Assembly: GCA_019638705.1 (NCBI GenBank)
Contig: JAHBTI010000001.1
Span: 310,001 to 374,000, forward strand
Source: Bacteroidota bacterium
GTDB taxonomy: Bacteria; Bacteroidota; Bacteroidia; B-17B0; Aurantibacillaceae
Direction: 5' to 3'
DNA length: 64,000 nt
Each line of letters starts with the position of its first letter. Positions within the stretch are counted from its first letter, which is position 1. Shown here piece after piece: positions 1 to 64,000 of this stretch. The position numbers and the translations under genes were made by a program. Below the pieces are notes generated by a model. It saw only the letters and a program-made list of their open reading frames with translations, did not search any database and had not been told where the DNA came from.

Positions 1-619
1 CGCTGAATTTTCCGCGCTGAATGTTTGATGAAGAAATGCAGCCGATGTTGTCTGCTAATTTTATTTGGTAGCTGATAGAATCTCCGCAAATGCTCAACGT
101 ATCGCTAATGCCAAGCGCGGAAATGCTTGCAAAATTATTCCATGTACCTGTGGGAAACTCTTTTTGTACGCTGAATGTTGCGCTGCTGCTCGGTAATTTG
201 GGCTGATGTAAATTGTTGTATGTTAATCTTATTGCCAATGGATTATTCGGATTAAGATTGAGAAAAATAGTTCTCAACGTATCCGAAGGCGATGAAGAAA
301 CAAGGTTTCCGTTTGTGTCTTTGTATCGCGAAACCATATAGTAATACAAACTTTGCGAGCCGGGTGTGGTGGTTATGTGTGTAAACGTGGTTGTGCCAAT
401 GTTTGTAATGCTTGCATTGAGTGATGCGTAAATACCGTTTGCCGTAGCCGAAAAGTAAATGTCGTAAGAGTCAAAATTATTATTGGGATTGGTGGGCGAA
501 ATCCATGTGAGTTTCACGTTATTGTTTGGCAACACTTCCAAGCAACGCAAAGCAGGCGGCGAAACCTGCCCCCACAATTTTGAAAAACAAAAAACGAGTA
601 TAAAAACTGTGCGTTTCAA
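1..619 (-). CDS. Secreted FnIII-like surface protein, N-terminal part (runs off window)
   Basis: The reading frame is open from 619 down to base 1, so only the first ~206 residues are visible. It begins with a signal peptide (positive KR, then a hydrophobic stretch ending near LWGQ), followed by sequence such as VKLTWISPTNPNNNFDSY, which looks like a fibronectin type III strand pattern. Ser/Thr/Asn-rich content is typical of Bacteroidota surface proteins with T9SS sorting ends, but the C-terminus is outside the window, so that is inference. No ATG is available after the upstream in-frame TAA; the only starts are TTG codons, and I chose the one followed by Lys-Arg. Function beyond exported beta-sandwich protein is unknown. 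Confidence 0.7.
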   Translation of the reverse strand, partial: MKRTVFILVFCFSKLWGQVSPPALRCLEVLPNNNVKLTWISPTNPNNNFDSYDIYFSATANGIYASLNASITNIGTTTFTHITTTPGSQSLYYYMVSRYKDTNGNLVSSSPSDTLRTIFLNLNPNNPLAIRLTYNNLHQPKLPSSSATFSVQKEFPTGTWNNFASISALGISDTLSICGDSISYQIKLADNIGCISSSNIQRGKFS

Positions 620-694
620 GAGTATATACAACGATTAAAGTTACATTTTATTTTACGGTTAAGTGTTTCTCTTTTCCTTTGATTTTTAAGCGTG

Positions 695-711
695 GCGGTG
701 TTTATTACCGC
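695..711. repeat. Small inverted repeat between divergent genes
   Basis: GCGGT, a 7-nt loop, then ACCGC lies in the 117-bp gap between two divergent genes that both appear to use TTG starts. It may be an operator or an RNA hairpin in the leader of the downstream gene; nothing decides between these. Confidence 0.3.
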
Positions 712-736
712 TTTATGCTTAATTTTACGGTAAATT

Positions 737-1153
737 TTGAGAAAATTTTTTATACTTATTTTGCTTTTGGCTGTTCCTGCAATTTACGGCAATCTTTATG
801 CACAATCGGGCGGCACAAAACGCGAGGGGCGGGCAAAAGGGAAAGAACGCAAAACATCTGTTTTTAAACGCAAAAAAAGCATGGGGCACGCCGATGAATT
901 TGCGCGCGGCAACGTGGGCAACAGGCGTTTTTTTGCAAGGCTGTTTCGCAAAGAGAAATCGGCTTGGCAATACAAACCCACAAAAAGCGGCAAACAACAA
1001 GAACGCGAAAGCAGATTTTTATTTTTTCGGTCGCGCAGCAAAGGCATTGAAGAAAACGAAGCCACCTTAAACAAACTAAACAGAGAGCGCGCCAAAAAAC
1101 GGGTTCGCGGCAGCAACACCATTGCCAAAAAGAAACATAATCGGAATAAATGA
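737..1153 (+). CDS. Small, highly basic secreted protein of unknown function
   Basis: I do not recognise this 138-residue protein. It starts at a TTG with a clear Sec signal peptide (RKFFILILLLAVPAIYGN, cleavage probably after LYAQ at about residue 23). The mature part is dominated by Lys and Arg, with clusters such as FKRKKS, RERAKKRVRG and AKKKHNRNK and almost no Cys. Other frames over the same DNA are also open, so the gene call rests mainly on the signal peptide and the consistent mature composition. It could bind nucleic acid, LPS or other anionic surface polymer after export; that is inference from charge only. It is followed directly by a palindromic repeat element. Confidence 0.6.
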   Translation: MRKFFILILLLAVPAIYGNLYAQSGGTKREGRAKGKERKTSVFKRKKSMGHADEFARGNVGNRRFFARLFRKEKSAWQYKPTKSGKQQERESRFLFFRSRSKGIEENEATLNKLNRERAKKRVRGSNTIAKKKHNRNK

Positions 1154-1180
1154 TACAAGCTATCTCAAAAATAAAATCCA

Positions 1181-1284
1181 TGTCACTTCGAGTAGCCGAC
1201 CATAGGAGGCGTATCGAGAAGTGCTTCCGAAAATCAGTTCTCGATACGGTTTGCAAAGAGGCAGCAAACCTACTCGAACTGACA
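1181..1284. repeat. 104-bp palindromic dispersed repeat, copy 1
   Basis: The outer arms are TGTCACTTCGAGTAG and CTACTCGAACTGACA, and the inner arms CGTATCGAGAA and TTCTCGATACG, so the element can fold into a long hairpin or cruciform. An extra small hairpin (GTTTGC...GCAAAC) sits in one arm. A second, nearly identical copy in the opposite orientation lies at 14826-14930. The two differ mainly in the central loop, which indicates selection on, or mobility of, the arms. No coding capacity. It resembles a REP/MITE-type element. Confidence 0.85.
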
Positions 1285-1317
1285 GTTCCTGTTTTTGATT
1301 GAGAGTTTACGGTAATT

Positions 1318-2220
1318 ATGACTTACAAAATACACACCCTTGATTTACATTTCTTAAATAACGAAAAAGCCATTGCCGCTTTTTTAATAGAAACTTCGGC
1401 AGGTTTGGTGCTGATAGAAACGGGACCAGAAACTACGTTTGAAAGTTTAAAAAAAGAAATTGCTGCCAAAGGGTTTAACTGGCAAGATGTGAAGCACGTT
1501 TTGCTCACCCATATTCACTTTGACCACGCAGGCGCAGCTTGGAAATTTGCGCACAACGGTGCAAAAATTTACGTTCACCCTGTGGGTTTGCCGCATTTGC
1601 AAAATCCCGAAAAATTGTGGCATTCTGCCGCTATGATTTATGGTGATGACATGAACCGATTGTGGGGAAAAATGGAAAGTATTGCCGAAAACCAATTGTG
1701 TGCCGCCGATGACGGAAACAAAATCAACATTGGCGATGCAACGTTTCATGTGCTGTACACACCCGGTCATGCGGTTCACCACAATGCTTATCAATTAGGA
1801 AACATTATTTTTACAGGCGATGTGGCAGGTGTGAAAATCAACAACGGTAGTGTAGTGCCGCCTTGTCCCCCACCTGACATTAACATTGAACTTTGGAAAA
1901 ATTCCATAGAAAAAATACGTATCAAAAATCCCGAAGCACTTTACCTCACACATTTTGGCAGAGTAGAAAACGTAAACAAACATTTAGATGATTTAATTGT
2001 TATGCTTACCGATTGGGCAAATTACATGAAACCGCATTTTGATAATAATACCGACCCGAAAGACATTACACCGCAATTTATGGCTTACACCAAACATCAA
2101 TTGATAAAAGCAGGTGTAAACGAACCTGACATACAAACCTACGAATACGCCAATCCAAGCTGGATGTCGGTGGCGGGATTATTACGTTACTGGAAATTAA
2201 AATCGCAGGGCAGAATTTGA
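1318..2220 (+). CDS. Metallo-beta-lactamase-fold hydrolase
   Basis: This 300-residue cytoplasmic protein has the zinc-binding signature of the MBL superfamily: T-HIHFDH at residues 64-70, PGHAVHH near 151-157, FTGD near 168 and a distal LTHFG near 219. These supply the metal ligands for a dinuclear site. The family includes glyoxalase II-like thioesterases and lactonases; the substrate cannot be told from sequence. The C-terminal ~70 residues after the LTHFG motif are helical and probably form a family-specific cap. It is followed after 30 bp by prmA in the same direction, so the two may be cotranscribed. The ATG start fits the conserved beginning of the fold. Confidence 0.88.
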   Translation: MTYKIHTLDLHFLNNEKAIAAFLIETSAGLVLIETGPETTFESLKKEIAAKGFNWQDVKHVLLTHIHFDHAGAAWKFAHNGAKIYVHPVGLPHLQNPEKLWHSAAMIYGDDMNRLWGKMESIAENQLCAADDGNKINIGDATFHVLYTPGHAVHHNAYQLGNIIFTGDVAGVKINNGSVVPPCPPPDINIELWKNSIEKIRIKNPEALYLTHFGRVENVNKHLDDLIVMLTDWANYMKPHFDNNTDPKDITPQFMAYTKHQLIKAGVNEPDIQTYEYANPSWMSVAGLLRYWKLKSQGRI

Positions 2221-2250
2221 TTTTTTTTATATTAAAATTTTAAACGAACC

Positions 2251-3078
2251 ATGAATTACCTCGCCTATCATTTTACCGTAACTCCGCCGCAACCCGGTTC
2301 TGAAATTCTTGCCGCACTCATTGCCGATTTTGGTTTTGACAGTTTTGATTATTCCGACACAGGATTTACGGCGTACATAAAAGAGGAAGACGAAAAAAAT
2401 GTTCAGTTAAGCGAGTTTAGTTTTGAAGATTTTACCTTTTCATTTCGTGTAGAAAAAATTGCGCAAACCAATTGGAACGCTGAATGGGAGAAAAATTTTG
2501 AACCTGTGTTGGTAGATGATGTATTGCTCATTCGCGCACCTTTTCATGAAAAAAATGCTTCGGTAAACAACGAAATTATTATCATGCCGAAAATGAGCTT
2601 CGGAACGGGACATCATCAAACCACAAAATTAATGTGCCGCGAATTATTTAACACCGATGTAAAAAACAAGCGCGTGTTGGACATGGGCTGCGGCACGGGC
2701 ATACTTGCCATTTTGGCAAAGCAGCTCGGTGCAAATGATGTGCTGGGGATTGACATTGACGAATGGAGCGTAGAAAACAGCAAAGAAAATTGCATTGTAA
2801 ATAATTGCGCAGATATTGTAATTAAACAAGGCGATGCCAATTTGTTGAGTAACGAAAAAAACTTTGACCTCATTCTTGCCAACATCAACAAAAATATTTT
2901 GAAAGCCGATATTCCTGCTTACGCTGCTGTAATGAACGCAGGTGCAACATTATTTTTAAGCGGATTTTTTACCACCGATGTAGAAGAACTGATGAATGTT
3001 GCCGCAAAAAACAATTTGAAATTTGTTTATACCAAAAATGAAAATGAGTGGGCAATGATGTTATTAGAGAAAAATTAA
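2251..3078 (+). CDS. prmA: Ribosomal protein L11 methyltransferase
   Basis: PrmA methylates ribosomal protein L11 on several amino groups using S-adenosylmethionine. The 275-residue product has an N-terminal substrate-recognition domain (about 1-100), a linker with MSFGTGHHQTT at 115-125, the SAM-binding glycine-rich loop DMGCGTG at 144-150, and NINKNIL at 211-217, the diagnostic catalytic motif of the PrmA family. Length matches bacterial PrmA. The gene follows the MBL hydrolase with a 30-bp gap and is convergent with the inositol-phosphatase-like gene; part of a dispersed repeat sits in the 29-bp gap. Confidence 0.95.
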   Translation: MNYLAYHFTVTPPQPGSEILAALIADFGFDSFDYSDTGFTAYIKEEDEKNVQLSEFSFEDFTFSFRVEKIAQTNWNAEWEKNFEPVLVDDVLLIRAPFHEKNASVNNEIIIMPKMSFGTGHHQTTKLMCRELFNTDVKNKRVLDMGCGTGILAILAKQLGANDVLGIDIDEWSVENSKENCIVNNCADIVIKQGDANLLSNEKNFDLILANINKNILKADIPAYAAVMNAGATLFLSGFFTTDVEELMNVAAKNNLKFVYTKNENEWAMMLLEKN

Positions 3079-3081
3079 TGC

Positions 3082-3107
3082 CTTGTCAGTTCGAGCGAAG
3101 TCGAGAA
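3082..3107. repeat. Partial dispersed repeat between convergent genes
   Basis: CTTGTCAGTTCGAGCGAAGTCGAGAACT-like sequence shares TGTCAGTTCGAG and TCGAGAACT with the 104-bp palindromic repeats at 1181 and 14826, but lacks the rest. It occupies almost all of the gap between two converging stop codons. Confidence 0.6.
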
Positions 3108-3893
3108 CTAAAACATTTCCCTAATCACCTCATTAAATTCTTGTTCCAAAAATCCGTTTGTACAAGAAATTTCTTTGCCGAACAACCAATTTTGGTTTCC
3201 CGAAAAATCGCAAACCGTACCGCCTGCTTCTTTAACGATGAGCGCACCTGCGGACACGTCCCAGGCATTGAGGTTGTACTCAAAAAAAGCATCAACTCGC
3301 CCGCAAGCCAAATAACACAAATCGGAAGCAGCAGAACCAATTCTTCGCAAACCGTGCGTGTGCTGCATAAAATATTTCAACGCCGTCAAATAATTTTCCA
3401 AACGCGAAAAATTATAAATCGGAAAACCTGTGGCGATTAAACTTTCCGACAAGGTTTTTCTTTCAGAAACTTTAATTTGTTCTTCATTTAAAAATGCCCC
3501 GCCGTTTTTATATGCCGAAAAACATTCATCGCGGCTCACTTCATACACAACGCCCAAAATAATTTCGCCGTTATGTTCCAACCCAATGCTCACCGCGTAA
3601 CAGGGAATACCGTGAACAAAATTAGTTGTGCCGTCCAATGGGTCAACAATCCAATTGTATTCTTTTTTTTCGGTAGCGGTATTTTCTTCTGCAATAAATC
3701 CCGCTTGCGGAAACAACGCACTTAATTTTTCTACAATTAATTTTTCGGAAATTTTATCCACATAGCTCACCAAATCATTCAAGCCTTTTACTTCCACTTT
3801 GTCGTAAGAAAAATTTTCACGCTCGCCGCGAATGAATATGCCTGCTTTTTTTGCTACTGAAACAACTTTAGGTAATAAAACTGATAAATCCAT
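3108..3893 (-). CDS. Inositol monophosphatase family protein
   Basis: A 261-residue member of the Mg2+-dependent inositol monophosphatase/SuhB/CysQ superfamily. Metal-binding residues are visible as EE at 69-70 and in WIVDPLDGTTN at 81-91, and the family's C-terminal signature AWD-SAG appears at 209-214 within a GRVDAFFE context. Such enzymes hydrolyse inositol-1-phosphate or related sugar/nucleoside phosphates; the bacterial SuhB subgroup also has a regulatory role in transcription. Substrate is not decided here. The gene is convergent with prmA and is followed upstream by a run of minus-strand metabolic genes. Start ATG fits the family. Confidence 0.9.
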   Translation of the reverse strand: MDLSVLLPKVVSVAKKAGIFIRGERENFSYDKVEVKGLNDLVSYVDKISEKLIVEKLSALFPQAGFIAEENTATEKKEYNWIVDPLDGTTNFVHGIPCYAVSIGLEHNGEIILGVVYEVSRDECFSAYKNGGAFLNEEQIKVSERKTLSESLIATGFPIYNFSRLENYLTALKYFMQHTHGLRRIGSAASDLCYLACGRVDAFFEYNLNAWDVSAGALIVKEAGGTVCDFSGNQNWLFGKEISCTNGFLEQEFNEVIREMF

Positions 3894-3903
3894 AGTTGAA
3901 AAT

Positions 3904-3923
3904 TTAACTACATAGATACACAG
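3904..3923. repeat. CTATGTG-type dispersed short repeat
   Basis: Sequence ACTACATAGATACACAG between two minus-strand genes belongs to a degenerate family of short repeats (CTATGTG / CTCTGTG words, either strand) seen at gene borders across the window; see the entries at 4745, 6164, 24751, 42170, 42250, 46008 and 46117. Confidence 0.5.
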
Positions 3924-3928
3924 TTTTT

Positions 3929-4717
3929 CTATTCCAAATATATTTCTCCGATTAAATATAACTTTCCTTGTCCGCTAATTTCAACCCTGTCGTTTAAATA
4001 GCTGCATTGTAAATAACCTTTGCGTTCTGAAAGTTGTATTGCCGTCAATTCGGTCTTACCAAGTTGTTTTGCCCAATATGGAGTTAAGGTAGTATAAGCC
4101 GAGCCTGTTACAGGGTCTTCGTTAATTCCCGATTGCGGTGCAAAAAATCTTGATACGAAATCAACTTTGTTTCCTTTGGCTGTAACAATAACGCCGCGAA
4201 CTTTTAATTTAGAAATTACGTCGAAGGCAGGAATTACGTTTTTTATTTCGTCTTCCTTGTCAAATATAAGCAAGTAGTCCGTTTTACCCTTAAAAGCTAA
4301 CTTGGGTTTAATATCAAAGCAATTATTTATTTCGTCAGATAATTCTACTTGCTCAAATATGTCTGTAGGGAAATTCAGCATCAATAATTCTTCCTTTTTA
4401 GTTACTGTTAATACTCCGCTTCTTGGTGAATAAAAGTGAACAATATTTTCACTGTGATTTTCATAGTTGAATAAAACAAAAGCTGCTGCTAAGGTGGCGT
4501 GTCCGCAGAGGTCAACTTCAACTGTCGGCGTAAACCACCGTATTTGATATTGGTTGCCTTGCTTTACATAAAATGCGGTTTCGGCAAGGTTGTTTTCCAT
4601 TGCTATTTTTTGCAACATATCATCACTCAACCATTGGTTAAGCGGGCAAACGGCGGCAGGGTTTCCCGAAAAAACTCTGTCGGCAAATGCGTCTATTTGA
4701 TATATTTTCTGTTTCAT
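3929..4717 (-). CDS. PhzF-family isomerase
   Basis: A 262-residue PhzF-fold protein (diaminopimelate-epimerase-like two-lobed fold). Hallmarks are DAFADRVFSGNPAAVC near the N-terminus, the conserved acid in LAET at residue 46 (the catalytic Glu of PhzF), CGHATLAAA at 71-79 and EDPVTGSA at 200-207. Characterised PhzF isomerises trans-2,3-dihydro-3-hydroxyanthranilate in phenazine synthesis, but most genomic homologues sit outside phenazine clusters and have unknown substrates. No phenazine genes are nearby, so I give only the family. It is followed by pyrC on the same strand with a short gap. Confidence 0.9.
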   Translation of the reverse strand: MKQKIYQIDAFADRVFSGNPAAVCPLNQWLSDDMLQKIAMENNLAETAFYVKQGNQYQIRWFTPTVEVDLCGHATLAAAFVLFNYENHSENIVHFYSPRSGVLTVTKKEELLMLNFPTDIFEQVELSDEINNCFDIKPKLAFKGKTDYLLIFDKEDEIKNVIPAFDVISKLKVRGVIVTAKGNKVDFVSRFFAPQSGINEDPVTGSAYTTLTPYWAKQLGKTELTAIQLSERKGYLQCSYLNDRVEISGQGKLYLIGEIYLE

Positions 4718-4744
4718 TTCTACTCTGCAAAAATTCTATCCAAG

Positions 4745-4763
4745 CTATGTGTCCTATGTGGCT
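4745..4763. repeat. CTATGTG-type repeat that supplies the stop of pyrC
   Basis: CTATGTGTCCTATGTGG on the plus strand; read on the minus strand it gives the last codons and TAG stop of the dihydroorotase gene (GCC ACA TAG), so the end of that protein lies in repeat sequence. Confidence 0.5.
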
Positions 4764-6091
4764 TTAAACATTAACCGTTCCCCAAACATACTTTCGTCAA
4801 ATTTTCCATTATCAAAAACCAAATGTCCGTTTACAAACGTTTTTTCAATGCTGCTTTTAAAGGTGTGTCCTTCAAAGGGCGACCAAGCGCATTTGTATAA
4901 AAGGTTTTGTTTGTTTACGGTGGTTGGATTGTTCAAATTCGCTAAAACTAAATCTGCTGCATAACCCTCGCGAATGTAACCGCGATTGTTGATGCGAAAT
5001 AAATCCGCCACATTATGGCTCATTTTTTGCACAATTTTTTCCAAAGAAATTTTTTTGTCATGATAAAAATCCAACATTGCCAAAATGCTGTGTTGCACCA
5101 ATGGTCCACCGCTTGGGGCTTTTAAATACGTTTGATTTTTTTCTTCCAAAGTATGCGGTGCGTGGTCGGTGGCAATCACGTCAATCGTATCATTCAACAC
5201 CGCTTCAAAAATTTTTGCGCGGTCGTAAGTTGTTTTTACGGCAGGATTCCATTTAATAAAATTGCCTTTTGTTTTGTAATCTTCGTCGCTAAACCACAAG
5301 TGGTGAATACAGGCTTCGGCGGTAATGCGTTTTTCTTTGAGCGGAATTTTGTTGCTGAACAAACTCAATTCTTTTGCCGTTGAAATATGCAAAATGTGTA
5401 AACGCGAATTAAATTTTTTCGCTAACGAAACCGCATAAGACGAAGATTTGTAACAGGCTTCTTCGCTGCGAATAATCGGGTGAAAATACGTTTCAATATC
5501 TTCGCCGTATTCAGCCACAATGCGTTTTTGATTTTCTTTTATCATCGGGTCGTCTTCGCAATGCGTAGCAATCAGCGCGTTTACTTTTGAAAAAACGTTT
5601 TCCAAAGCTTTGATGTCGTCCACCAACATATCACCCGTGCTTGAACCCATAAAAATTTTTACACCGCAAATTTTTGAGTAATCTGCTTTCAGCAATTCTT
5701 CCAAATTATTGTTGGTTGCGCCAAGAAAAAAAGAATAATTCGCCAAAGAACATTCGGAAGCGCGTTTGTATTTTTTTTCTAATTCCTCAATCGTAACCGC
5801 AAGCGGATTTGTGTTGGGCATTTCCATAAACGAGGTAACGCCCCCCGCCACAGCAGCTTTGGCTTCGGTATAAATTTCGCCTTTGTGCGTTAATCCCGGC
5901 TCACGAAAATGCACTTGGTCGTCAATTGCACCGGGTAAAAGGTGCAAGCCTTCGGCATTTATTTCAGTTGCATTATTTTTATTGTCAATGTTGCGTTCAA
6001 TTTTTGCAATTATTCCATTTTCAATTAAAATATCGGAATTGAAAATTTCGTTTTCATTAACAACAGTTGCGTTTTTTATGAGGTAATTCAT
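4754..6091 (-). CDS. pyrC: Dihydroorotase
   Basis: Dihydroorotase closes carbamoyl-aspartate to dihydroorotate in pyrimidine synthesis. This 445-residue protein is an amidohydrolase of the longer type. Visible residues are DDQVHFREPG at 57-66, the probable carboxylated Lys at 145 (GVKIFMGSSTG), His177, His235 and Asp309 in ATDHAPH, plus the APSGGP substrate loop at 325-330. The first metal-binding His of the usual HxH motif is Gln59. I recall DDQVHFREPG as common among Bacteroidota dihydroorotases, so this is probably an active clade variant rather than a dead paralogue. The last residues (MFKAT) fall in a dispersed repeat. No other pyr genes are adjacent. Confidence 0.9.
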   Translation of the reverse strand: MNYLIKNATVVNENEIFNSDILIENGIIAKIERNIDNKNNATEINAEGLHLLPGAIDDQVHFREPGLTHKGEIYTEAKAAVAGGVTSFMEMPNTNPLAVTIEELEKKYKRASECSLANYSFFLGATNNNLEELLKADYSKICGVKIFMGSSTGDMLVDDIKALENVFSKVNALIATHCEDDPMIKENQKRIVAEYGEDIETYFHPIIRSEEACYKSSSYAVSLAKKFNSRLHILHISTAKELSLFSNKIPLKEKRITAEACIHHLWFSDEDYKTKGNFIKWNPAVKTTYDRAKIFEAVLNDTIDVIATDHAPHTLEEKNQTYLKAPSGGPLVQHSILAMLDFYHDKKISLEKIVQKMSHNVADLFRINNRGYIREGYAADLVLANLNNPTTVNKQNLLYKCAWSPFEGHTFKSSIEKTFVNGHLVFDNGKFDESMFGERLMFKAT

Positions 6092-6127
6092 TGCTTAAAA
6101 TTACAACTCTGAACTGTAAGTAGAAAC

Positions 6128-6160
6128 AAAAAAGAGCGATAAAAATTATTCGCTCTTTTT
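6128..6160 (-). terminator. Rho-independent-type hairpin after the M13 peptidase gene
   Basis: AAAAAGAGCGA, a 10-nt loop, TCGCTCTTTTT: an 11-bp stem flanked by A/T runs on both strands, placed downstream of the minus-strand peptidase gene and before pyrC. On the minus strand the stem ends in a T run. Confidence 0.85.
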
Positions 6161-6163
6161 AAC

Positions 6164-6190
6164 TCTGTGTTCTCTGTGCCTCTGTGGTGG
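6164..6190. repeat. CTCTGTG-type dispersed short repeat
   Basis: CTCTGTGTTCTCTGTGCC followed by TCTGTGGTGG just after the stop of the M13 peptidase gene; same repeat class as at 42170 and 42250. Confidence 0.5.
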
Positions 6191-6191
6191 C

Positions 6192-8216
6192 TTACCAAAT
6201 TTCCACCCGCTTATTTTCTTCCGTAAACATTTTATCGCCTTCTTTTACGCCAAATGCTTCGTAAAATTCAGGCATATTGCTTAACGGTGCAAAAGCGCGA
6301 ACGCTGCCGGGCGCGTGGAAATCCAATTTCAACAAACGTGCCACTTCGGCATCGCGGGCTTTAATTTTCCAGCCTTGTGTCCATGCAATAAAGAAACGTT
6401 GTTCGCCTGTGAAACCACCTATTACAGGAGATTTCGCACCGTTCAACGCTTTTTTGTAAGCATAGTAAGACATGGTTAATCCGCCCAAATCGGCAATGTT
6501 CTCACCTTGTGTCATGCTTCCGTTTACATGAATGGAATCCAACAACACATAATTATCAAACTGCTCCACAATTTTTTGTGTTTTTGCTTTGAAGTTAGCA
6601 GAATCCCTTTTTGTCCACCAATTCACCATGTTTCCGTCAGCATCAAATTGTGAGCCTTGGTCGTCAAAACCGTGTGTGAGTTCGTGTCCGATAATTGCGC
6701 CCATTGTTCCGTAGTTGGTGGCATCATCGGCTGTTGCATCATAAAACGGCGGTTGCAAAATTCCCGCAGGAAAAGCAATTTCATTGGTGCTTGGGTCGTA
6801 ATAGGCATTTACCATAGTGGCGGGCATTTGCCATTTGTCGCGGTCAACAGGTTTTTTCAATTCGTCTAATTCGTCTTGTGTCCACCATTTTGCGCTGCGG
6901 CAAACATTTGCCCAATAGCTGTCAGTGCTAACTTCCATGCCTGTATAATCTTTCCATTTGTCGGGATAACCGATTTTGCGGATAAGCAAATCCAATTTTC
7001 TGTTTGCCTGTAATTTGGTGCTGTCGCTCATCCACGTTCTGCTGGCAATGCGCTCGCGGTACGAAGCAACTAAATTGTCAATGAGTTTGTTTAACTTGTT
7101 TTTTGCTTCGGGCGTAAAATGTTTTTTCACAAACTCGCGCGAAACAATGTCACTCATGTGAGCGTCCATTACGCCGTTTACACGTTGCCAGCGTGGTTTC
7201 ATTTGTTTTGCGCCACTCAACACTTGTCCGCGAAACGCAAAATGTGTTTCTACAAAATTGCTGCTCAAAAATGGCGCGGCATCCATTAATAATTGCGCTT
7301 TGGCATAGAGCTTTAATGTTTCAAGATTTTTTTCGGTTAAAAGCGAATTTAATTTTTTCATGTAATCCACATGGGCAACATTAATGGTATCAGGCAAAAT
7401 ATTTTTTGATTTAAAAAACAAATCCCAATTTACGCTTGGTGCAAGTTCGCGCAACGATTTTTGCGTATAAATATTGTATTGTTTTTCAATGTCGCGCATT
7501 TCATTGCGGGTAAAGGCTTTGTCTGAAAGTTGTTTTTCAAATTCAAACACGCGCTCTGCATTTTTCTTTGCATTGGCTTCGGAAACATTGATGTAAGTAA
7601 ACAATTTTGCGAGGTAATTTTTGTACTCGTTTTGAATGTGCGCAGTGGCAGGATTGTGATAGTAATCTCTGTCGCCCAAGCCATAGCCGCCCTGCCCAAT
7701 GCCGAAAACATTTTTCTTGCTGTTTTTTAAATCGGCAGAAACATCCCAACCAAAAAGCATAGGAATATGAAGAACATCAAACTCATTTTTCAAAGCAAAA
7801 AAATCTTCTAATTTTTTCACATTATCAATCATCGCTAATTGCGCTTCAATCGGCTTAATGCCCAATTCATCGGCTTTAGCGGAATCCATGGCGGTATTGT
7901 AAAAATCACGCAAACGTTGTTCGTCGGTATTAGCTGCCGCCGAAGTGTTTTTTGAAGCACTGTCTAAAATCAATTTTATGTTTTTGAGATTGCGTTCCAA
8001 AATTTCGTTGAAACTTCCAAAGCGCGCATCGCTTTCGGGCAATTCAAAAGTGGATTGCCATTTTCCGTTGCAAAACGTATAAAAATCTTCGCGTGGGTTT
8101 GCGGCAGAATCAATGTAGGATAAATTAATTCCCGGATTTACTTCCGCTTGTTTGTTTTCTTTGCAGCCGCTCAATATTGCTATACAAACGGCGGCAATGG
8201 TAATTTTTACTTTCAT
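6192..8216 (-). CDS. M13 family zinc metallopeptidase lipoprotein, paralogue 1
   Basis: A 674-residue neprilysin/PepO-type endopeptidase anchored as a lipoprotein: signal sequence with lipobox LSGC, Cys at residue 18. The catalytic motif HELTH is at 511-515, the third zinc ligand lies in GENIADLGG about 60 residues later, and the substrate-binding NAYY motif precedes the active site. M13 enzymes cleave oligopeptides, so a periplasmic or surface peptide-degrading role is likely. A full-length paralogue of 673 residues with the same lipobox context (ACKENKQ) lies at 51552-53573, sharing long identical blocks. A strong terminator follows the gene. No obvious operon partner. Confidence 0.93.
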   Translation of the reverse strand: MKVKITIAAVCIAILSGCKENKQAEVNPGINLSYIDSAANPREDFYTFCNGKWQSTFELPESDARFGSFNEILERNLKNIKLILDSASKNTSAAANTDEQRLRDFYNTAMDSAKADELGIKPIEAQLAMIDNVKKLEDFFALKNEFDVLHIPMLFGWDVSADLKNSKKNVFGIGQGGYGLGDRDYYHNPATAHIQNEYKNYLAKLFTYINVSEANAKKNAERVFEFEKQLSDKAFTRNEMRDIEKQYNIYTQKSLRELAPSVNWDLFFKSKNILPDTINVAHVDYMKKLNSLLTEKNLETLKLYAKAQLLMDAAPFLSSNFVETHFAFRGQVLSGAKQMKPRWQRVNGVMDAHMSDIVSREFVKKHFTPEAKNKLNKLIDNLVASYRERIASRTWMSDSTKLQANRKLDLLIRKIGYPDKWKDYTGMEVSTDSYWANVCRSAKWWTQDELDELKKPVDRDKWQMPATMVNAYYDPSTNEIAFPAGILQPPFYDATADDATNYGTMGAIIGHELTHGFDDQGSQFDADGNMVNWWTKRDSANFKAKTQKIVEQFDNYVLLDSIHVNGSMTQGENIADLGGLTMSYYAYKKALNGAKSPVIGGFTGEQRFFIAWTQGWKIKARDAEVARLLKLDFHAPGSVRAFAPLSNMPEFYEAFGVKEGDKMFTEENKRVEIW

Positions 8217-8295
8217 GTTATAATTTTTTTTTGAATGGTAAAAGTAATACCAAGATTGAACATGACCAACGTTTTTTTGATGAACGGTAAATATT

Positions 8296-11200
8296 TTATT
8301 TCACTTCAACAACCTTCATTTCATCTATATAAACAAGTATTTTTTTAACGGGATTGTGTCCGATAGTGTTCAGAGCTTGTTCGTATTTGAACAGTTGCTT
8401 AAAATATTTTTGATTGTTTTCTTTTCCTGTTTTGTAATCCATTAAAACGGTTTCGTTTTCTAAAAACACAATGCGGTCAGGGCGCAAAATTTCAGCGTTT
8501 TGTGTAATGAGTTCGGCTTCCAATTTGCAATTTACATTCGGCTGAAAATAGTTTTTCAATTCTGCGTGATGAATAAGTTGAGAAAGTTTTGTTTTTATTT
8601 CCTGCGCTTCATTTACATTCACTAAGCCTTCCGAAATAGCTGAATTTACGGCACTTTCCAAATCATCAGCCGATTTAATGTTGGATAAAATCTGGTGCAT
8701 GACAATGCCCTGCAAACGCGCGTTTTCAGTTTCATCGCTGTTTGGATAAGCGGCTTTTATGCGCACCACATTATTTGGCGTTACAAAATCTAAAGGCTCT
8801 AATTCAAAAGAGGAAAAATGCTTATCGTGAAAAACCTGTTTTGGTAAGGCTTTCCCCACTTCATAAAAATTTTCTTTGGTCGGCGCATACAGTTTTGAAA
8901 CGGAATTTTCAATCCAAGCATCAATATTTTTTTGATTGTTTGCAGCCGATTTTGTTGAAATAATATGCAAACGGTTTACGGCGCGGGTAAACGCCACATA
9001 CAACACATTCAAATTATCCAAAATTTGCTCTTGCTGCTCTTCTTCAAATTCTGCCGTAAAACCCGCATCGGCACTTACATTTTTTGACAGCTTAATAACA
9101 CTGGCGGGCAATTTTACTTTTTCGTTTTTTATGCTCACCCAATCTTCGTTTTCCCTGAAATATTTCCAATTGCAATAAGGAACTATTACCACAGGAAATT
9201 CCAAACCCTTGCTCGCGTGAATGGTCATAATTTTTACGGCATCGGTGTTTTCGGGAATAATCATGGAAGCACGCTCACCGCGACTTTCCCACCAATCAAA
9301 GAAAGAAGAAATGTTTGAATTTTTAAGAGCCAAAAATTCGCTTACCTCATCAAGAAAAAAACGAATATAATGAAAGCCGCTTTTGTTTAAGCCAAGCGCG
9401 TTGGCAATGGCAATGCAGTTGTCCAACAAATTGTTTAACGACAATTCATTTGTGTTTAAAAAAATGTTGTGCTTTTTTAAAATGTCGGACAAAGATTTTC
9501 TTTCGTGCAAATCAATTAAATGATTGTGAAATTCATCTTCGCCGATTTGTTTGGATTGCCACAAATAATTCAGCACCGAAGCCGCGCTGATAGCGTCTTC
9601 CGTGTTTACCAAATAGTTTAAATAAGAAAGCAACACATTTATTTCCAAATTATTTTTCAGCAATAAAGAGTCGGAAGACAACACAGGAATTTTTTGTTCC
9701 ACCAAATAATTGGCAATTAAATTTCCATGAGAATTTTTTCTTACCAATATACATACGTCTTTGTAAGAAAATTTGTCTTTCCGTGCTTTATCAATCTGAG
9801 ATTTTATGGTGTTACAGATAAAATCGTCCAAATCTTCCGATTTGCCTGTGGTTACGGTAATGTACCCTTCTTCGCTGCTTTTTGTTTCTTGCGCGTGTTT
9901 TTCGTAAATGCGTTTGTTTTCTTCGCTCAACAAATTTTCTTTCAGCGTTTCAAAAAGCTGATTGTTAAACTCCACAATGGTTTTTGTACTTCGAAAATTT
10001 GTATTCAAAAATTTTTCCGAAAAATTTCGTTGCAAAGCTTCGTTGCGCTGCGCCATAATAGGATTATCCTTTGCATTTTCAATATTCGGCAAACTCACAA
10101 ATTGATTTACATTTGCGTTGCGCCAACGGTAAATGCTTTGTTTTCCGTCGCCCACAATTAAATTGTACCAACCGTTTGACAAAGAATTATCTAACAATGG
10201 TAAAATATTTTGCCATTGTAAGCGACTTGTATCTTGAAATTCGTCTAACAAATAATGTTGGTAACGCTCGCCCAAACGCTCATAAATAAAGGGCGTTGGC
10301 TCATTTTGAATGATGTCAAATATTTTTTGGTTGAACTCGCTGATAAAAACTAATTTTTCTTCCTGCTTTTTTTCTTGGCTGATTTCCTCAATTTTTTTCA
10401 GCAGCATCAGCGGATACATTTGTTTTTCCAACAAAGAACACAGTACATAGTAAGAATAATGTTCTCGGATATAATGAATGAGCGTTTGCGCAATTTTTGT
10501 CAATTCGGGACTAATTTCTTCCAATTTTGAATTGGCGTTTTTCCCTGCCCATTTATTTTCTTCAACGGCTTTGGTAAGCCTCGCACCGTTTGTGTCTTCC
10601 AACGTAACAACAGCATTCACACACTTTTTGAAAAAATTTTGTGCACCGCTTCCGCTGTACAAAAAATCATCGTCAGTCAAATTATTTTCTTTAATCAACG
10701 AAATTGCTTTTTGCGCTTCGCTCTTTAAAACAGTTCTGTATGAAAAAACAAAGTCAATAAATTGTTTTCGGAATTGCTCTAATTCCTGTGAGTTAAATTG
10801 TTTGAGTTGCTCAATGTATTTTTCCGAATGTTCTTTTAAAAGCAATTTTGAAAAATCCTGAATGTCTTTTTCGCTGTCCCAACTTTTGTTGTCTTCAGCT
10901 TTGTTAAGCGCGTATTCTTTCAAAAGTTTACTTACCTGCTCGTCTTCGCCAATTTGACTGAACAATTCCGAAATTACTTTTTCGTAAAAACCCTGTGTGT
11001 CCAATTCAATATTGAAATTTACAGGCAAATCCAAATCGTGCGCAAATGTTTTTACGATTTTGTGCGTAAAGCTGTCAATCGTACCAATGGCAAAATCGGA
11101 ATAATGATGAAGAATAGCACTCAACAAAAGTTGTGCGCGTTTTTTCAGTTCGCTTTCAGAAACCTTTAATTCTTCGCACAATGTTGTGCCAATGAAAGGT

Positions 11201-11412
11201 AGTTCGTTATCGTGGGCAATTTTGTACAGCGCGTCAATTACGCGGCTTTTCATTTCCGCGGCGGCTTTGTTGGTAAAGGTTACGGCAAGAATACGTTTGT
11301 AGTTATACGACAATTTTTTTTCGTCGTGCAATGCCAAACGCAAATACTCTTTTACCAGCGTAAACGTTTTTCCGCTGCCTGCTCCCGACTTATAAACTAC
11401 AAAGTTTTGCAC
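8296..11412 (-). CDS. UvrD/Rep-type helicase with C-terminal nuclease (AddA/RecB-like)
   Basis: A 1038-residue superfamily 1A helicase. Walker A GAGSGKT is at 10-16, motif II DEFQDTS at about 388-394, motif VI-like YVAFTRAVNRLH at about 803-814, and a PD-(D/E)xK nuclease motif (D..., VLMDYKTGK at about 986-995) closes the protein. This order matches AddA/RecB, which with a partner (AddB/RecC) processes double-strand breaks for RecA loading. The expected AddB-type partner is not next to it: upstream is a PorE-like gene, downstream an M13 peptidase. It may be encoded elsewhere. The ATG start lies 9 residues before the P-loop, as usual for this family. Confidence 0.9.
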   Translation of the reverse strand: MQNFVVYKSGAGSGKTFTLVKEYLRLALHDEKKLSYNYKRILAVTFTNKAAAEMKSRVIDALYKIAHDNELPFIGTTLCEELKVSESELKKRAQLLLSAILHHYSDFAIGTIDSFTHKIVKTFAHDLDLPVNFNIELDTQGFYEKVISELFSQIGEDEQVSKLLKEYALNKAEDNKSWDSEKDIQDFSKLLLKEHSEKYIEQLKQFNSQELEQFRKQFIDFVFSYRTVLKSEAQKAISLIKENNLTDDDFLYSGSGAQNFFKKCVNAVVTLEDTNGARLTKAVEENKWAGKNANSKLEEISPELTKIAQTLIHYIREHYSYYVLCSLLEKQMYPLMLLKKIEEISQEKKQEEKLVFISEFNQKIFDIIQNEPTPFIYERLGERYQHYLLDEFQDTSRLQWQNILPLLDNSLSNGWYNLIVGDGKQSIYRWRNANVNQFVSLPNIENAKDNPIMAQRNEALQRNFSEKFLNTNFRSTKTIVEFNNQLFETLKENLLSEENKRIYEKHAQETKSSEEGYITVTTGKSEDLDDFICNTIKSQIDKARKDKFSYKDVCILVRKNSHGNLIANYLVEQKIPVLSSDSLLLKNNLEINVLLSYLNYLVNTEDAISAASVLNYLWQSKQIGEDEFHNHLIDLHERKSLSDILKKHNIFLNTNELSLNNLLDNCIAIANALGLNKSGFHYIRFFLDEVSEFLALKNSNISSFFDWWESRGERASMIIPENTDAVKIMTIHASKGLEFPVVIVPYCNWKYFRENEDWVSIKNEKVKLPASVIKLSKNVSADAGFTAEFEEEQQEQILDNLNVLYVAFTRAVNRLHIISTKSAANNQKNIDAWIENSVSKLYAPTKENFYEVGKALPKQVFHDKHFSSFELEPLDFVTPNNVVRIKAAYPNSDETENARLQGIVMHQILSNIKSADDLESAVNSAISEGLVNVNEAQEIKTKLSQLIHHAELKNYFQPNVNCKLEAELITQNAEILRPDRIVFLENETVLMDYKTGKENNQKYFKQLFKYEQALNTIGHNPVKKILVYIDEMKVVEVK

Positions 11413-11424
11413 TTCTTAAAAATA

Positions 11425-11454
11425 AAAAAGGCTGCCATTAAATGCAGCCTTTTT
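11425..11454 (-). terminator. Rho-independent terminator of the PorE-like gene
   Basis: AAAAAGGCTGC, 8-nt loop, GCAGCCTTTTT gives an 11-bp stem with a T run on both strands. It lies between the stop of the 11477-13534 gene and the start of the helicase gene on the minus strand, so it should end the upstream transcript and insulate the helicase gene. Confidence 0.9.
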
Positions 11455-11476
11455 TTATAACACTTATTAAAAACTT

Positions 11477-13534
11477 TTATTCTTCATCTTCTTCCTCGTC
11501 GTCAGCAGCCTTTTTGGGTTTGGTTGGAGCTTTTGGAGCATTCGGGTCAACGAAGTCAAAGTTTAATACTTTAAATTCTACACGGCGGTTTTTCTCGTGC
11601 AAAGCATCGCGTTCTTCTTTTGAAGCCGCTTTCTTAATCAAATCGTCAGGGATTAAGAGTTGGGTTGCACCTAACCCTTTTGCCATAATACGTTTTTCGT
11701 TGATGCCTTTTTCACTTACTAGAAAGTTTCTTGAAGTGGCAGCACGCTCATCAGACAATTTCATGTTTGCTTTTGCATCGCCTTGATTGTCGGTGTGTGC
11801 GCTTAGCTCAACCACAATACCAGGGTTGTCTTTCAAAATATCAAATAAGTAATTCAAAGAATCTTTACCCGCAGGGGTTAAAGTGGCTTTGCCCAGTTCA
11901 AACAACACCTTTGGCATACGCAATACAGGTACAACAGGTTTTACACAAAAATCAGCCTGAAAATCTTTTGATTTGTCTTCGCCAACTGTTGTAACTACGC
12001 GCACATCTTTGGTTGACAAAAATCCATCTTTAGGGAAAGATACTGATTTTGAAGATTTGCTTGTTTCTGTAGAAACCGTGTAAGTGGTCGCTTCTTTTAA
12101 TTTGAACGTGTAGTTACCATTTTTGGCGGTAGTTACTTCTTCAATAGAACCGTTGCTGCCAATCAGTTTTACTTTTACGCCTTCAACGGGTTCGCCTTGT
12201 CCTTTTCCTGTATTTTCATCGCCACAGTTAAACACCGAACCTTTTAAGTTAAAGGTCATTGGCGGCAAATAGAAACTCCAAATATCGTCATCGCCTTTTC
12301 CGCCCTCACGGTTACTTGTAAAGTAGCCTTTCAGTTTTTTACCTTCAAAAATAATTCCGAAATCATCGTAAGACGAGTTAATCGGTGCTTTCATGTTCTC
12401 AACAGGTTTGGTAAATTTTCCGCTCGCATCGGGTTCAGCCACAAAAATATCCAAACCGCCCATGCCGGGGTGATAATCTGATGAGAAATACAATTTTTTT
12501 CCGTCGTTAGAAACGGTAGGATAGGCTTCAATGCCTTCGGTATTAACGCTTGGTCCTAAATTTTTTGGTTGCCCCCAAGCGTTTGATTTTGCATCGTAAG
12601 TACAGCTCCAAATATCGTAGCTGCCGTAGCCGCCTTTCATTTTAGAAGAGAAATAAAGTATTTTGCCGTCAGCCGAAAGGCTTGGGTGAACAAACTGAAC
12701 GGTATCGTTGCTGAATGGTAATTTTACCGCTTCGCCCCAGGTGCTGCCTTGTTTTTTTGCCATATACAACCCGCACACATTTGTTTTTCCTTTTTCTTCG
12801 GGGCAGCGTGTAAAGAAAATCATATCACCTTTTTTACTTACCCAAGGCTGACCTTCGTTTACAGGGGTAGAAATAGTAGGCGGCAATAACACAGGGGTTG
12901 ACCATTTTCCGTTTTTATCTACTTTAGACTGCCAAATATCAGAGTGGTTGCTTCCCGTAACCATGTCTATGTCGCCTGTGCTGCCGTCTCTTGTAGAGGC
13001 AAAGTTAAGCAACTGATATTTTTTATCGGCAAAACAAGGCGAGTAATCACGTTGTTTGGTATTAATCATAGACATATTTTCAACTTTGTAGCGCAACGGA
13101 TTATCTGTCCATTGTTGAGCCAATTGGCAAGATTTTACGCCCAAGTCTGCTTTTTTGGCATCGCCGCGTTTGTTTTTGTAGTTATTAAATTCCACAATGG
13201 CTTCATCGTATTTTTGCTGACATTTAAGTACTTGTGCCAAACGGTAATATACAATCGGGTCATCGTAATTTACCGAAATAGCTTTTTGGTAATACGATTC
13301 TGCGCCTTTGTAATCGTTAATTTTTTGACTGGCGTAACCCGCTCTGAACATGATTGTGCCTTTTTTGTCGGCAGGAGCTTTTTGATAAGCACTTTTGTAT
13401 AGAGTAACGGCATCATAATATTGATGATTTTCAAAAGCCAAATCAGCTTTTTCTAATGCTTTTTGAGAAAATGCCGAAAACGAGATAGTTAGTGCTGCTA
13501 CGGCGGTTAAAGTAACCTTTGTGATGTTTTTCAT
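11477..13534 (-). CDS. PorE-like T9SS/OmpA-family envelope protein
   Basis: A 685-residue protein with signal peptide (cleavage near AFSQ, residue 24), TPR repeats (about 30-150), a WD40/PD40-type beta-propeller (about 165-420, with repeated SADGKILYFSS and SNDGKKLYFSS blades), a carboxypeptidase-regulatory-like domain (about 430-510) and a C-terminal OmpA peptidoglycan-binding domain (about 550-665; AHTDNQGDAKANM, LSDERA). This is the architecture of PorE, which tethers T9SS to peptidoglycan. A second protein of the same build lies at 15192-17228, so which one is the housekeeping PorE is uncertain. The acidic tail after KAADDEEEDEE is unusual. Single gene with its own terminator, divergent from hemW. 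Confidence 0.85.
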   Translation of the reverse strand: MKNITKVTLTAVAALTISFSAFSQKALEKADLAFENHQYYDAVTLYKSAYQKAPADKKGTIMFRAGYASQKINDYKGAESYYQKAISVNYDDPIVYYRLAQVLKCQQKYDEAIVEFNNYKNKRGDAKKADLGVKSCQLAQQWTDNPLRYKVENMSMINTKQRDYSPCFADKKYQLLNFASTRDGSTGDIDMVTGSNHSDIWQSKVDKNGKWSTPVLLPPTISTPVNEGQPWVSKKGDMIFFTRCPEEKGKTNVCGLYMAKKQGSTWGEAVKLPFSNDTVQFVHPSLSADGKILYFSSKMKGGYGSYDIWSCTYDAKSNAWGQPKNLGPSVNTEGIEAYPTVSNDGKKLYFSSDYHPGMGGLDIFVAEPDASGKFTKPVENMKAPINSSYDDFGIIFEGKKLKGYFTSNREGGKGDDDIWSFYLPPMTFNLKGSVFNCGDENTGKGQGEPVEGVKVKLIGSNGSIEEVTTAKNGNYTFKLKEATTYTVSTETSKSSKSVSFPKDGFLSTKDVRVVTTVGEDKSKDFQADFCVKPVVPVLRMPKVLFELGKATLTPAGKDSLNYLFDILKDNPGIVVELSAHTDNQGDAKANMKLSDERAATSRNFLVSEKGINEKRIMAKGLGATQLLIPDDLIKKAASKEERDALHEKNRRVEFKVLNFDFVDPNAPKAPTKPKKAADDEEEDEE

Positions 13535-13703
13535 ACTTCTTAAAATACTTTAAATAAAGTTTAGACGGCTGCTAAAATAACGATATATTTTTAAAAACGG
13601 TATAAAAAATAAAGTTTTTGTTGTTTTAATTCGGCAAGGCTGTTTTTTAATAAGCCCGATAGCCTGTAAAACAAGGCTTTTAGTTAATTTCGGCGTTAAA
13701 ATT

Positions 13704-14822
13704 TTGGCAGGTGTTTACATACATATTCCCTTTTGCAAGCGAGCCTGCGCGTATTGCGACTTTCATTTCAGCACCAATCTTAAACATAAAAATGCGCTGG
13801 TAACTGCCATTATTAAAGAGTTGGATTTGCGCCATACTTATTTGTCAGATAAAAATATTGACAGTATTTATTTTGGCGGCGGCACGCCAAGCCTATTAAG
13901 TGTAAACGAATTAGAAAGCATTTTTGAACGTTTAAGCAGCTATTTTTCATGGAACAAAAGCACCGAAATTACCTTGGAAGCCAATCCCGATGATATTACT
14001 GAGGAAGCGTTGAGCGACTGGAAAAAAACAGGCATTAACCGCCTGAGCATTGGGCTGCAAAGTTTTAACGATGAAGAATTAACATGGTTTAACCGTGCGC
14101 ATACTGCCAAACAATCGCTTGCTTCGGTAAGCATGGCGCAAGACAAGGGTTTTGATAACATTACCATTGATTTAATTTACGGCAGCAAGTTTCAAACCCT
14201 GTCTTCTTGGGAAAAAACGTTGCAGCAAGCCATTGACTTAAACACGCAACATATTTCTGCCTACAATCTTACCATTGAAAATAAAACTGCACTTGGCGTA
14301 AATTACGCAAAAGGCAAAGAGCCTGCCGTGAATGAGGATTTGAGCAGCCGACAATTTTTAATGCTCATTCAACATCTGCAACGGGCAGAGTTTGTTCAGT
14401 ACGAAATATCCAACTTCGGGAAACCAAATTTCTTTGCCAAACACAACAGTAATTACTGGCTGCAAAAAAATTATCTGGGGCTTGGTGCTTCGGCACATTC
14501 GTTTAACGGGGTTTCGCGCCAATGGAATGTAAAAAACAATGCCTTATATATAAAGGCATTAAATCACAACTCCACTTTTTTTGAGCGCGAAGAACTTTTG
14601 CTTCAAGACCGCTATAACGAATATGTATTAACGCGCCTGCGCACTATTTGGGGTTGTGATGTAAAAGAAATTGAAAAACTGTTCGGAAAAAATCTGCGGG
14701 ATTATTTTGAGAAAAAAGCCGTAAATAAACAACACGACATAAAAGAATACAAAGGTATTTTTACTTTAACCGAATTGGGGAAACTGCGAGCAGACGGCAT
14801 TGCAGCAGATTTGTTTATTTAA
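13704..14822 (+). CDS. hemW: Radical SAM heme chaperone / coproporphyrinogen oxidase-like protein
   Basis: A 372-residue radical-SAM protein with the CxxxCxxC cluster motif at C11, C15 and C18 (FCKRACAYCDF), followed by the family's GGGTPS and EANPDDI segments and the LSIGLQSF block. The length and the CDF context fit HemW, a heme-transfer chaperone that is often annotated as coproporphyrinogen III oxidase. A true anaerobic oxidase HemN is longer and carries extra N-terminal residues. The start is TTG: no ATG is available upstream of the cluster motif, and YIHIPFC must be near the N-terminus. Divergent from the PorE-like gene; convergent with the surface-protein operon beyond a repeat. Confidence 0.9.
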   Translation: MAGVYIHIPFCKRACAYCDFHFSTNLKHKNALVTAIIKELDLRHTYLSDKNIDSIYFGGGTPSLLSVNELESIFERLSSYFSWNKSTEITLEANPDDITEEALSDWKKTGINRLSIGLQSFNDEELTWFNRAHTAKQSLASVSMAQDKGFDNITIDLIYGSKFQTLSSWEKTLQQAIDLNTQHISAYNLTIENKTALGVNYAKGKEPAVNEDLSSRQFLMLIQHLQRAEFVQYEISNFGKPNFFAKHNSNYWLQKNYLGLGASAHSFNGVSRQWNVKNNALYIKALNHNSTFFEREELLLQDRYNEYVLTRLRTIWGCDVKEIEKLFGKNLRDYFEKKAVNKQHDIKEYKGIFTLTELGKLRADGIAADLFI

Positions 14823-14825
14823 TAG

Positions 14826-14930
14826 TGTCAGTTCGAGTAGGTTTGCTGCCTCTTTGCAAACCGTATCGAGAACTGAAGCGGTAAAATCATTTCTCGATAC
14901 GCCTCCTGTCGTCGGCTACTCGAAATGACA
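14826..14930. repeat. 104-bp palindromic dispersed repeat, copy 2 (inverted)
   Basis: Inverted copy of the element at 1181-1284, with the same outer (TGTCAGTTCGAGTAG) and inner (CGTATCGAGAA) arms and a different central loop. A further half-site GGGCTACTCGAAGTGGCA follows at about 14952-14970. The element lies immediately after the hemW stop. Confidence 0.85.
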
Positions 14931-15191
14931 AGGATACGCCCTCATTCTTCGGGCTACTCGAAGTGGCAAAGGACTTTAAACAAATCAAGGTATAAAATCA
15001 AAAAGCCGCCTCCGAAAAATCTCCACGAAATACGAAAGCGGCTTTTCTTTTTGTTATAACTAAACAAAACCCATATAAAGAACGTGGGGCTAAAGTAGGC
15101 TACTATTTCTCATTTTGCAAGAAAAAATAAATAAGTGGTCGGATTTTCTTTATAAGTGGTAAAAAAAGAGTAAAAATTCGGAATAATGACT
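14931..15191. other. Intergenic region between convergent genes
   Basis: With the repeat above, this makes a 369-bp gene-free stretch. It holds a repeat half-site, the terminator-like hairpin at 15001-15046 and then an AT-rich segment in which I see no ORF or RNA gene. Confidence 0.6.
15001..15046. terminator. Probable bidirectional terminator
   Basis: AAAAGCCGC at 15001-15009 pairs with GCGGCTTTT at 15038-15046 across a long 28-nt loop and is followed by T-rich sequence. It sits between the converging hemW and OmpA-family genes. Confidence 0.6.
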
Positions 15192-17228
15192 TTACTCCCT
15201 TATAATTTCCACACCGTCTAACTCGCCAATGATTTCAAATTCGGTACGGCGGTTTTTTGCGCGTCCGTCGGGGTTATCGCTGCCGTCGGGTTTAGTGTTG
15301 GGTGCCATGGGTTTGCTTTCGCCATACCCTTTGGCTGCCAACTGTAAGGGGTCAATGCCGCGCGAAATCAAGTAAGCCACCACGCTTTCGGCGCGTGACT
15401 GAGAAAGTTCCAAATTGGCTTTATTGCTGCCTTTGCTGTCGGTGTGTGCCGAAATTTCAATCACTAATTCGGGGTTGTCCTGCATAAAACGCAACACGGT
15501 GGTATCAATAATTATTCTGCTTTCGGGCATTAGTTCAGATTTACCAAACGCATACTGTATGTTGGGAATAAAAATTGCACCTTTTGGTTTTGGGGTAATG
15601 CGCAGGTTTTTGCTTAAATTGGTTGATGAGGTAATGTTGAGTGTGTTCATCTCGCCGCTGTTGCTCAAAAAACCTTTTTTGCGCACGGTTAAAATATAGC
15701 TTTGGTCGGCTTCTATGCGCGTTGTATAATTACCCAGCGAATCGGTAGTAATGGTTTTTACCCAAATTTTTTCGTTGGTTCGTTTATCTTTCATGTAAAT
15801 TTCAATCATGGCATTTGGCACGGCAATGTTGCCCGAATCGCTGTTTACCTTACCGTTTAACCTTACTTTTATGTATGCCGTTTGTTTGTAATAATAAATG
15901 TCATCACAACAGGTGCTGTTGTTTTTTAAAGTAACGCCACCCTCGCGGTTACTTACCAAAAAACCTTCTTCGGGCAAAAAAGGCGATACGGTAAAATACG
16001 CATCGTCTGCCCCTGAATTAAAGGGTGGTCCTACGTTATCCACCGAACTGAAACGCGGTACATCGCCCAAGCCTTTAAAAATATCAAAGCCGCCCAAGCC
16101 GCCAAGCCCGTTTGAGCTGAAATAAAAAGAGTGTGTTTCGTTGTCAAAAAACGGTGTTATCTCATCTTGTGAGGTGTTTATTTTGTTACCTGCATTTTTT
16201 GCTTCCTTGTACAGTTTCTTTTTTTTGTCGTAAATGCTGTACCAAATATCCAAGCCGCCTTTGCCGTTTGGTCGGTTACTCACAAAATAAATTATTTCGC
16301 CCTTTTGTCTGTCGGTAGTAACGGCAGGCATGGTAGAAGTGTATTTCGGGTCGTTTATTTCTTTGGGAAGTTTTACGGGTTCTGTCCATGTGTCGCCGTT
16401 TTTTTCAGAAACATAAATGGCACAAATCATTTTTCCTTTTTGTGTGGGGTTGCAGCGCGTGAAATAAATTTTCTTTCTGTCGGGGCTAAAACAGGCGTTG
16501 CCCGTATTAAAATCTTCGTCGTTTAAGCTGCCGCCGTATTCTCCCGAAAAACGCCACACATCACCGCGACGGGTGGCTTTGTATAATTTTTTCTTTTTGG
16601 TTTTTACCGTGTCGTAGTCTTCGTGAATGTATTCCTGTTTATCGGTTCTTAACGAGGTAAATACCATTTCGTGTTCGGCTGTACTTATTGCCGCGCCTTC
16701 TGCATTTACTTTGTTAATGGTGGTGTCTAAAAGCTGTACAATAATTTTGTTGTCTTTGCGCATAATGGCTTGCAGCGAATCGCAAAACACAATTTCTTTG
16801 GCGGTTTGTTTTTTCAAAGTTTTGTTATCGCCTTTGTATTCTTTTTTAAACCGTTGAAAATTAATTTTTGCGCTGTCGTACAAGCCGTTTGATTTTTGCA
16901 TTTGCGCGTGATAATACAGGGCTTCGGGCACTTTTTCTTTATCGGCGTTATATGCTTTTAAAAACATAGTCTGCGCTTTTTTATAATTTCTGAGCTGAAA
17001 GTAAGCCTGCGCCAAATTGTTCATGGATTTGGCATCAACCTTGGCGGTTTTTTTCATGTAGGCTTCATAAAAAAAAGCGGCTGAATTGGGGTCGTTTTGC
17101 CGCAGCGCAGTTTTGCCCATTTGCTTTAACGCGCCGGGTGAAGCGTGTTCTACAAAGGAACTGTCAATTTGCGCACCAAGCGCAAAGCTTAATAATAAAA
17201 AGAAGCATATTAATTTAATATCTTTCAC
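15192..17228 (-). CDS. PorE-like OmpA-family protein of the adhesin/SprF operon
   Basis: A 678-residue protein with signal peptide (ending FALGAQ, residue 20), TPR-like helices (30-150), a beta-propeller with PD40-type blades (KKIYFTRC, SFYFSSNGLGGLGGFDIF), a carboxypeptidase-regulatory-like domain with SLGNYTTRIEADQSY, and a C-terminal OmpA domain (about 550-670; AHTDSKGSNKANLELSQSRAESV). It should bind peptidoglycan through the OmpA domain. The start overlaps the end of the SprF-like gene by 14 bp, indicating translational coupling. In Flavobacterium the order SprB-like adhesin, SprF, OmpA-like protein recurs, so this is probably the dedicated anchor of the neighbouring adhesin system rather than the core PorE. 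Confidence 0.85.
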   Translation of the reverse strand: MKDIKLICFFLLLSFALGAQIDSSFVEHASPGALKQMGKTALRQNDPNSAAFFYEAYMKKTAKVDAKSMNNLAQAYFQLRNYKKAQTMFLKAYNADKEKVPEALYYHAQMQKSNGLYDSAKINFQRFKKEYKGDNKTLKKQTAKEIVFCDSLQAIMRKDNKIIVQLLDTTINKVNAEGAAISTAEHEMVFTSLRTDKQEYIHEDYDTVKTKKKKLYKATRRGDVWRFSGEYGGSLNDEDFNTGNACFSPDRKKIYFTRCNPTQKGKMICAIYVSEKNGDTWTEPVKLPKEINDPKYTSTMPAVTTDRQKGEIIYFVSNRPNGKGGLDIWYSIYDKKKKLYKEAKNAGNKINTSQDEITPFFDNETHSFYFSSNGLGGLGGFDIFKGLGDVPRFSSVDNVGPPFNSGADDAYFTVSPFLPEEGFLVSNREGGVTLKNNSTCCDDIYYYKQTAYIKVRLNGKVNSDSGNIAVPNAMIEIYMKDKRTNEKIWVKTITTDSLGNYTTRIEADQSYILTVRKKGFLSNSGEMNTLNITSSTNLSKNLRITPKPKGAIFIPNIQYAFGKSELMPESRIIIDTTVLRFMQDNPELVIEISAHTDSKGSNKANLELSQSRAESVVAYLISRGIDPLQLAAKGYGESKPMAPNTKPDGSDNPDGRAKNRRTEFEIIGELDGVEIIRE

Positions 17229-18225
17229 AAGGCAATATTTTTTGGGTGAGGTGTGTGTTTTTTGCGCGGTAAATAAGTGCTATTTCAAAAGCACCTTTGC
17301 TGTTAGATGTTTTTAACTGAGAAAAGGTAACATCGTAACTAAAACCAATGGTGTATTGCGCATAATTCATGCCCACAGTAAAAATACCTGCATCGGGGTT
17401 GCGCTTAAAGCCATCTCGCCACATAAACCCTGCGTACAGCGAGTTGGTGAAAAAAAGTGTTTTTGATAAAATGTATTCCACGTTAATGCCGCTTACCCAG
17501 TCGCTTGCTTCGCTTGTATAACCATAAAGGCTGTGGACTTTTATTCTGAAAAAATCATTCGCGTAGCGCGTTAAAGCAGCGGTGTAAGCATGGCGTATGG
17601 GCAGGCGCGTATCATCATTACCCATAAAGTTTTCCTGTGGTCTGTTGAGGTGAAAAAATGCAGCACCAAGTTCAGGTTCCCATTTACCAAATTTGCGCGA
17701 CAGCGATGCGCCCGCGCTCATGTCAAAATAAATAAATTGCAATCCGGCATTAGGCTCGTTATTTTGAAGCCCTCTGTCAAACCCTGCTTTATCTCTGTTC
17801 CATTGGCTCGGGAAGGTGTAAGAATTAAAATCGCCGATAGATTTCATGGCTATGCCGGGCTGTGCGCCAATATTCACATTCCAACCTGCTATTTTTTTGT
17901 GAAAGGCAAGCGAAGGCAAAATTTTATTTACCGTTAAATTTTCGCTGCTGTTATCGTGTACTAAAAGTATGCCTGCGCTAAAATGGCGGTTACGCGGATA
18001 AAAATTAAAATCGCCGCCGCCCGAAAATGTTGTGTAGGCTTTTATGCTGCGCCATTGTTCGCGGTAATTGCCAAACAAACGGAAATCGCCCGAATAATTG
18101 CCTGTGTTGGCAGGGTTAAGCGAAAGCGGCGAAAGATAATACTGACTGAAATGCACATCTTGCGCAACACTATATTGTGCGGCAAAACACAAAAAGCAAA
18201 CAATGTATGTAATCTGTTTTTTCAA
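17215..18225 (-). CDS. PorP/SprF family type IX secretion outer-membrane protein
   Basis: A 336-residue outer-membrane beta-barrel: signal peptide to residue 22 (AQYSVAQ), then the diagnostic PorP/SprF opening DVHFSQYYLSPLSLNPANTG, and alternating amphipathic strands to the C-terminus. SprF is needed for surface export of the large gliding adhesin SprB; homologues next to type B cargo genes are thought to attach that cargo to the cell surface. It follows the cargo gene by only 6 bp and overlaps the OmpA-family gene by 14 bp, so the three form one transcript. Start ATG is supported by the signal peptide. Confidence 0.92.
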   Translation of the reverse strand: MKKQITYIVCFLCFAAQYSVAQDVHFSQYYLSPLSLNPANTGNYSGDFRLFGNYREQWRSIKAYTTFSGGGDFNFYPRNRHFSAGILLVHDNSSENLTVNKILPSLAFHKKIAGWNVNIGAQPGIAMKSIGDFNSYTFPSQWNRDKAGFDRGLQNNEPNAGLQFIYFDMSAGASLSRKFGKWEPELGAAFFHLNRPQENFMGNDDTRLPIRHAYTAALTRYANDFFRIKVHSLYGYTSEASDWVSGINVEYILSKTLFFTNSLYAGFMWRDGFKRNPDAGIFTVGMNYAQYTIGFSYDVTFSQLKTSNSKGAFEIALIYRAKNTHLTQKILPCERY

Positions 18226-18231
18226 AATAGT

Positions 18232-21200
18232 TTAACGAAGTAATTTGAATGTACCTGTTTTTTCTTCTGTTTTATCATTAAGGTAATACTGCACCGAAAC
18301 CTGATACACATACGTTTCCATATTTTGCGGCACATCGTTGTGTTTGCCGTCCCAGCCTTGTTTTATATCGTTGGTTTCAAACAACAGTTGCCCCCAGCGG
18401 TTATACACCCTAAAGTAATTTAATTTTTTAATGCCCATACCCACCGCGTAAATAATGTCGTTCACGCCGTCTCCGTTTGGTGTAAATGCGCCCGGCACTT
18501 CCACCACATACGATGGTTTTACAATTACCCTGAATGTATTTGTGTCAATAAAGCAATTCAGGTAATCGGTTATCTGCACGCTGTATATAATGTTGGCTGT
18601 GCTTGAAGACACAGGCGCAGGGCAATTTCCGCAGCTTAAATGTGTAAGTGGTGTCCATTTATAAGAATAATCGCTGCCTAAATCGCTGTTAAGCGTTGCC
18701 GTTTCGCCAACGTAAATGGTTGTATCCCACGCTTGCCTTTTTGGCGAAGCAATGACGTTTATGTTTTTTATTACCGCATCGCTCACACAGGCATTTGTGT
18801 CAGTTACGCTCAGCGTAAAATCAGAGGCTTGGGAAGCAATAAGGTTGGTAGCAAAAAATGTAGTATCTGTTAGGGTAAACGTTAAAGAGGTGATGGTGTT
18901 GGTTGGCGGTGCTGCCCATGTGCCCGACACCACCCCCTGCGAACTTGTGCCTTTGAGTTCAAACACTTTGTTGGCGCAGTTATCTCCGGTTAAAATAGTA
19001 GCCGTAGGCAGGGCATAAATGGTCATGTTTTTTACGGCAGAAACCACACAGCCCACATCGGGCGCGCTCAGCGTAAGCTGCACAGGAAATACACCGCCTG
19101 CCGTGTAAGTGTGTGCAGAATTGGCATTGGAAGAAGTAGCACCGTCGCCAAAACTCCATGTGTAGGTAATGTTTGAACTGATGGTGTTGGTAACAGATGT
19201 AAACACATCGGGAATTTTTGCGCAATGCACCGTATCGGCAAGCAAGGTTTCCGAATTTCTTTTAAACTCAGGACTTAACTGTATGATTTCTATTACCTGC
19301 TGACTGGATATATGACACCCGTCATTCGGCGATTTTACGATAGCAATAATGGTTTGTGTTCCTACCTGTGTAGCACCCGTGTATGCGTGCGCTACCGACT
19401 GTGTGTCCGATGTCAGCGTGTAAGAGGGAATGCCAAAACCAACATTGCATTGCCATGTGTCCACATCTTGCGTGTTTGTTAAAGAGGCGTGTATGGTATC
19501 GCCCAGGCAAAATGTGTTTTTGTTTACAACTAAAGTACCTTTGGTATCATACAGGTGAATAATTTTTATTGCCGTATCGGCACACATGGGCGCATCGTCA
19601 GGCTCAATAATTAACGTTATGGTATTATCAGGTACGGTAAGCGGCGGCGGTGAAAACTGCTGCAAGTTGGTAGGGAAAGTGTTGGCGTTTAATTTCCATG
19701 TATAAAAAACAGAATTGCTCGGCACGGCAGATGTGCTTGTGAATGTAATGGAGGTATTCAAACAAAGGTTTGCATCGCCTATGGTGGTAAAACTTGCAAT
19801 CGGTTTATTGAAAGCAATTACCTGATTGGTTTCCGTAGCCGATATACAGCCGCCGTCATCGGTCAGCCGTATGGAAACCGTGTGAGTACCTGCTGTGGTA
19901 TATCTGTGTTTAAACTGAACAGCGGTTGTGGTTGGCGTTATTAAAACTGCCGAAGAATCTGAATAGCTGACGGTGTAAGTGCCAAACTGTTGCGGAGGAG
20001 CTATTAAGGTAAACAAGGCATCATCGGGCGCGCACACCACCGCAGGCGATACATTAAAGCCTGCAAACGGATTGTTTACCTGAAGAATGTTAATGGTAGT
20101 GTCTTTACAGCCGAATGAATTTTGTGCCACTAACCGCACAGTAAACAACCGTGCAGGAGGGCTAACCGTTGCCGTATAAGAATGAGAAACGGTTTGGGTA
20201 CTTACTTCGGGTGAGCCGTCACCCACATTCCATGTATAGCTTGTAATCACATCGGGTGCAACCTGAGAGGTGTTATTGAACATCTGCACAGGATTATTGT
20301 TTAAGCAAATGGGATTGGCATTAAACGTAAACGAAGGTTTGGCACTGCTTACCCTGAATTGTTTTGTGTCGGTGTGTTGGCAACCGTTAATGTCCTGTAC
20401 TTTTAACGTTACGGTATAAATCCCTGCCACAGGAAAAGCTGTGGAAACAGTAGGGTTTCCAAACACTACCGGCAAAGCCGTACCGTTTGGCGAATGGAAA
20501 TTCCATGTGTAATCACTTTTGTAGCACAGTTGGGCTGCACCTACAGAGTTAAGTCCGCTGAACATAATTTGGGTTTTTGAACAAGCCAGTGCGTTTGGCA
20601 AAGCAGGCAATGCAGCACCTAAAGAATTGGTAATTACCGCCTGAGGCTGACGAACGCGCACTACCTGTGTGTAAGTTCGCTGTGCGCAACCGTTGCTTGT
20701 GTTTAGCGATGTTAATGTTACCGTGTAATCTCCTGCCGATGCGTAAGTATGCGTTGTTGAATGTGAAAGCGCAGCGTTTGGCGTTCCCCCTATGTTTAGG
20801 GGTGGGGTGGCATCACCAAAGTTTAAAACTGCTGTTTGCACATCTTGCAAATAAGAATAAAAATTAACGCTGAACGTGTTGGCGCAATTGGTTTCGTGCC
20901 TAAACTGTGCAAAAGGACCGCTAACCGTAATGTTTGGTGTGGTAAACACCGATGAAGACGAGCAGCCGTGCTGCGCGCCTGTTACCGTAAAATTGTGTGT
21001 GCCTGTGTGCGTAAACGGAAACGCAGGTGTGGCATTACTCACGCAGCCCGAATAAAAACCATTGTCGCTGTTTATGTGCCAGTGCTGCACGGTTTGCCCC
21101 GGCGCAGCCTGTAAACTCAGCGTTACCGGTACTCCCGCACACACGGTTGGGTTGGCAATGCTCAGCGAAATGCTCGGTGGTGAAGAAACCATCACCGTAT

Positions 21201-22932
21201 CCACAAAAGAAACATCGGTGCAGCCGCCAAATGTTTGAATGGTTAAAAAAGGCGTGTAAGTTCCTGCAGTACCGTAGCTGTGCGTAAACGGTGGAACAGA
21301 ATAATTTGGTGCTGAGGTTGTACCCGAAAATGTTTGTCCTGCGCCGTTATTCCATGTGTAATGACTAACGGCAAACAGCGTAGATGTGCCTTTGGCAAAA
21401 AAATTACTGCTGTCTCTGAAAGTTACAGCCAACGGCGCGCAACCTTCTCTTTTATTTTTGTTAAACCATGCCGTAGGGCGTTGCAAGGTGTGGTAAGCAT
21501 GGGTTATGTTTGCCGAACAGCCGTTTAGTGTGGAAGTAACAACCAACATGATGTCAGGCGAAAAGGCGTTATACACAACGTAAGGATTGTTGCTTCCCTG
21601 TGTCAGCGTAAACGTGGGCTGAAAGGCAATGGACGATTGAGGTGTGATATTATTATATACCGCAAAATTTGTTGTGGTTGCCCACGCATAAGCAAGCCCT
21701 GAGTTTGGAGCTACGCTGCTTTGATTTATTACAGATGCCGTCATGGGCGAACTGCACGATATGGTGGGCGTTGAGGGTGCAAAGGTAAACTGCGCGGTAA
21801 TTTTTTCTACAAGTATGGTTTTAGTTAAAACAGAGGTGCAGCCACCCGAAGTTACCTGAATACTGATTGTTTTAACACCTCCTGTAACAGGGTCGGTATA
21901 TATATGCAAGCTGTTTGTGGTTGCTCCCAACGAAGTGGTGTCTATAAACGTTGTTTGCACATTATTGTAGCCCATAAACCAGGTTGTTTGGTCGGGATAT
22001 GAATTAACGGTTGCATGAATGGCACTTCCCACACAGGCTAAGGTGGGTATATCGGCAACCGATATGCTTGGCGGACTTACCAACATGGTTTGTGTTTTTG
22101 CTGTTGTACAGTTGTTGTCGTCTGTGGCGGTAAGCAAAACCGTGTATTGCCCGGGTGCAAACACTATGTTGTTCGGGTTAGACAGAGTAGAAAGCGAAGG
22201 CGTGCCGCCAACTAATGTCCATGTGTAATTAAGTGCAGACGATAACGGCGAACCGCTTGCAGAACCGCTTGGGTTAAATGAAACAAAACCACCCGGAGAA
22301 AATGTATTTGTAAATACCTGTCCGCAGGAAGTGAAATTTGGTGTGGCAGTTATGATGAGCGAAGCTGTTGAGGAAACATTTACCGCACCTGCGTAATTAA
22401 TGGTGTTGGAGCAATTAAATCCTGCGGTAGTAATAACAACGTTGGGTACAAACGAACCTTTAAATGTGTATGACCCTGTTATGGAAGTAGCCGTTGTAAC
22501 TGTGTTTGGATTGCCGTCTCCAAAATTATACGAAAAATTAGCCCCCGTTGGCGCACCGTTCACAGAAAGCGTTGCCGTCATAGGAAAACAATGAGAGGCG
22601 GTGGGTGAAACTGCGCTTAATGTGGCGGTGGGCAAAGGCATAACTGTTACGGTGGTGCTGTGCGTTACAGGATTACCGCCAACTATTGCCGTGTATGTAA
22701 TGGTGAATGTGCCGGAGTTGGTATAAACGTTTTGCGGAGCAGAGGCAGTAGAAGTTACATTGCTGTTTAATGTCCAGCTTTCAGACGAGGGAGTACCCGA
22801 ACCAGTATAGCTAAAAGTTACCGGTAGCGGAAGACAGCCTACTGACGGCGAAGCAGAAATTTGCGAGAAAGTTTTGAATGAAGCACATAACAAAAACAAG
22901 AAAACAAGAACCGAAAATTTATGCCTGTGCAT
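18232..22932 (-). CDS. Giant PKD-repeat adhesin with T9SS type B sorting domain
   Basis: About 1566 residues. I take the ATG at 22932 as the start because it is followed directly by a signal peptide (HRHKFSVLVFLFLLCASF, cleavage after KTFSQ); the frame is open 39 bp further upstream. The body is an array of PKD/Ig-like beta-sandwich repeats with motifs such as YTWNFGDG, HSYTAGGVFPVQLT and repeated Cys. The last ~90 residues are a gliding-motility-associated type B sorting domain (VPGAFTPNGDGVND, FRVYNRWGQLLFE, GWDGKHN). It is the first gene of a transcript with a SprF and an OmpA/PorE-like partner, so it is probably displayed on the cell surface through T9SS for adhesion or gliding. Confidence 0.9.
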   Translation of the reverse strand: MHRHKFSVLVFLFLLCASFKTFSQISASPSVGCLPLPVTFSYTGSGTPSSESWTLNSNVTSTASAPQNVYTNSGTFTITYTAIVGGNPVTHSTTVTVMPLPTATLSAVSPTASHCFPMTATLSVNGAPTGANFSYNFGDGNPNTVTTATSITGSYTFKGSFVPNVVITTAGFNCSNTINYAGAVNVSSTASLIITATPNFTSCGQVFTNTFSPGGFVSFNPSGSASGSPLSSALNYTWTLVGGTPSLSTLSNPNNIVFAPGQYTVLLTATDDNNCTTAKTQTMLVSPPSISVADIPTLACVGSAIHATVNSYPDQTTWFMGYNNVQTTFIDTTSLGATTNSLHIYTDPVTGGVKTISIQVTSGGCTSVLTKTILVEKITAQFTFAPSTPTISCSSPMTASVINQSSVAPNSGLAYAWATTTNFAVYNNITPQSSIAFQPTFTLTQGSNNPYVVYNAFSPDIMLVVTSTLNGCSANITHAYHTLQRPTAWFNKNKREGCAPLAVTFRDSSNFFAKGTSTLFAVSHYTWNNGAGQTFSGTTSAPNYSVPPFTHSYGTAGTYTPFLTIQTFGGCTDVSFVDTVMVSSPPSISLSIANPTVCAGVPVTLSLQAAPGQTVQHWHINSDNGFYSGCVSNATPAFPFTHTGTHNFTVTGAQHGCSSSSVFTTPNITVSGPFAQFRHETNCANTFSVNFYSYLQDVQTAVLNFGDATPPLNIGGTPNAALSHSTTHTYASAGDYTVTLTSLNTSNGCAQRTYTQVVRVRQPQAVITNSLGAALPALPNALACSKTQIMFSGLNSVGAAQLCYKSDYTWNFHSPNGTALPVVFGNPTVSTAFPVAGIYTVTLKVQDINGCQHTDTKQFRVSSAKPSFTFNANPICLNNNPVQMFNNTSQVAPDVITSYTWNVGDGSPEVSTQTVSHSYTATVSPPARLFTVRLVAQNSFGCKDTTINILQVNNPFAGFNVSPAVVCAPDDALFTLIAPPQQFGTYTVSYSDSSAVLITPTTTAVQFKHRYTTAGTHTVSIRLTDDGGCISATETNQVIAFNKPIASFTTIGDANLCLNTSITFTSTSAVPSNSVFYTWKLNANTFPTNLQQFSPPPLTVPDNTITLIIEPDDAPMCADTAIKIIHLYDTKGTLVVNKNTFCLGDTIHASLTNTQDVDTWQCNVGFGIPSYTLTSDTQSVAHAYTGATQVGTQTIIAIVKSPNDGCHISSQQVIEIIQLSPEFKRNSETLLADTVHCAKIPDVFTSVTNTISSNITYTWSFGDGATSSNANSAHTYTAGGVFPVQLTLSAPDVGCVVSAVKNMTIYALPTATILTGDNCANKVFELKGTSSQGVVSGTWAAPPTNTITSLTFTLTDTTFFATNLIASQASDFTLSVTDTNACVSDAVIKNINVIASPKRQAWDTTIYVGETATLNSDLGSDYSYKWTPLTHLSCGNCPAPVSSSTANIIYSVQITDYLNCFIDTNTFRVIVKPSYVVEVPGAFTPNGDGVNDIIYAVGMGIKKLNYFRVYNRWGQLLFETNDIKQGWDGKHNDVPQNMETYVYQVSVQYYLNDKTEEKTGTFKLLR

Positions 22933-23074
22933 TTTGATAAAACAACTTAAATGTTCGCATAAAATTAACAAATTTGTCTGAAATTACAATAAGGCATATT
23001 TAAATTTTTAGTTCATGTATTGTTTGTAGATTAGCTGTCTTATAATTTAATTGTTTACTTAAAATCCATTAACA

Positions 23075-23107
23075 TTTGGATATTTAAAAAATTGAACCTT
23101 AAATTTG
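23075..23107 (+). promoter_or_regulatory. Bacteroidota-type promoter TTTG-N21-TAAATTTG
   Basis: -33 element TTTG at 23075-23078 and -7 element TAAATTTG at 23100-23107, separated by 21 bp, match the Bacteroidota consensus. Transcription would start near 23113, which excludes the most upstream TTG (23105) as start of the next gene and favours the TTG at 23135. Confidence 0.7.
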
Positions 23108-23134
23108 TACATAACATCTAAAGTAATTACCGTT

Positions 23135-24001
23135 TTGAAAAAGCTAAAACATATTTTCTACGTTCCTGTGCTGTGTTTCTTTTTATTTTACACAAATGCC
23201 CAAGCGCAAAATACCAACTATACCGTTAAACACGATACCTGCTTAAACAAAAAATTTTCAATTGTGTTTTATCTTATTCAGGACAGCACCAACTCGTTAC
23301 CCGGCACGGCAAGCAGCTATTCACTGGCAGATATTGTGAATGAACTTAACACCGCCTTTTCACGCATTTGTGTGTCGTTTGAAAATTGCAAAACCGTCAT
23401 CATTCCCAACAACGAATATAACGAATGGAAAATAGGTATTACCGATTCGGTTGTTATGACTAACTGGTATTACCCCAACACCATTAATTTTTACATTCCC
23501 GCCCCTGCTTCTGCTTCAATTGTCGGTACTGACCTCGGCAGCTTATACACGTATGGCTCTGCACTTCCCTTGGGCAACGTGCCTACAAAAGATTACATTG
23601 TGATGCAAAAGGAAAAATTAGGCACAAGTTTACTGCACACATTCGGTCATTTTTTTGGTTTAGAGCATACTTATGCCGAATTATCCGCCGCTTCGCCAAC
23701 CGTACCAAGTCAGGAACTGGCAGACGGAAGCAACAGCAGCACCCACGGCGACAGAATTTCGGACACCAATGCCGATTGTTACCCGAACGGTTTTGAGTTT
23801 ACTCCGCCTGCGCCTCCCGCTTCCCCGCAACCTTGTGCATTTGATTATTCTTCGGGGCTGAAAGATGCCGCAGGAAATTATTATTCACCGCCTGTGGACA
23901 ATCTTATGTCAAATTACTTTGAATGCCGTTGCCGCTTTACACAAGAACAATACAACCGTATGGCATACATTATTTTGACAAGGCGTTTGTATTTACATTA
24001 A
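23135..24001 (+). CDS. Secreted M43/PAPP-A-like protein with altered catalytic motif
   Basis: From the TTG at 23135 the protein has ~288 residues and a signal peptide (KKLKHIFYVPVLCFFLFY, cleavage after NAQAQ). It has the zinc-site layout of pappalysin-type (M43) metzincins, HTFGHFFGLEH at about 168-178, then NLMSNYF near the Met-turn and FTQEQYNRM at the end, as in the true M43 protein at 49210. The catalytic Glu that should follow the first His is Thr, so the three His ligands are kept but the general base is lost. It is probably not a normal protease; a zinc-binding or inhibitory role is inference. No T9SS sorting domain is present. It is preceded by a good promoter. Confidence 0.75.
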   Translation: MKKLKHIFYVPVLCFFLFYTNAQAQNTNYTVKHDTCLNKKFSIVFYLIQDSTNSLPGTASSYSLADIVNELNTAFSRICVSFENCKTVIIPNNEYNEWKIGITDSVVMTNWYYPNTINFYIPAPASASIVGTDLGSLYTYGSALPLGNVPTKDYIVMQKEKLGTSLLHTFGHFFGLEHTYAELSAASPTVPSQELADGSNSSTHGDRISDTNADCYPNGFEFTPPAPPASPQPCAFDYSSGLKDAAGNYYSPPVDNLMSNYFECRCRFTQEQYNRMAYIILTRRLYLH

Positions 24002-24038
24002 GAATTTAAGAAGTCGGATTGCAGATTTAAGATTTCTG

Positions 24039-24072
24039 TAACTTTGAACTCTCAACTATAAACTTTCAACTA
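24039..24072. repeat. AACTTTCAACT-type tract upstream of rpe
   Basis: Degenerate tandem words AACTTTGAACTCTCAACT and AAACTTTCAACTATT directly precede the rpe start. The same word family (AACTTTCAACTTTTAAC) encodes the core of the subtilase signal peptide at 30954-30983. Confidence 0.55.
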
Positions 24073-24074
24073 TT

Positions 24075-24725
24075 ATGTCTCACATCGTAGCTCCCTCTCT
24101 TTTAGCAGCCAATTTTGCCAACCTGCAAGCCGATATTGAACTTGTGAATAACAGCAGGGCAGACTGGTTTCACATTGACATTATGGACGGTGTGTTTGTG
24201 CCGAATATTTCGTTTGGATTTCCTGTGTTAAAAGCCATACAAAAATTTGCAAAGAAACCTTTGGACGTGCACTTAATGATTGTAGAACCCGACAGGTACG
24301 CGCAAGCCTTTAAAGATGCAGGTGCTGAAATTCTTTCGGTTCACATAGAGGCTTGTCCGCATTTGCACCGCAGCGTGCAACACATAAAAAATCTGGGCAT
24401 GAAAGCAGGTGTTGCCATTAATCCGCACACGCCTGTTCACACATTGGAAGACATCATTGCCGACATTGATTTGGTGTGTATGATGAGTGTAAATCCCGGT
24501 TTCGGTGCGCAAAAATTTATTGAAAATACTTACGAGAAAATTAAAAAACTTAAAGCACTTATCGCTCAAAAAAACTCCAAAGCCTTAATTGAAATTGACG
24601 GCGGCGTGGATTTAAACAACTACAAAAAATTATTGGATTGTGGCGCAAATGTTTTGGTGGCAGGCAATACGGTGTTTAGTGCCACAAATCCCGTGCAAAC
24701 TATTGAGCAGTTGAAAAGCCATTAA
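24075..24725 (+). CDS. rpe: Ribulose-phosphate 3-epimerase
   Basis: Interconverts ribulose-5-phosphate and xylulose-5-phosphate in the pentose phosphate pathway. The 216-residue TIM barrel shows the family signatures: IAPSLLAANFANL at the N-terminus, HIDIMDGVFVPNISFG near 33-48 with metal-binding His/Asp, VHLMI near 68, MSVNPGFGAQKFI and the phosphate-binding IEIDGGV near 173-179. Length is typical. It stands alone on the plus strand, between a secreted protein and a convergent methyltransferase gene, and is preceded by a repeat tract. Confidence 0.96.
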   Translation: MSHIVAPSLLAANFANLQADIELVNNSRADWFHIDIMDGVFVPNISFGFPVLKAIQKFAKKPLDVHLMIVEPDRYAQAFKDAGAEILSVHIEACPHLHRSVQHIKNLGMKAGVAINPHTPVHTLEDIIADIDLVCMMSVNPGFGAQKFIENTYEKIKKLKALIAQKNSKALIEIDGGVDLNNYKKLLDCGANVLVAGNTVFSATNPVQTIEQLKSH

Positions 24726-24750
24726 GAAAAGGAGTGGAACTCCACACAAA

Positions 24751-24773
24751 ATCTATGTGTTCTATGTGGTTTA
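24751..24773. repeat. CTATGTG-type dispersed short repeat
   Basis: ATCTATGTGTTCTATGTGG followed by TTTAA in the gap between convergent rpe and methyltransferase genes; same class as at 3904 and 46008. Confidence 0.5.
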
Positions 24774-24774
24774 A

Positions 24775-25563
24775 TCAAACCCAAAATTTCAAATGCCGTT
24801 TTTCTTTTACTTCTTCTCTGAAAAAAATTAAGCCGAAATAAAACATATCAATGCTCAACGTTACCGAAGCGTGATGTTTTATTTCTTCCCAAGCCTTTGT
24901 CATGCCTGCGCTCCAATAAATGTCGTCAAAAATAAAAACGCTGTTGTTGTGCTTTTTTTGCAGAGCCATTTTAAAATAATTGAGGGTAGCTTCGTAAGCG
25001 TGATTGCCGTCAATGTACAACACATCAAGTGCAGGAATTTCGTTTAAGATTTTTGGCAACACCTCATCAAATTTTCCGCAAATAAAATTGATGTTTTCTG
25101 CTTTTTGTTTTTTTGCCAAAGCATTCGCAACATCAAACAAGCTCTTGCTCCCCTCAATGCTTGTAACAGAACCGTGTTTAGCAGCCTTTGCAAAATACAA
25201 AGTATTTAAACCAAGCGAAGTTCCCAATTCCAAACAATGTTTTGCCTTTAAAAAATTAATGAGTTTGTAAAAAATTTCCGATTGCTTTTGTGTGCTTATG
25301 GCTTTTGCGGCAATATCTTTTACTTTGCGTTGATTGCTTTTAAACGCTTTTGAACCTGCGCCAAAATCTTCTATTCGCAAAACGGTTTTGTCATTCAATA
25401 AATCTTCGCGCACAAAACTCAATGTTTCAAAATCGTAAAAAGCATTTTCGTTATAAAACACTTCTTCGCACAATTGGTAAGCAAAAGGTGAATGTACGCC
25501 GTGTCCTTTTCTCTTTGCCGAAAAAAAATGTTTGATAAACTGTTTTGCTTGATGAATGTTCAT
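24775..25563 (-). CDS. Class I SAM-dependent methyltransferase
   Basis: A 262-residue protein with a Rossmann-type SAM site: LELGTSLGLNTLYFAK (about 116-131) as motif I, VTSIEGSKSLFDVA with the acidic residue for the SAM ribose, and DVLYIDGNHAYEATLNYF, which resembles O-methyltransferase motifs with a metal-site Asp. The N-terminus KGHGVHSPFAYQL is a common opening of a Bacteroidota-specific group whose substrate is unknown. It overlaps the upstream HTTM gene by 4 bp (ATG within the preceding stop region), so the two are translationally coupled. No further specificity can be assigned. Confidence 0.85.
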   Translation of the reverse strand: MNIHQAKQFIKHFFSAKRKGHGVHSPFAYQLCEEVFYNENAFYDFETLSFVREDLLNDKTVLRIEDFGAGSKAFKSNQRKVKDIAAKAISTQKQSEIFYKLINFLKAKHCLELGTSLGLNTLYFAKAAKHGSVTSIEGSKSLFDVANALAKKQKAENINFICGKFDEVLPKILNEIPALDVLYIDGNHAYEATLNYFKMALQKKHNNSVFIFDDIYWSAGMTKAWEEIKHHASVTLSIDMFYFGLIFFREEVKEKRHLKFWV

Positions 25564-26990
25564 TGACTAACGCAATATAATTTTTTTACAGGTTCGGAAG
25601 TTTTGTAATCAGGTAAATTTATTTTTTCCATGTAATACATATTCAGTGTAACAAGTTTTTTTTCGGGGTGTTCTTTGTTCCATGTGTCCAACATATATTT
25701 CCCGTACATGGGGTGCAAAAAGGTAAAACTCTCGTTTGCCATGTTTTCAGCCAATTTGCGCCAACGGTCAGTTTTATACATGCTGACAATGTGCGCAGGT
25801 TTTGAAAAATCAACGTAATCTTTGTTGGTGCGTAAATCCCATTGCCGCCCTTGCTCGTCAATGCCATAATACACCAACCAACCGTCTTTCTTCATTATTT
25901 CAGGCGAAAACATTCCCCAGTATTGGTTTAAACGCAGAGCATTAATCGGAATTTGAAATTGTTTTTTTAATTCGTATTGAAACCAAGTGGTGGAACTTAG
26001 GTTTATGGTGATGGAAAGTATGATTACGATAATGCAAAGAAGCCTCACCCCAAACCCCTCTCCAAAAGAGAGGGGCTTCGCAGCATTTGTTCTCAAAGTT
26101 TTCGGTTTCAATAAAAACTTTTCAACTTTATCCAAAACAAATTTTGGTAAAAGCCCCAAAGCAGATACCATGCTGATAACAAAGAATAAACCAACGTAAA
26201 GCGTGAAACCAATGCCAATATGTAAAACAAGAATTAATAAAAACGCCGTCAATCTCAAATAACCTTTTTTTGAGGGAAATAAAATTAAAAACGGAAGCAA
26301 CAATTCAATGTAAAAAACAAGGTGCGTTAAAATTTTTAGAACGTTTGGAAATTGATATAACCAATCGCCGACAGGCAAACGTAATTGTTCCAAACTTAAC
26401 GCGTAATAAACGGCAGTTCCCTCGCTGCGCCATTCGGGTGAGGTTTTTAAAATTGCCGTAAAAAAATACACCGAAGCCAAAAGCAACAAGTACGCAAGAT
26501 TTGCTATTGTGTTTTGTTTTGTGTTCACTTGATTTCTTTTTGTATCAATGGAATAGCAAGCGTTCCAAGGCAGAAAAATTCCCAAAAATAAAATCAGGCG
26601 CAATACATCATCGCCTGCCTGCAATATAAACACATTGCGGTTGTGTAACGAAACGGTGAAGAGCCAAACTAAAACGGTGCTCCACTTTGTTTTGTAGCCC
26701 AACAATAAACTCAAAGCAAATAAACCGTGAAGCGCAAACAACATCAATTCAAAACTTGTGCTGCCGCTCAAAGCATGAAAACTCCAAAAACCTTGTTTCC
26801 AGCCAAAGGTGTAAATAAACTTTGTTTGCCAAATTCCTTCATCGGTATAATGCGCTTTTAAATCGGAGGCGCGAATAATTAAATCTGCAATCACTATTAA
26901 AGCAATGCCAATTCTCAATAAAGACAAAGCGCGCAGGTCAAGCGCATAATACCTTGAAACACGAACGGCTATTTTTTTTAAACGATACAA
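25560..26990 (-). CDS. HTTM-domain membrane protein (gamma-carboxylase-like)
   Basis: A 476-residue polytopic membrane protein with the HTTM (horizontally transferred transmembrane) domain shared with vitamin K-dependent gamma-glutamyl carboxylase: ALSLLRIGIALIVIADLIIRA near 20-40, then several hydrophobic segments to about residue 345, and a soluble C-terminal part. No carboxylase activity has been shown for most bacterial members. A stretch PLSFGEGFGVR at about 306-316 is encoded by a palindromic dispersed repeat inserted in frame (26041-26078), between two membrane segments. Overlap of 4 bp with the methyltransferase gene implies a two-gene operon. Confidence 0.85.
   Translation of the reverse strand: MYRLKKIAVRVSRYYALDLRALSLLRIGIALIVIADLIIRASDLKAHYTDEGIWQTKFIYTFGWKQGFWSFHALSGSTSFELMLFALHGLFALSLLLGYKTKWSTVLVWLFTVSLHNRNVFILQAGDDVLRLILFLGIFLPWNACYSIDTKRNQVNTKQNTIANLAYLLLLASVYFFTAILKTSPEWRSEGTAVYYALSLEQLRLPVGDWLYQFPNVLKILTHLVFYIELLLPFLILFPSKKGYLRLTAFLLILVLHIGIGFTLYVGLFFVISMVSALGLLPKFVLDKVEKFLLKPKTLRTNAAKPLSFGEGFGVRLLCIIVIILSITINLSSTTWFQYELKKQFQIPINALRLNQYWGMFSPEIMKKDGWLVYYGIDEQGRQWDLRTNKDYVDFSKPAHIVSMYKTDRWRKLAENMANESFTFLHPMYGKYMLDTWNKEHPEKKLVTLNMYYMEKINLPDYKTSEPVKKLYCVSQ
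26041..26078. repeat. RPE-like palindromic repeat captured inside a coding sequence
   Basis: AGCCTCACCCCAAACCCCTC... with the stem CCCCTCT (26055-26061) and AGAGGGG (26069-26075) around a 7-nt loop. I recognise this word (CCTCACCCCAAACCCCTCTCC) as a dispersed repeat common between genes in Bacteroidota and some other phyla. Here it lies within the HTTM gene, in frame. Confidence 0.8.
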
Positions 26991-27005
26991 GCGGGATAAA
27001 AATAC

Positions 27006-27038
27006 AAAAGTCGCAAGTGTAAAACCCTGCGACTTTTT
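27006..27038 (-). terminator. Terminator of the small lipoprotein gene
   Basis: AAAAGTCGCA, 12-nt loop, TGCGACTTTTT directly downstream (minus strand) of the lipoprotein stop and upstream of the HTTM gene. Confidence 0.85.
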
Positions 27039-27059
27039 AAATAATACGATTTTAATTTA

Positions 27060-27617
27060 TTACTGCGAGCAACCCACCACACCGCTCACCGTTACCTGAG
27101 GGAAATTGAACGTTGATTGTACACATTGTATGTTATTAAACGAAGCATTTACTGCTGCCGTAGTGCTGTTTACAACCACCACACCCGACCTTGCGCCCCA
27201 AACCACACCGGCAGGTTGGTTAGGTGCATTTTCCACGCTTAGCACACATGTACCACCGCTTGAATTTGGCGCACCCGCGATAATGGCGTAAGTACCGCTT
27301 GCAGGTGCAGTATAAAATTCAATGGTAACTTTTGTATTACCGTTAATACCCCGTAAGGTTTTACCGCCTAAGGAAGCGCAGGTAGGATTGCTCCAGCCTG
27401 TGCCGCCCACGTTGTTTATAGACGAGTTTTGAGTGGCAGGATTTGTGGCAGTATTTATACCTGTAACCGTAGGATTGTTTGCGTTCGGATTTCCGCCTGT
27501 GCCCGCATTTTCTTTGAAATTAGGCGAAATAGCTCCGCTTTCTTTCTTTTGACAAGCTACTAAAACGATAAGCACAAGGCTTAACGCACCGATAATAATT
27601 TTGACTTTTTGTTTCAT
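27060..27617 (-). CDS. Asn/Gly/Thr-rich lipoprotein of unknown function
   Basis: A 185-residue lipoprotein: hydrophobic signal with lipobox LVAC, Cys22 as lipidation site. A low-complexity Asn/Thr/Gly segment (about 30-75) is followed by a compact C-terminal domain with three or four Cys (NPTCASLGG, GGTCVLSV, IQCVQSTF, VVGCSQ) that could form disulfides. I do not recognise a family. Own promoter (27641-27674) and own terminator make it a monocistronic unit between the HTTM operon and the subtilase gene. Confidence 0.8.
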   Translation of the reverse strand: MKQKVKIIIGALSLVLIVLVACQKKESGAISPNFKENAGTGGNPNANNPTVTGINTATNPATQNSSINNVGGTGWSNPTCASLGGKTLRGINGNTKVTIEFYTAPASGTYAIIAGAPNSSGGTCVLSVENAPNQPAGVVWGARSGVVVVNSTTAAVNASFNNIQCVQSTFNFPQVTVSGVVGCSQ

Positions 27618-27640
27618 TTTTTAAATGTAAAGTAATGTTC

Positions 27641-27674
27641 CAAATGTAGTAAAAAAAGAATGAATGCGCACAAA
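27641..27674 (-). promoter_or_regulatory. Bacteroidota-type promoter for the lipoprotein gene
   Basis: On the minus strand TTTG at 27674-27671 and TACATTTG at 27648-27641 are separated by 22 bp, matching TTTG/TAnnTTTG. The predicted start of transcription is 15-20 bp before the ATG at 27617. Confidence 0.65.
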
Positions 27675-27694
27675 TTTTAGTAAGGACGATTTTT

Positions 27695-30600
27695 TTACTC
27701 CAGCACCACCTTTTTTCTGACAACAAAGTCCTCACTTTGTACTTCCAGTAAATAAATGCCTTTGGCAAAGCTGCTGACATTAACGTTTGTTTCGGCTGAA
27801 ATGTTTTTACGGCTTAATATGATTTGTCCGATGCTGTTGTATAAAACATAACCGAATGTTTTCGGGAAAACAATGTTTAATTCGTTTTGCGCAGGATTAG
27901 GATAAATCATGACAGAAGCTTCGTTTAAATTTACCTGCCCCACACCCGGAGTTGGTGTGTTTGCACAGGCAATAGAGAAAATATTGGAAGTGTTGCAACC
28001 CAAATTATCATTGGTGTAAAGGGTGTATAAACCATCGCATAAATTTGTGCAGGGCAAAGTTGTACAAGTGCTGTTAGTGAGTGTAAATGTGTAAGGATTG
28101 TTTAATCCGCTCACAATGTCCACCGCGCCTGTACACACATTGGTGCAGGAAGGGTTAGTAACCGTTAAAACAGGCATGGCAAGCGGAATAACGGAAATTG
28201 TAATTGATGCAAACACAGGCGCACAGGCGTTGTTATTACTTGCGGTAACGGTATATACAGAAAGTGTATTTGTAGGCGATACCGAAACCGTTGCTGTTTG
28301 CGCACCTGTACTCCATGTGTAGGAGTTTGCACCGCTTGCCGTAAGTGTAGCGTTGCTGCCGCTGCAAACGGTGGTGCTGCTTGGGTTCATGGTAAGCGAA
28401 GGAGGGGTATCAACATATATGCTGATTGTTTGCTGCGAATTTGGACAGGCAACATTATTTCCCGTAACGGTATAAACTGTGGCGGTTGTGGGACTTACTG
28501 CAACGCTGCCTGTTAATGCGTTTGTACTCCATGTATAGGAACTTGCACCGCTTGCCGTAAGTGTGGCATGGCTGCCGCTGCAAACGGTGGCACTGCTTGG
28601 GCTGATTGTAATTGTTGGCGTGGCGTTTACGGCAATTGTTTTTGTAACAGCCGTGGTGGTGGTGTAATTTGCACCAATTAATGTAACGGTATAAACGCCT
28701 GCTACGGAATAAGACACGCTCGGGTTAGCCAAAGTAGAAGTGGCGGACGAAGCGTTTGCTCCAAAAGTCCATGTGTAGGAACTTGCCCCCGAACTTGTGT
28801 GAGAAAAATTTACCGCCGTTCCCACACACACGGTGCTTTCAGAGGCAGTAACATTCAGAGTAGGTGTGGGAAAAGCAAGATTGATGTTATCCACATAAAT
28901 GGCTTGCCCAAAATGTCCGCGATTGACAAAACTGAACATCACATTACCCTGCCCTGCCGTTAATGCCGAAATATCCATGCTGTCGGTTCGCCATTGATTA
29001 GCTGAGGGTGTAAACTGCGAGGTCATGTCGGCAGGTACGGTAGCCAGCGTTGTTCCGCCTTTCAGGTAAATGCTTGTCCAGTTTGTGCCGCAATCGGTAG
29101 ATACTTTTACTTCCAACGTATCGCTGAATAACGGATTGTATCTGGCATACGCCACATCAAAACGCAAGCGCGCCGCCGCTACATTACTGAAAATAAATTT
29201 CGGTGAGTGCATTTCATCACGCTCTCCTGCCACATCTACGGTATAGTTATTAAACACCGCACAGGCACTGCTTGTTCCAAAACCGCCTACGTTTGTTATT
29301 CTTGACCAATACACATTATCGCCCGACATGGTATTGTCTGTCCAGTTGGCAGGCAAAAACTGTGCGTTTTGAAAACCCTCCGCAAAAGGAAGATTAATAG
29401 GATTTGTAATGGTAATGTATGATGTTTTTGTTTTGGTATCGTTGCCGTTAGCATTGCTTACCGTTAATGAAACGGAATACGTTCCGGGTAATGCCCACTG
29501 CACGCTTGGGTTAGAGAGTGTTGAAGTTGCGGGTGTTCCGCCCTGAAATGTCCAACTCCATGTTGTGGGCTGATATAGAGAACTGTCGCTGAAAGCTATT
29601 GCCGTATTCGGGCAGGATTCCACAGGTTTTGCGTAAAAATTTGCCACAGGCAAAGCCGTTGAAAACGAAGCGGCACACAGCATGGCTTGATAGGCTTCAA
29701 TGCGCCCTGCGCCTAACTGACTGCCAACAGCGTAAGCAGCATTTCCACCCAATGTATAAATATTTACAGCCGTGTTTGAAATGCAGTTCAGCACGTCGTC
29801 TTGTGTCATGTACGGTGTTTGTGAAAGCATTAAGGCTGCAAGCCCTGCTACCACAGGTGCTGCCTGAGATGTGCCCGACATGGGCGAATAAGTCGGCGCG
29901 GTGGTATAAGGTACTGTACTCATAATACTAAAGCCGGGTGCAGCAATATTTACCCAAGTACCGTAAGAGGAAATGCCAAGTTTCACATCGTTGTTATCAA
30001 CGGCTGCCACACAATACGCACGATTATATGCGCCGGGATAAGTAGGTGTATTATTGTTGTTATTTCCTGCAGAAACAATAACAATACAGCCCCTGTTCCA
30101 TGCGTAATCAATCACTAACTGCTCGCTTAACGCAGAGCCGAAGCCACTCCACGAGCAGGAAATAACACGGGCATTGGCTTTTGCGGCATAAATAATTCCT
30201 TCGTAACCAAAAGGAACACTAAAAACATTGCCTGCATCGTTTTGGCACTTTACTGGAATAATTTTAATGTTCCAACCTATGGAAGCCACGCCTGTGCCGT
30301 TATCGGTGCTTGCCCCTGCAATGCCTGCGCAATGCGTGCCGTGGTCCATTAATGAATTGGTTGGCACGGCGTTTCCGTCTAAATCTGCGGCGTCCCAACC
30401 GTTTACATCGTCAATATAACCGTTACCGTCATCGTCAATATTGTTGTTGGGAATTTCGCCCGGATTGGTATAAACGTTTGCTGCCAAATCCGCATGAGTC
30501 CACATCACGGCATTATCCACAATTGCCACAGTAATGTTTGAATTTCCGTTAAAGATGTCCCAAGCATTTTGTGCGTTAATTTGATTTAAGTGCGCAGGAA

Positions 30601-31003
30601 ATGTGGGGTCGTTGGGCATGGCATCTATTTTTGCCAAAGGCACTCTTTCGGCGTACTCAATGCCTGCCGTGTTTTTTAATTCGTTCATTAAAGCATTAAC
30701 GGCTTGCGCGTTTGAAAAATAAACCCTTAAAATTCTTGGCAAATCGGCATCATCGCTTGCCTGATGAAAAGAACGCACAACTTTTGTAACACCGTATTTT
30801 GTCAAAACCCTGCCCGCTTCTCCCAAAGCAGCAACAGGAACATTGTTCGGATTTTCGCGGTAAATCGGTTTCAGGGCAGCGGGTGTAAGTTTAACATACA
30901 CTTCACCGTCAATATAATCGGCATACACCGTTTGAGAGAAAAGCGAGTAGCAAGTTAAAAGTTGAAAGTTAAGAGTTAAGAGTATGATAAAAAGTTTTCT
31001 CAT
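27695..31003 (-). CDS. Secreted S8 subtilisin-like protease with T9SS type A sorting domain
   Basis: 1102 residues. Signal peptide (1-24), an N-terminal propeptide-like region, then the S8 catalytic domain with Asp163 (VAIVDNA), His221 (DHGTHCAG), oxyanion Asn314 (SAGNNN) and Ser379 (MSGTSQAAP). A PKD domain (about 475-555), a domain resembling a choice-of-anchor/MAM-type beta-sandwich, three more PKD/Ig-like repeats (YTWSTGAQT) and a C-terminal type A sorting domain (IYPNPAQNELNIVFP, GIYLLEVQSEDFVVRKKV) follow. It is an exported protease, probably cell-surface or released through T9SS. The signal-peptide core LLTLNFQLLT is encoded by a dispersed repeat tract. Confidence 0.93.
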   Translation of the reverse strand: MRKLFIILLTLNFQLLTCYSLFSQTVYADYIDGEVYVKLTPAALKPIYRENPNNVPVAALGEAGRVLTKYGVTKVVRSFHQASDDADLPRILRVYFSNAQAVNALMNELKNTAGIEYAERVPLAKIDAMPNDPTFPAHLNQINAQNAWDIFNGNSNITVAIVDNAVMWTHADLAANVYTNPGEIPNNNIDDDGNGYIDDVNGWDAADLDGNAVPTNSLMDHGTHCAGIAGASTDNGTGVASIGWNIKIIPVKCQNDAGNVFSVPFGYEGIIYAAKANARVISCSWSGFGSALSEQLVIDYAWNRGCIVIVSAGNNNNNTPTYPGAYNRAYCVAAVDNNDVKLGISSYGTWVNIAAPGFSIMSTVPYTTAPTYSPMSGTSQAAPVVAGLAALMLSQTPYMTQDDVLNCISNTAVNIYTLGGNAAYAVGSQLGAGRIEAYQAMLCAASFSTALPVANFYAKPVESCPNTAIAFSDSSLYQPTTWSWTFQGGTPATSTLSNPSVQWALPGTYSVSLTVSNANGNDTKTKTSYITITNPINLPFAEGFQNAQFLPANWTDNTMSGDNVYWSRITNVGGFGTSSACAVFNNYTVDVAGERDEMHSPKFIFSNVAAARLRFDVAYARYNPLFSDTLEVKVSTDCGTNWTSIYLKGGTTLATVPADMTSQFTPSANQWRTDSMDISALTAGQGNVMFSFVNRGHFGQAIYVDNINLAFPTPTLNVTASESTVCVGTAVNFSHTSSGASSYTWTFGANASSATSTLANPSVSYSVAGVYTVTLIGANYTTTTAVTKTIAVNATPTITISPSSATVCSGSHATLTASGASSYTWSTNALTGSVAVSPTTATVYTVTGNNVACPNSQQTISIYVDTPPSLTMNPSSTTVCSGSNATLTASGANSYTWSTGAQTATVSVSPTNTLSVYTVTASNNNACAPVFASITISVIPLAMPVLTVTNPSCTNVCTGAVDIVSGLNNPYTFTLTNSTCTTLPCTNLCDGLYTLYTNDNLGCNTSNIFSIACANTPTPGVGQVNLNEASVMIYPNPAQNELNIVFPKTFGYVLYNSIGQIILSRKNISAETNVNVSSFAKGIYLLEVQSEDFVVRKKVVLE
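30954..30983. repeat. Repeat tract encoding a signal-peptide core
   Basis: GTTAAAAGTTGAAAGTTAAG and following AGTTAAGAGT are tandem near-copies of a 7-8 bp word; on the minus strand they encode residues 8-17 (LLTLNFQLLT) of the subtilase signal peptide. The related tract at 24039-24072 is non-coding. Confidence 0.65.
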
Positions 31004-31137
31004 TTTGAAAAGAAGTTTTTAATGACAGCTAAATGTAGAGGTTTGGTTTGAAAACGGCAATAGCCGAAACCGAAATTTAACGCTTGTAAAGCCAACATTA
31101 ATCTTTCTTTAATAAGATTTTGAGTATTTTTGGCTTG

Positions 31138-31860
31138 GTGCAAAAAATTACCATAGCCATAGACGGTTACAGCAGTTGCGGAAAAAGCACATTAGCAAAA
31201 ACTTTGGCGCAAAAACTTCATTACAATTATATTGACACGGGTGCTATGTACAGAGCCGTAACTTTGTACGCGCTGCGCCATAAGCTGATTGACGAAACTA
31301 CTTTGGAAGTAAACGTGAATGAACTCATAAAAAAATTACCCGATATTGAAATAAGTTTTGAATTTAATACCGCAACGCATCATTCAGATGTTATTTTAAA
31401 CGGCGAAAATGTGGAAAAAGAAATTCGTACCATGCAGGTGAGTGAGCGCGTGAGCAAAATTTCTTCCATAAAAGAAGTACGCGAAAAAATGGTTACCGCA
31501 CAACGCCAAATGGGAAAACATAAAGCCGTAGTGCTTGACGGGCGCGACATTGGCACACACGTTTTTCCGAAAGCAGAATTAAAATTGTTTATGACTGCCG
31601 ATATGGACGTGCGCACCAAACGCCGTATGGACGAATACAGCAGCAAAGGGCAATATTTTTCATTTGAAGAAGTAAAACAAAGTTTAATGCAGCGCGATTA
31701 CGACGATATTAACCGCATTGAAAGTCCGCTTATAAAAGCCGATGATGCCGTTGTGCTTGATAACAGCGAGCTTTCGCGTGAAGAACAATTGGAATTTGTT
31801 TTAAAATTAATTTCAGATTTACAGTTGATTGCCAATAAAGAGGAACAAGCGAAGCATTAA
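31138..31860 (+). CDS. cmk: Cytidylate kinase
   Basis: Phosphorylates CMP/dCMP with ATP. From the GTG at 31138 the protein starts MQKITIAIDGYSSCGKST, which matches the usual family start with the P-loop GYSSCGKST at 10-18; a TTG 18 bp upstream is an alternative. Other signatures are YIDTGAMYRAVTLYAL, LDGRDIGTHVFPKAELKLF and RRMDEYSSKGQ, the nucleotide-binding and lid residues of CMP kinases. Length (about 240) is normal. Single gene on the plus strand, convergent with the ABC ATPase gene. Confidence 0.94.
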   Translation: MQKITIAIDGYSSCGKSTLAKTLAQKLHYNYIDTGAMYRAVTLYALRHKLIDETTLEVNVNELIKKLPDIEISFEFNTATHHSDVILNGENVEKEIRTMQVSERVSKISSIKEVREKMVTAQRQMGKHKAVVLDGRDIGTHVFPKAELKLFMTADMDVRTKRRMDEYSSKGQYFSFEEVKQSLMQRDYDDINRIESPLIKADDAVVLDNSELSREEQLEFVLKLISDLQLIANKEEQAKH

Positions 31861-31862
31861 TA

Positions 31863-32834
31863 CTACACTTCTGCCGAAAAGCCAAATTCTTTTCCTGCCT
31901 GCAAAGCTTTGTTTACATAACCAATGACTGAATTTCCGTTTTTGGTTTCGCCTAAAATTTCAAAACATTTGCCGTTGTAAGTGCAGTTTAAAACGTGAAG
32001 CATTATATCCGCCTGATTTTTTGAAGAGCCTAATTTTAGTTTATCGGGGCGTAAAAACAGTTTTGTTTTTGCTTTAAATTTTTTCTCAAAGTCTTGCGGG
32101 TGCAAAATATTAAAATCGCCCAGCAAGCCTGCCAATCGGCTGTTTTTGGGTTTGTAATACACGTCCCACTTTTTTCCTGTCTGAGAAATTTGTCCCTTGT
32201 CCACAATCGCAATCGTGTCGGCATATTTCAACACTTCTTCGGCAGCGTGAGAAACTAAAATAACGGAGGTGTTATTTTTCTTTACTTCAGCAATAATAAA
32301 GGCAAACACTTTTTCGCTTAACAGTTTATCCAAATTGCTGAAAGGTTCGTCTAACAACAATACTTTGGGGATAATTGCCAAAGCCCTTGCAATGGCAACA
32401 CGCTGTTTTTGCCCGCTTGACAAATGTTTGGCACGGGTGTGTTTTAAAAAATCAAGTTCAAGAAGTTTCAACAATTTGGCTGCGCGTTTTTGTTTGTCTT
32501 CGTTGGTGTAGCCAATCAGCTTGTCAAAAATATTTTCTTCAACGGTATGGTTTTCCAACACATAAAAATCTTGGCTCACCAATTTCATGTCTTCATGTCC
32601 CGGAATTAAATTAAAAGCAGGTCCCAACACTTTTTCATGTTCCAAAAAAATTTCACCGCTTTGCAAATCTTCCAAACCGTAAATACATTTTAAAATGGTG
32701 GTTTTTCCGCTGCCGCTTTTACCCACCATGCCAAGCACTTCGCCGCTGCCAAGTTGCAACGAAACATTGCGTATTCCCTTAAAATAAGTTTGATTGGTGT
32801 AATTAAACGCTATGTTGTTTACTTGTAAAATCAC
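31863..32834 (-). CDS. ABC transporter ATP-binding protein
   Basis: A 323-residue ABC ATPase with Walker A GKSGSGKT at 38-45, signature LSSGQKQ at 138-144, Walker B KVLLLDEP at 157-164 and the H-loop His196. After ~215 residues a C-terminal extension with FLRPDKLKLG and a beta-rich end looks like a TOBE-type regulatory domain, as in PotA/FbpC-class importers. No permease or binding protein is adjacent, so the transported substrate is unknown. It follows the small type B cargo gene by 3 bp, so the two are probably cotranscribed, a surprising pairing. Confidence 0.9.
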   Translation of the reverse strand: MILQVNNIAFNYTNQTYFKGIRNVSLQLGSGEVLGMVGKSGSGKTTILKCIYGLEDLQSGEIFLEHEKVLGPAFNLIPGHEDMKLVSQDFYVLENHTVEENIFDKLIGYTNEDKQKRAAKLLKLLELDFLKHTRAKHLSSGQKQRVAIARALAIIPKVLLLDEPFSNLDKLLSEKVFAFIIAEVKKNNTSVILVSHAAEEVLKYADTIAIVDKGQISQTGKKWDVYYKPKNSRLAGLLGDFNILHPQDFEKKFKAKTKLFLRPDKLKLGSSKNQADIMLHVLNCTYNGKCFEILGETKNGNSVIGYVNKALQAGKEFGFSAEV

Positions 32835-32837
32835 TCG

Positions 32838-33707
32838 TTAGTGCAACAAGGTAATCGCGCTTTTCAGTTTGTAAACTTTGCCGTCAAAACCTTCGGCATC
32901 CACCACAATAAAATATTCTCCGTCCACGCAGGGTTCGCCGCTTGAGGTGTGTCCGTCCCAAAAACCGTTCACTGTGTTCCAGCTGCACATTAAAATGCCG
33001 TTGCGGTTATACACCCAAGCATTCATTTTTGAAAGTCCTTTTGCAATGTGTTTATACACATCGTTTGCACCGTCGCCGTTGGGTGTAAACACATTTGGCA
33101 ATCTCAGTTCAGAAACACCCTCAATGCGAAACGCGTAATGAGAAGTATCGGCACAATTATTTTCGCTCACGGCAATAAGCGTTACCGTATGAGAACCGCT
33201 TGCAGGGTAATTTTTTACCATGTTAAACGAAGAATCTTTTTTAGAAAAATCATTGTCAAACACCCAATAGCTTTTATGGCTGTTGTTTGAATAATTGGTA
33301 AGCTGCAAAGAGTTGGGAAAGCCCTCGTTGCTGAACGTGGCGTTAAATGCGGCTTCTGCCTTTCCACCAACGGTGTAGCGTTTAAATACCATAATTGTGT
33401 CTTGCGGCGAAAAACCACAGGTTAAAAGAACGGTGTAAGAACCTCCGCTTAAAAAAGAAATGCGCAAGGTGCTGTCGGTTTTATTTGGCGAAAGAAAGGA
33501 AACAGAACTTGCAGGTCTTACAATCCACGAATAAGAATTGATGGCATGAGTGGTTGCATCGTAATCGGCGTGGGCAGAAAGTGTAACCGTAACACCGCTG
33601 CACAAAGCCGTGTTTGAAATGCTTGATGTGATAGATAAGGTTGGAGTTTGCGCTTTTGCACAAAGCGAAAATAAAAAAGCGAATGTGAGTTTATAGAAGT
33701 TTCGCAT
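32838..33707 (-). CDS. Small PKD protein with T9SS type B sorting domain
   Basis: A 289-residue exported protein: signal peptide (to FSLCAKA, about residue 19), an Ig-like/PKD region (SYSWIVRPASS), a second beta-sandwich with SGSHTVTLIA, and a type B sorting domain (LRLPNVFTPNGDGANDVY, AWVYNRNGILM, FWDGHTSSGEPC) reaching the C-terminus. It should cross the outer membrane by T9SS. No SprF gene is adjacent, unlike the large adhesin locus at 15192-22932. Three bp separate it from the ABC ATPase gene and 6 bp from the acyl-CoA reductase gene, suggesting one transcript of three genes. Confidence 0.85.
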   Translation of the reverse strand: MRNFYKLTFAFLFSLCAKAQTPTLSITSSISNTALCSGVTVTLSAHADYDATTHAINSYSWIVRPASSVSFLSPNKTDSTLRISFLSGGSYTVLLTCGFSPQDTIMVFKRYTVGGKAEAAFNATFSNEGFPNSLQLTNYSNNSHKSYWVFDNDFSKKDSSFNMVKNYPASGSHTVTLIAVSENNCADTSHYAFRIEGVSELRLPNVFTPNGDGANDVYKHIAKGLSKMNAWVYNRNGILMCSWNTVNGFWDGHTSSGEPCVDGEYFIVVDAEGFDGKVYKLKSAITLLH

Positions 33708-33713
33708 AATTTT

Positions 33714-34745
33714 TCAGTCGGGTAAATGTACTAAAAAATCTACTGTGTTTATGTTGTCGGCAAAATCACTAATAACAGGGCATTGTGAATTTCCGAAAGG
33801 AATAAAATCCTTGCCCACCACACACTGAATATGGTTTTTATTCTCTGAAAGGTAATTTTTTACTTCATTTTCGTTTTCGTAAAACTGATAATAAAGTACG
33901 CCCACAGGCGAGTGCAGGTCGTTACTCTCGCGTATCATTAAAAAATTATTGTCTAAAAAGGGCAGGCTTTCCAACAGATAAATGGCGCGGTGATAATCGT
34001 AATTGTTGCCGTATTTTTTGTTGTTAATCACAAAGCCAAAATCAACAATGGCTTCAAAAAAATGAGCGAAATCATAATTTTTCGGCACGAGTAGTTTGCT
34101 CACATTGCGGCAACCCAAACCAAAATATTGCAAAATGTCAGAGCCTAAATTTTTTAAATCTTCTTTGCTTTCCTTTCCGCTTAAAACGGCAACCGAAGTT
34201 CTGCTTTTGCGAATAATGTGTGGGTATTTGCTAAAATAATAATGCAAATGCGTGGCGGTGTTATTGCTGCCTGTGGCGATGATGGCATTGAAATTGCTCA
34301 GTTTTCCGTCTGCAAACAAAATTTGATTTTCAAATTCGGGTTGGTAATGCACCAACAATTTTAAAAAGAACGGAATCAAAATGTTATCGTCGCTTGACAA
34401 TTTTATGAGGGCTTTGTGTCCGCACAACAACACGCACATTACATCGTGAAAGCCAACCATGGGAATGTTTCCGGCGCAAATAACGGCAACGGTTTTTTGT
34501 TTTACATCTTTAACCGGGGCGCAAAATTTTGTGAGTTCATCGACATTTAAAAACAAAGCAATGTTTTTTACGGCATCGTTTACAAATGGCGGAATAAACC
34601 AGTTGTTGTAAATTTGAGTTTCTTTCACCAATGCTTCAAAGCCTTGATGTAAGGGCGTTTCAGAGGCATCATAACTGTTTGAATAATGACGATTGATAAA
34701 ATTTCCTAATTGCGCGAAAGCCTCTGTTCTTTGCTTTAAAGTCAT
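33714..34745 (-). CDS. Acyl-CoA reductase (LuxC-like)
   Basis: 343 residues from the ATG at 34745; a longer frame exists to 34796 but would overlap the divergent ferredoxin gene. The protein belongs to the LuxC/acyl-CoA reductase group of the aldehyde dehydrogenase superfamily, with VICAGNIPMVGFHDVMCVL as part of the cofactor-binding fold and GLGCRNVSKLLVP carrying the probable catalytic Cys. Such enzymes reduce acyl-CoA to aldehyde with NADPH; the acyl chain here is unknown. It is divergent from a dicluster ferredoxin, a pairing I recall as frequent in Bacteroidota, though direct partnership is unproven. Confidence 0.85.
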   Translation of the reverse strand: MTLKQRTEAFAQLGNFINRHYSNSYDASETPLHQGFEALVKETQIYNNWFIPPFVNDAVKNIALFLNVDELTKFCAPVKDVKQKTVAVICAGNIPMVGFHDVMCVLLCGHKALIKLSSDDNILIPFFLKLLVHYQPEFENQILFADGKLSNFNAIIATGSNNTATHLHYYFSKYPHIIRKSRTSVAVLSGKESKEDLKNLGSDILQYFGLGCRNVSKLLVPKNYDFAHFFEAIVDFGFVINNKKYGNNYDYHRAIYLLESLPFLDNNFLMIRESNDLHSPVGVLYYQFYENENEVKNYLSENKNHIQCVVGKDFIPFGNSQCPVISDFADNINTVDFLVHLPD

Positions 34746-34757
34746 AAAATTTGCTCG

Positions 34758-34765
34758 TATATTTG
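34758..34765 (+). promoter_or_regulatory. -7 box of the ferredoxin promoter
   Basis: TATATTTG matches TAnnTTTG, 25 bp upstream of the ferredoxin ATG. A TTTG at 34730-34733 could be the -33 element but its spacing (24 bp) is long. It would lie inside the 5' end of the divergent reductase gene. Confidence 0.5.
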
Positions 34766-34789
34766 CAGGCTTAAAACTAAAGAAAAAAT

Positions 34790-35140
34790 ATGGCAATTAA
34801 GATAACCGATGAATGTATAAACTGCGGTGCTTGTGAGCCTGAATGCCCTAACAACGCCATTTACGAGGGTGGTGCGGAATGGCGTTATGCTGACGGAACG
34901 GGAGTGCGCGGAACATATAAAGGACACAACAGCGGCGCGGAAGCTGATGCGGAAGAACCGCAAACGCCTGTGGCTATGGACATTTATTATATTGTTACCG
35001 ATAAATGCACCGAGTGTAAAGGGTTTCACGATGAACCGCAATGTGCAGCCGTTTGCCCTGTGGACTGCTGCATAAAAGATGATGACAATGTAGAAACAGA
35101 AGAGCAGTTGTTATCTAAAAAAGCATCGCTGCACCTTTAA
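34790..35140 (+). CDS. Dicluster [4Fe-4S] ferredoxin
   Basis: A 116-residue ferredoxin with two cluster motifs: C9, C12, C15 and C19 ([12 protein letters not shown]), and C73, C76, C85 and C89 ([18 protein letters not shown]). The second motif has the long C-x2-C-x8-C spacing of the Allochromatium-type ferredoxins, which have low redox potential. Two more Cys (93, 94) follow. An insertion of about 40 residues separates the motifs. It can donate electrons to an unidentified reductase. ATG start at 34790 preceded by a -7 box; a strong terminator follows. Confidence 0.94.
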
Positions 35141-35159
35141 AATTTATATAGAAAAAATC

Positions 35160-35197
35160 AAAAAAGCCACGAGCGTTTATACCTCGTGGCTTTTTTT
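35160..35197. terminator. Strong rho-independent terminator after the ferredoxin gene
   Basis: AAAAAGCCACGAG, 9-nt loop, CTCGTGGCTTTTT: 13-bp stem with a T run. It is symmetric and could also serve the Cys-rich gene on the opposite strand. Confidence 0.92.
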
Positions 35198-35225
35198 GTT
35201 GGAAAACATATATATCAGAAGCAAA

Positions 35226-35372
35226 TTATTTTTTTCGCGGACACTTTTTGCAACGGTCGCCTTTTTTAAAATTTTTGCAACAATCTTTTTTCTTTTTGCA
35301 GCAATCGGCATATATACTTGTGGGGCAGTTGTTTTGAAAAAACAGTAAGGCGTTTGGTTTTTCGGTGTTCAT
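35226..35372 (-). CDS. Cys/Lys-rich 48-residue micro-protein
   Basis: A short ORF with an ATG start at 35372 and TAA stop at 35226. The predicted 48 residues begin MNTEKPNALLFFQNN and then carry seven Cys at 16, 24, 25, 31, 32, 41 and 44 in a Lys-rich tail (CCKKKKDCCKNF, RCKKCP), a pattern that suits a metal- or zinc-binding mini-domain. Codon usage looks like the neighbouring genes and the ORF is flanked by a good terminator. I recall short Bacteroidota proteins ending KKGxxCKxCP but cannot name a family. Role unknown. Confidence 0.6.
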   Translation of the reverse strand: MNTEKPNALLFFQNNCPTSIYADCCKKKKDCCKNFKKGDRCKKCPRKK

Positions 35373-35454
35373 TGGCGGCGAAATTAATTAAACTTATTTG
35401 TTTTTTAAATACCGTAAAAAAGGTACTTTCATGCTTCAAAATTTTAAATGTAGT

Positions 35455-35512
35455 TTGTCATTTTGAGGGACGAAAAATCTGAAATGCTTCCTTCGTCAGC
35501 ATGACAAGCACT
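35455..35512. repeat. Dispersed repeat upstream of aroG-type gene
   Basis: TTTGTCATTTTGAGGGACG ... CGTCAGCATGACAAGC has arms TTGTCATTTT/GCATGACAA and is of the GTCATTTCGAG-type palindromic class. It is the only recognisable object in the 169 bp between the micro-protein gene and the next gene. Confidence 0.5.
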
Positions 35513-35541
35513 TTTAGAATTTAGACATTAGAATTTTGCCC

Positions 35542-36618
35542 ATGCAGTTTGAAAATTTACATTCGTGGCTTGCGCCAAAATCATTGCCACTGCTCATATC
35601 AGGACCTTGCGGTGCAGAAAGTTTAGAGCAAGTGTTGGAAACCGCCAAAGGTTTGCACGTCCTAAATAAAGTGTCTTTGTTTCGCGCGGGTGTGTGGAAA
35701 CCGCGCACGCGCCCAAACTCCTTTGAGGGCAAAGGCGAAGAGGCTCTGCAATGGCTCACCGAAGTAAAAAAACAATTCGGGTTTAAAACAACGGTGGAAG
35801 TTGCCAACGCGCAACACACGGAATTAGCCCTGAAACACGGCGTTGATGTATTGTGGATTGGTGCGCGTACTACGGCAAATCCCTTTAGTGTGCAGGAGAT
35901 AGCCAATGTGCTGAAAGGCGTTGATATTCCCGTGTTGGTAAAAAATCCCGTTCATGCCGATTTGCAACTGTGGATTGGCGCGATTGAACGCGTGTATAAC
36001 AGCGGCACTAAAGAAATTGCAGCCGTTCATCGCGGGTTTCATTTTTATGGAAAAACAAAATACCGCAACAAACCTTTGTGGCAAATTCCTATTGAGTTGC
36101 GCACTTTGTTTCCCGATTTGCCGATTATCTGCGACCCAAGCCACATCAGCGGAAACAGAGAACTCATTCCTTCGGTTGCACAAAAAGCCTTGGATTTGGG
36201 TATGAACGGCTTAATGATTGAAGCGCATTGCAATCCTGCGCAAGCATTGAGCGATAAAGAACAGCAGTTTACACCCGCACAACTGAATGAGGTTGTTTCC
36301 AAATTAGTTCTTCGCCAACAAAGTGCAAGCAACGATAAAGCCATTGACAAACTCGCGCAACTTCGCAACATGATTGACGAGATTGACGATGAACTGATGA
36401 ACGTGTTGAAAAAACGTATTCAGGTAATTGAAGAAATAGGCAGGTACAAAAAAGAACAGCACATCACCATTTTTCAGTTGGAACGCTGGCAGGAAATTTT
36501 GCGCACACGCGGACAATGGGCTGATAAAATGGGGCTTTCAAGGCAACACGTAGAAAAAATTTGTCAGTTATTGCATGAGGAAAGTATTCGTATTCAGAAT
36601 GGGGTAATGAATGAATGA
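35542..36618 (+). CDS. Bifunctional DAHP synthase / chorismate mutase
   Basis: About 358 residues from the ATG at 35542 (a TTG 6 bp upstream is possible). The N-terminal ~265 residues are a type I-beta DAHP synthase (LISGPCGAES with the metal Cys, FRAGVWKPRTRPNSFEG, ICDPSHISGNREL), which joins phosphoenolpyruvate and erythrose-4-phosphate at the head of the shikimate pathway. The C-terminal ~90 residues are an AroQ-type chorismate mutase (MIDEIDDELMNVLKKRIQVIEEIGRYK). In such fusions the mutase domain often gives feedback control by prephenate or chorismate. No other aro genes are adjacent. Convergent with a T9SS cargo gene. Confidence 0.94.
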   Translation: MQFENLHSWLAPKSLPLLISGPCGAESLEQVLETAKGLHVLNKVSLFRAGVWKPRTRPNSFEGKGEEALQWLTEVKKQFGFKTTVEVANAQHTELALKHGVDVLWIGARTTANPFSVQEIANVLKGVDIPVLVKNPVHADLQLWIGAIERVYNSGTKEIAAVHRGFHFYGKTKYRNKPLWQIPIELRTLFPDLPIICDPSHISGNRELIPSVAQKALDLGMNGLMIEAHCNPAQALSDKEQQFTPAQLNEVVSKLVLRQQSASNDKAIDKLAQLRNMIDEIDDELMNVLKKRIQVIEEIGRYKKEQHITIFQLERWQEILRTRGQWADKMGLSRQHVEKICQLLHEESIRIQNGVMNE

Positions 36619-36649
36619 CGAAAACTCTAAAAGTGCTTGTTATAATGAA

Positions 36650-36700
36650 CCATTAAGAAATGAAGAACATTAAGACTTCATTTTCTTAATACCTTAATGG
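36650..36700. terminator. Imperfect hairpin between convergent genes
   Basis: CCATTAAG ... CTTAATGG arms plus an inner AAATGAAG/CTTCATTT pair. There is no long T run, so its role as a bidirectional terminator is likely but unproven. Confidence 0.45.
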
Positions 36701-39238
36701 TTACTCCACTTTCACAATTTTTTTGTGATTGCCGTTTGAGGATTTTACAAAGTAAATACCGTTTGAAAAATTACTTAAATCAATGTTATGTGTGCCTGAC
36801 GGCAATTGCTTTTCAAAAACAATTTTGCCTGAAACATCTGTAATTGTCATGTGATTTTCTGTTGGTGTTTCAATAATAAATTTGCCGTTGTTGGGTGTAG
36901 GGTAAATTTTCAATTTATCATTTATAATTTTTAGTTCATCAAGGCTTGTACAAGGTGAAACAGGAACAAGAATTTGATTGTTGTTTTCGCAACCGCGTTC
37001 GTCAGTTCCGCGCACATTATGTATTATAGTAACAGGAGGGGTTATGATAATGCTTGCTCCTGTTTGTAAAGTGCTCCAAGTATAAGTGCTTGCGCCGCTT
37101 GCGGTGAGCGTAGTTGTTTCACCCGAACAAAACGGCTGAATGGTTGCAATGCGAATGGTGGGTAGTGGATTTATTGCAACGCTTGTAATTTTAAGGCTGC
37201 TGCAACCGTTTGCATCAATACCCGATACGGTGTATGTTTTTGAAGTTTGCAGTGTTTGTACAATAAAAGAACTTGTATCGCCTGTACTCCATGAATAAGA
37301 ATTAATGCCGTTGGCTGTAAGTGTAAATGTTTCGTTGGCACAAATGTTGGATTTACTTGCCGTTACATTTATGCTTTGAGAACGTATGGTAAGGACTTGG
37401 TAAAATTGACATTTACCATTAGAAGCCGATGCGGAGTATGCTGTAGTGGTCGTAGGTGTTACAACAATTGTAATAGGTGTAATGGAATAAGAATAATTCC
37501 CTGTCTGATAATTATAATAATATTGATACCAATTATAGAATGCAGTTGTGTCGCTATAGCCGTATATTGTTAAGGTTTTTGTGCCGCCGCATATAGTGTC
37601 AGGAGAGCAATTAACACTAAACGAGGGAACAGGAAAAATATGAACCATGACAGACATTTGGCTTGTTGCTATACAGCCGTATTGGTCTGTTGAGGTAACA
37701 TAATACTGTGTTGTGGTTGTTGGAGAAACTGTAATACTTTGTCCTTGCGCTCCTGTATTCCATGTATAAGTAACTCCCCCTATTACTGATAATGCTACTG
37801 ATGAACCCATACACCGATTTATATTATGATTTTGGTTGGTAAGACCATTAAAGAGAGGGTAAACAGGGGTTTTGGGAACAGTAAACCAATTAGATACAGA
37901 ACAACCCGAACTATCGCTTACACTCACTTGCCAACTACCTGATAAGGTATCCACTTGTGCGGTACTATATGTTGTTATACCATTTGTCCAATGGTAATTT
38001 AAGTTGCCTGTCGGATTACCCGACACAATAATACTCGGGCTGCTCATGCCTACACCACACAAAATATTTCCGCTTTGAACCGTGAAACTGTATGGACAAA
38101 GCGGTGGCGGTGCAGATACTTTCATGCTTGGCAAACCAAAAATAGAATAAGCACTATTGGTGGGCGTGGCTACTGAAATCACTTGCCCTGCCGAAACAAA
38201 ATTACAAGCAGCACCTGCTGCATCGGGATTATTGATGACACCAATGGATTGAAAAGTTCGCCGTGCCACATATATTTTGTTGTCAGGAGCTAATTGCAAA
38301 GCGCGAAATCCAATATCGGTTGTTAAACCATAATTAGGGAGGATTACGCTTACACTTACGTTGTACACATAAACAGCAGGTAAAACCAAATTGTTTAAGT
38401 CCCATTGCTTTATGGTGGAGTTATGGTTATTATCCCCGTCCCACTGAGTGCAATAAAACTTTGTTCCGTCAGGCGAAAACTCACAACCATAGCCGCTGCC
38501 TTCTAATCTCAACGGGTTACTGACAATGCCGGTGCTGTTGTCAAAATCATACAATTCTACCAAATAGTTCATCAGCACAGAGGCTAATTTTTGTCCCGAA
38601 GGAGAACATTTCATGCTGCCCACATATTGATTGTGCGGAGTTCCCGCAGATGAAACCACCGCTACTGTGCTTATGCCTACAGCAGAAAAAAGGTAAGCTC
38701 TGAAATTGTTCGTAACCAACTCATGGGTCATAATCCAAAAATCCACGCCGTTGGCGTGTTTCACGGCGGTCAATTGTTCGGTACAGTAATTCTTAAATAA
38801 CGGTGCGTTTTTTACGGTAACTGAACCCATGCCTGCTGCTAAATTCATATCCACTATAGAATAACTGATGCCTGTTGTTCCTCCCCACGCGGCAGCCGTA
38901 AAAATGTAATACAAATTGGCACTGTAAGGCAGCTTAATGATAAGTGCAGATTGAGTAGAAGATAAATCCCCCAACAATCCTGCACCATTTGCCATAACGT
39001 TGTTTTGTTTGTTCCACACGGTAATTCCATTTGTATAAAACAAGGTATTTCCTGCTGTGTCTGCTATACTTGAACAGCCTTCGCCTGCGTGCATAGCACT
39101 ATTGTTTATAATGCTTGGCGGATTGGTCATAAAATCCAAGCCTACATGGAGTCCAAAATACCATTTGGTGTTTTCGTTTTGCGCTTGCCCACAATAAACA
39201 AACGCAACAAAAAACAAACGTGAAATTATTTTCCTCAT
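36701..39238 (-). CDS. Secreted beta-propeller/PKD protein with T9SS type A sorting domain
   Basis: 845 residues with a signal peptide (to YCGQAQ, about 20). The N-terminal half (about 25-370) begins WYFGLHVGLDF and contains repeating blade-like segments such as CSPSGQKLASV, CEFSPDGTKFYC and LQLAPDNKIYVA, characteristic of a Bacteroidota family of surface beta-propeller proteins. It is followed by four or five PKD/Ig-like repeats (YTWNTGAQG, YSWSTGDTS, YTWSTLQTG) and a type A sorting domain (LKIYPTPNNGKFIIET, GIYFVKSSNGNHKKIVKV). A structural or adhesive role on the cell surface is likely. The gene is single on the minus strand. Confidence 0.88.
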   Translation of the reverse strand: MRKIISRLFFVAFVYCGQAQNENTKWYFGLHVGLDFMTNPPSIINNSAMHAGEGCSSIADTAGNTLFYTNGITVWNKQNNVMANGAGLLGDLSSTQSALIIKLPYSANLYYIFTAAAWGGTTGISYSIVDMNLAAGMGSVTVKNAPLFKNYCTEQLTAVKHANGVDFWIMTHELVTNNFRAYLFSAVGISTVAVVSSAGTPHNQYVGSMKCSPSGQKLASVLMNYLVELYDFDNSTGIVSNPLRLEGSGYGCEFSPDGTKFYCTQWDGDNNHNSTIKQWDLNNLVLPAVYVYNVSVSVILPNYGLTTDIGFRALQLAPDNKIYVARRTFQSIGVINNPDAAGAACNFVSAGQVISVATPTNSAYSIFGLPSMKVSAPPPLCPYSFTVQSGNILCGVGMSSPSIIVSGNPTGNLNYHWTNGITTYSTAQVDTLSGSWQVSVSDSSGCSVSNWFTVPKTPVYPLFNGLTNQNHNINRCMGSSVALSVIGGVTYTWNTGAQGQSITVSPTTTTQYYVTSTDQYGCIATSQMSVMVHIFPVPSFSVNCSPDTICGGTKTLTIYGYSDTTAFYNWYQYYYNYQTGNYSYSITPITIVVTPTTTTAYSASASNGKCQFYQVLTIRSQSINVTASKSNICANETFTLTANGINSYSWSTGDTSSFIVQTLQTSKTYTVSGIDANGCSSLKITSVAINPLPTIRIATIQPFCSGETTTLTASGASTYTWSTLQTGASIIITPPVTIIHNVRGTDERGCENNNQILVPVSPCTSLDELKIINDKLKIYPTPNNGKFIIETPTENHMTITDVSGKIVFEKQLPSGTHNIDLSNFSNGIYFVKSSNGNHKKIVKVE

Positions 39239-39427
39239 GGCTTTGAGTTTTTAGTTTTATCAAAAGTAGAAATAAACAAAAGAGCAAAAAAATTATTCAC
39301 ACAGTCAAAAGGGTATTTCACACAGTTTTTGGTGCATTTCGCACAATCGGTATAAAAAAGTTGAAAATTTACAGTTGAAAAATGAAAAGGTTATTCCAAA
39401 CAATTTATTTTACAATTTTACGTTTCT

Positions 39428-41017
39428 TTGGCATTCACCTTGTTTCCCGAAAAAATACATAGATACATTTTCTTAATCGGCTTATGCGGTTTGGCTTGGG
39501 GCATGATGATGGGCGCAGTACCCACAAGTGTGCCGCAATTGGTTTTGCTTGGTAATTTTTTTGCAGAAGGGAATTTTAAAACCAAATGGCTGCGTTTAAA
39601 AAACAACCGCGTGTTTTGGGCAGCAAGTTCGGTGTTTTGGATTTACTTAATCGGTTTGCTGTGGGCTGGTGACTTAAAAGCGGGCTGGGCTGATGTACAA
39701 ATAAAAATTCCGCTTGGTTGGTTGCCCCTTATTTTATTCAGCGCAGAGCCTTTAACAAAAAAAGAATGGCAATTTGCGCTGTACTGTTTTTTAGTTGGTT
39801 GCTTCGGAAACACCGTTTGGTGCGTGTTATACAGCTTTGTGCTTCATCACGCCGAAGCAGGGCGCGAAACTTCGCGCTTTATGAGCCACATTCGTTTGGG
39901 TTTGTATTTGAATATGGCAATAGCCTGTTGTGTTTATTTTTTCACGCAAACAAAGCGCATTGGTTTAAAACTATTGTTTGCCGCTCTTAGCATTTATTTT
40001 TTGGCAATAATGTTTGTGTTGGGTATGGCTTCGGGCATTGCCGTGTTTTGCATTTTATTTTTTGTTGCGCTGTGTGTGTTGGTTTACAAACAAAAACTTT
40101 GGGTAAAAATTTCGGCAACAATTTTTCTTATTGTATTTATAGGTGCTGTTGCAAATTACATTCTTAAAATAAAAAACGAGCAACTTTCAGTTAAGGCAAG
40201 CGAGAACAACACCATTCAAAACGGCTATGTTTATTTGGACACACTCGGGCAAAAAGAAAACGGAAACCTTGTGTGGATTAACTTGCAAATGCCCGAACTG
40301 CAACGCGAGTGGAAACGTAAATTTCCTGCCGACAGTTTTAATTTTCTTCCAAACGAACATAACATAAACCGATTTCAGGTGTTAGTGCGCTATATGACAA
40401 GCAAGGGTTTAAACAAAGATTCGGCAAACATGGCACAATTGAGCGAAAAAGATTTTTTCAACATTCAACACAATATTCCCAATTATCAATACACCCAATG
40501 GAATTTTTTACGCAAGCGCGTTTACGAGTTGGTAAACGATTACGATGCTTTTGTTCACCGGCGTTGGGTAAACGGACACTCCTTTACCATGCGCATTTAT
40601 TTTTGGCAGGCAGCCGTTCATGTGATTAAGAAAGATTTTTTGTTTGGCGTTGGCACGGGCAATTTGCAGCAAAGTTTAAACGCGGCTTACGATGACATAC
40701 ATTCGCCGCTTAATCAGGATTGGCGCAAACGCCCGCACAACCAGTTTTTGAGCGTAACGGTTTCACTTGGAATTTTTGGTTTACTGATTTTTATTTTCGG
40801 TATTGCTTATCCTGCATTCATATTAAGAAAACAAGTACCAAAGTTGTTTTGGGCATTTTTATTAATTGCCTTACTCTCGTTTTTCCCCGAAGACACCTTA
40901 GACACACAGGCGGGCGTAACCTTTTATGCGTTTTTTAATACGCTGTTTTTGTCCATAGGATTTTTTTCGCGCAACAAACAGTTCAATCCTCATCTTCCAC
41001 CTCAGCCAACACGTTAG
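39428..41017 (+). CDS. O-antigen ligase family (Wzy/WaaL-like) membrane protein
   Basis: 529 residues, about ten to twelve hydrophobic segments. A soluble loop of roughly 150 residues (about 250-400) and the segment RKRPHNQFLSVTVSLGIFGLLIFI are hallmarks of the WaaL/Wzy polymerase-ligase superfamily, which transfers or polymerises undecaprenyl-linked glycans. No glycan cluster surrounds it, so whether it joins O-antigen to lipid A or acts on a protein is unknown. The start is a TTG. Its 3' end overlaps the end of the convergent beta-lactamase-fold gene by 35 bp. Confidence 0.82.
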   Translation: MAFTLFPEKIHRYIFLIGLCGLAWGMMMGAVPTSVPQLVLLGNFFAEGNFKTKWLRLKNNRVFWAASSVFWIYLIGLLWAGDLKAGWADVQIKIPLGWLPLILFSAEPLTKKEWQFALYCFLVGCFGNTVWCVLYSFVLHHAEAGRETSRFMSHIRLGLYLNMAIACCVYFFTQTKRIGLKLLFAALSIYFLAIMFVLGMASGIAVFCILFFVALCVLVYKQKLWVKISATIFLIVFIGAVANYILKIKNEQLSVKASENNTIQNGYVYLDTLGQKENGNLVWINLQMPELQREWKRKFPADSFNFLPNEHNINRFQVLVRYMTSKGLNKDSANMAQLSEKDFFNIQHNIPNYQYTQWNFLRKRVYELVNDYDAFVHRRWVNGHSFTMRIYFWQAAVHVIKKDFLFGVGTGNLQQSLNAAYDDIHSPLNQDWRKRPHNQFLSVTVSLGIFGLLIFIFGIAYPAFILRKQVPKLFWAFLLIALLSFFPEDTLDTQAGVTFYAFFNTLFLSIGFFSRNKQFNPHLPPQPTR

Positions 41018-42239
41018 TATTATCAATAATCTGATAAATCTTGTTGGTTTGGTAAGCAGCGTGGTTGAGTTGATTGCTTAGCAACACAACGGTTAAAGTA
41101 TCTTTTAATCTTCGGTGAAACGATGAACGGTAACCGTGCCACCAACCGTTGTGATACACTTCTTTTTTCACCGTATCTCTAAAATTTATCATACGCCAGC
41201 CATAGCCGTAATTTTTTGATTTCCATTCGCGGTTATGTGGCGTATAGGCTAAGTGCTGTGTTTCGGGTTTTATCAATTTATTTTGGTACAGGGCTTCGCT
41301 GAACAAAAATAAATCGTAAGGTGTGGAATAAATGCTTTTGTCGCCAAGTACATAATCGCTCGCGTCAAAATCTACCGTTTTCCAACGCAAATCGTAAGGT
41401 TGGGTAATGTTTGCGCCGTTTAAATCAATATCGTGAATTGTTGCACTGTGCTTCATTCCCAAAGGTTCAAAAATTTCTTCTTTCACAAACTGTGAGAAAT
41501 TTTTACCTGAAATTTTTTCAATCAGCAAAGCCAGCATGGCGTAATTGGTATTGCAATAATTAAAACGGCGGTTGGGGCGCAAATACGGATACGGACGTTT
41601 TTCCACCAAAAAATTGTACATATCCACATTGCTCATTTTAAAATCCTGACGGTACAATTCATCATTAAACGCATAAATGTAATTGGGCAAACCCGAACGG
41701 TGACACAACAAATCTTTTACACGAATGTTTTCGTAAGGAAAATCAGGCAAATAAACGTTCAACTCTTTTTCAAGGTCTAATGTTCCGCGCTCATACAACA
41801 TTAACGCCGCCGTTGCCGTAATTACTTTAGACACCGAAGCCAACTGAAACATGGAACTGTCCGTTAAGGGGGCATTGCGTTCCTTACTTTCAATACCCAA
41901 CGACTTTTGAAAAATAATTTTTCCGCCTTTTGCCACCAGCACGCTGCCGTTAAAGGTTCGTGTTTTATATAAGTGTGTAAACAAATTATCCAGCTTGTCG
42001 GAAATTATTTGCTGGCTCTTGCTGAGTTGGTGATATTTTTTTTGTTTGTGCGCTGCTGTAAACTTTTGCAAATCGTGTAAGGAAGAATTTGAATTACCGC
42101 AACTCAAACAGGTAACAACAAATATGGAAAGAAGAATAGTATGCTTTTGGCGTTTCGCTTCACTCAACGTGTTTTTGACACGGAGGCGCAAAGACACAGA
42201 AGCACAGAGTTTTTTTATATTTTTTAATTCAAATTTCAT
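40983..42239 (-). CDS. Serine beta-lactamase-fold lipoprotein (class C/esterase type)
   Basis: A 418-residue serine hydrolase: SxxK as SVSK at about residue 139 (MFQLASVSKVITATA), YxN as YCNTNY at about 229 and a distal HNGWWHGYRSS equivalent to the KTG/HxG box. Such proteins act as penicillin-interacting enzymes, D-amino-acid peptidases or esterases; resistance cannot be concluded. A lipobox LSCG lies near residue 47, so the true start may be the TTG at 42167, since the first ~24 residues (KKLCASVSLRLRVKNT) are encoded by a dispersed repeat. The annotated ATG shares one base with the mtgA stop (TAATG), favouring coupling. Confidence 0.85.
   Translation of the reverse strand: MKFELKNIKKLCASVSLRLRVKNTLSEAKRQKHTILLSIFVVTCLSCGNSNSSLHDLQKFTAAHKQKKYHQLSKSQQIISDKLDNLFTHLYKTRTFNGSVLVAKGGKIIFQKSLGIESKERNAPLTDSSMFQLASVSKVITATAALMLYERGTLDLEKELNVYLPDFPYENIRVKDLLCHRSGLPNYIYAFNDELYRQDFKMSNVDMYNFLVEKRPYPYLRPNRRFNYCNTNYAMLALLIEKISGKNFSQFVKEEIFEPLGMKHSATIHDIDLNGANITQPYDLRWKTVDFDASDYVLGDKSIYSTPYDLFLFSEALYQNKLIKPETQHLAYTPHNREWKSKNYGYGWRMINFRDTVKKEVYHNGWWHGYRSSFHRRLKDTLTVVLLSNQLNHAAYQTNKIYQIIDNTNVLAEVEDED
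42170..42215. repeat. CTCTGTG-type repeat inside a gene start
   Basis: GACACGGAGGCGCAAAGACA and CAGAAGCACAGAG; on the minus strand CTCTGTGCTTCTGTGTC encodes residues 11-16 of the beta-lactamase-fold protein. Same class as the tract at 42250. Confidence 0.55.
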
Positions 42240-42976
42240 TATTTCTTTTTTTCTCTGTGCCTCTGAGCCTCAGTACCTCCGTGTTCATCATCAAATTCCA
42301 ACTCACCGTACACACTCATTTGCTGTTTAATCCACACTTTGCGCTTTGAAACATAATTGCTCGGCGGATTGGCAATGAATTTTCGCGGATTGGGTAAAAT
42401 GGCGGCAATGGCGGCGGCTTCGTCTTTGTTCAGATGTTTTGCTTCTTTATGAAACCAGTGTTGCGCGGCGGCTTCCGCACCATACACGCCGTTTCCCATT
42501 TCAATGCTGTTGAGGTAAACTTCCAAAATGCGCTCTTTGCTCCACAAACATTCAATCAAAAATGTAAAATACACTTCAAAGCCTTTGCGAATGTAATTTC
42601 TGCCCTGCCACAAAAACACATTCTTAGCCGTTTGTTGCGAAATGGTGCTTGCCCCACGCAATTTTTTTCCTTTTTTGTTTGATTTCACGGCTTGTTTAAT
42701 GGCGGCGAAATCAAAACCATTGTGTTCCAGATAATGTTGGTCTTCGCTGCAAACAACGGCTAACTGCAATTTGGGCGAAATATGTTTTAAACTCACCCAA
42801 TCGTGTTTTAAGGTCATTTTTTGTCCGTCGGCTTTCTGCTCAAAACAGCGAATAATCATCAACGGCGTAATTGGCACAGGAACAAAGCGAAACAAAACCA
42901 CCAAACCAACGGTGAACACCAAAAAAATGATGAAAATGCGCAGCAGTTTTTTTAATATAAAACGAACTAAAAACAA
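42239..42976 (-). CDS. mtgA: Monofunctional peptidoglycan glycosyltransferase
   Basis: A 245-residue GT51 enzyme that polymerises lipid II into glycan strands. One N-terminal membrane segment (7-30) precedes the catalytic domain with Glu78 in SEDQHYLEHNGFD, GASTISQQTAKNVFL, RKGFEVYFTFLIE, KERILEVYLN and GNGVYGAEAAAQHWF, the five conserved GT51 blocks. No transpeptidase domain follows. The start is a TTG at 42976; no ATG is available. The C-terminal tail (DEHGGTEAQRHREKKK) is encoded by a dispersed repeat and is absent from typical MtgA. The stop overlaps the next gene's ATG by one base. Confidence 0.93.
   Translation of the reverse strand: MFLVRFILKKLLRIFIIFLVFTVGLVVLFRFVPVPITPLMIIRCFEQKADGQKMTLKHDWVSLKHISPKLQLAVVCSEDQHYLEHNGFDFAAIKQAVKSNKKGKKLRGASTISQQTAKNVFLWQGRNYIRKGFEVYFTFLIECLWSKERILEVYLNSIEMGNGVYGAEAAAQHWFHKEAKHLNKDEAAAIAAILPNPRKFIANPPSNYVSKRKVWIKQQMSVYGELEFDDEHGGTEAQRHREKKK
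42250..42285. repeat. CTCTGTG-type repeat encoding the tail of MtgA
   Basis: CTCTGTGCCTCTGAGCCTC followed by AGTACCTCCGTG; on the minus strand it encodes HGGTEAQRHRE at the end of MtgA. The words recur at 6164 and 42170. Confidence 0.6.
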
Positions 42977-42987
42977 AATTTCTCCTG

Positions 42988-42995
42988 CAAATCTA
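42988..42995 (-). promoter_or_regulatory. -7 box upstream of mtgA
   Basis: TAGATTTG on the minus strand matches TAnnTTTG, 12 bp before the TTG start of mtgA. I find no well-spaced -33 TTTG. Confidence 0.4.
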
Positions 42996-43076
42996 TTTGT
43001 ATTTTCAAGGTTGGGAGGTAAAAGTTGTAAAAGGAATTAACCACAAATTTTTAAAAACTGTTTTTTACAGAAATGA

Positions 43077-43109
43077 AAATCCCCGCGATTAAACTCGCAG
43101 GGATTTTTT
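43077..43109 (-). terminator. Terminator after the cyclophilin-FKBP gene
   Basis: AAATCCCCGCG, 8-nt loop, CGCAGGGATTTTT: stem with one bulge and T runs on both strands, downstream of the minus-strand isomerase operon. Confidence 0.8.
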
Positions 43110-43151
43110 ATTGTTTACAGATTTGACAACTTTTTGAATTTGTCAAATCTA

Positions 43152-44201
43152 TTAATCTATTTGAAACAATTCCACTTGAAAAATTAAAGTGGCGTTTGGA
43201 GGAATAACTCCGCCTGCGCCTTGCGCACCGTAACCCAAGTTTGAGGGAATTTGCAACAAGGTTTTTCCGCCCACTTTCATTAATTGCAAACCTTCTGTCC
43301 AACCGGGGATTACTTGGTTTAAACCAAATGAAATGGTTTGACCACGGTCGTAGCTGCTGTCAAACACCGTACCGTCCATCAACATACCTTTGTAATGAAC
43401 GGTTACTTTGCTTGTGGCACTTGGCGATGCGCCTGTTCCCTCTGTTAAGTGAATGTATTTTAAACCCGAAGCCGTTGTTTGTGCTTTGTCAAATTGTTTC
43501 AATACATTGTCAAAAGCAGCTGTGGCAGCGGCTTTTTTCTCGGCTTCTTTTTTCACCAAATTTTCCTGTGCTTCTTTAAATGTTTTAGCGGCATCAAAAC
43601 TTTCGGCTTCTTTGCCTTTGCGTAAAATCACCAAACGTTTAAGCGTGTCGCTTTGGACAATGGTATCTACCACATTTTGCCCCTGAATAACATGACCAAA
43701 CACAGTATGCTTGCCGTTTAACCAAGGTGTTTCAACGTGTGTGATAAAAAACTGCGAGCCGTTAGTGCCGGGACCTGCATTTGCCATACTTAAAATACCT
43801 GCACCGCTGTGTTTTAACGTAGTATCAATTTCATCGGGAAATTTATAACCCGGGTCGCCTGTGCCTGTTCCCAAAGGGCAACCGCCCTGTATCATAAAGT
43901 TGGGAATTACGCGGTGAAATTTTAATCCGTCGTAATACGGTGTGTTTGCAGGTTTTGCGGTATTGGTAATTGTGCCTTCTGCCAAACCCACAAAGTTAGC
44001 CACCGTCATGGGCGTTTTCTTAAATTCTAACAGTGTATAAATATCACCTTTGTTTGTTTCAAATTTTGCATAAAGCCCGTCAGCCTGCTTGCTTAAAAAT
44101 TCTTTGTCCATTTTACTGATTTGTTGTTTTGCTTTTTTTTGCGCTACTGCTCCAAAATTGGTAACAGTAATTGCCGCGATTAATAAAACTAATTTTTTCA
44201 T
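43152..44201 (-). CDS. Cyclophilin-FKBP fusion peptidyl-prolyl isomerase
   Basis: 349 residues with a Sec signal peptide (to FGAVAQ, about 21). Residues ~45-195 are a cyclophilin domain ([36 protein letters not shown]) and residues ~245-349 an FKBP domain ([54 protein letters not shown]), joined by a helical linker ([14 protein letters not shown]). Both are complete, so one chain carries two unrelated proline isomerases. It is the third gene of three consecutive isomerase genes and is followed by a terminator. A periplasmic folding role, probably for the many exported Pro-containing beta-sandwich proteins, is likely. Confidence 0.93.
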
Positions 44202-44252
44202 TTTGCTTTGTGTTTTTATTTTGTGTTTATGATGTGCTTAAACGGACAAAGT

Positions 44253-45164
44253 TTATTGGGCAGTTTTAACATCTATCAATTCTACTTCAAACATTAAAGG
44301 CGCATACGGCTGAATATCTTGTCCCGCACCTTGCGCACCATAAGCCAATTCAGACGGAATAATCAATTTTGCTTTGCCGCCTTTTTTCATCAGTTGCAAT
44401 CCTTCTGTCCAACCTCTGATTACGCCGTTCAAGGGAAATTCAATCGGTTCGCCGCGTTCTACCGAACTGTCAAACACCTTACCGTCCAGCAATTTGCCTG
44501 TGTAGTGAACTTTTACAATATCGGTTTCTTTCGGGCTTGCGCCTGAACCTTTTTTAGTTTCAACGTAATACAAACCCGAAGCCGTTGGTTTTACGGTAAT
44601 TTTATTGTCAGCCAAATATTTTTCCAAGGCAGGTTTTTCTTTCGCTTCCAATTCTTTCATCATGGCTTCTTGCTCTGCCATTTGCTGTTTGCGGTTTTCT
44701 TCTATTTCTTTGGCAGGAATAATGTCCACCATTTTAAATACGCCTTTTAAATAATCGCCCGGTTTAAAGCCCGGAAGCAATTCGTTGTATCGCTGCGTTT
44801 TTAAAAAGAACGAATCGGCAGAAATAATAAACGCCGCGCTGTCGCCTTTAGCCATCATCATCATGCCGTCTTCAAAACTTCCCTGAAAAGTTGATTTTGT
44901 CATGGCGAATTTTACGTTCCCCGAACCGTCTGCACTGTTGTTTTGAGAATTAAAAATTACAGAATCGTTGCTTTCTTTGTTAATGGTGTAGCGAATGGTA
45001 ATGCCATCGCCCTCCTGCACGGTTGCACCGTCTTCATCGTGATTGAAAAATTTGTAGTGCAAGCCGTTGTCGGCTTTGGTGTAGCCGTCAAATTGTGAGT
45101 TGTTGCTGCACGCGCCAAACAACAAGGCTGTGGCGGCAGTTGAAAGTAATGTTACTTTGTTCAT
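44253..45164 (-). CDS. FKBP-type peptidyl-prolyl isomerase lipoprotein
   Basis: 303 residues; lipobox FGAC with Cys19. The C-terminal ~105 residues form a full FKBP domain ([51 protein letters not shown]). The N-terminal part (about 35-150) has its own weaker FKBP-like strand pattern (TIRYTINKESND, FEDGMMMMAKGDSAAFIISADSF), then a charged helical linker. It may therefore be a two-domain isomerase in which only the distal domain is catalytic. The middle gene of the isomerase set, 51 bp from the next. Confidence 0.92.
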   Translation of the reverse strand: MNKVTLLSTAATALLFGACSNNSQFDGYTKADNGLHYKFFNHDEDGATVQEGDGITIRYTINKESNDSVIFNSQNNSADGSGNVKFAMTKSTFQGSFEDGMMMMAKGDSAAFIISADSFFLKTQRYNELLPGFKPGDYLKGVFKMVDIIPAKEIEENRKQQMAEQEAMMKELEAKEKPALEKYLADNKITVKPTASGLYYVETKKGSGASPKETDIVKVHYTGKLLDGKVFDSSVERGEPIEFPLNGVIRGWTEGLQLMKKGGKAKLIIPSELAYGAQGAGQDIQPYAPLMFEVELIDVKTAQ

Positions 45165-45175
45165 TTGTTTGTGAT

Positions 45176-46015
45176 TTATTCTTTTATGTCAATTATTTTT
45201 ATTTCGTACAGCAAGGGCGTAAAAGGGGGCACAGTTCCGTTGCTGCTGCCGCTTTCTCCGTATGCAAGGCGCGAAGGTAAAATTATTTTTGCAACTGCAC
45301 CTTTTTTTAGTTTCGGGATAACATAATTTAGTCCTTTCAGCATTTGGTGGGGCATACCGTAAATAAGTTCAAAATTTTCGGCTTTTTCTAAAAAACGACC
45401 GTTAAGGTAATAACCCGAGTAAGCTATTTTTACAAGACTGCCGTTTTTTATTGGTTTTTCCGAGATTTCATCGGACTTGTGAAGCCAATAAAAACCTGTT
45501 TCGTCTTTTTGGGCAGCGTGAGATTTCAAATATTCGTCAATTTGGTTTTGTTCTTTTTTGCGCAAATTTTCGTTGAACGCGGAAAATTCGGCAGGAGTTA
45601 AAATTTCTTTTACACGCAGGTTAATTTTCACCGCGCTGTCGTTTTTGCTGAAAAAAGGAATTTGGTTTAATTCAAATTGCTGCAAGAAAAATTTATCGGT
45701 TGGGATTAAAAGGCAGGCACTGTCCTTTTCGGTACAGCACGACACATAATGCTGCAAAAAATTACTGCGCTGCAAACTGTCAATACGAATAAAAAAGCAA
45801 TCGTTGAAATTATTAAAGCTGTCCCAAAACACAGAATCCGATTGGGTTTTAAACGTTACGGAAACTCTTGCAACATGGTTTGGTTTGTATTGAAATTTAT
45901 GTGTGTCAAATGCCAGTAAACGGTAATGGTAACCTAAAGCGTGGTGAGAAAAACTTTGTTTATGTTCGTGTTTGCAGGAAAATAAAAACAATAAAGAGAA
46001 AAGGATTAACCACAT
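45176..46015 (-). CDS. FKBP-type lipoprotein (GldI-like)
   Basis: About 279 residues from the ATG at 46015, whose MWLILFSLLFLFSC is a compact lipoprotein signal. The frame is open further upstream to 46129, but those residues make no signal peptide. An N-terminal beta-rich region (about 30-160) precedes an FKBP domain (SLVKIAYSGYYLNGRFLEKAE, GLNYVIPKLKKGAVAKIILPSRLAYGESGSS). GldI-type FKBP lipoproteins are needed for gliding in Flavobacterium; identity as GldI is not proven. The start codon and first residues (MWLIL) lie in a dispersed repeat. The first of three isomerase genes, 11 bp from the next. Confidence 0.82.
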   Translation of the reverse strand: MWLILFSLLFLFSCKHEHKQSFSHHALGYHYRLLAFDTHKFQYKPNHVARVSVTFKTQSDSVFWDSFNNFNDCFFIRIDSLQRSNFLQHYVSCCTEKDSACLLIPTDKFFLQQFELNQIPFFSKNDSAVKINLRVKEILTPAEFSAFNENLRKKEQNQIDEYLKSHAAQKDETGFYWLHKSDEISEKPIKNGSLVKIAYSGYYLNGRFLEKAENFELIYGMPHQMLKGLNYVIPKLKKGAVAKIILPSRLAYGESGSSNGTVPPFTPLLYEIKIIDIKE

Positions 46016-46026
46016 AGAAACATAGT
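46008..46026. repeat. CTATGTGG-type repeat providing a start codon
   Basis: TTAACCACATAGAAACATAG; read on the minus strand it contains the ATG of the FKBP lipoprotein (CTATGTGGTTAATCC). A related tract is at 46117-46150 at the end of the MarR gene. Confidence 0.55.
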
Positions 46027-46116
46027 TATTCTTTGGTCGGAGGCAGTAAATATAGCTGCACAAAGTATTTGTCGCTTTGCGACAAATACTTTGTTTTCCT
46101 ATAATTATGTGCATTA

Positions 46117-46150
46117 AGAAACTATGCAAACTATGTTAGTATGTGGTTTT
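46117..46150. repeat. CTATGTTAG/TATGTGG repeat at the end of the marR gene
   Basis: AACTATGCAAACTATGTTAG followed by TATGTGGTTTTG overlaps the last codons of the MarR gene (NKTTY); member of the same degenerate repeat family. Confidence 0.45.
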
Positions 46151-46579
46151 GTTTGCACAATTTTTTGCAATGTGCTTTAATGTTGTGGTCGTGCCGGCAA
46201 TGTCTTTTTCGGAAATTCCTCTTAAAGCGTGTTCTCTGTTTTTAAGAACAATGTTGCTTACCTGTTCCATTGCTTTTTCGCCTGTTTTTGTAATTTTTAA
46301 AAACAAACGCCTGCCGTCTTGGCTGTGGCTCGATTTTGCAAGGTATTTGCTTTTTTCCAGCAAGGCTATAATTCGTGTAATGGAAGCCTTGTCTTTAAAA
46401 ACTTTTACGGCAAGTTCCTGAAACTGAATATCGGGCTCGTCCTGTATTGTTTTTAAAACCAACCACTGGTCAATCGTTATATTTAATCCTGCCTGTTTAA
46501 TTTGAGTTTGTGCATATTGCCTGTACGATTTAATTGCTTTTTCTATGTGATAGAAAATTACCTTGTCTAACATTTCCAT
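46136..46579 (-). CDS. MarR-family transcriptional regulator
   Basis: A 147-residue winged-helix protein: N-terminal dimerisation helices, then the DNA-binding core (QWLVLKTIQDEPDIQFQELAVKVFKDKASITRIIALLEKSKYLAKSSHSQDGRRLFLKITKTGEKAM) with the MarR beta-wing signature DGRR-LFLKITKTG. MarR proteins bind palindromic operators near genes they control and release on ligand or oxidation. It is followed by the isomerase lipoprotein gene and preceded at 130 bp by the TonB-family receptor gene. An identical TTGATATATCAA palindrome lies upstream of two peptidase genes 5-7 kb away and is a candidate MarR target, but this is inference. Confidence 0.9.
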   Translation of the reverse strand: MEMLDKVIFYHIEKAIKSYRQYAQTQIKQAGLNITIDQWLVLKTIQDEPDIQFQELAVKVFKDKASITRIIALLEKSKYLAKSSHSQDGRRLFLKITKTGEKAMEQVSNIVLKNREHALRGISEKDIAGTTTTLKHIAKNCANKTTY

Positions 46580-46669
46580 TTTAATGCGTTTTTATGTCAG
46601 ACAAAGTAACAACTAAATTCCTATTCTTTCTTTCTCTGTATCAATTCCTGAATTTTTGCGCATTTTTAT

Positions 46670-46694
46670 TTTTACCGTGTCCGAAACGGTAAAA
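46670..46694. repeat. Perfect 9-bp inverted repeat upstream of marR
   Basis: TTTTACCGT, 7-nt loop, ACGGTAAAA at 91-115 bp before the marR start and just after the receptor gene stop. It lacks a T run on the minus strand, so it may be an operator or a weak terminator; undecided. Confidence 0.5.
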
Positions 46695-46709
46695 CAACAT
46701 TTACACTAA

Positions 46710-49166
46710 CTATCCAAGGCTTCCGCCTGCCCGCTGTTTCACATCGTCTGCGCCTCCCGCTTTTCTTCGGCTCGGAGCTACATTATTGTTGCCAAATTTA
46801 TAGGTGAACAAAAGCGTAGCTACTCGGGTATCTCTTGTTACAGAAAAATGTTCTTTATAATTTGAAAACTCTACGTTGGCTGTAATTTTATTGGTAAAAG
46901 CAATGTCTGTAAAATTAAATTTCAAAAGGGCTTTATTATCCCAAAATCTTTTTTGAACGCCTACGGAAACAAACCATATTGGATTAATAAGGTCGTAAGC
47001 ATAAATTTCACGCCACCTATAGTTACCACTTAATTCGGCAGAAGTCGTTTTGTTGATAGCAAAATTGTTTACCCAGTTAAAATTAAAGGTTGGCTTTCCC
47101 ACATTGTTTATGGGCGTGTTTGCCACATTGCCGCTATAAGCAGCATAGTAAATGTTAAGGTCTGAATTTATTGACCACCATTTTTTTATTTTCAGAGGCA
47201 TAGATACTCCCAAAGAATATACATCTACTTTCCCGAGATTAATATTTGTTTGTACGGTTGTGTTTAAAGCATTTTGAGAAGGCGCAAGCACTTCGGTAAT
47301 GTTATTGATAGTACGCCCAAACGCTAACGTGGTATAGATTTTTTGTTTGTACACATGGCTAAATTCAACACCGTGTGTTGTTTGCGGTTTCAGATACGGA
47401 TTTCCTTCTTTGTAGGTAGAGGGGTCTAAAAAAAACTTGAACGGATTGAGCTGATTGTAACTCGGGCGCATAATTCTTCGGCTATATGCTAATTCCAAAC
47501 CATTTTTATCATTGATTTTATATCCCAAAAAACCACTCGGAAACAGTTGCACGTAATTGGTATCAAAACGTGTGTTATACACTATTTGCTCGCCCGTTAC
47601 GTGTGTGTGTTCGCAGCGTAAACCTAATTGTGTACTCCATTTGCCAATGTCTTTGGTAAATGTGAAATAAGCCGCATTAATATTTTCTTTGTAAATGAAG
47701 TGATTGCTTTTTGTTGAATCATACACATTCTGCCCGCTGCTTTGGTCGTAGAATGCCAAGTTATTGTCTGCAACCACATAGCTTGATTTTACACCTGTTT
47801 CAATTTTGGCATCGTTCTTTAAGGGTTTAATCAAATCGCTTTTTATGGAATAAATATCAAGTCCGCCGTGCACATCGCCATAAAGCAGGTAAAAGGGTTT
47901 GAACTCATTGCCTGCAAGATTGTAATAGCGGGTGGTGAAATTTTGTTCGGTATTATTTCCGAAATGTGCGTAATCAACATCTGTTGTCAGTTCAGTGCCT
48001 GTTGAGTCAAAAATGTGTTTATAATTAAGGTTTGCCGAATAGTTATACCAATTGTCGCGTGAACGGTTGGAAGTACGGAAACTTGATGCCTTTTGATTGT
48101 TGTAATCATACACATCAGAAACATTCTCACCGACTGGATTGAATTTGGTACTTAGTCCATTCAACACAATTCCAAATGTATTTTTATCATTCATAAAGAA
48201 ATCTGCGCCTGCGCGCCCAATGTGATTGCGCACAGGGAATAAAAGATAATTATCCTGCACATAAGAGCCTGTCAAGGTATCGGTATTGTAAAAATCACGG
48301 TCAAGCACCAGATGATTAAATCCTTTGCGGTAAGCATAGTTGTAACTGCCAAATACATTTACTTTTTTTTCGCGGTGATTGAAATTAATCCCTTCATTTG
48401 TTTTAGGATAAACGCCCTGCCCATAGCTCGCAGTCATGCTTCCGTTAGTGCCTAGACGCTTGTCTTTTTTTAGTTTGATATTGATGATACTGCTGCCTGA
48501 CGCATCGTATTTTGCAGAAGGGTTGGCAATAAATTCAATTTTATCAATGGCAGAAGAAGGAATGCCGCGCAGGTAATTGGCAAGGTCGCTTCCTGTCATT
48601 GGTGTAGGTTTCCCGTCTATCTGCACCATAATTCCCTGTCTGCCCTTGTACGCAATATTATCAGTTGAATTTATTGTAACGCCGGGTGATTTTTCTAATA
48701 ATTCAAATGCCGAAGAACCCGCCGAATTAATGCTGCTCTCTACATTCATGATTACTTTTCCGTGTTCGCGTTCAATAAAAGGTTTTTTGTGCTCAATTAT
48801 TACTTCGTTTAAATTAGTAGTGTTTTTATTTAGTGTAATTGTTGGTAAAACAGTGTTTTCAGTAAGAGCAAAAACCGTACTTTTATATTTAGGATAATTG
48901 ATAAGCGTGGTTTGAATAAAATAATTTCCGATGTCAATCCCCGAAAAAATAAATTCTCCTTTTTCATCGGTGAACTCTGTTTTTACTAATGAGGAATCTT
49001 TTTGTTTGATGAGTTGCACAATCACATCACTAAGCGGCAACCGAGTTTGCTCATCGGTAATTTTACCTGAAACACTTTTGTTTTTACCTTGATTTTCCTG
49101 TGCTTTCAATGCCGTTGTATTAAACACAAGCAAACAAACGATTGTATATAATTTAAAACTGCTCAT
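46710..49166 (-). CDS. TonB-family outer-membrane beta-barrel receptor
   Basis: 818 residues with a signal peptide (to ALKAQ, about 22), a carboxypeptidase-regulatory-like domain (about 30-110; SGKITDEQTRLPLSDVIV, GEFIFSGIDIGNYFIQ), a plug-like domain (EKSPGVTINSTDNIAYKGRQGIMVQIDGKP, LANYLRGIPSSAIDKIEFIANPSAKYDASG) and a long beta-barrel to the C-terminus. This matches the family often called outer membrane beta-barrel 3 (OMP_b-brl_3). Ligand unknown; such receptors are commonly paired with MarR regulators, and one is 130 bp downstream. The final residues (RKAGGADDVKQRAGGSLG) lack the usual terminal aromatic. Confidence 0.88.
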   Translation of the reverse strand: MSSFKLYTIVCLLVFNTTALKAQENQGKNKSVSGKITDEQTRLPLSDVIVQLIKQKDSSLVKTEFTDEKGEFIFSGIDIGNYFIQTTLINYPKYKSTVFALTENTVLPTITLNKNTTNLNEVIIEHKKPFIEREHGKVIMNVESSINSAGSSAFELLEKSPGVTINSTDNIAYKGRQGIMVQIDGKPTPMTGSDLANYLRGIPSSAIDKIEFIANPSAKYDASGSSIINIKLKKDKRLGTNGSMTASYGQGVYPKTNEGINFNHREKKVNVFGSYNYAYRKGFNHLVLDRDFYNTDTLTGSYVQDNYLLFPVRNHIGRAGADFFMNDKNTFGIVLNGLSTKFNPVGENVSDVYDYNNQKASSFRTSNRSRDNWYNYSANLNYKHIFDSTGTELTTDVDYAHFGNNTEQNFTTRYYNLAGNEFKPFYLLYGDVHGGLDIYSIKSDLIKPLKNDAKIETGVKSSYVVADNNLAFYDQSSGQNVYDSTKSNHFIYKENINAAYFTFTKDIGKWSTQLGLRCEHTHVTGEQIVYNTRFDTNYVQLFPSGFLGYKINDKNGLELAYSRRIMRPSYNQLNPFKFFLDPSTYKEGNPYLKPQTTHGVEFSHVYKQKIYTTLAFGRTINNITEVLAPSQNALNTTVQTNINLGKVDVYSLGVSMPLKIKKWWSINSDLNIYYAAYSGNVANTPINNVGKPTFNFNWVNNFAINKTTSAELSGNYRWREIYAYDLINPIWFVSVGVQKRFWDNKALLKFNFTDIAFTNKITANVEFSNYKEHFSVTRDTRVATLLFTYKFGNNNVAPSRRKAGGADDVKQRAGGSLG

Positions 49167-49209
49167 ACTTTTTTGTAAAACTCTTCTCTATAATCTGTAA
49201 CAGAAACTC

Positions 49210-51486
49210 TTAATCCACCAACAATTTTTGTGTTACTGATTTTCCGTTCACAGTCATATTCACAAAATAAATGCCTTGTTCCAACGTATTGTTTTTGTTA
49301 ATGGAAATGGTGTGTTCGCCTGCTGTAAAGCTGTTATCAATAACATTTAACAGCACACGACCCGTAACATCAATCACATTTATTTTAATTGCAGAGGCAT
49401 CGGCTAAAGTAAATTTCAAAGTTGCTTCGTTGTCAGTTGGATTTGGATACAAGTTCAGCGACACTAATTTGTCGGGAAATTTGTTTAAACCGTCAGGAAT
49501 ATTCGTATTAATACCTCCAATATTAACGGCATCAATAAATAAATTGTTTCCATGCCCAATGCTGCTTTCTTTAAAGTTAAAACGAATGAGCAGCGTTGGT
49601 GAATTTTTATATTGATTCCATGCCGAACTGTTTACATGATACACTTTCCATTCTTCTTTTGAAAACGGGAAATAAGGAAAATCGGCTTCTATTATTCCGC
49701 CCGAGCCGTTTTGCATAACATTTGCATTCAGAATTGCTAAATCTGCCCATGTAGCGGCGCAATCCGAAGATGCCTGTACTTTTAAAACATCGTTATGCGA
49801 TGTGCTTGCTCTTGCGTAAGCGTAAGCAAAGGTGAATGTTTTTTCGGCAATGGTTTGCATATTAATAAGAGGTAAGTAGAGATTGTCTTCCTGATTAGCT
49901 CCTGCCTCAGCACCCGACACATAAAAACTTGAAACGCCGTCGTAAGCTATGTTATCGCCAATTCCTGTCCATTCAGATGTACCCACATCAGGGTTTACAA
50001 CCGACCAACCCGCAGGCAAACCACTTTCAAAACTTTCTGTAAACGCTGTGGTGATGCCCGGTGTAGCATTTTTCACTTCAACTGTTCTTGTGAAAGAACT
50101 TATCAGACCGCTTGAATTGGTTACTGTTAATGTTACGGTTGTTATTCCCTGCAAGGGAAATGTAATAGTTGTAATTGAATTTGCCGAAGCGGCTGTTGCG
50201 CTGTTGTTGCCTGTCCATTGCCATGAAACAGGCATACCGTTGTAAGAATAATCTTTTACTTCCAATGCGCCGCCCGCACACACGGTATATGAGCCGTTAG
50301 TGGAAATCCAATCGGCAATAAGTGCGCAAGGAAGTGTTCCGTCCACATCGGTAGCCGTTAAGTTTTCGGGCGTGCTTAAATTATTTCTTCCTGATGTGGC
50401 TTGACTTAATGTAAGCTGCATTTTATTGGTTTGACCCGCAGTAAAATTTCTCGGACAGTTGGAATAATCCATAAAATTTTCTGCATTTTGAAAATAAGGT
50501 GCTTGGCTAAAAGGTGTGCTGCTGCTGAAACACGGGGGACTCATTGTAAAAACGGAACATGCGCTGCCAACACCAAAATTTCCTCTGGTTATGGGTGTGT
50601 CAGAAATTCCGTCATCATTACCGCAGGCAACTCCCGGATTATTGGTATTGCCAAAAGTATGGTCTAAGTCAAGCCAGTGCCCTAATTCATGTGCGAGTGT
50701 ACGAGCCTGTAAACCGCCTAAATAATCGTATCTGTACACAATGGCATCTTGTACGGCGTTGGTTGCCCATGTTCCGGGTTTGTATGTATATCCTACAATA
50801 ATTCCGCCTCCTGCTACCGAACCTTGAGGAATAATATTTTTCACTACAATAATATTTAAGTATTTGGACGGTGTCCAGGTAATGCCGGCAAAATTATTTG
50901 GTGTACCTATTCCGTTATTTGCCTGATGCCAGTTTGTTCTGTCATCGTAATGATGCACAATGCCGTTTGTACACTTTCCCTGAGGGTCTTTGTGCGCCAG
51001 CATGAATTTAATCTGTGAATCAATATAACCTGCAGGAGTTTGCGGATATGTTCCGTCTTTAAACGGTTTAAAAATTAAATTCGTGTCAGCCCCTTGCCTT
51101 GAAAAATCGCGGTTCAGTTGAGCAAGGGCATCAATGCAAACTTGGTCAGCAACATTTTCAACACCATATTGGTGCAAAACGTGAAACACTACAGGAATAG
51201 TGTAATCGCTGAGGGCTGTGGTTTTGGCAGCAGCGTTTGCATTAGCGTTACGGTTGGCTATACGCTCCTCGTAAAGTTTTTGCGTCATTTTCTCTTTAGC
51301 TTCGTAGGCTGCTTTGGCTTGCGGATTGGCATGAAAGTATTCTTCCATAGCAGCATACGTATTGCAAGGCTGAATGTTTACTTCCTGCGAAAAACCTAAG
51401 GCGGGCAATAAGAAAATAATGCCGAGTGCGAATTTTGGTACGTGTGTTTGCATGTGCTTTTTATTTTTAATTGTTAGCTTTTTCAT
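49210..51486 (-). CDS. Secreted M43 metalloprotease with PKD and T9SS type A domains
   Basis: 758 residues from the ATG at 51486; the ATG at 51453 (MQTHVPKFALGIIFLLPALGFSQ) gives a shorter signal peptide and is also possible. The catalytic motif HELGHWLDLDH is at 266-276, with intact Glu and three His, and NFMDYSNCP lies at the Met-turn. A PKD region (about 440-510), a jelly-roll-like domain and a C-terminal type A sorting domain (LNLYPNPTDNEATLKF, GIYFVNMTVNGKSVTQKL) follow. It is an active-looking pappalysin/cytophagalysin-type protease, exported by T9SS. A TTGATATATCAA palindrome is 16 bp before the start. Confidence 0.92.
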   Translation of the reverse strand: MKKLTIKNKKHMQTHVPKFALGIIFLLPALGFSQEVNIQPCNTYAAMEEYFHANPQAKAAYEAKEKMTQKLYEERIANRNANANAAAKTTALSDYTIPVVFHVLHQYGVENVADQVCIDALAQLNRDFSRQGADTNLIFKPFKDGTYPQTPAGYIDSQIKFMLAHKDPQGKCTNGIVHHYDDRTNWHQANNGIGTPNNFAGITWTPSKYLNIIVVKNIIPQGSVAGGGIIVGYTYKPGTWATNAVQDAIVYRYDYLGGLQARTLAHELGHWLDLDHTFGNTNNPGVACGNDDGISDTPITRGNFGVGSACSVFTMSPPCFSSSTPFSQAPYFQNAENFMDYSNCPRNFTAGQTNKMQLTLSQATSGRNNLSTPENLTATDVDGTLPCALIADWISTNGSYTVCAGGALEVKDYSYNGMPVSWQWTGNNSATAASANSITTITFPLQGITTVTLTVTNSSGLISSFTRTVEVKNATPGITTAFTESFESGLPAGWSVVNPDVGTSEWTGIGDNIAYDGVSSFYVSGAEAGANQEDNLYLPLINMQTIAEKTFTFAYAYARASTSHNDVLKVQASSDCAATWADLAILNANVMQNGSGGIIEADFPYFPFSKEEWKVYHVNSSAWNQYKNSPTLLIRFNFKESSIGHGNNLFIDAVNIGGINTNIPDGLNKFPDKLVSLNLYPNPTDNEATLKFTLADASAIKINVIDVTGRVLLNVIDNSFTAGEHTISINKNNTLEQGIYFVNMTVNGKSVTQKLLVD

Positions 51487-51501
51487 ATCTGTTATTTTTA
51501 A

Positions 51502-51513
51502 TTGATATATCAA
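51502..51513. promoter_or_regulatory. Palindromic operator TTGATATATCAA (site 1)
   Basis: Perfect 12-bp palindrome 16 bp upstream of the M43 protease ATG. The identical word stands upstream of the adjacent M13 peptidase gene at 53629-53640. A MarR-type factor is a reasonable candidate ligand; not proven. Confidence 0.6.
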
Positions 51514-51551
51514 TATTTGTTTCAAAAAAATTTATGTTGAAATTTAAGAAA

Positions 51552-53573
51552 TTACCAAATTTCCACCCTATCCTCTTCTGTCGTAAACATGTTATCACCT
51601 TCTTCTACATGAAAGGCTTCGTAAAATTCAGACATATTTGTTAATGGTGCGTATGCGCGAATACTGCCGAGTGCGTGAGGGTCTAATTTCACTAAACGTT
51701 TTATTTCTTCATCGCGGGCTTTAAGTTTCCAGCCTTGTGCCCAGGCAATAAAAAAACGCTGCTCACCTGTGAAACCTCTAATTACGGGTGATTGTAAGCC
51801 ATTCAACGATTTTTTGTAAGCGTAATACGACATGGTTAATCCGCCCAAATCTGCAATGTTTTCACCTTGGGTAAGACTTCCGTTTACATGTAGCGAGTCG
51901 AGTAAAACATAATTATTAAACTGCTCAATAATTTTTTGTGTTTTTGATTTGAAGTTTTCAAAATCTGTTTCTGTCCACCACATTTTCATATTTCCGTCCG
52001 CATCAAATTGTGAACCCTGGTCGTCAAACCCGTGTGTGAGTTCGTGCCCGATAACAGAACCAATTGCACCGTAGTTGGCGGCGGCATCGGCATTTGCATC
52101 AAAATACGGCGGCTGCAAAATTCCCGCAGGAAAACATATTTCGTTTGTAGTCGGGTTGTAATAAGCATTTACGGTAGGTGCGGTCATTTGCCATTTGTTG
52201 CGGTCAACGGTTTTTTTCAAATCACTCAACTCGTCCAAAGTCCTGAATTTAGCAGCTCTGCAAACGTTTGCCCAATAGTTATCAGTTGCAACTTCCAGTT
52301 TTGAGTAATCTTCCCATGTATCGGGATAACCGATTTTTCTGATGATTAAATCCAATTTTCTGTTTGCCTGTTGTTTGGTGCTGTCGCTCATCCACGTTCT
52401 TGTGGCAATGCGTTCGCGGTACGAGTCAATTAAATTATCAATCAGCACATTCATTTTTTCTTTGGCTTCGGGAGTGAAATGTTTTTTTACAAACTCACGC
52501 GCCACCATATCGCCCATGTTATTGTCTATTACGCCATACACACGTTGCCAGCGCGGTTTCATTTTTTTTGCCCCGCTCAGCACTTTTCCGCGAAATGCAA
52601 AACTTGTTTCCACAAAATTGCTGCTCAAAAATGGCGCGGCACTCATTAATAATTGCGCTTTGGCGTAGAGTTTTAATGTTTCAATTATTTTTTCGGTTAA
52701 GAGTGCGTTCAATGCTTTTATGTACTCTGTATGCTCAACAATAACAGTATCGGGCAAACTGTTTTTTGATTTAAAAAACAAATCCCAGTTCATGGCGGAA
52801 GCAAGTTCGCGTAAAGTTTTTTGAGAATAGACATTGTATTGTCTTTCAATGTCGCGCAATTCCAAGCGGGTAAAGGCTTTGTGAGTTAATTGTTTTTCAA
52901 ATTCAAACACACGCTCTGCGTTTTTCTTTGCATCGTCTTCCGATACATTAGTATATGTAAACAGTTTTGCGAGATAATTTTTATACTCGTTTTGAATGTG
53001 TGCGTTTGCAGGGTTGTGATAATAATCTCTGTCGCCCAAGCCATAACCGCTTTGCCCGATGCCGAAAGAATTTTTCCTACTGTTTTTTAAATCGGGTGAA
53101 ACACCACAGTCAAAAAGCAATTTAATTCCCGTGAAATCAAATTCATTTTTCAAAACGAAAAAATCCTGCAAGTTTTTTACCTTGTCAATCATCGCTAATT
53201 GTGCTTCAATGGGCTGAATGCCCAATTCATCGGCTTTAGCGGAATCCATGGCTGTATTGTAAAAATCACGCAAACGCTGTTCATCGGTATTTGCCGCCGC
53301 CGAATATTTTTTTGAAGCCTTGTCTAAAATCAGCTGTATGTTTTTCAAGTTGCGTTCGTGAACTTCGTTGAAAGTGCCAAAACGCGCATCGCTTTCCGGC
53401 AACTCAAACGTTGATTGCCATGTGCCGTTGCAAAAGCTGTAAAAATCTTCGCGCGGATTTGCGATAGTGTCCATATAAGACAAATTAATTCCCGGATTAA
53501 TTTCCGCTTGTTTGTTTTCTTTGCATGCGCTTAACAAAGCCACAGCCGTTAAGCAGGTAAACATTTTTTTCAT
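51552..53573 (-). CDS. M13 family zinc metallopeptidase lipoprotein, paralogue 2
   Basis: 673 residues, lipobox LSAC with Cys17 or so. HELTH at 510-514, NAYY and GENIADLGG are intact, so it should be an active M13 endopeptidase. It is a paralogue of the 6192-8216 gene, sharing long identical segments including the N-terminal CKENKQAE...NPGINLSY. Differences are spread along the protein rather than clustered. An operator-like palindrome and a -7 box lie upstream, which the first paralogue lacks, so the two are probably regulated differently. It is followed by the M43 protease gene on the same strand. Confidence 0.93.
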   Translation of the reverse strand: MKKMFTCLTAVALLSACKENKQAEINPGINLSYMDTIANPREDFYSFCNGTWQSTFELPESDARFGTFNEVHERNLKNIQLILDKASKKYSAAANTDEQRLRDFYNTAMDSAKADELGIQPIEAQLAMIDKVKNLQDFFVLKNEFDFTGIKLLFDCGVSPDLKNSRKNSFGIGQSGYGLGDRDYYHNPANAHIQNEYKNYLAKLFTYTNVSEDDAKKNAERVFEFEKQLTHKAFTRLELRDIERQYNVYSQKTLRELASAMNWDLFFKSKNSLPDTVIVEHTEYIKALNALLTEKIIETLKLYAKAQLLMSAAPFLSSNFVETSFAFRGKVLSGAKKMKPRWQRVYGVIDNNMGDMVAREFVKKHFTPEAKEKMNVLIDNLIDSYRERIATRTWMSDSTKQQANRKLDLIIRKIGYPDTWEDYSKLEVATDNYWANVCRAAKFRTLDELSDLKKTVDRNKWQMTAPTVNAYYNPTTNEICFPAGILQPPYFDANADAAANYGAIGSVIGHELTHGFDDQGSQFDADGNMKMWWTETDFENFKSKTQKIIEQFNNYVLLDSLHVNGSLTQGENIADLGGLTMSYYAYKKSLNGLQSPVIRGFTGEQRFFIAWAQGWKLKARDEEIKRLVKLDPHALGSIRAYAPLTNMSEFYEAFHVEEGDNMFTTEEDRVEIW

Positions 53574-53603
53574 CTTAATTTCAGTTTAAATTAATTCTTG
53601 GGG

Positions 53604-53611
53604 CAAATGTA
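53604..53611 (-). promoter_or_regulatory. -7 box upstream of M13 paralogue 2
   Basis: TACATTTG on the minus strand, 31 bp before the ATG. The palindrome at 53629-53640 lies just upstream, in the -33/spacer region, where a bound regulator could act. Confidence 0.55.
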
Positions 53612-53628
53612 CAATTTTTTTTAATTAG

Positions 53629-53640
53629 TTGATATATCAA
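53629..53640. promoter_or_regulatory. Palindromic operator TTGATATATCAA (site 2)
   Basis: Identical to site 1, within AT-rich sequence AATTAG..AATTAAAT, 56 bp upstream of the peptidase start and 18 bp from its -7 box. Confidence 0.6.
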
Positions 53641-53719
53641 TTAAATATTTTTTAAAGAAAAAAATGTCATTATTATAATGGGGAGTTAAATTTGTGTTTT
53701 GTGGAGGGAGTAGATTTTC

Positions 53720-53815
53720 TCACTTCCTTTTAATCTGTTCAATCTCTACTTTCAAGTCGCGAAGCATATTCATAATGCTGTTTAATTTTAATTCATCAGG
53801 CGAATATTCACTCAT
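53720..53815 (-). CDS. Possible 31-residue micro-ORF
   Basis: ATG start at 53815, TGA at 53720; product MSEYSPDELKLNSIMNMLRD followed by LKVEIEQIKRK, a charged amphipathic helix with a heptad-like end. It is the only plausible coding object in the 312-bp gap between the peptidase operator region and tpiA. It may be spurious. Confidence 0.3.
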   Translation of the reverse strand: MSEYSPDELKLNSIMNMLRDLKVEIEQIKRK

Positions 53816-53885
53816 AATTAATACTGCAAGTATATTCCCAAATTTCTAAAATGTCGGACTTTTTTCAGCATAGAAATAGAAAAGA

Positions 53886-54647
53886 TTATCCAAACGAGCC
53901 GATAATTTTACAAAACTCATCGGCGTTTAAACTTGCGCCGCCGATTAAGCCGCCGTCCACATCGGGGCAGGAAAATAATTCAGGGGCGTTTTGCGCATTG
54001 CAACTGCCACCATACAAAATGGAAATTTGCTCTGTAATTTCCTGTGAAAAAATTTCGGCAACGGTTTTTCTTATAAAGGCGTGCATTTCCTGCGCTTGTG
54101 CGGGAGTGGCGGTTTCGCCCGTGCCTATTGCCCACACAGGCTCGTAAGCCAACACCAACTGTTCGGTTTTGTTTTTAGGAAAAAAGTTTAAAACACCGTG
54201 CAGTTGTTTTTTTACGGTTTCAAAATGCTGATTGTTTTTTCGTTCGTTGAGTTGCTCACCAAAACAAAATATAACATTCAAATTATTTGTCAAAGCCTGT
54301 TCAGTTTTTGAAAGCAACTGAATGTTGTCTTCGGTAAAATATTGGCGGCGTTCGCTGTGCCCGATTAATACATAATCACAACCAACGGATTTTAGCATGG
54401 CTGCCGAAACTTCTCCTGTATATGCGCCTTTATCGTGATGATTGCAGTTTTGCGCACCCACAAAAAAATTTGCTGTATTGTTTACAATAGTTTTCACTGC
54501 TTGCAAAAACGGAAATGGCGGAAAAACTATTTTTTCAACTCCCTGAAAGGCTTGTGAACTCTGAACTATGGAAGCAGCCAATTTTTCGGCTTCCTCTTTG
54601 GTGGTGTTCATTTTCCAGTTTCCTGCTACTATTTTTTTACGTTTCAT
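53886..54647 (-). CDS. tpiA: Triosephosphate isomerase
   Basis: Interconverts dihydroxyacetone phosphate and glyceraldehyde-3-phosphate. 253 residues from the ATG at 54647 (MKRKKIVAGNWKMN); a TTG/ATG 18 bp upstream is open but less likely because GNWKMN must start near residue 9. Catalytic and phosphate motifs are GNWKMN, IGHSERR, the catalytic Glu in VLAYEPVWAIGTG and the C-terminal LYGGSCNAQN. All are present. It lies between an orphan ABC permease gene and the peptidase region, with the same orientation as both. Confidence 0.95.
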   Translation of the reverse strand: MKRKKIVAGNWKMNTTKEEAEKLAASIVQSSQAFQGVEKIVFPPFPFLQAVKTIVNNTANFFVGAQNCNHHDKGAYTGEVSAAMLKSVGCDYVLIGHSERRQYFTEDNIQLLSKTEQALTNNLNVIFCFGEQLNERKNNQHFETVKKQLHGVLNFFPKNKTEQLVLAYEPVWAIGTGETATPAQAQEMHAFIRKTVAEIFSQEITEQISILYGGSCNAQNAPELFSCPDVDGGLIGGASLNADEFCKIIGSFG

Positions 54648-54708
54648 ATTGTTTTTTTCCGTCACTAATTTTAGAATTTAGAAATGTAGGATTTAGAATT
54701 TTTTTCTG

Positions 54709-55788
54709 CTATCGTATTCTCACTCTCGGGTCTAAAATTCCGTACAAAATATCTACCACAATATTTATGACTACAAATATAGAAGCAAAAATTAAAGTCG
54801 CGCCCATGACTACGGGCAAATCGTTGTTGTTTAATGCTTCCACCACTTCGTTGCCGATGCCTTTCCACGAAAATATTTTTTCAACGAATACCGCCCCTGC
54901 CATTAATCCCGCAAACCAACCCGAAATGGCTGTAATTACAGGGTTAAGCGCGTTTTTCAAAGCGTGTTTAAAAATAACTTTTGCGTGAGGCAAACCTTTT
55001 GCTTTGGCGGTGCGAATGTAATCTTGAGATAAAACGTCTAACAAAGAACTGCGCGTGAGTTGAATAACAATGCTCAGAGGGCGTACCCCCAACGTAATGG
55101 CAGGCAAAATAAGATTTTTTAATTTCAGTTCTTCGCCGTTCCAAACATCTAATTCGTATAAACTTCCCGAAACATTTAAACCTGTATAGTTTGTGAGTAC
55201 ATAGCCGAAAAGCCACGCTACCAAAAGCCCCACAAGAAACGAAGGTGCGCTCATACCGAATACCGTAGCAAAAATAAAAATGCTTCTGTCCAATAAAGTA
55301 TCTTTTTTTACGGCGGTAATTACTCCCAAAAAAATTCCGAACAGGGAAGCAATGATGATGGCAGCAAAAGCCAGCACAGCCGTTTCGGGTAAGGTTTGTT
55401 TTATGATGTCCGACACGTTTCGGCGCGTAATGTAGCTTCGGCGCAGGTAAGGAAATTTGAGTACAAAGGTTTTTTCTTTGCCCACTTTCAGTAAAGGAAA
55501 CGCGCTGTATTTTTCGGGATTGAGATACCACAAACTTTGTTGGTCAGAAATGTTGTGAATGGAAATCGGCGACAAATCGTTGAGGTAATGCGCGTACTGA
55601 ACAGTAAGCGGCTTGTCAGTTCCCAAATCGCGGTGAACAGCTTCAATGGCTTCTTTATTGGCACGCTGCCCAAGTATTACAGAGGCAGGGTCGCCGGGCA
55701 ACACATTAAATAAAAAGAAAATGGTGGTAATAACCCCAAACAAAACGACAATGCCGTAAAGAAATTTTTTAAAAATGAATGTTAGCAC
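54709..55788 (-). CDS. ABC transporter permease (DppB/OppB type)
   Basis: A 359-residue inner-membrane permease. One N-terminal membrane segment, then an extended periplasmic loop (about 35-130) larger than in the E. coli proteins, and five more segments with the BPD signature region ARTAKGL..AHVIFKHALKNALNPV at about 262-285, ending FASIFVVINIVVDILYGILDPRVR. It belongs to the dipeptide/oligopeptide/nickel importer class. No DppC, ATPase or binding protein is adjacent, so partners must be encoded elsewhere. It is followed by tpiA with a 60-bp gap. Confidence 0.9.
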   Translation of the reverse strand: MLTFIFKKFLYGIVVLFGVITTIFFLFNVLPGDPASVILGQRANKEAIEAVHRDLGTDKPLTVQYAHYLNDLSPISIHNISDQQSLWYLNPEKYSAFPLLKVGKEKTFVLKFPYLRRSYITRRNVSDIIKQTLPETAVLAFAAIIIASLFGIFLGVITAVKKDTLLDRSIFIFATVFGMSAPSFLVGLLVAWLFGYVLTNYTGLNVSGSLYELDVWNGEELKLKNLILPAITLGVRPLSIVIQLTRSSLLDVLSQDYIRTAKAKGLPHAKVIFKHALKNALNPVITAISGWFAGLMAGAVFVEKIFSWKGIGNEVVEALNNNDLPVVMGATLIFASIFVVINIVVDILYGILDPRVRIR

Positions 55789-55881
55789 GCTGAGGGCGAA
55801 GATAAAATTTAAACAGCTTCTTAATCAAGCGTAATAAATTCCTTAATAAACATTTTTGGGTTGAAATGTAATGCCAAGCCC

Positions 55882-55913
55882 TTGGAAATACCCGTATGAA
55901 ATGGCTACATTTG
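55882..55913 (+). promoter_or_regulatory. Bacteroidota-type promoter of the Gly-rich cargo gene
   Basis: TTG at 55882-55884 and TACATTTG at 55906-55913, 21 bp apart. It implies a leader of about 140 nt before the ATG at 56062, containing a small AACGG/CCGTT hairpin near 55976-55994. Confidence 0.6.
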
Positions 55914-56061
55914 CTTTAATTACCGCATCTGTGAGAGAAAATTAAAAATTAACCAAAAAGTTTTTGTTTTAATGAAACGGATTTAAACCCGTTCTCGTAT
56001 CAGGGCTAATTTTCGTTTACGTTTTTGAAAATGTTTATACACACATAATTTTAGTATTCTT

Positions 56062-58002
56062 ATGACATCGCTTTATCCTTTAAACAAAAAAACAAATCTC
56101 GCGCGTTTTACAGGCGTTATGGTATCGGCACATTCTTCGGTGCTATATTCTCGCGCAATGTTTTTGTTGTTTTGTGTTTTCTGCACCTCTTTTGCCACAA
56201 GCCAAACCATAGTAAATGCTTACGCTAAAGTAACGGGTATTAGCACTTCGGGCGGAGTAAGTGTGCTGTCGCTTTCTAACGTTAATCAAGCCAATCATAC
56301 CTTTGCGGTTGGCGGAGTAATTATTATTATGCAAATGCAGGATAATGTCATTGGCACTAATACAACCAATGCTAATTCTTTCGGAAATTTATCAGGAATA
56401 GCCAATGCAGGGCGGTATGAGTCTGCTGCCATTGCTGCCATGTCAGGTGCTCCTAACTCCATTACATTAACCACGCTCTTGTCAAATGCTTATAACATCA
56501 ACGCTAACACTTCCGTTCAAATTATAACGCTGAGAAATTTAGGTGCGTACACTACTACTGCCAACATCTCAGGCTTGGCTTGGGACGGTAATGTTGGAGG
56601 CGTGCTGGCAATTCAAGCTACCACACTTACGTTGCGACACAGAATACTAATGGACGAAAGGGGTTTCAGAGGAGGTGTCCGTTCTAATAACGCTGACCAA
56701 ACCTGCGACAACTCTTTTTATACGGGCAATGACGCTAACAAAGGATTTAAAGGCGAAGGAATTTATAAAGTTACATCATCAACCTATAACAACGGGCGCG
56801 GAAAAATAATAAACGGCGGTGGCGGCGGAAGCCAAAACAACACAGGCGGTGGCGGAGGTGGCAATTATACGGCGGGTGGCAATGGCGGCAGAGGTTGGGG
56901 GTGTAGTGACGGAAATTCGGGAAGAGGTATAGGAGGCATTGCACTAAGCGGACAGATAAGCGCAAGCCGCATATTTATGGGCGGCGGCGGCGGTGGCGGA
57001 CAACAAAACAATTCTGTGGGTACAAACGGCGGAAACGGCGGCGGAATAATTTTAATAAAAGCCAATACCATACGCACAGACAATACCTGCGTAAGTACAA
57101 TCAGAATTTCTGCAAACGGACAGGATGCCGCCAGTAGTGGTAATGACGGTGCAGGTGGCGGTGGCGCAGGCGGAAGCATAGTGATTGATGCTGTTTTTTA
57201 CAGTTTTAGTGGTTCCTGCCCTATTACCGTGCAGGCAAATGGCGGAAACGGCGGAGATGTGGGTAACAGTGGGGCGCATGGCGGCGGCGGCGGCGGCGGA
57301 CAAGGTGTGGTTATTTATTCAACCGCGCAACCCACTTTAAATGCCACCACTCAAACAAACTACGGTAATGTGGGTACAGACAACGACAACGGTACAACAA
57401 CAGGAAGTAATGGCGGTGGTCCTAACGGCGGTGGCATATTAGCTCCTTTGGTAACGCCTTTGCCTGTTAAGTTAATACGCTTTGATGCAACAACGCACCT
57501 GAATACAGTAGAATTATGGTGGGCTACGGCAAGCGAAAAAAACAACGATTATTTTACCATAGAAAAAAGTGCAGACGGAATAGAATTTAGTGAGTTGAGC
57601 AAAATAAGCGGTGCAGGAAATTCGCAGCGGACTTTAAATTATACTTATGTTGATATTAATCCTTACGAGGGAATTTCGTATTACCGGTTAAAACAAACAG
57701 ATTATGACGGTAAATTTGAATATTCAAAAATTGTGAGTGCTAATTTTGAAATGCAAAATGTAAGTGTTTTGGTTTTCCCCAATCCTGTTTCGCAAAGTTT
57801 AAATTTAGTTTTTGATGGAAAGGATATTGGTAAAAAAACAAAAACAATTAGCGTTCAAAATATGTACGGAAAAACGCTTTTAGAATTTGAAACTCAAGAT
57901 AATTCTACAACCGTTGATTTTAGTGCTTTTTCATCGGGCGTTTACATGATTAAAACCCTAACAGGCGGTATTGTTACCATAAAAAAAGTGGTGAAAGAAT
58001 AA
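56062..58002 (+). CDS. Glycine-rich secreted protein with T9SS type A sorting domain
   Basis: 646 residues. The hydrophobic signal core (MFLLFCVFCTSFATSQ) begins at residue 33, so the real start may be the ATG giving residue 20 or 33 instead of the annotated one. Residues ~45-205 are beta-rich, ~210-465 are a Gly/Asn-rich region with runs such as GGGGGGNYTAGGNGG and GGGGGGGQQNN, then a linker and a type A sorting domain (LVFPNPVSQSLNLVFDG, GVYMIKTLTGGIVTIKK). The Gly-rich region resembles extended surface or matrix proteins (possibly a Gly-loop bundle). It has its own promoter and is convergent with the response regulator gene. Confidence 0.87.
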   Translation: MTSLYPLNKKTNLARFTGVMVSAHSSVLYSRAMFLLFCVFCTSFATSQTIVNAYAKVTGISTSGGVSVLSLSNVNQANHTFAVGGVIIIMQMQDNVIGTNTTNANSFGNLSGIANAGRYESAAIAAMSGAPNSITLTTLLSNAYNINANTSVQIITLRNLGAYTTTANISGLAWDGNVGGVLAIQATTLTLRHRILMDERGFRGGVRSNNADQTCDNSFYTGNDANKGFKGEGIYKVTSSTYNNGRGKIINGGGGGSQNNTGGGGGGNYTAGGNGGRGWGCSDGNSGRGIGGIALSGQISASRIFMGGGGGGGQQNNSVGTNGGNGGGIILIKANTIRTDNTCVSTIRISANGQDAASSGNDGAGGGGAGGSIVIDAVFYSFSGSCPITVQANGGNGGDVGNSGAHGGGGGGGQGVVIYSTAQPTLNATTQTNYGNVGTDNDNGTTTGSNGGGPNGGGILAPLVTPLPVKLIRFDATTHLNTVELWWATASEKNNDYFTIEKSADGIEFSELSKISGAGNSQRTLNYTYVDINPYEGISYYRLKQTDYDGKFEYSKIVSANFEMQNVSVLVFPNPVSQSLNLVFDGKDIGKKTKTISVQNMYGKTLLEFETQDNSTTVDFSAFSSGVYMIKTLTGGIVTIKKVVKE

Positions 58003-58013
58003 ATGTTATTTCA

Positions 58014-58041
58014 GTAAAGACAGATAATTATCTGTCTTTAC
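58014..58041. repeat. 28-bp perfect palindrome between convergent genes
   Basis: GTAAAGACAGATAA followed by its exact reverse complement TTATCTGTCTTTAC, covering the gap and the last stop codon of the response-regulator gene. It has no loop and no strong T run. It could be a bidirectional terminator or a protein-binding site. Confidence 0.75.
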
Positions 58042-59189
58042 CCAAACATTTTCACATCGTTTTCTGAAATTTCTTTTCCGCCGAGAATGATTAAGCGTTC
58101 AATCACATTTCTAAATTCGCGAATGTTTCCCTGCCATGAGCGGTTTTGCAGCCATGTAACCGCTTCTGCCGAAATTGTTTTTTTTGCAATGCCCATATCT
58201 CGGCAAATGTTTTCCAAAAAATAACCTGCAAGCAAAGGAATGTCTTCTTTGCGTTCATCTAACGAGGGAACATGAATGGGAATAACATTGAGGCGGTGAA
58301 ACAAATCGCTGCGAAACGTTTCTTTTTCAATTTCTTTTTCCAGGTTTTTATTGGTGGCGGCAACAATGCGCACGTTCACTTTTATTTCTTTGTCGCCACC
58401 CACACGGGTAATTTTGTTTTCCTGCAAAGCCCGCAACACCTTTGCCTGTGCGTTCAGGCTCATATCGCCAATTTCATCAAGAAATAAAGTGCCGCCTTCT
58501 GCCAATTCAAATTTTCCTTTGCGCTGCGCCATTGCGTTTGTAAACGAGCCTTTCTCGTGCCCGAACAATTCGCTTTCAATTAAATCGGCAGGAATGGCGG
58601 CGCAATTTACTTCTATTAAAGGTGCGGAAGCGCGATTGCTTTTTTGGTGCAGCCATTTTGCAACCAATTCTTTTCCGCTGCCGTTGCTGCCTGTGATTAA
58701 AACTTTGGCATCGGTAGGCGCAACTTTTTCAATCATATCTTTAATGGCTTGTATGGCGGGCGAATTGCCAATCATTTCTGCGCTTTTGGTGATTTTTTTC
58801 TTGAGCGTTTTTGTTTCGGTAAGCAAATCTGTTTTCTCTAAAGCATTGCGAACGGAAACCAACAAACGGTTTAAATCAATGGGTTTTGCCAAATAATCGT
58901 AAGCACCGTTTTTTACGGCATCAACAGCGGTTTCTATTGTGCCGTGTCCGCTCATCATAATAATGGCACTGCCGGTATTACTCTCATTTAATTTTTGCAG
59001 GAGTTCCGTGCCGTCTAATTTCGGCATTTTAATGTCGCTTAAAATGACATCATAATTATTTTTGAGTGCCATGTTTAAGGCAGTTTCTCCGTCTTCGGCT
59101 TCATCAACCTGATGTTTTTCAAATTCCAAAATTTCTTTAATGGAACGGAGGATTGCCTTTTCATCGTCTATTACTAATATTTTTGCCAT
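58038..59189 (-). CDS. NtrC-like sigma-54-type response regulator lacking HTH
   Basis: 383 residues. A receiver domain (1-120) with D8, D9, phospho-acceptor D52, S80 and K102 is followed by a AAA+ domain with Walker A GSNGSGKE (167-174), Walker B FLDEIGD and a full sensor II region (NIREFRNVIERL). Two points are unusual. The GAFTGA loop that contacts sigma-54 reads GSFTNA (214-219), and the protein ends at NDVKMFG without the usual C-terminal Fis-type DNA-binding helix-turn-helix. It probably acts without specific DNA contact or not with sigma-54 at all. No histidine kinase is adjacent. It is preceded by the Ppx/GppA gene. Confidence 0.88.
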   Translation of the reverse strand: MAKILVIDDEKAILRSIKEILEFEKHQVDEAEDGETALNMALKNNYDVILSDIKMPKLDGTELLQKLNESNTGSAIIMMSGHGTIETAVDAVKNGAYDYLAKPIDLNRLLVSVRNALEKTDLLTETKTLKKKITKSAEMIGNSPAIQAIKDMIEKVAPTDAKVLITGSNGSGKELVAKWLHQKSNRASAPLIEVNCAAIPADLIESELFGHEKGSFTNAMAQRKGKFELAEGGTLFLDEIGDMSLNAQAKVLRALQENKITRVGGDKEIKVNVRIVAATNKNLEKEIEKETFRSDLFHRLNVIPIHVPSLDERKEDIPLLAGYFLENICRDMGIAKKTISAEAVTWLQNRSWQGNIREFRNVIERLIILGGKEISENDVKMFG

Positions 59190-59207
59190 ACTGTTTTAAT
59201 TTGATAA

Positions 59208-60155
59208 TTAATTGATTTGATAATTTGAAGATGATTGATTTATAAAGTCAATAAGTGCACCCTCTTTTAATGAGTAAGTTGAAGCCCGCAATCGCGTTAA
59301 ATGTAAGTTGTTTAAAATAAAATCTATCATCAGGCAGGAAATGACTATCATATCAAACCGCATGGGAACTAAACCTTTAATTTTTTTGCGTTGCTCTACG
59401 GTAGAATTAACAGCGAGTTGATAGATTTTTGAATAATCATTCAAATTAATGTTGTATTCCGTTTTTGTGTCCACCAAAGGTTCGCCGTTCAATTCGCCGT
59501 TTATCATTTCTATAACGGAGTCAAACGCGCCCGAAGAACCAACCAATTCAACGGGTGGAAATTTTTTTACGGCTTCAAACAAAGGCTGAAGCTGAGATGT
59601 TAAATAGGCATTGATGTTATCCGTTTCATGTTTTGTAATCGGGTTTGAAGCAGGAAATTTTTCAAGCAAACGTGCCGCGCCAATTCTAAAACTTTGTTTC
59701 CAAAAAACAGTTTGTTTGTTTGCCAGAATAAATTCATTGCTTCCGCCGCCAATATCCATAAGCAAAGAAATTTCATCAGTCAGTTTCACGGCTTCTCTTA
59801 CACCGAAATAAATAAACTCTGCCTCGCGGTTTCCGTCAATAACGGTGATGTCAATATCATACTGTTCTTTTACCTGTTTCACAAAGTCTGTACCGTTTTT
59901 TGCATCGCGAATGGCAGCCGTGCCAAGCGCAAAAACTTTTTCGGCTTCATATTTTTTTATTTCCTGCCGAAATGTTTTAATGGCTTCCAAGCCCCGATTG
60001 AAAGGCACTTCTGCGATAAAACCTTTGTTAATTGTTTCTTCGCCAAGTTTTACCGAAATGCGTGTGCTGTATATTTTGGTGTAAACGCCATGCAGCAAAT
60101 CAATCACCAACAGATTGAAAGTGTTTGTTCCGCAATCTATAACGGCAAGCCTCAT
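59208..60155 (-). CDS. Ppx/GppA-family phosphatase
   Basis: A 315-residue member of the ASKHA actin-like fold superfamily: RLAVIDCGTNTFNLLVIDLL (phosphate 1), RDAKNGTDFVKQ, DGNREAEFIYFGV and the second phosphate motif LMDIGGGSNEFIL. The family hydrolyses polyphosphate or (p)ppGpp; with ~310 residues it lacks the C-terminal HD-type domain of long exopolyphosphatases and resembles the short Ppx2 type. Precise substrate unknown. It lies between the carbonic anhydrase and response regulator genes on one strand with short gaps (24 and 18 bp), so they may form one operon with era. Confidence 0.9.
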   Translation of the reverse strand: MRLAVIDCGTNTFNLLVIDLLHGVYTKIYSTRISVKLGEETINKGFIAEVPFNRGLEAIKTFRQEIKKYEAEKVFALGTAAIRDAKNGTDFVKQVKEQYDIDITVIDGNREAEFIYFGVREAVKLTDEISLLMDIGGGSNEFILANKQTVFWKQSFRIGAARLLEKFPASNPITKHETDNINAYLTSQLQPLFEAVKKFPPVELVGSSGAFDSVIEMINGELNGEPLVDTKTEYNINLNDYSKIYQLAVNSTVEQRKKIKGLVPMRFDMIVISCLMIDFILNNLHLTRLRASTYSLKEGALIDFINQSSSNYQIN

Positions 60156-60178
60156 GGCTTAAATATAAGAGGAAAAAA

Positions 60179-60799
60179 TCAAAAGAATGTTACTTCGCCG
60201 CTTTCCACATCATAAAGTCCACCGGCAATAATAATTTCTTTATCCTGTTCCAAAGCGGCTATAATCGGGCTTTCGCGCCTTATCCTGTCAATAACATGAT
60301 GAACATTGATGGTTGTTACATTTTTTACAAACACATCGTTTGCGCCTGTTCTGTTTTCTTTGGTGCTTGTTTCGTTTAAAACGGCAGGTTGTATTTTTCG
60401 GAGCAATCCTGTTAAATTACCCATTTCAATATGATTGCAAGCACCTGTAATTGCGCCGCATTTGGTATGCCCCAGCACTAAAATAATTTTAGCTCCTGCT
60501 ATTTTTGTGGCATATTCCATGCTTCCTAAAATATCTTCGTTTAACACATTGCCTGCTATGCGAATGCTGAAAATATCGCCCAAGCCCTGGTCAAAAATCA
60601 GTTCGGCAGAAGTTCGGCTGTCAATGCAACTAAGAATGGCGGCAAAGGGAAATTGCCCCTCCGAAGTTTCGTTTAACTGTTCCAGCAAATTTCGGTGTGC
60701 TTTAAGATTATTCATAAATCTTTGATTGCCCTGCTTTAAAATTTGAAGTACATCAAGCGGTGTTAAATTCATTTGCGTTTTTTGCGTTTGAGTATGCAT
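60179..60799 (-). CDS. Beta-class carbonic anhydrase
   Basis: A 206-residue zinc enzyme for CO2/bicarbonate interconversion. Zinc ligands Cys58, His111 and Cys114, with the catalytic dyad Asp60 and Arg62, are seen in ILSCIDSRTSAELIFDQGLGD and LGHTKCGAITGA. These are the diagnostic beta-class residues. The C-terminal half contains the usual IRRESPII and YDVESGEVTFF. Start ATG at 60799 gives a short N-terminal extension. Part of a four-gene minus-strand group era, cah, ppx/gppA, response regulator. Confidence 0.94.
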   Translation of the reverse strand: MHTQTQKTQMNLTPLDVLQILKQGNQRFMNNLKAHRNLLEQLNETSEGQFPFAAILSCIDSRTSAELIFDQGLGDIFSIRIAGNVLNEDILGSMEYATKIAGAKIILVLGHTKCGAITGACNHIEMGNLTGLLRKIQPAVLNETSTKENRTGANDVFVKNVTTINVHHVIDRIRRESPIIAALEQDKEIIIAGGLYDVESGEVTFF

Positions 60800-60829
60800 A
60801 TATTAAACAAAATTTATGAAGTTATTTTT

Positions 60830-61720
60830 TTAGTTATCGTAGCCGAAGTTCTTTAAACGCCTTTCGCTGCTGCGCCAGTCTTTGTCCACTTTTACAAAAA
60901 GCTCCAAAAATATTTTTTTGTTGAAAAAAGTTTCCAAGTCTTTGCGGGCTTGTGTTCCCACACGTTTCAGGGCAGAGCCTTTATCGCCGATGATAATTCC
61001 TTTTTGGCTGTCGCGCTCGGTTAAAATATCTACCTGTATGCGAATGATGTTTTGTTCTTCTTTAAATGAATTAACTATCACTTCCACGCTGTAAGGAATT
61101 TCTTTTTTGTAATTCAATAAAATTTTTTCGCGGATGATTTCACTCACAAAAAAACGTTCGGGCTTGTCGGTAAATTCTTCTTTATTGTAAAACGCATCGC
61201 CTGCGGGCAGTAAATCAATAATGCGCTGCATTATTTTATCTAAATTAAATTTCTGCAAAGCAGAAATGGCAATGATTTCAGCCTGCGGTAATTTTTCTTT
61301 CCATTGCAATACTTTTTCTTCTAATTTTTCTTGGGTGGTAACATCAATTTTATTGATGAGTAGCAAAATAGGCGTTTTAGTTTTTTGAAGTTTTTGCAAA
61401 TAACTTTCTTCTAATACAATATCTTCAAACACATCGGTAATCAGCAAAAACACATCGGCATCGGTAAACGCCGTAACAACAAAGTGCATCATTTTTTCCT
61501 GCAACTTGTAAAGCGGTTTTATAATTCCGGGGGTGTCGCTAAACACAATTTGATAATCATCACCGCTCACAATGCCCATAATGCGGTGGCGCGTGGTTTG
61601 TGCTTTACTTGTAATAATACTCAAACGCTCGCCCACCAAGGCATTCATTAAGGTTGATTTACCCACGTTGGGCACGCCTACAATGTTTACAAAACCTGCT
61701 TTGTGTTGTTTGTTGCTCAT
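60830..61720 (-). CDS. era: GTPase Era
   Basis: A 296-residue essential ribosome-assembly GTPase that binds the 3' end of 16S rRNA. The GTPase domain has G1 GVPNVGKST (15-23), G2/G3 (TTRHRIMG, DTPG), G4 NKID and G5 SAL; the C-terminal KH domain carries the RNA-binding GxKGxx equivalent IIGDKGSALKRVG. Order and length fit Era, not the related Der (which has two GTPase domains). It is the first gene of the minus-strand group. A -7 box (TATGTTTG at 61738-61731, minus strand) is 11 bp upstream of the ATG. Confidence 0.96.
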   Translation of the reverse strand: MSNKQHKAGFVNIVGVPNVGKSTLMNALVGERLSIITSKAQTTRHRIMGIVSGDDYQIVFSDTPGIIKPLYKLQEKMMHFVVTAFTDADVFLLITDVFEDIVLEESYLQKLQKTKTPILLLINKIDVTTQEKLEEKVLQWKEKLPQAEIIAISALQKFNLDKIMQRIIDLLPAGDAFYNKEEFTDKPERFFVSEIIREKILLNYKKEIPYSVEVIVNSFKEEQNIIRIQVDILTERDSQKGIIIGDKGSALKRVGTQARKDLETFFNKKIFLELFVKVDKDWRSSERRLKNFGYDN

Positions 61721-61730
61721 AAAATTTATG

Positions 61731-61738
61731 CAAACATA
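61731..61738 (-). promoter_or_regulatory. -7 box of the era promoter
   Basis: TATGTTTG on the minus strand, 11 bp before the era ATG; no matching -33 element at 19-22 bp was found. Confidence 0.4.
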
Positions 61739-61830
61739 GTCATTTATAACAAGCCATAATGTGAACAGCTATGCGTAAAAAACTCTGTAAGCCTTTGTTT
61801 TCAAAGGGAAACAGACTTGTTAATAATTAA

Positions 61831-61862
61831 TTTGGCTATACGTTATAGTAATCGTATATTTG
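61831..61862 (+). promoter_or_regulatory. Textbook Bacteroidota promoter of the initiator tRNA gene
   Basis: TTTG at 61831-61834 and TATATTTG at 61855-61862 with a 20-bp spacer. Start of transcription is expected about 7 bp later, ~33 bp before the tRNA. Confidence 0.85.
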
Positions 61863-61900
61863 CGCCCTCAATTAAGAAGCACAAAAATCAAACGATATAG

Positions 61901-61975
<75 letters not shown>

Positions 61976-61976
61976 A

Positions 61977-62008
61977 AAAACCGTGAGAATTTTTCTCGCG
62001 GTTTTTTT
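61977..62008 (+). terminator. Terminator of tRNA-fMet
   Basis: CCGTGAGAA, short T loop, TTCTCGCGG with one G-T pair, followed by seven T. It begins 5 bp after the tRNA CCA. Confidence 0.88.
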
Positions 62009-62150
62009 ATTTGGATTTGCTCTAAAAATTCACTTTCTATTTCTTTTTCTTGAGTGCTAATTTATTTACTCATGGTAAAAACACAACTACCTTAATGTGA
62101 TGAAATGATTAAAAAACTATTACCCTGTTTTAAAAACTTACTTTGTTTTT

Positions 62151-62196
62151 TTATGATAACAATATCATAATGTTTGATTGTAAAATCATAACGTTT
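62151..62196. promoter_or_regulatory. Operator-like cluster upstream of a decayed gene
   Basis: TTATGATA-ACAA-TATCATAA is a perfect 8-bp inverted repeat (62151-62170). The words ATCATAATGTTT (62164-62175) and ATCATAACGTTT (62185-62196) are direct repeats 21 bp apart, two helical turns. A -7 box TACATTTG lies at 62225-62232. With the AT-rich, gene-free sequence 62009-62150 this fills the 288 bp between the tRNA and the pseudogene. Confidence 0.5.
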
Positions 62197-62263
62197 CCGA
62201 AACCTTTTGCGGTTACTGCCCCTGTACATTTGTAGCACATAAACAATTTAAAAATATATTAAA

Positions 62264-62550
62264 ATGAGAAAAAAATTTCTATTCTTAATTTTATAAGCAA
62301 GGTAATTCCCAATCCCGCGCATGGTGAGTGCGTGGTGCAATACCCGCCGCTTGGCGGCACAACGCTCATTGAGCTGCTCAACGTTTCGGGACAGGTGTTG
62401 CAGACAATTTCTGTGCCTGCTTTGGAAAAACACACTTACGATATGCAGCAGCAACAAATAAAACTGCCTGCCGAAAAAGGCTTGTATTTTATAAAAATTA
62501 CCACAGGTGTAAGTAAAGCAAGCACGGTGAAAAAGGTGGTGGTTAATTAA
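62264..62550 (+). pseudogene. Decayed T9SS type A cargo gene
   Basis: An ATG at 62264 starts a signal-peptide-like MRKKFLFLIL and stops at TAA (62294). The next frame then reads KVIPNPAHGECVVQYPPL and continues as a normal type A sorting domain (LIELLNVSGQVLQT, GLYFIKITTGVSKASTVKKVVV) to a stop at 62550. The two ends of a secreted protein are kept while the whole middle is missing and the frames differ, so this is an internally deleted remnant. A promoter-like -7 box and operator-like repeats remain upstream. Confidence 0.75.
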
Positions 62551-62555
62551 ACGCC

Positions 62556-62628
62556 GTCATTGCGAGGCACGAAGCAATTCCACTCATTAGCAGATTGCTT
62601 CCCGCTCGTCCCTCGCGGTCGCAATGAC
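62556..62628. repeat. GTCATTGCGAGG-type palindromic repeat, unit 1
   Basis: 73 bp with arms GTCATTGCGA and TCGCAATGAC and inner GAAGCAAT/ATTGCTTC words, a well-known dispersed repeat type of many bacterial genomes. Confidence 0.8.
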
Positions 62629-62640
62629 GAACAAACTACA

Positions 62641-62743
62641 TCATTGCGACGAGGCACGACGAAGCAATCCCATAAAGTGAGAGATTGCTTTCGCACAACC
62701 CCGCTCAATAATGCACTGCATTATTGCAGTGCCTCGCAATGAC
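62641..62743. repeat. GTCATTGCGAGG-type palindromic repeat, unit 2
   Basis: About 103 bp with arms TCATTGCGA.GAGGCAC and GTGCCTCGCAATGA, and an inner hairpin AATAATGCA/TGCATTATT. Different length and core from unit 1, so the pair is not a simple duplication. Confidence 0.75.
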
Positions 62744-62752
62744 GTGCTTAGT

Positions 62753-62776
62753 AAAAAGCCGCGCAATTGCGCGGCT
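62753..62776 (-). terminator. Terminator fused to the rluA-type stop
   Basis: AGCCGCGCAATTGCGCGGCT (62757-62776) is a perfect 20-bp palindrome followed by a five-T run on the minus strand, starting at the stop codon of the pseudouridine synthase gene. Confidence 0.88.
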
Positions 62777-63490
62777 CTACAAATTTTTTGTAAAAAACTC
62801 CCACACCTTATCACTGCTAATCGGCAAAGCCTTAATAGAAACCTCTTCTTGCTTAATCGGGTGCACGAAATTGGTGTTATAACTGTGTAAGTGAATAAAA
62901 CCGCCTTCGTTACTGCGTGGAAAACCGTATTTTAAATCGCCTTTAATCGGGCAGCCGATTGCCGATAATTGCGCACGAATTTGATGATGTCGCCCTGTAA
63001 GCAATTTTATTTTCAGTAAATGATAATTGTCAGATGAAGCTAAAAGTTCGTATTCCAACTCTGCTTTAAGTGCGTGTGCCACAGGTTTAGCAAAGGCTTT
63101 ACTCGTATTAGTTTTTTCGTTTTTTAAAATGTAATGTGTTAATCTGTCCGAATTTTTCGGCGGTTTATTTTTTACTACTGCCAAATACGTTTTATGAATG
63201 GTTTTTTCTCTGAACAATTCGTTAAAGCGCGAGAGTGCTTTGCTTGTTTTCGCGAAAATTACCAAACCGCTCACGGGTCTGTCTAAACGATGAATAACGC
63301 CGCAAAAAACATTACCCGGTTTATTGTCGCGTTGCTTAATAAAGTTTTTTACTTTTTCGCTTAAAGGCAAATCGCCTGTTTTATCGCCTTGCACAATTTC
63401 AGAAGGTAATTTGTTGATGACAATAATGTGATTGTCTTCGTAGGCAATTTGCTCTTGCCAAATGGAAGTTTGATTAATTGTGTAATTCAT
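62777..63490 (-). CDS. RluA-family pseudouridine synthase
   Basis: A 237-residue RNA-modifying enzyme that isomerises uridine in rRNA or tRNA. The catalytic motif HRLDRPVSG at about 67-75 carries the nucleophilic Asp; GRHHQIRAQL near 166-175 and the KTYLAVV segment are family signatures. No N-terminal S4 domain is present, as in the short RluA/TruC-type members, so the exact target site is unknown. It directly abuts the upstream thioredoxin-fold gene (stop at 63491, start 63490), implying one transcript. Confidence 0.92.
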   Translation of the reverse strand: MNYTINQTSIWQEQIAYEDNHIIVINKLPSEIVQGDKTGDLPLSEKVKNFIKQRDNKPGNVFCGVIHRLDRPVSGLVIFAKTSKALSRFNELFREKTIHKTYLAVVKNKPPKNSDRLTHYILKNEKTNTSKAFAKPVAHALKAELEYELLASSDNYHLLKIKLLTGRHHQIRAQLSAIGCPIKGDLKYGFPRSNEGGFIHLHSYNTNFVHPIKQEEVSIKALPISSDKVWEFFTKNL

Positions 63491-64000
63491 TTATCGAATA
63501 CCCGTTTTTGTTTGCCGCACTCTTATTTTAAACAGCGTGTTAAATCTGTACTCAATGCCTTTGCTCGGCTTAATGGCAGGCGACTGTGCGAGGTAGCCCA
63601 AATTGCTGATTAAAAAATAGGCTTCTGTTCCGCTTACGGCATATTTGTCTTTTGCGGTTTGTGTAAATGAAGAATTGTAGTTGTACCAAATAGCCCAATC
63701 AAATTTTGGGTTGCTTTTTACATAGTTGATAAACGTTTTCAAACTGTCGTCCACACACACGCTTACAAAGGCAACATTGTTTGCATACTTTTTTTTGAGC
63801 GCGGCAATTTTTGTCATTTCTTTTAAGCTCTCTACATTTTGCGTAGAGAAGAAATTCAAATAAATCCATTTCCCTTTATAGGCACTTAAACTTGCCATAC
63901 CTTTGTTTGCCGCCACAGCCGAGAACATGGGAGCTTCTTGCCCCACTTGCAAATTATTAATGTGTGCCAGCATGGTGGAAGTAATTTGTTTATGTTCGGT
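63491..64000 (-). CDS. Thioredoxin-fold (TlpA/redoxin-like) protein, C-terminal part
   Basis: The frame continues past base 64000, so the N-terminus is missing; an internal ATG lies at 63973. The visible ~169 residues have a redoxin pattern (VGQEAPMFSAV, GKWIYLNFFSTQNVESLKEM, VAFVSVCVDDS, YAVSGTEAYFLISNLG) with the family's cis-Pro region replaced by TEAYF. The redox-active CxxC is absent: the expected position reads TQNV, so it cannot act as a normal thiol oxidoreductase. Bacteroidota have many such TlpA-like fusions whose function is unknown. Adjacent to rluA. Confidence 0.75.
   Translation of the reverse strand, partial: TEHKQITSTMLAHINNLQVGQEAPMFSAVAANKGMASLSAYKGKWIYLNFFSTQNVESLKEMTKIAALKKKYANNVAFVSVCVDDSLKTFINYVKSNPKFDWAIWYNYNSSFTQTAKDKYAVSGTEAYFLISNLGYLAQSPAIKPSKGIEYRFNTLFKIRVRQTKTGIR

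Follow-up and report, generated by a model that had tools for sequence, protein, structure and literature searches.

The 12-letter palindrome TTGATATATCAA is very probably recognized by a MarR-family regulator whose gene lies at 46136-46579 of the window, by which we mean the whole 64,000-nucleotide stretch of DNA analysed here. Based on comparative sequence data, we consider it highly likely that the palindrome is the operator of this MarR, and that the MarR would repress an M13 peptidase gene and a predicted M43 peptidase-outer membrane protein-marR operon until a signal releases it.

Four genes lie on the minus strand in the order M13b, M43, OMP, MarR. The first encodes M13 peptidase copy b (M13b, 51552-53573), a probable lipoprotein of the PepO/neprilysin type by Pfam (PF05649/PF01431) that scores under the curated cut-off of the NCBIfam PepO model. 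It is followed by an M43 peptidase with a T9SS type A sorting domain (49210-51486; PF05572, PF18962), an outer membrane beta-barrel protein of the OMP_b-brl_3 type with a CarboxypepD_reg-like N-terminus (OMP, 46710-49166; PF14905), for which a search for function gave no match among solved structures, and the MarR-family regulator (PF01047). The gaps between M43 and OMP and between OMP and marR are 43 bp and 130 bp, and no terminator was predicted on the minus strand in either of them. We predict that M43 is the first gene of an M43-OMP-marR operon and that marR is likely the last gene of this unit. Downstream of marR, the same strand encodes three peptidyl-prolyl isomerases in a row (FKBP, FKBP, and a cyclophilin-FKBP fusion, 43152-46129), and there is a long hairpin at 46060-46094, close to where the first of these reading frames starts.

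The initial annotation had noted an identical 12-bp palindrome upstream of two peptidase genes, and pattern search found exactly these two copies of TTGATATATCAA, at 51502-51513 and 53629-53640, which we annotate as predicted operators without strand. Both are 5' of minus-strand genes, promoter-proximal, and near marR, which is on the same strand, downstream of M43 and OMP, at distances of about 4.9 and 7 kb that agree with the 5-7 kb given initially. Copy 1 ends 15 bp upstream of the M43 ATG at 51486, extends to a 14-bp palindrome, ATTGATATATCAAT, and has no clear -7 box. Copy 2 ends 55 bp upstream of the M13b ATG at 53573, and as previously remarked it is upstream of a predicted Bacteroidota-type -7 box, TACATTTG (53605-53612, minus strand), which begins 29 bases past the operator start, with about 16 bp between operator and box. 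We did not find the exact word upstream of the window's own marR, so autoregulation would depend on read-through from copy 1 across the 43-bp and 130-bp gaps.

The evidence that carries this assignment comes from 80 relatives of the window MarR, sampled from across Bacteroidota. In 47 of the 80, the exact word is located within 120 bp upstream of marR, compared with two for the next palindromic 12-mer, and among 60 palindromes of the same composition, 58 were absent upstream of marR and one was seen once. Clustering the MarR proteins leaves the exact word at 21/39, 15/29, and 10/20 loci at 80%, 70%, and 60% identity, respectively. There are 50 copies in 16,000 marR-upstream bases versus 7 in 631,312 other bases, and of these 7, two lie shortly past marR, while the other five stand in front of a marR operon's leading gene or of that gene's upstream neighbour. 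A relaxed site, TTGANNNNTCAA, was present within 160 bp of marR in 67/80 relatives, where about 0.67 would be expected. Some variants of TTGANNNNTCAA have changed yet palindromic centres (CGCG, CCGG, and CATG in TTGACGCGTCAA, TTGACCGGTCAA, and TTGACATGTCAA), as would be expected if a symmetric dimer reads the site. The presence of the site, its position, its specificity, and its conservation are direct observations.

The word at copy 1 matches the word upstream of the marR orthologues, and these sequences indicate that in loci with no site at marR itself, the site is often found at the head of the operon. The closest orthologues are L132 and L133 (65 and 63% identical to the window MarR); there the word precedes an OMP gene and then marR, a layout that resembles copy 1 before M43-OMP-marR; the window OMP is 64.7% identical to that of L132. 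Other arrangements place the word before a PF00144 serine hydrolase gene followed by marR (L204 and L208), or between divergent OMP and marR genes (L150 and L205). Within the genus, only 6 of 40 genomes, the window genome included, have a window-type MarR by strong matches, and in four of the five other carriers (G002, G008, G018, and G043) the exact word lies 20-25 bp before marR, while the site was found at 0/8 non-orthologous MarR genes of the genus. Given that the word is conserved before marR orthologues and absent at unrelated MarR genes, we assign it to the window MarR as its probable operator, which lends support to the early suggestion that this MarR is in control. Whole-genome searches found the word in 38/38 MarR-bearing genomes, a sample picked for having it at the marR locus. 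Extra exact copies in these other genomes were often intragenic background, mixed with a few promoter sites, so a match to the exact word does not by itself prove function.

The window protein belongs to the MarR winged helix-turn-helix family by profile (PF01047, 38.6 bits against a cut-off of 24.6; PF12802, 34.2 against 27) and by matches to MarR/SlyA sequences in the PDB, down to E = 8.6e-18, with solved relatives that include 3oop, 8xt8, SlyA (3q5f and 4aih), and E. coli MarR (1jgs). It scored far under every curated cut-off of the named NCBIfam equivalogs (BilQ, HpaR, SlyA, MprA, OhrR, MarR), the best being BilQ (58 of 125 bits) and HpaR (57 of 121). E. coli MarR sites have the form TTGCC..GGCAA, and the 12-bp inverted repeat described here is similar in form, as is the autoregulation suggested by gene position. 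A palindromic site at or near the regulator's own gene or operon is a trait of the MarR family, and here the site heads the predicted M43-OMP-marR unit. The targets are different: an outer membrane barrel and secreted peptidases rather than the efflux pumps or aromatic degradation genes of MarR/SlyA-type regulators. Staphylococcal SarA/MgrA-type regulators are MarR-fold proteins that govern secreted exoproteases, and the SarA/Rot Pfam model does match the window MarR (32.1 bits, cut-off 27), although the NCBIfam Sar model does not (30.6, under its cut-off of 62.6). This likeness is one of fold, role, and profile score; the phylum, the targets, and the operator all differ.

We propose that a MarR dimer would bind TTGATATATCAA and cover the promoter or transcription start, repressing M13b as a unit of its own and M43-OMP-marR as a second transcription unit; together the two make up the predicted regulon in the window genome. 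With marR inside the second unit, the regulator would control itself. A signal, perhaps a small molecule or a peptide, would release MarR, and the OMP and the secreted peptidases would then be made together. We infer the binding, repression, co-transcription, and signal in this scheme from sequence, and most likely the operator is a repressor site. Boxes of the form TAnnTTTG occur at recurrent offsets from the operators (-5, +13, +29/+30), and the operators overlap or abut them; this overlap with the promoter or start region, together with the general habit of the family, is what points to repression released by a signal. It is also conceivable, but in our judgment unlikely, that the MarR bound at TTGATATATCAA activates its targets or works with a second regulator, given that copy 2 is so placed upstream of its -7 box that its position fits either mode and that in 44 of the 67 loci with TTGANNNNTCAA there is a second, weaker site 15 bp further on. 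Most MarR proteins are repressors, however, and in other species the operators either overlap the -7 box or are found between the box and the start codon.

Conservation upstream of orthologous peptidase genes, which the initial annotation had expected, did not hold up: neither TTGATATATCAA nor TTGANNNNTCAA was found within 250 bp upstream of 28 M13 relatives (0/28) or 27 M43 relatives (0/27). Most of the genomes of these relatives are without a window-type MarR, so the test does not apply to them, and since the word is seen upstream of marR orthologues, we set this apparent refutation aside. In three same-genus genomes (L103:6614-6625, L107:6041-6052, and L115:5643-5654), we noted that TTGATATATCAA, followed by a TTATATTTG stretch, stands 57-60 bp upstream of an orthologous gene for a T9SS-secreted product. 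We did not find an orthologue of the window MarR in these three genomes, and the word there is possibly read by another regulator. They could speak for an unlinked regulator of the same specificity reading the word in the window genome as well, with the nearby MarR being incidental. We regard that as very improbable, because the word tracks the window-MarR orthologue group throughout the phylum and is absent 5' of those M13 and M43 relatives that we checked in other genomes of the genus and of the class.

The window genome has two M13 peptidases, while nearly all same-genus relatives hold a single one. The paralogue at 6192-8216 is 78% identical to M13b, and as the initial annotation stated, it has no operator site upstream; judging by sequence, the M13 pair is a recent duplication with a predicted operator at one copy only. 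Similarly, the operator is absent from the M43/T9SS paralogue in the same genome (G000:C25:14411-16972, L092), which is 68% identical to the window M43. The two copies of TTGATATATCAA flank M13b exactly, and with M13b being a recent duplicate, they might be direct repeats left by its insertion beside M43. This explanation has a very low probability in our view, since the flanks beyond the palindrome differ between the copies and the word is conserved elsewhere as a putative operator. The operator may nonetheless have been spread by duplication, which is compatible with operator function for TTGATATATCAA, as an account of origin rather than of function.

Searched by pattern across the whole genome (3,220,770 bases, 99.94% complete), as had been recommended, TTGATATATCAA has two exact copies only, both in the window and 15 bp and 55 bp upstream of start codons. 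The expectation is 0.27-0.75 copies per genome under Markov and composition models, and the reversed word, used as a control, has 0 copies in the whole genome. Nearly all of the 13 own-genome sites with one mismatch whose surroundings we read are intragenic, and we dropped the idea of a wider own-genome regulon on that basis. The repeat within the window is weak evidence when taken alone, because some repeated palindromic 12-mer is common in simulated sequence, and the significance of TTGATATATCAA rests on the comparative data. That an AT-rich palindrome happened to occur twice is the least probable explanation of all and in effect refuted, for even though 163 of 300 simulated 64-kb windows of the same composition (54%) contain a repeated palindromic 12-mer and relatives without the MarR have the word about 0-3 times, often inside genes, this word dominates upstream of orthologous marR genes.

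As for the origin of the locus, a MarR tree groups the window protein with the two Saprospiraceae proteins L132 and L133 (support 100/95), with G054 as the next branch, apart from most same-genus copies. The window OMP is also 65% identical to the OMPs of these two. A Saprospiraceae-like source thus seems to have supplied the marR-OMP cassette, and the resident duplicated peptidase genes may later have been placed under its operator. Cassette transfer followed by peptidase capture would be the simplest account.

The initial annotation proposed a small peptidase regulon, and the partners of marR elsewhere support the peptidase part of this while adding a component it did not mention. Judging by gene neighbourhoods, the outer membrane barrel is the most constant partner: in 42 loci the gene immediately downstream of marR encodes an OMP from a family of about 810 aa, and in several more such a gene adjoins marR. 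S41 peptidases are directly downstream in 7 loci, and further partners include S12-like hydrolases, trypsin-like S1, and S46. In Flavobacterium, S8 with M1 genes are partners, often 170-250 bp off, and may be under their own promoter. That so many unrelated peptidase families recur as apparent partners supports the peptidase theme, as a tally and not a formal enrichment. We also considered the extra exact copies of the word in other genomes as a wider peptidase regulon, which we rejected; the only clear fit was an S58 (DmpA-like) peptidase in Flavobacterium limnosediminis (L270:2518-2529), where the word lies 10 bp before the gene and is not linked to marR.

The features by which we recognize a Bacteroidota OMP-MarR-peptidase regulon, namely a MarR orthologue, an OMP_b-brl_3 partner, and a TTGATATATCAA-type operator, are all found in the window. 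We take the predicted regulon to be new, with a regulator of a familiar family; no published description of TTGATATATCAA or of a regulon with this MarR in Bacteroidota was found in the literature searched, though absence there is not proof. To our knowledge, only a handful of T9SS cargo regulators have been described in Bacteroidota. An operator, a regulator, and a target list for the control of secreted proteases amount to a testable, phylum-wide prediction, and cultured genera, among them Chryseobacterium, Flavobacterium, and Mucilaginibacter, have the same word. More tentatively, and short of an even chance in our estimate, a previously undescribed MarR switch may, throughout the phylum, control an OMP barrel jointly with secreted peptidases that are unrelated to each other and vary from host to host, as a mobile, peptidase-capturing cassette with a conserved peptide response. 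If true, that response might serve, for instance, to scavenge peptides or to withstand antimicrobial peptides.
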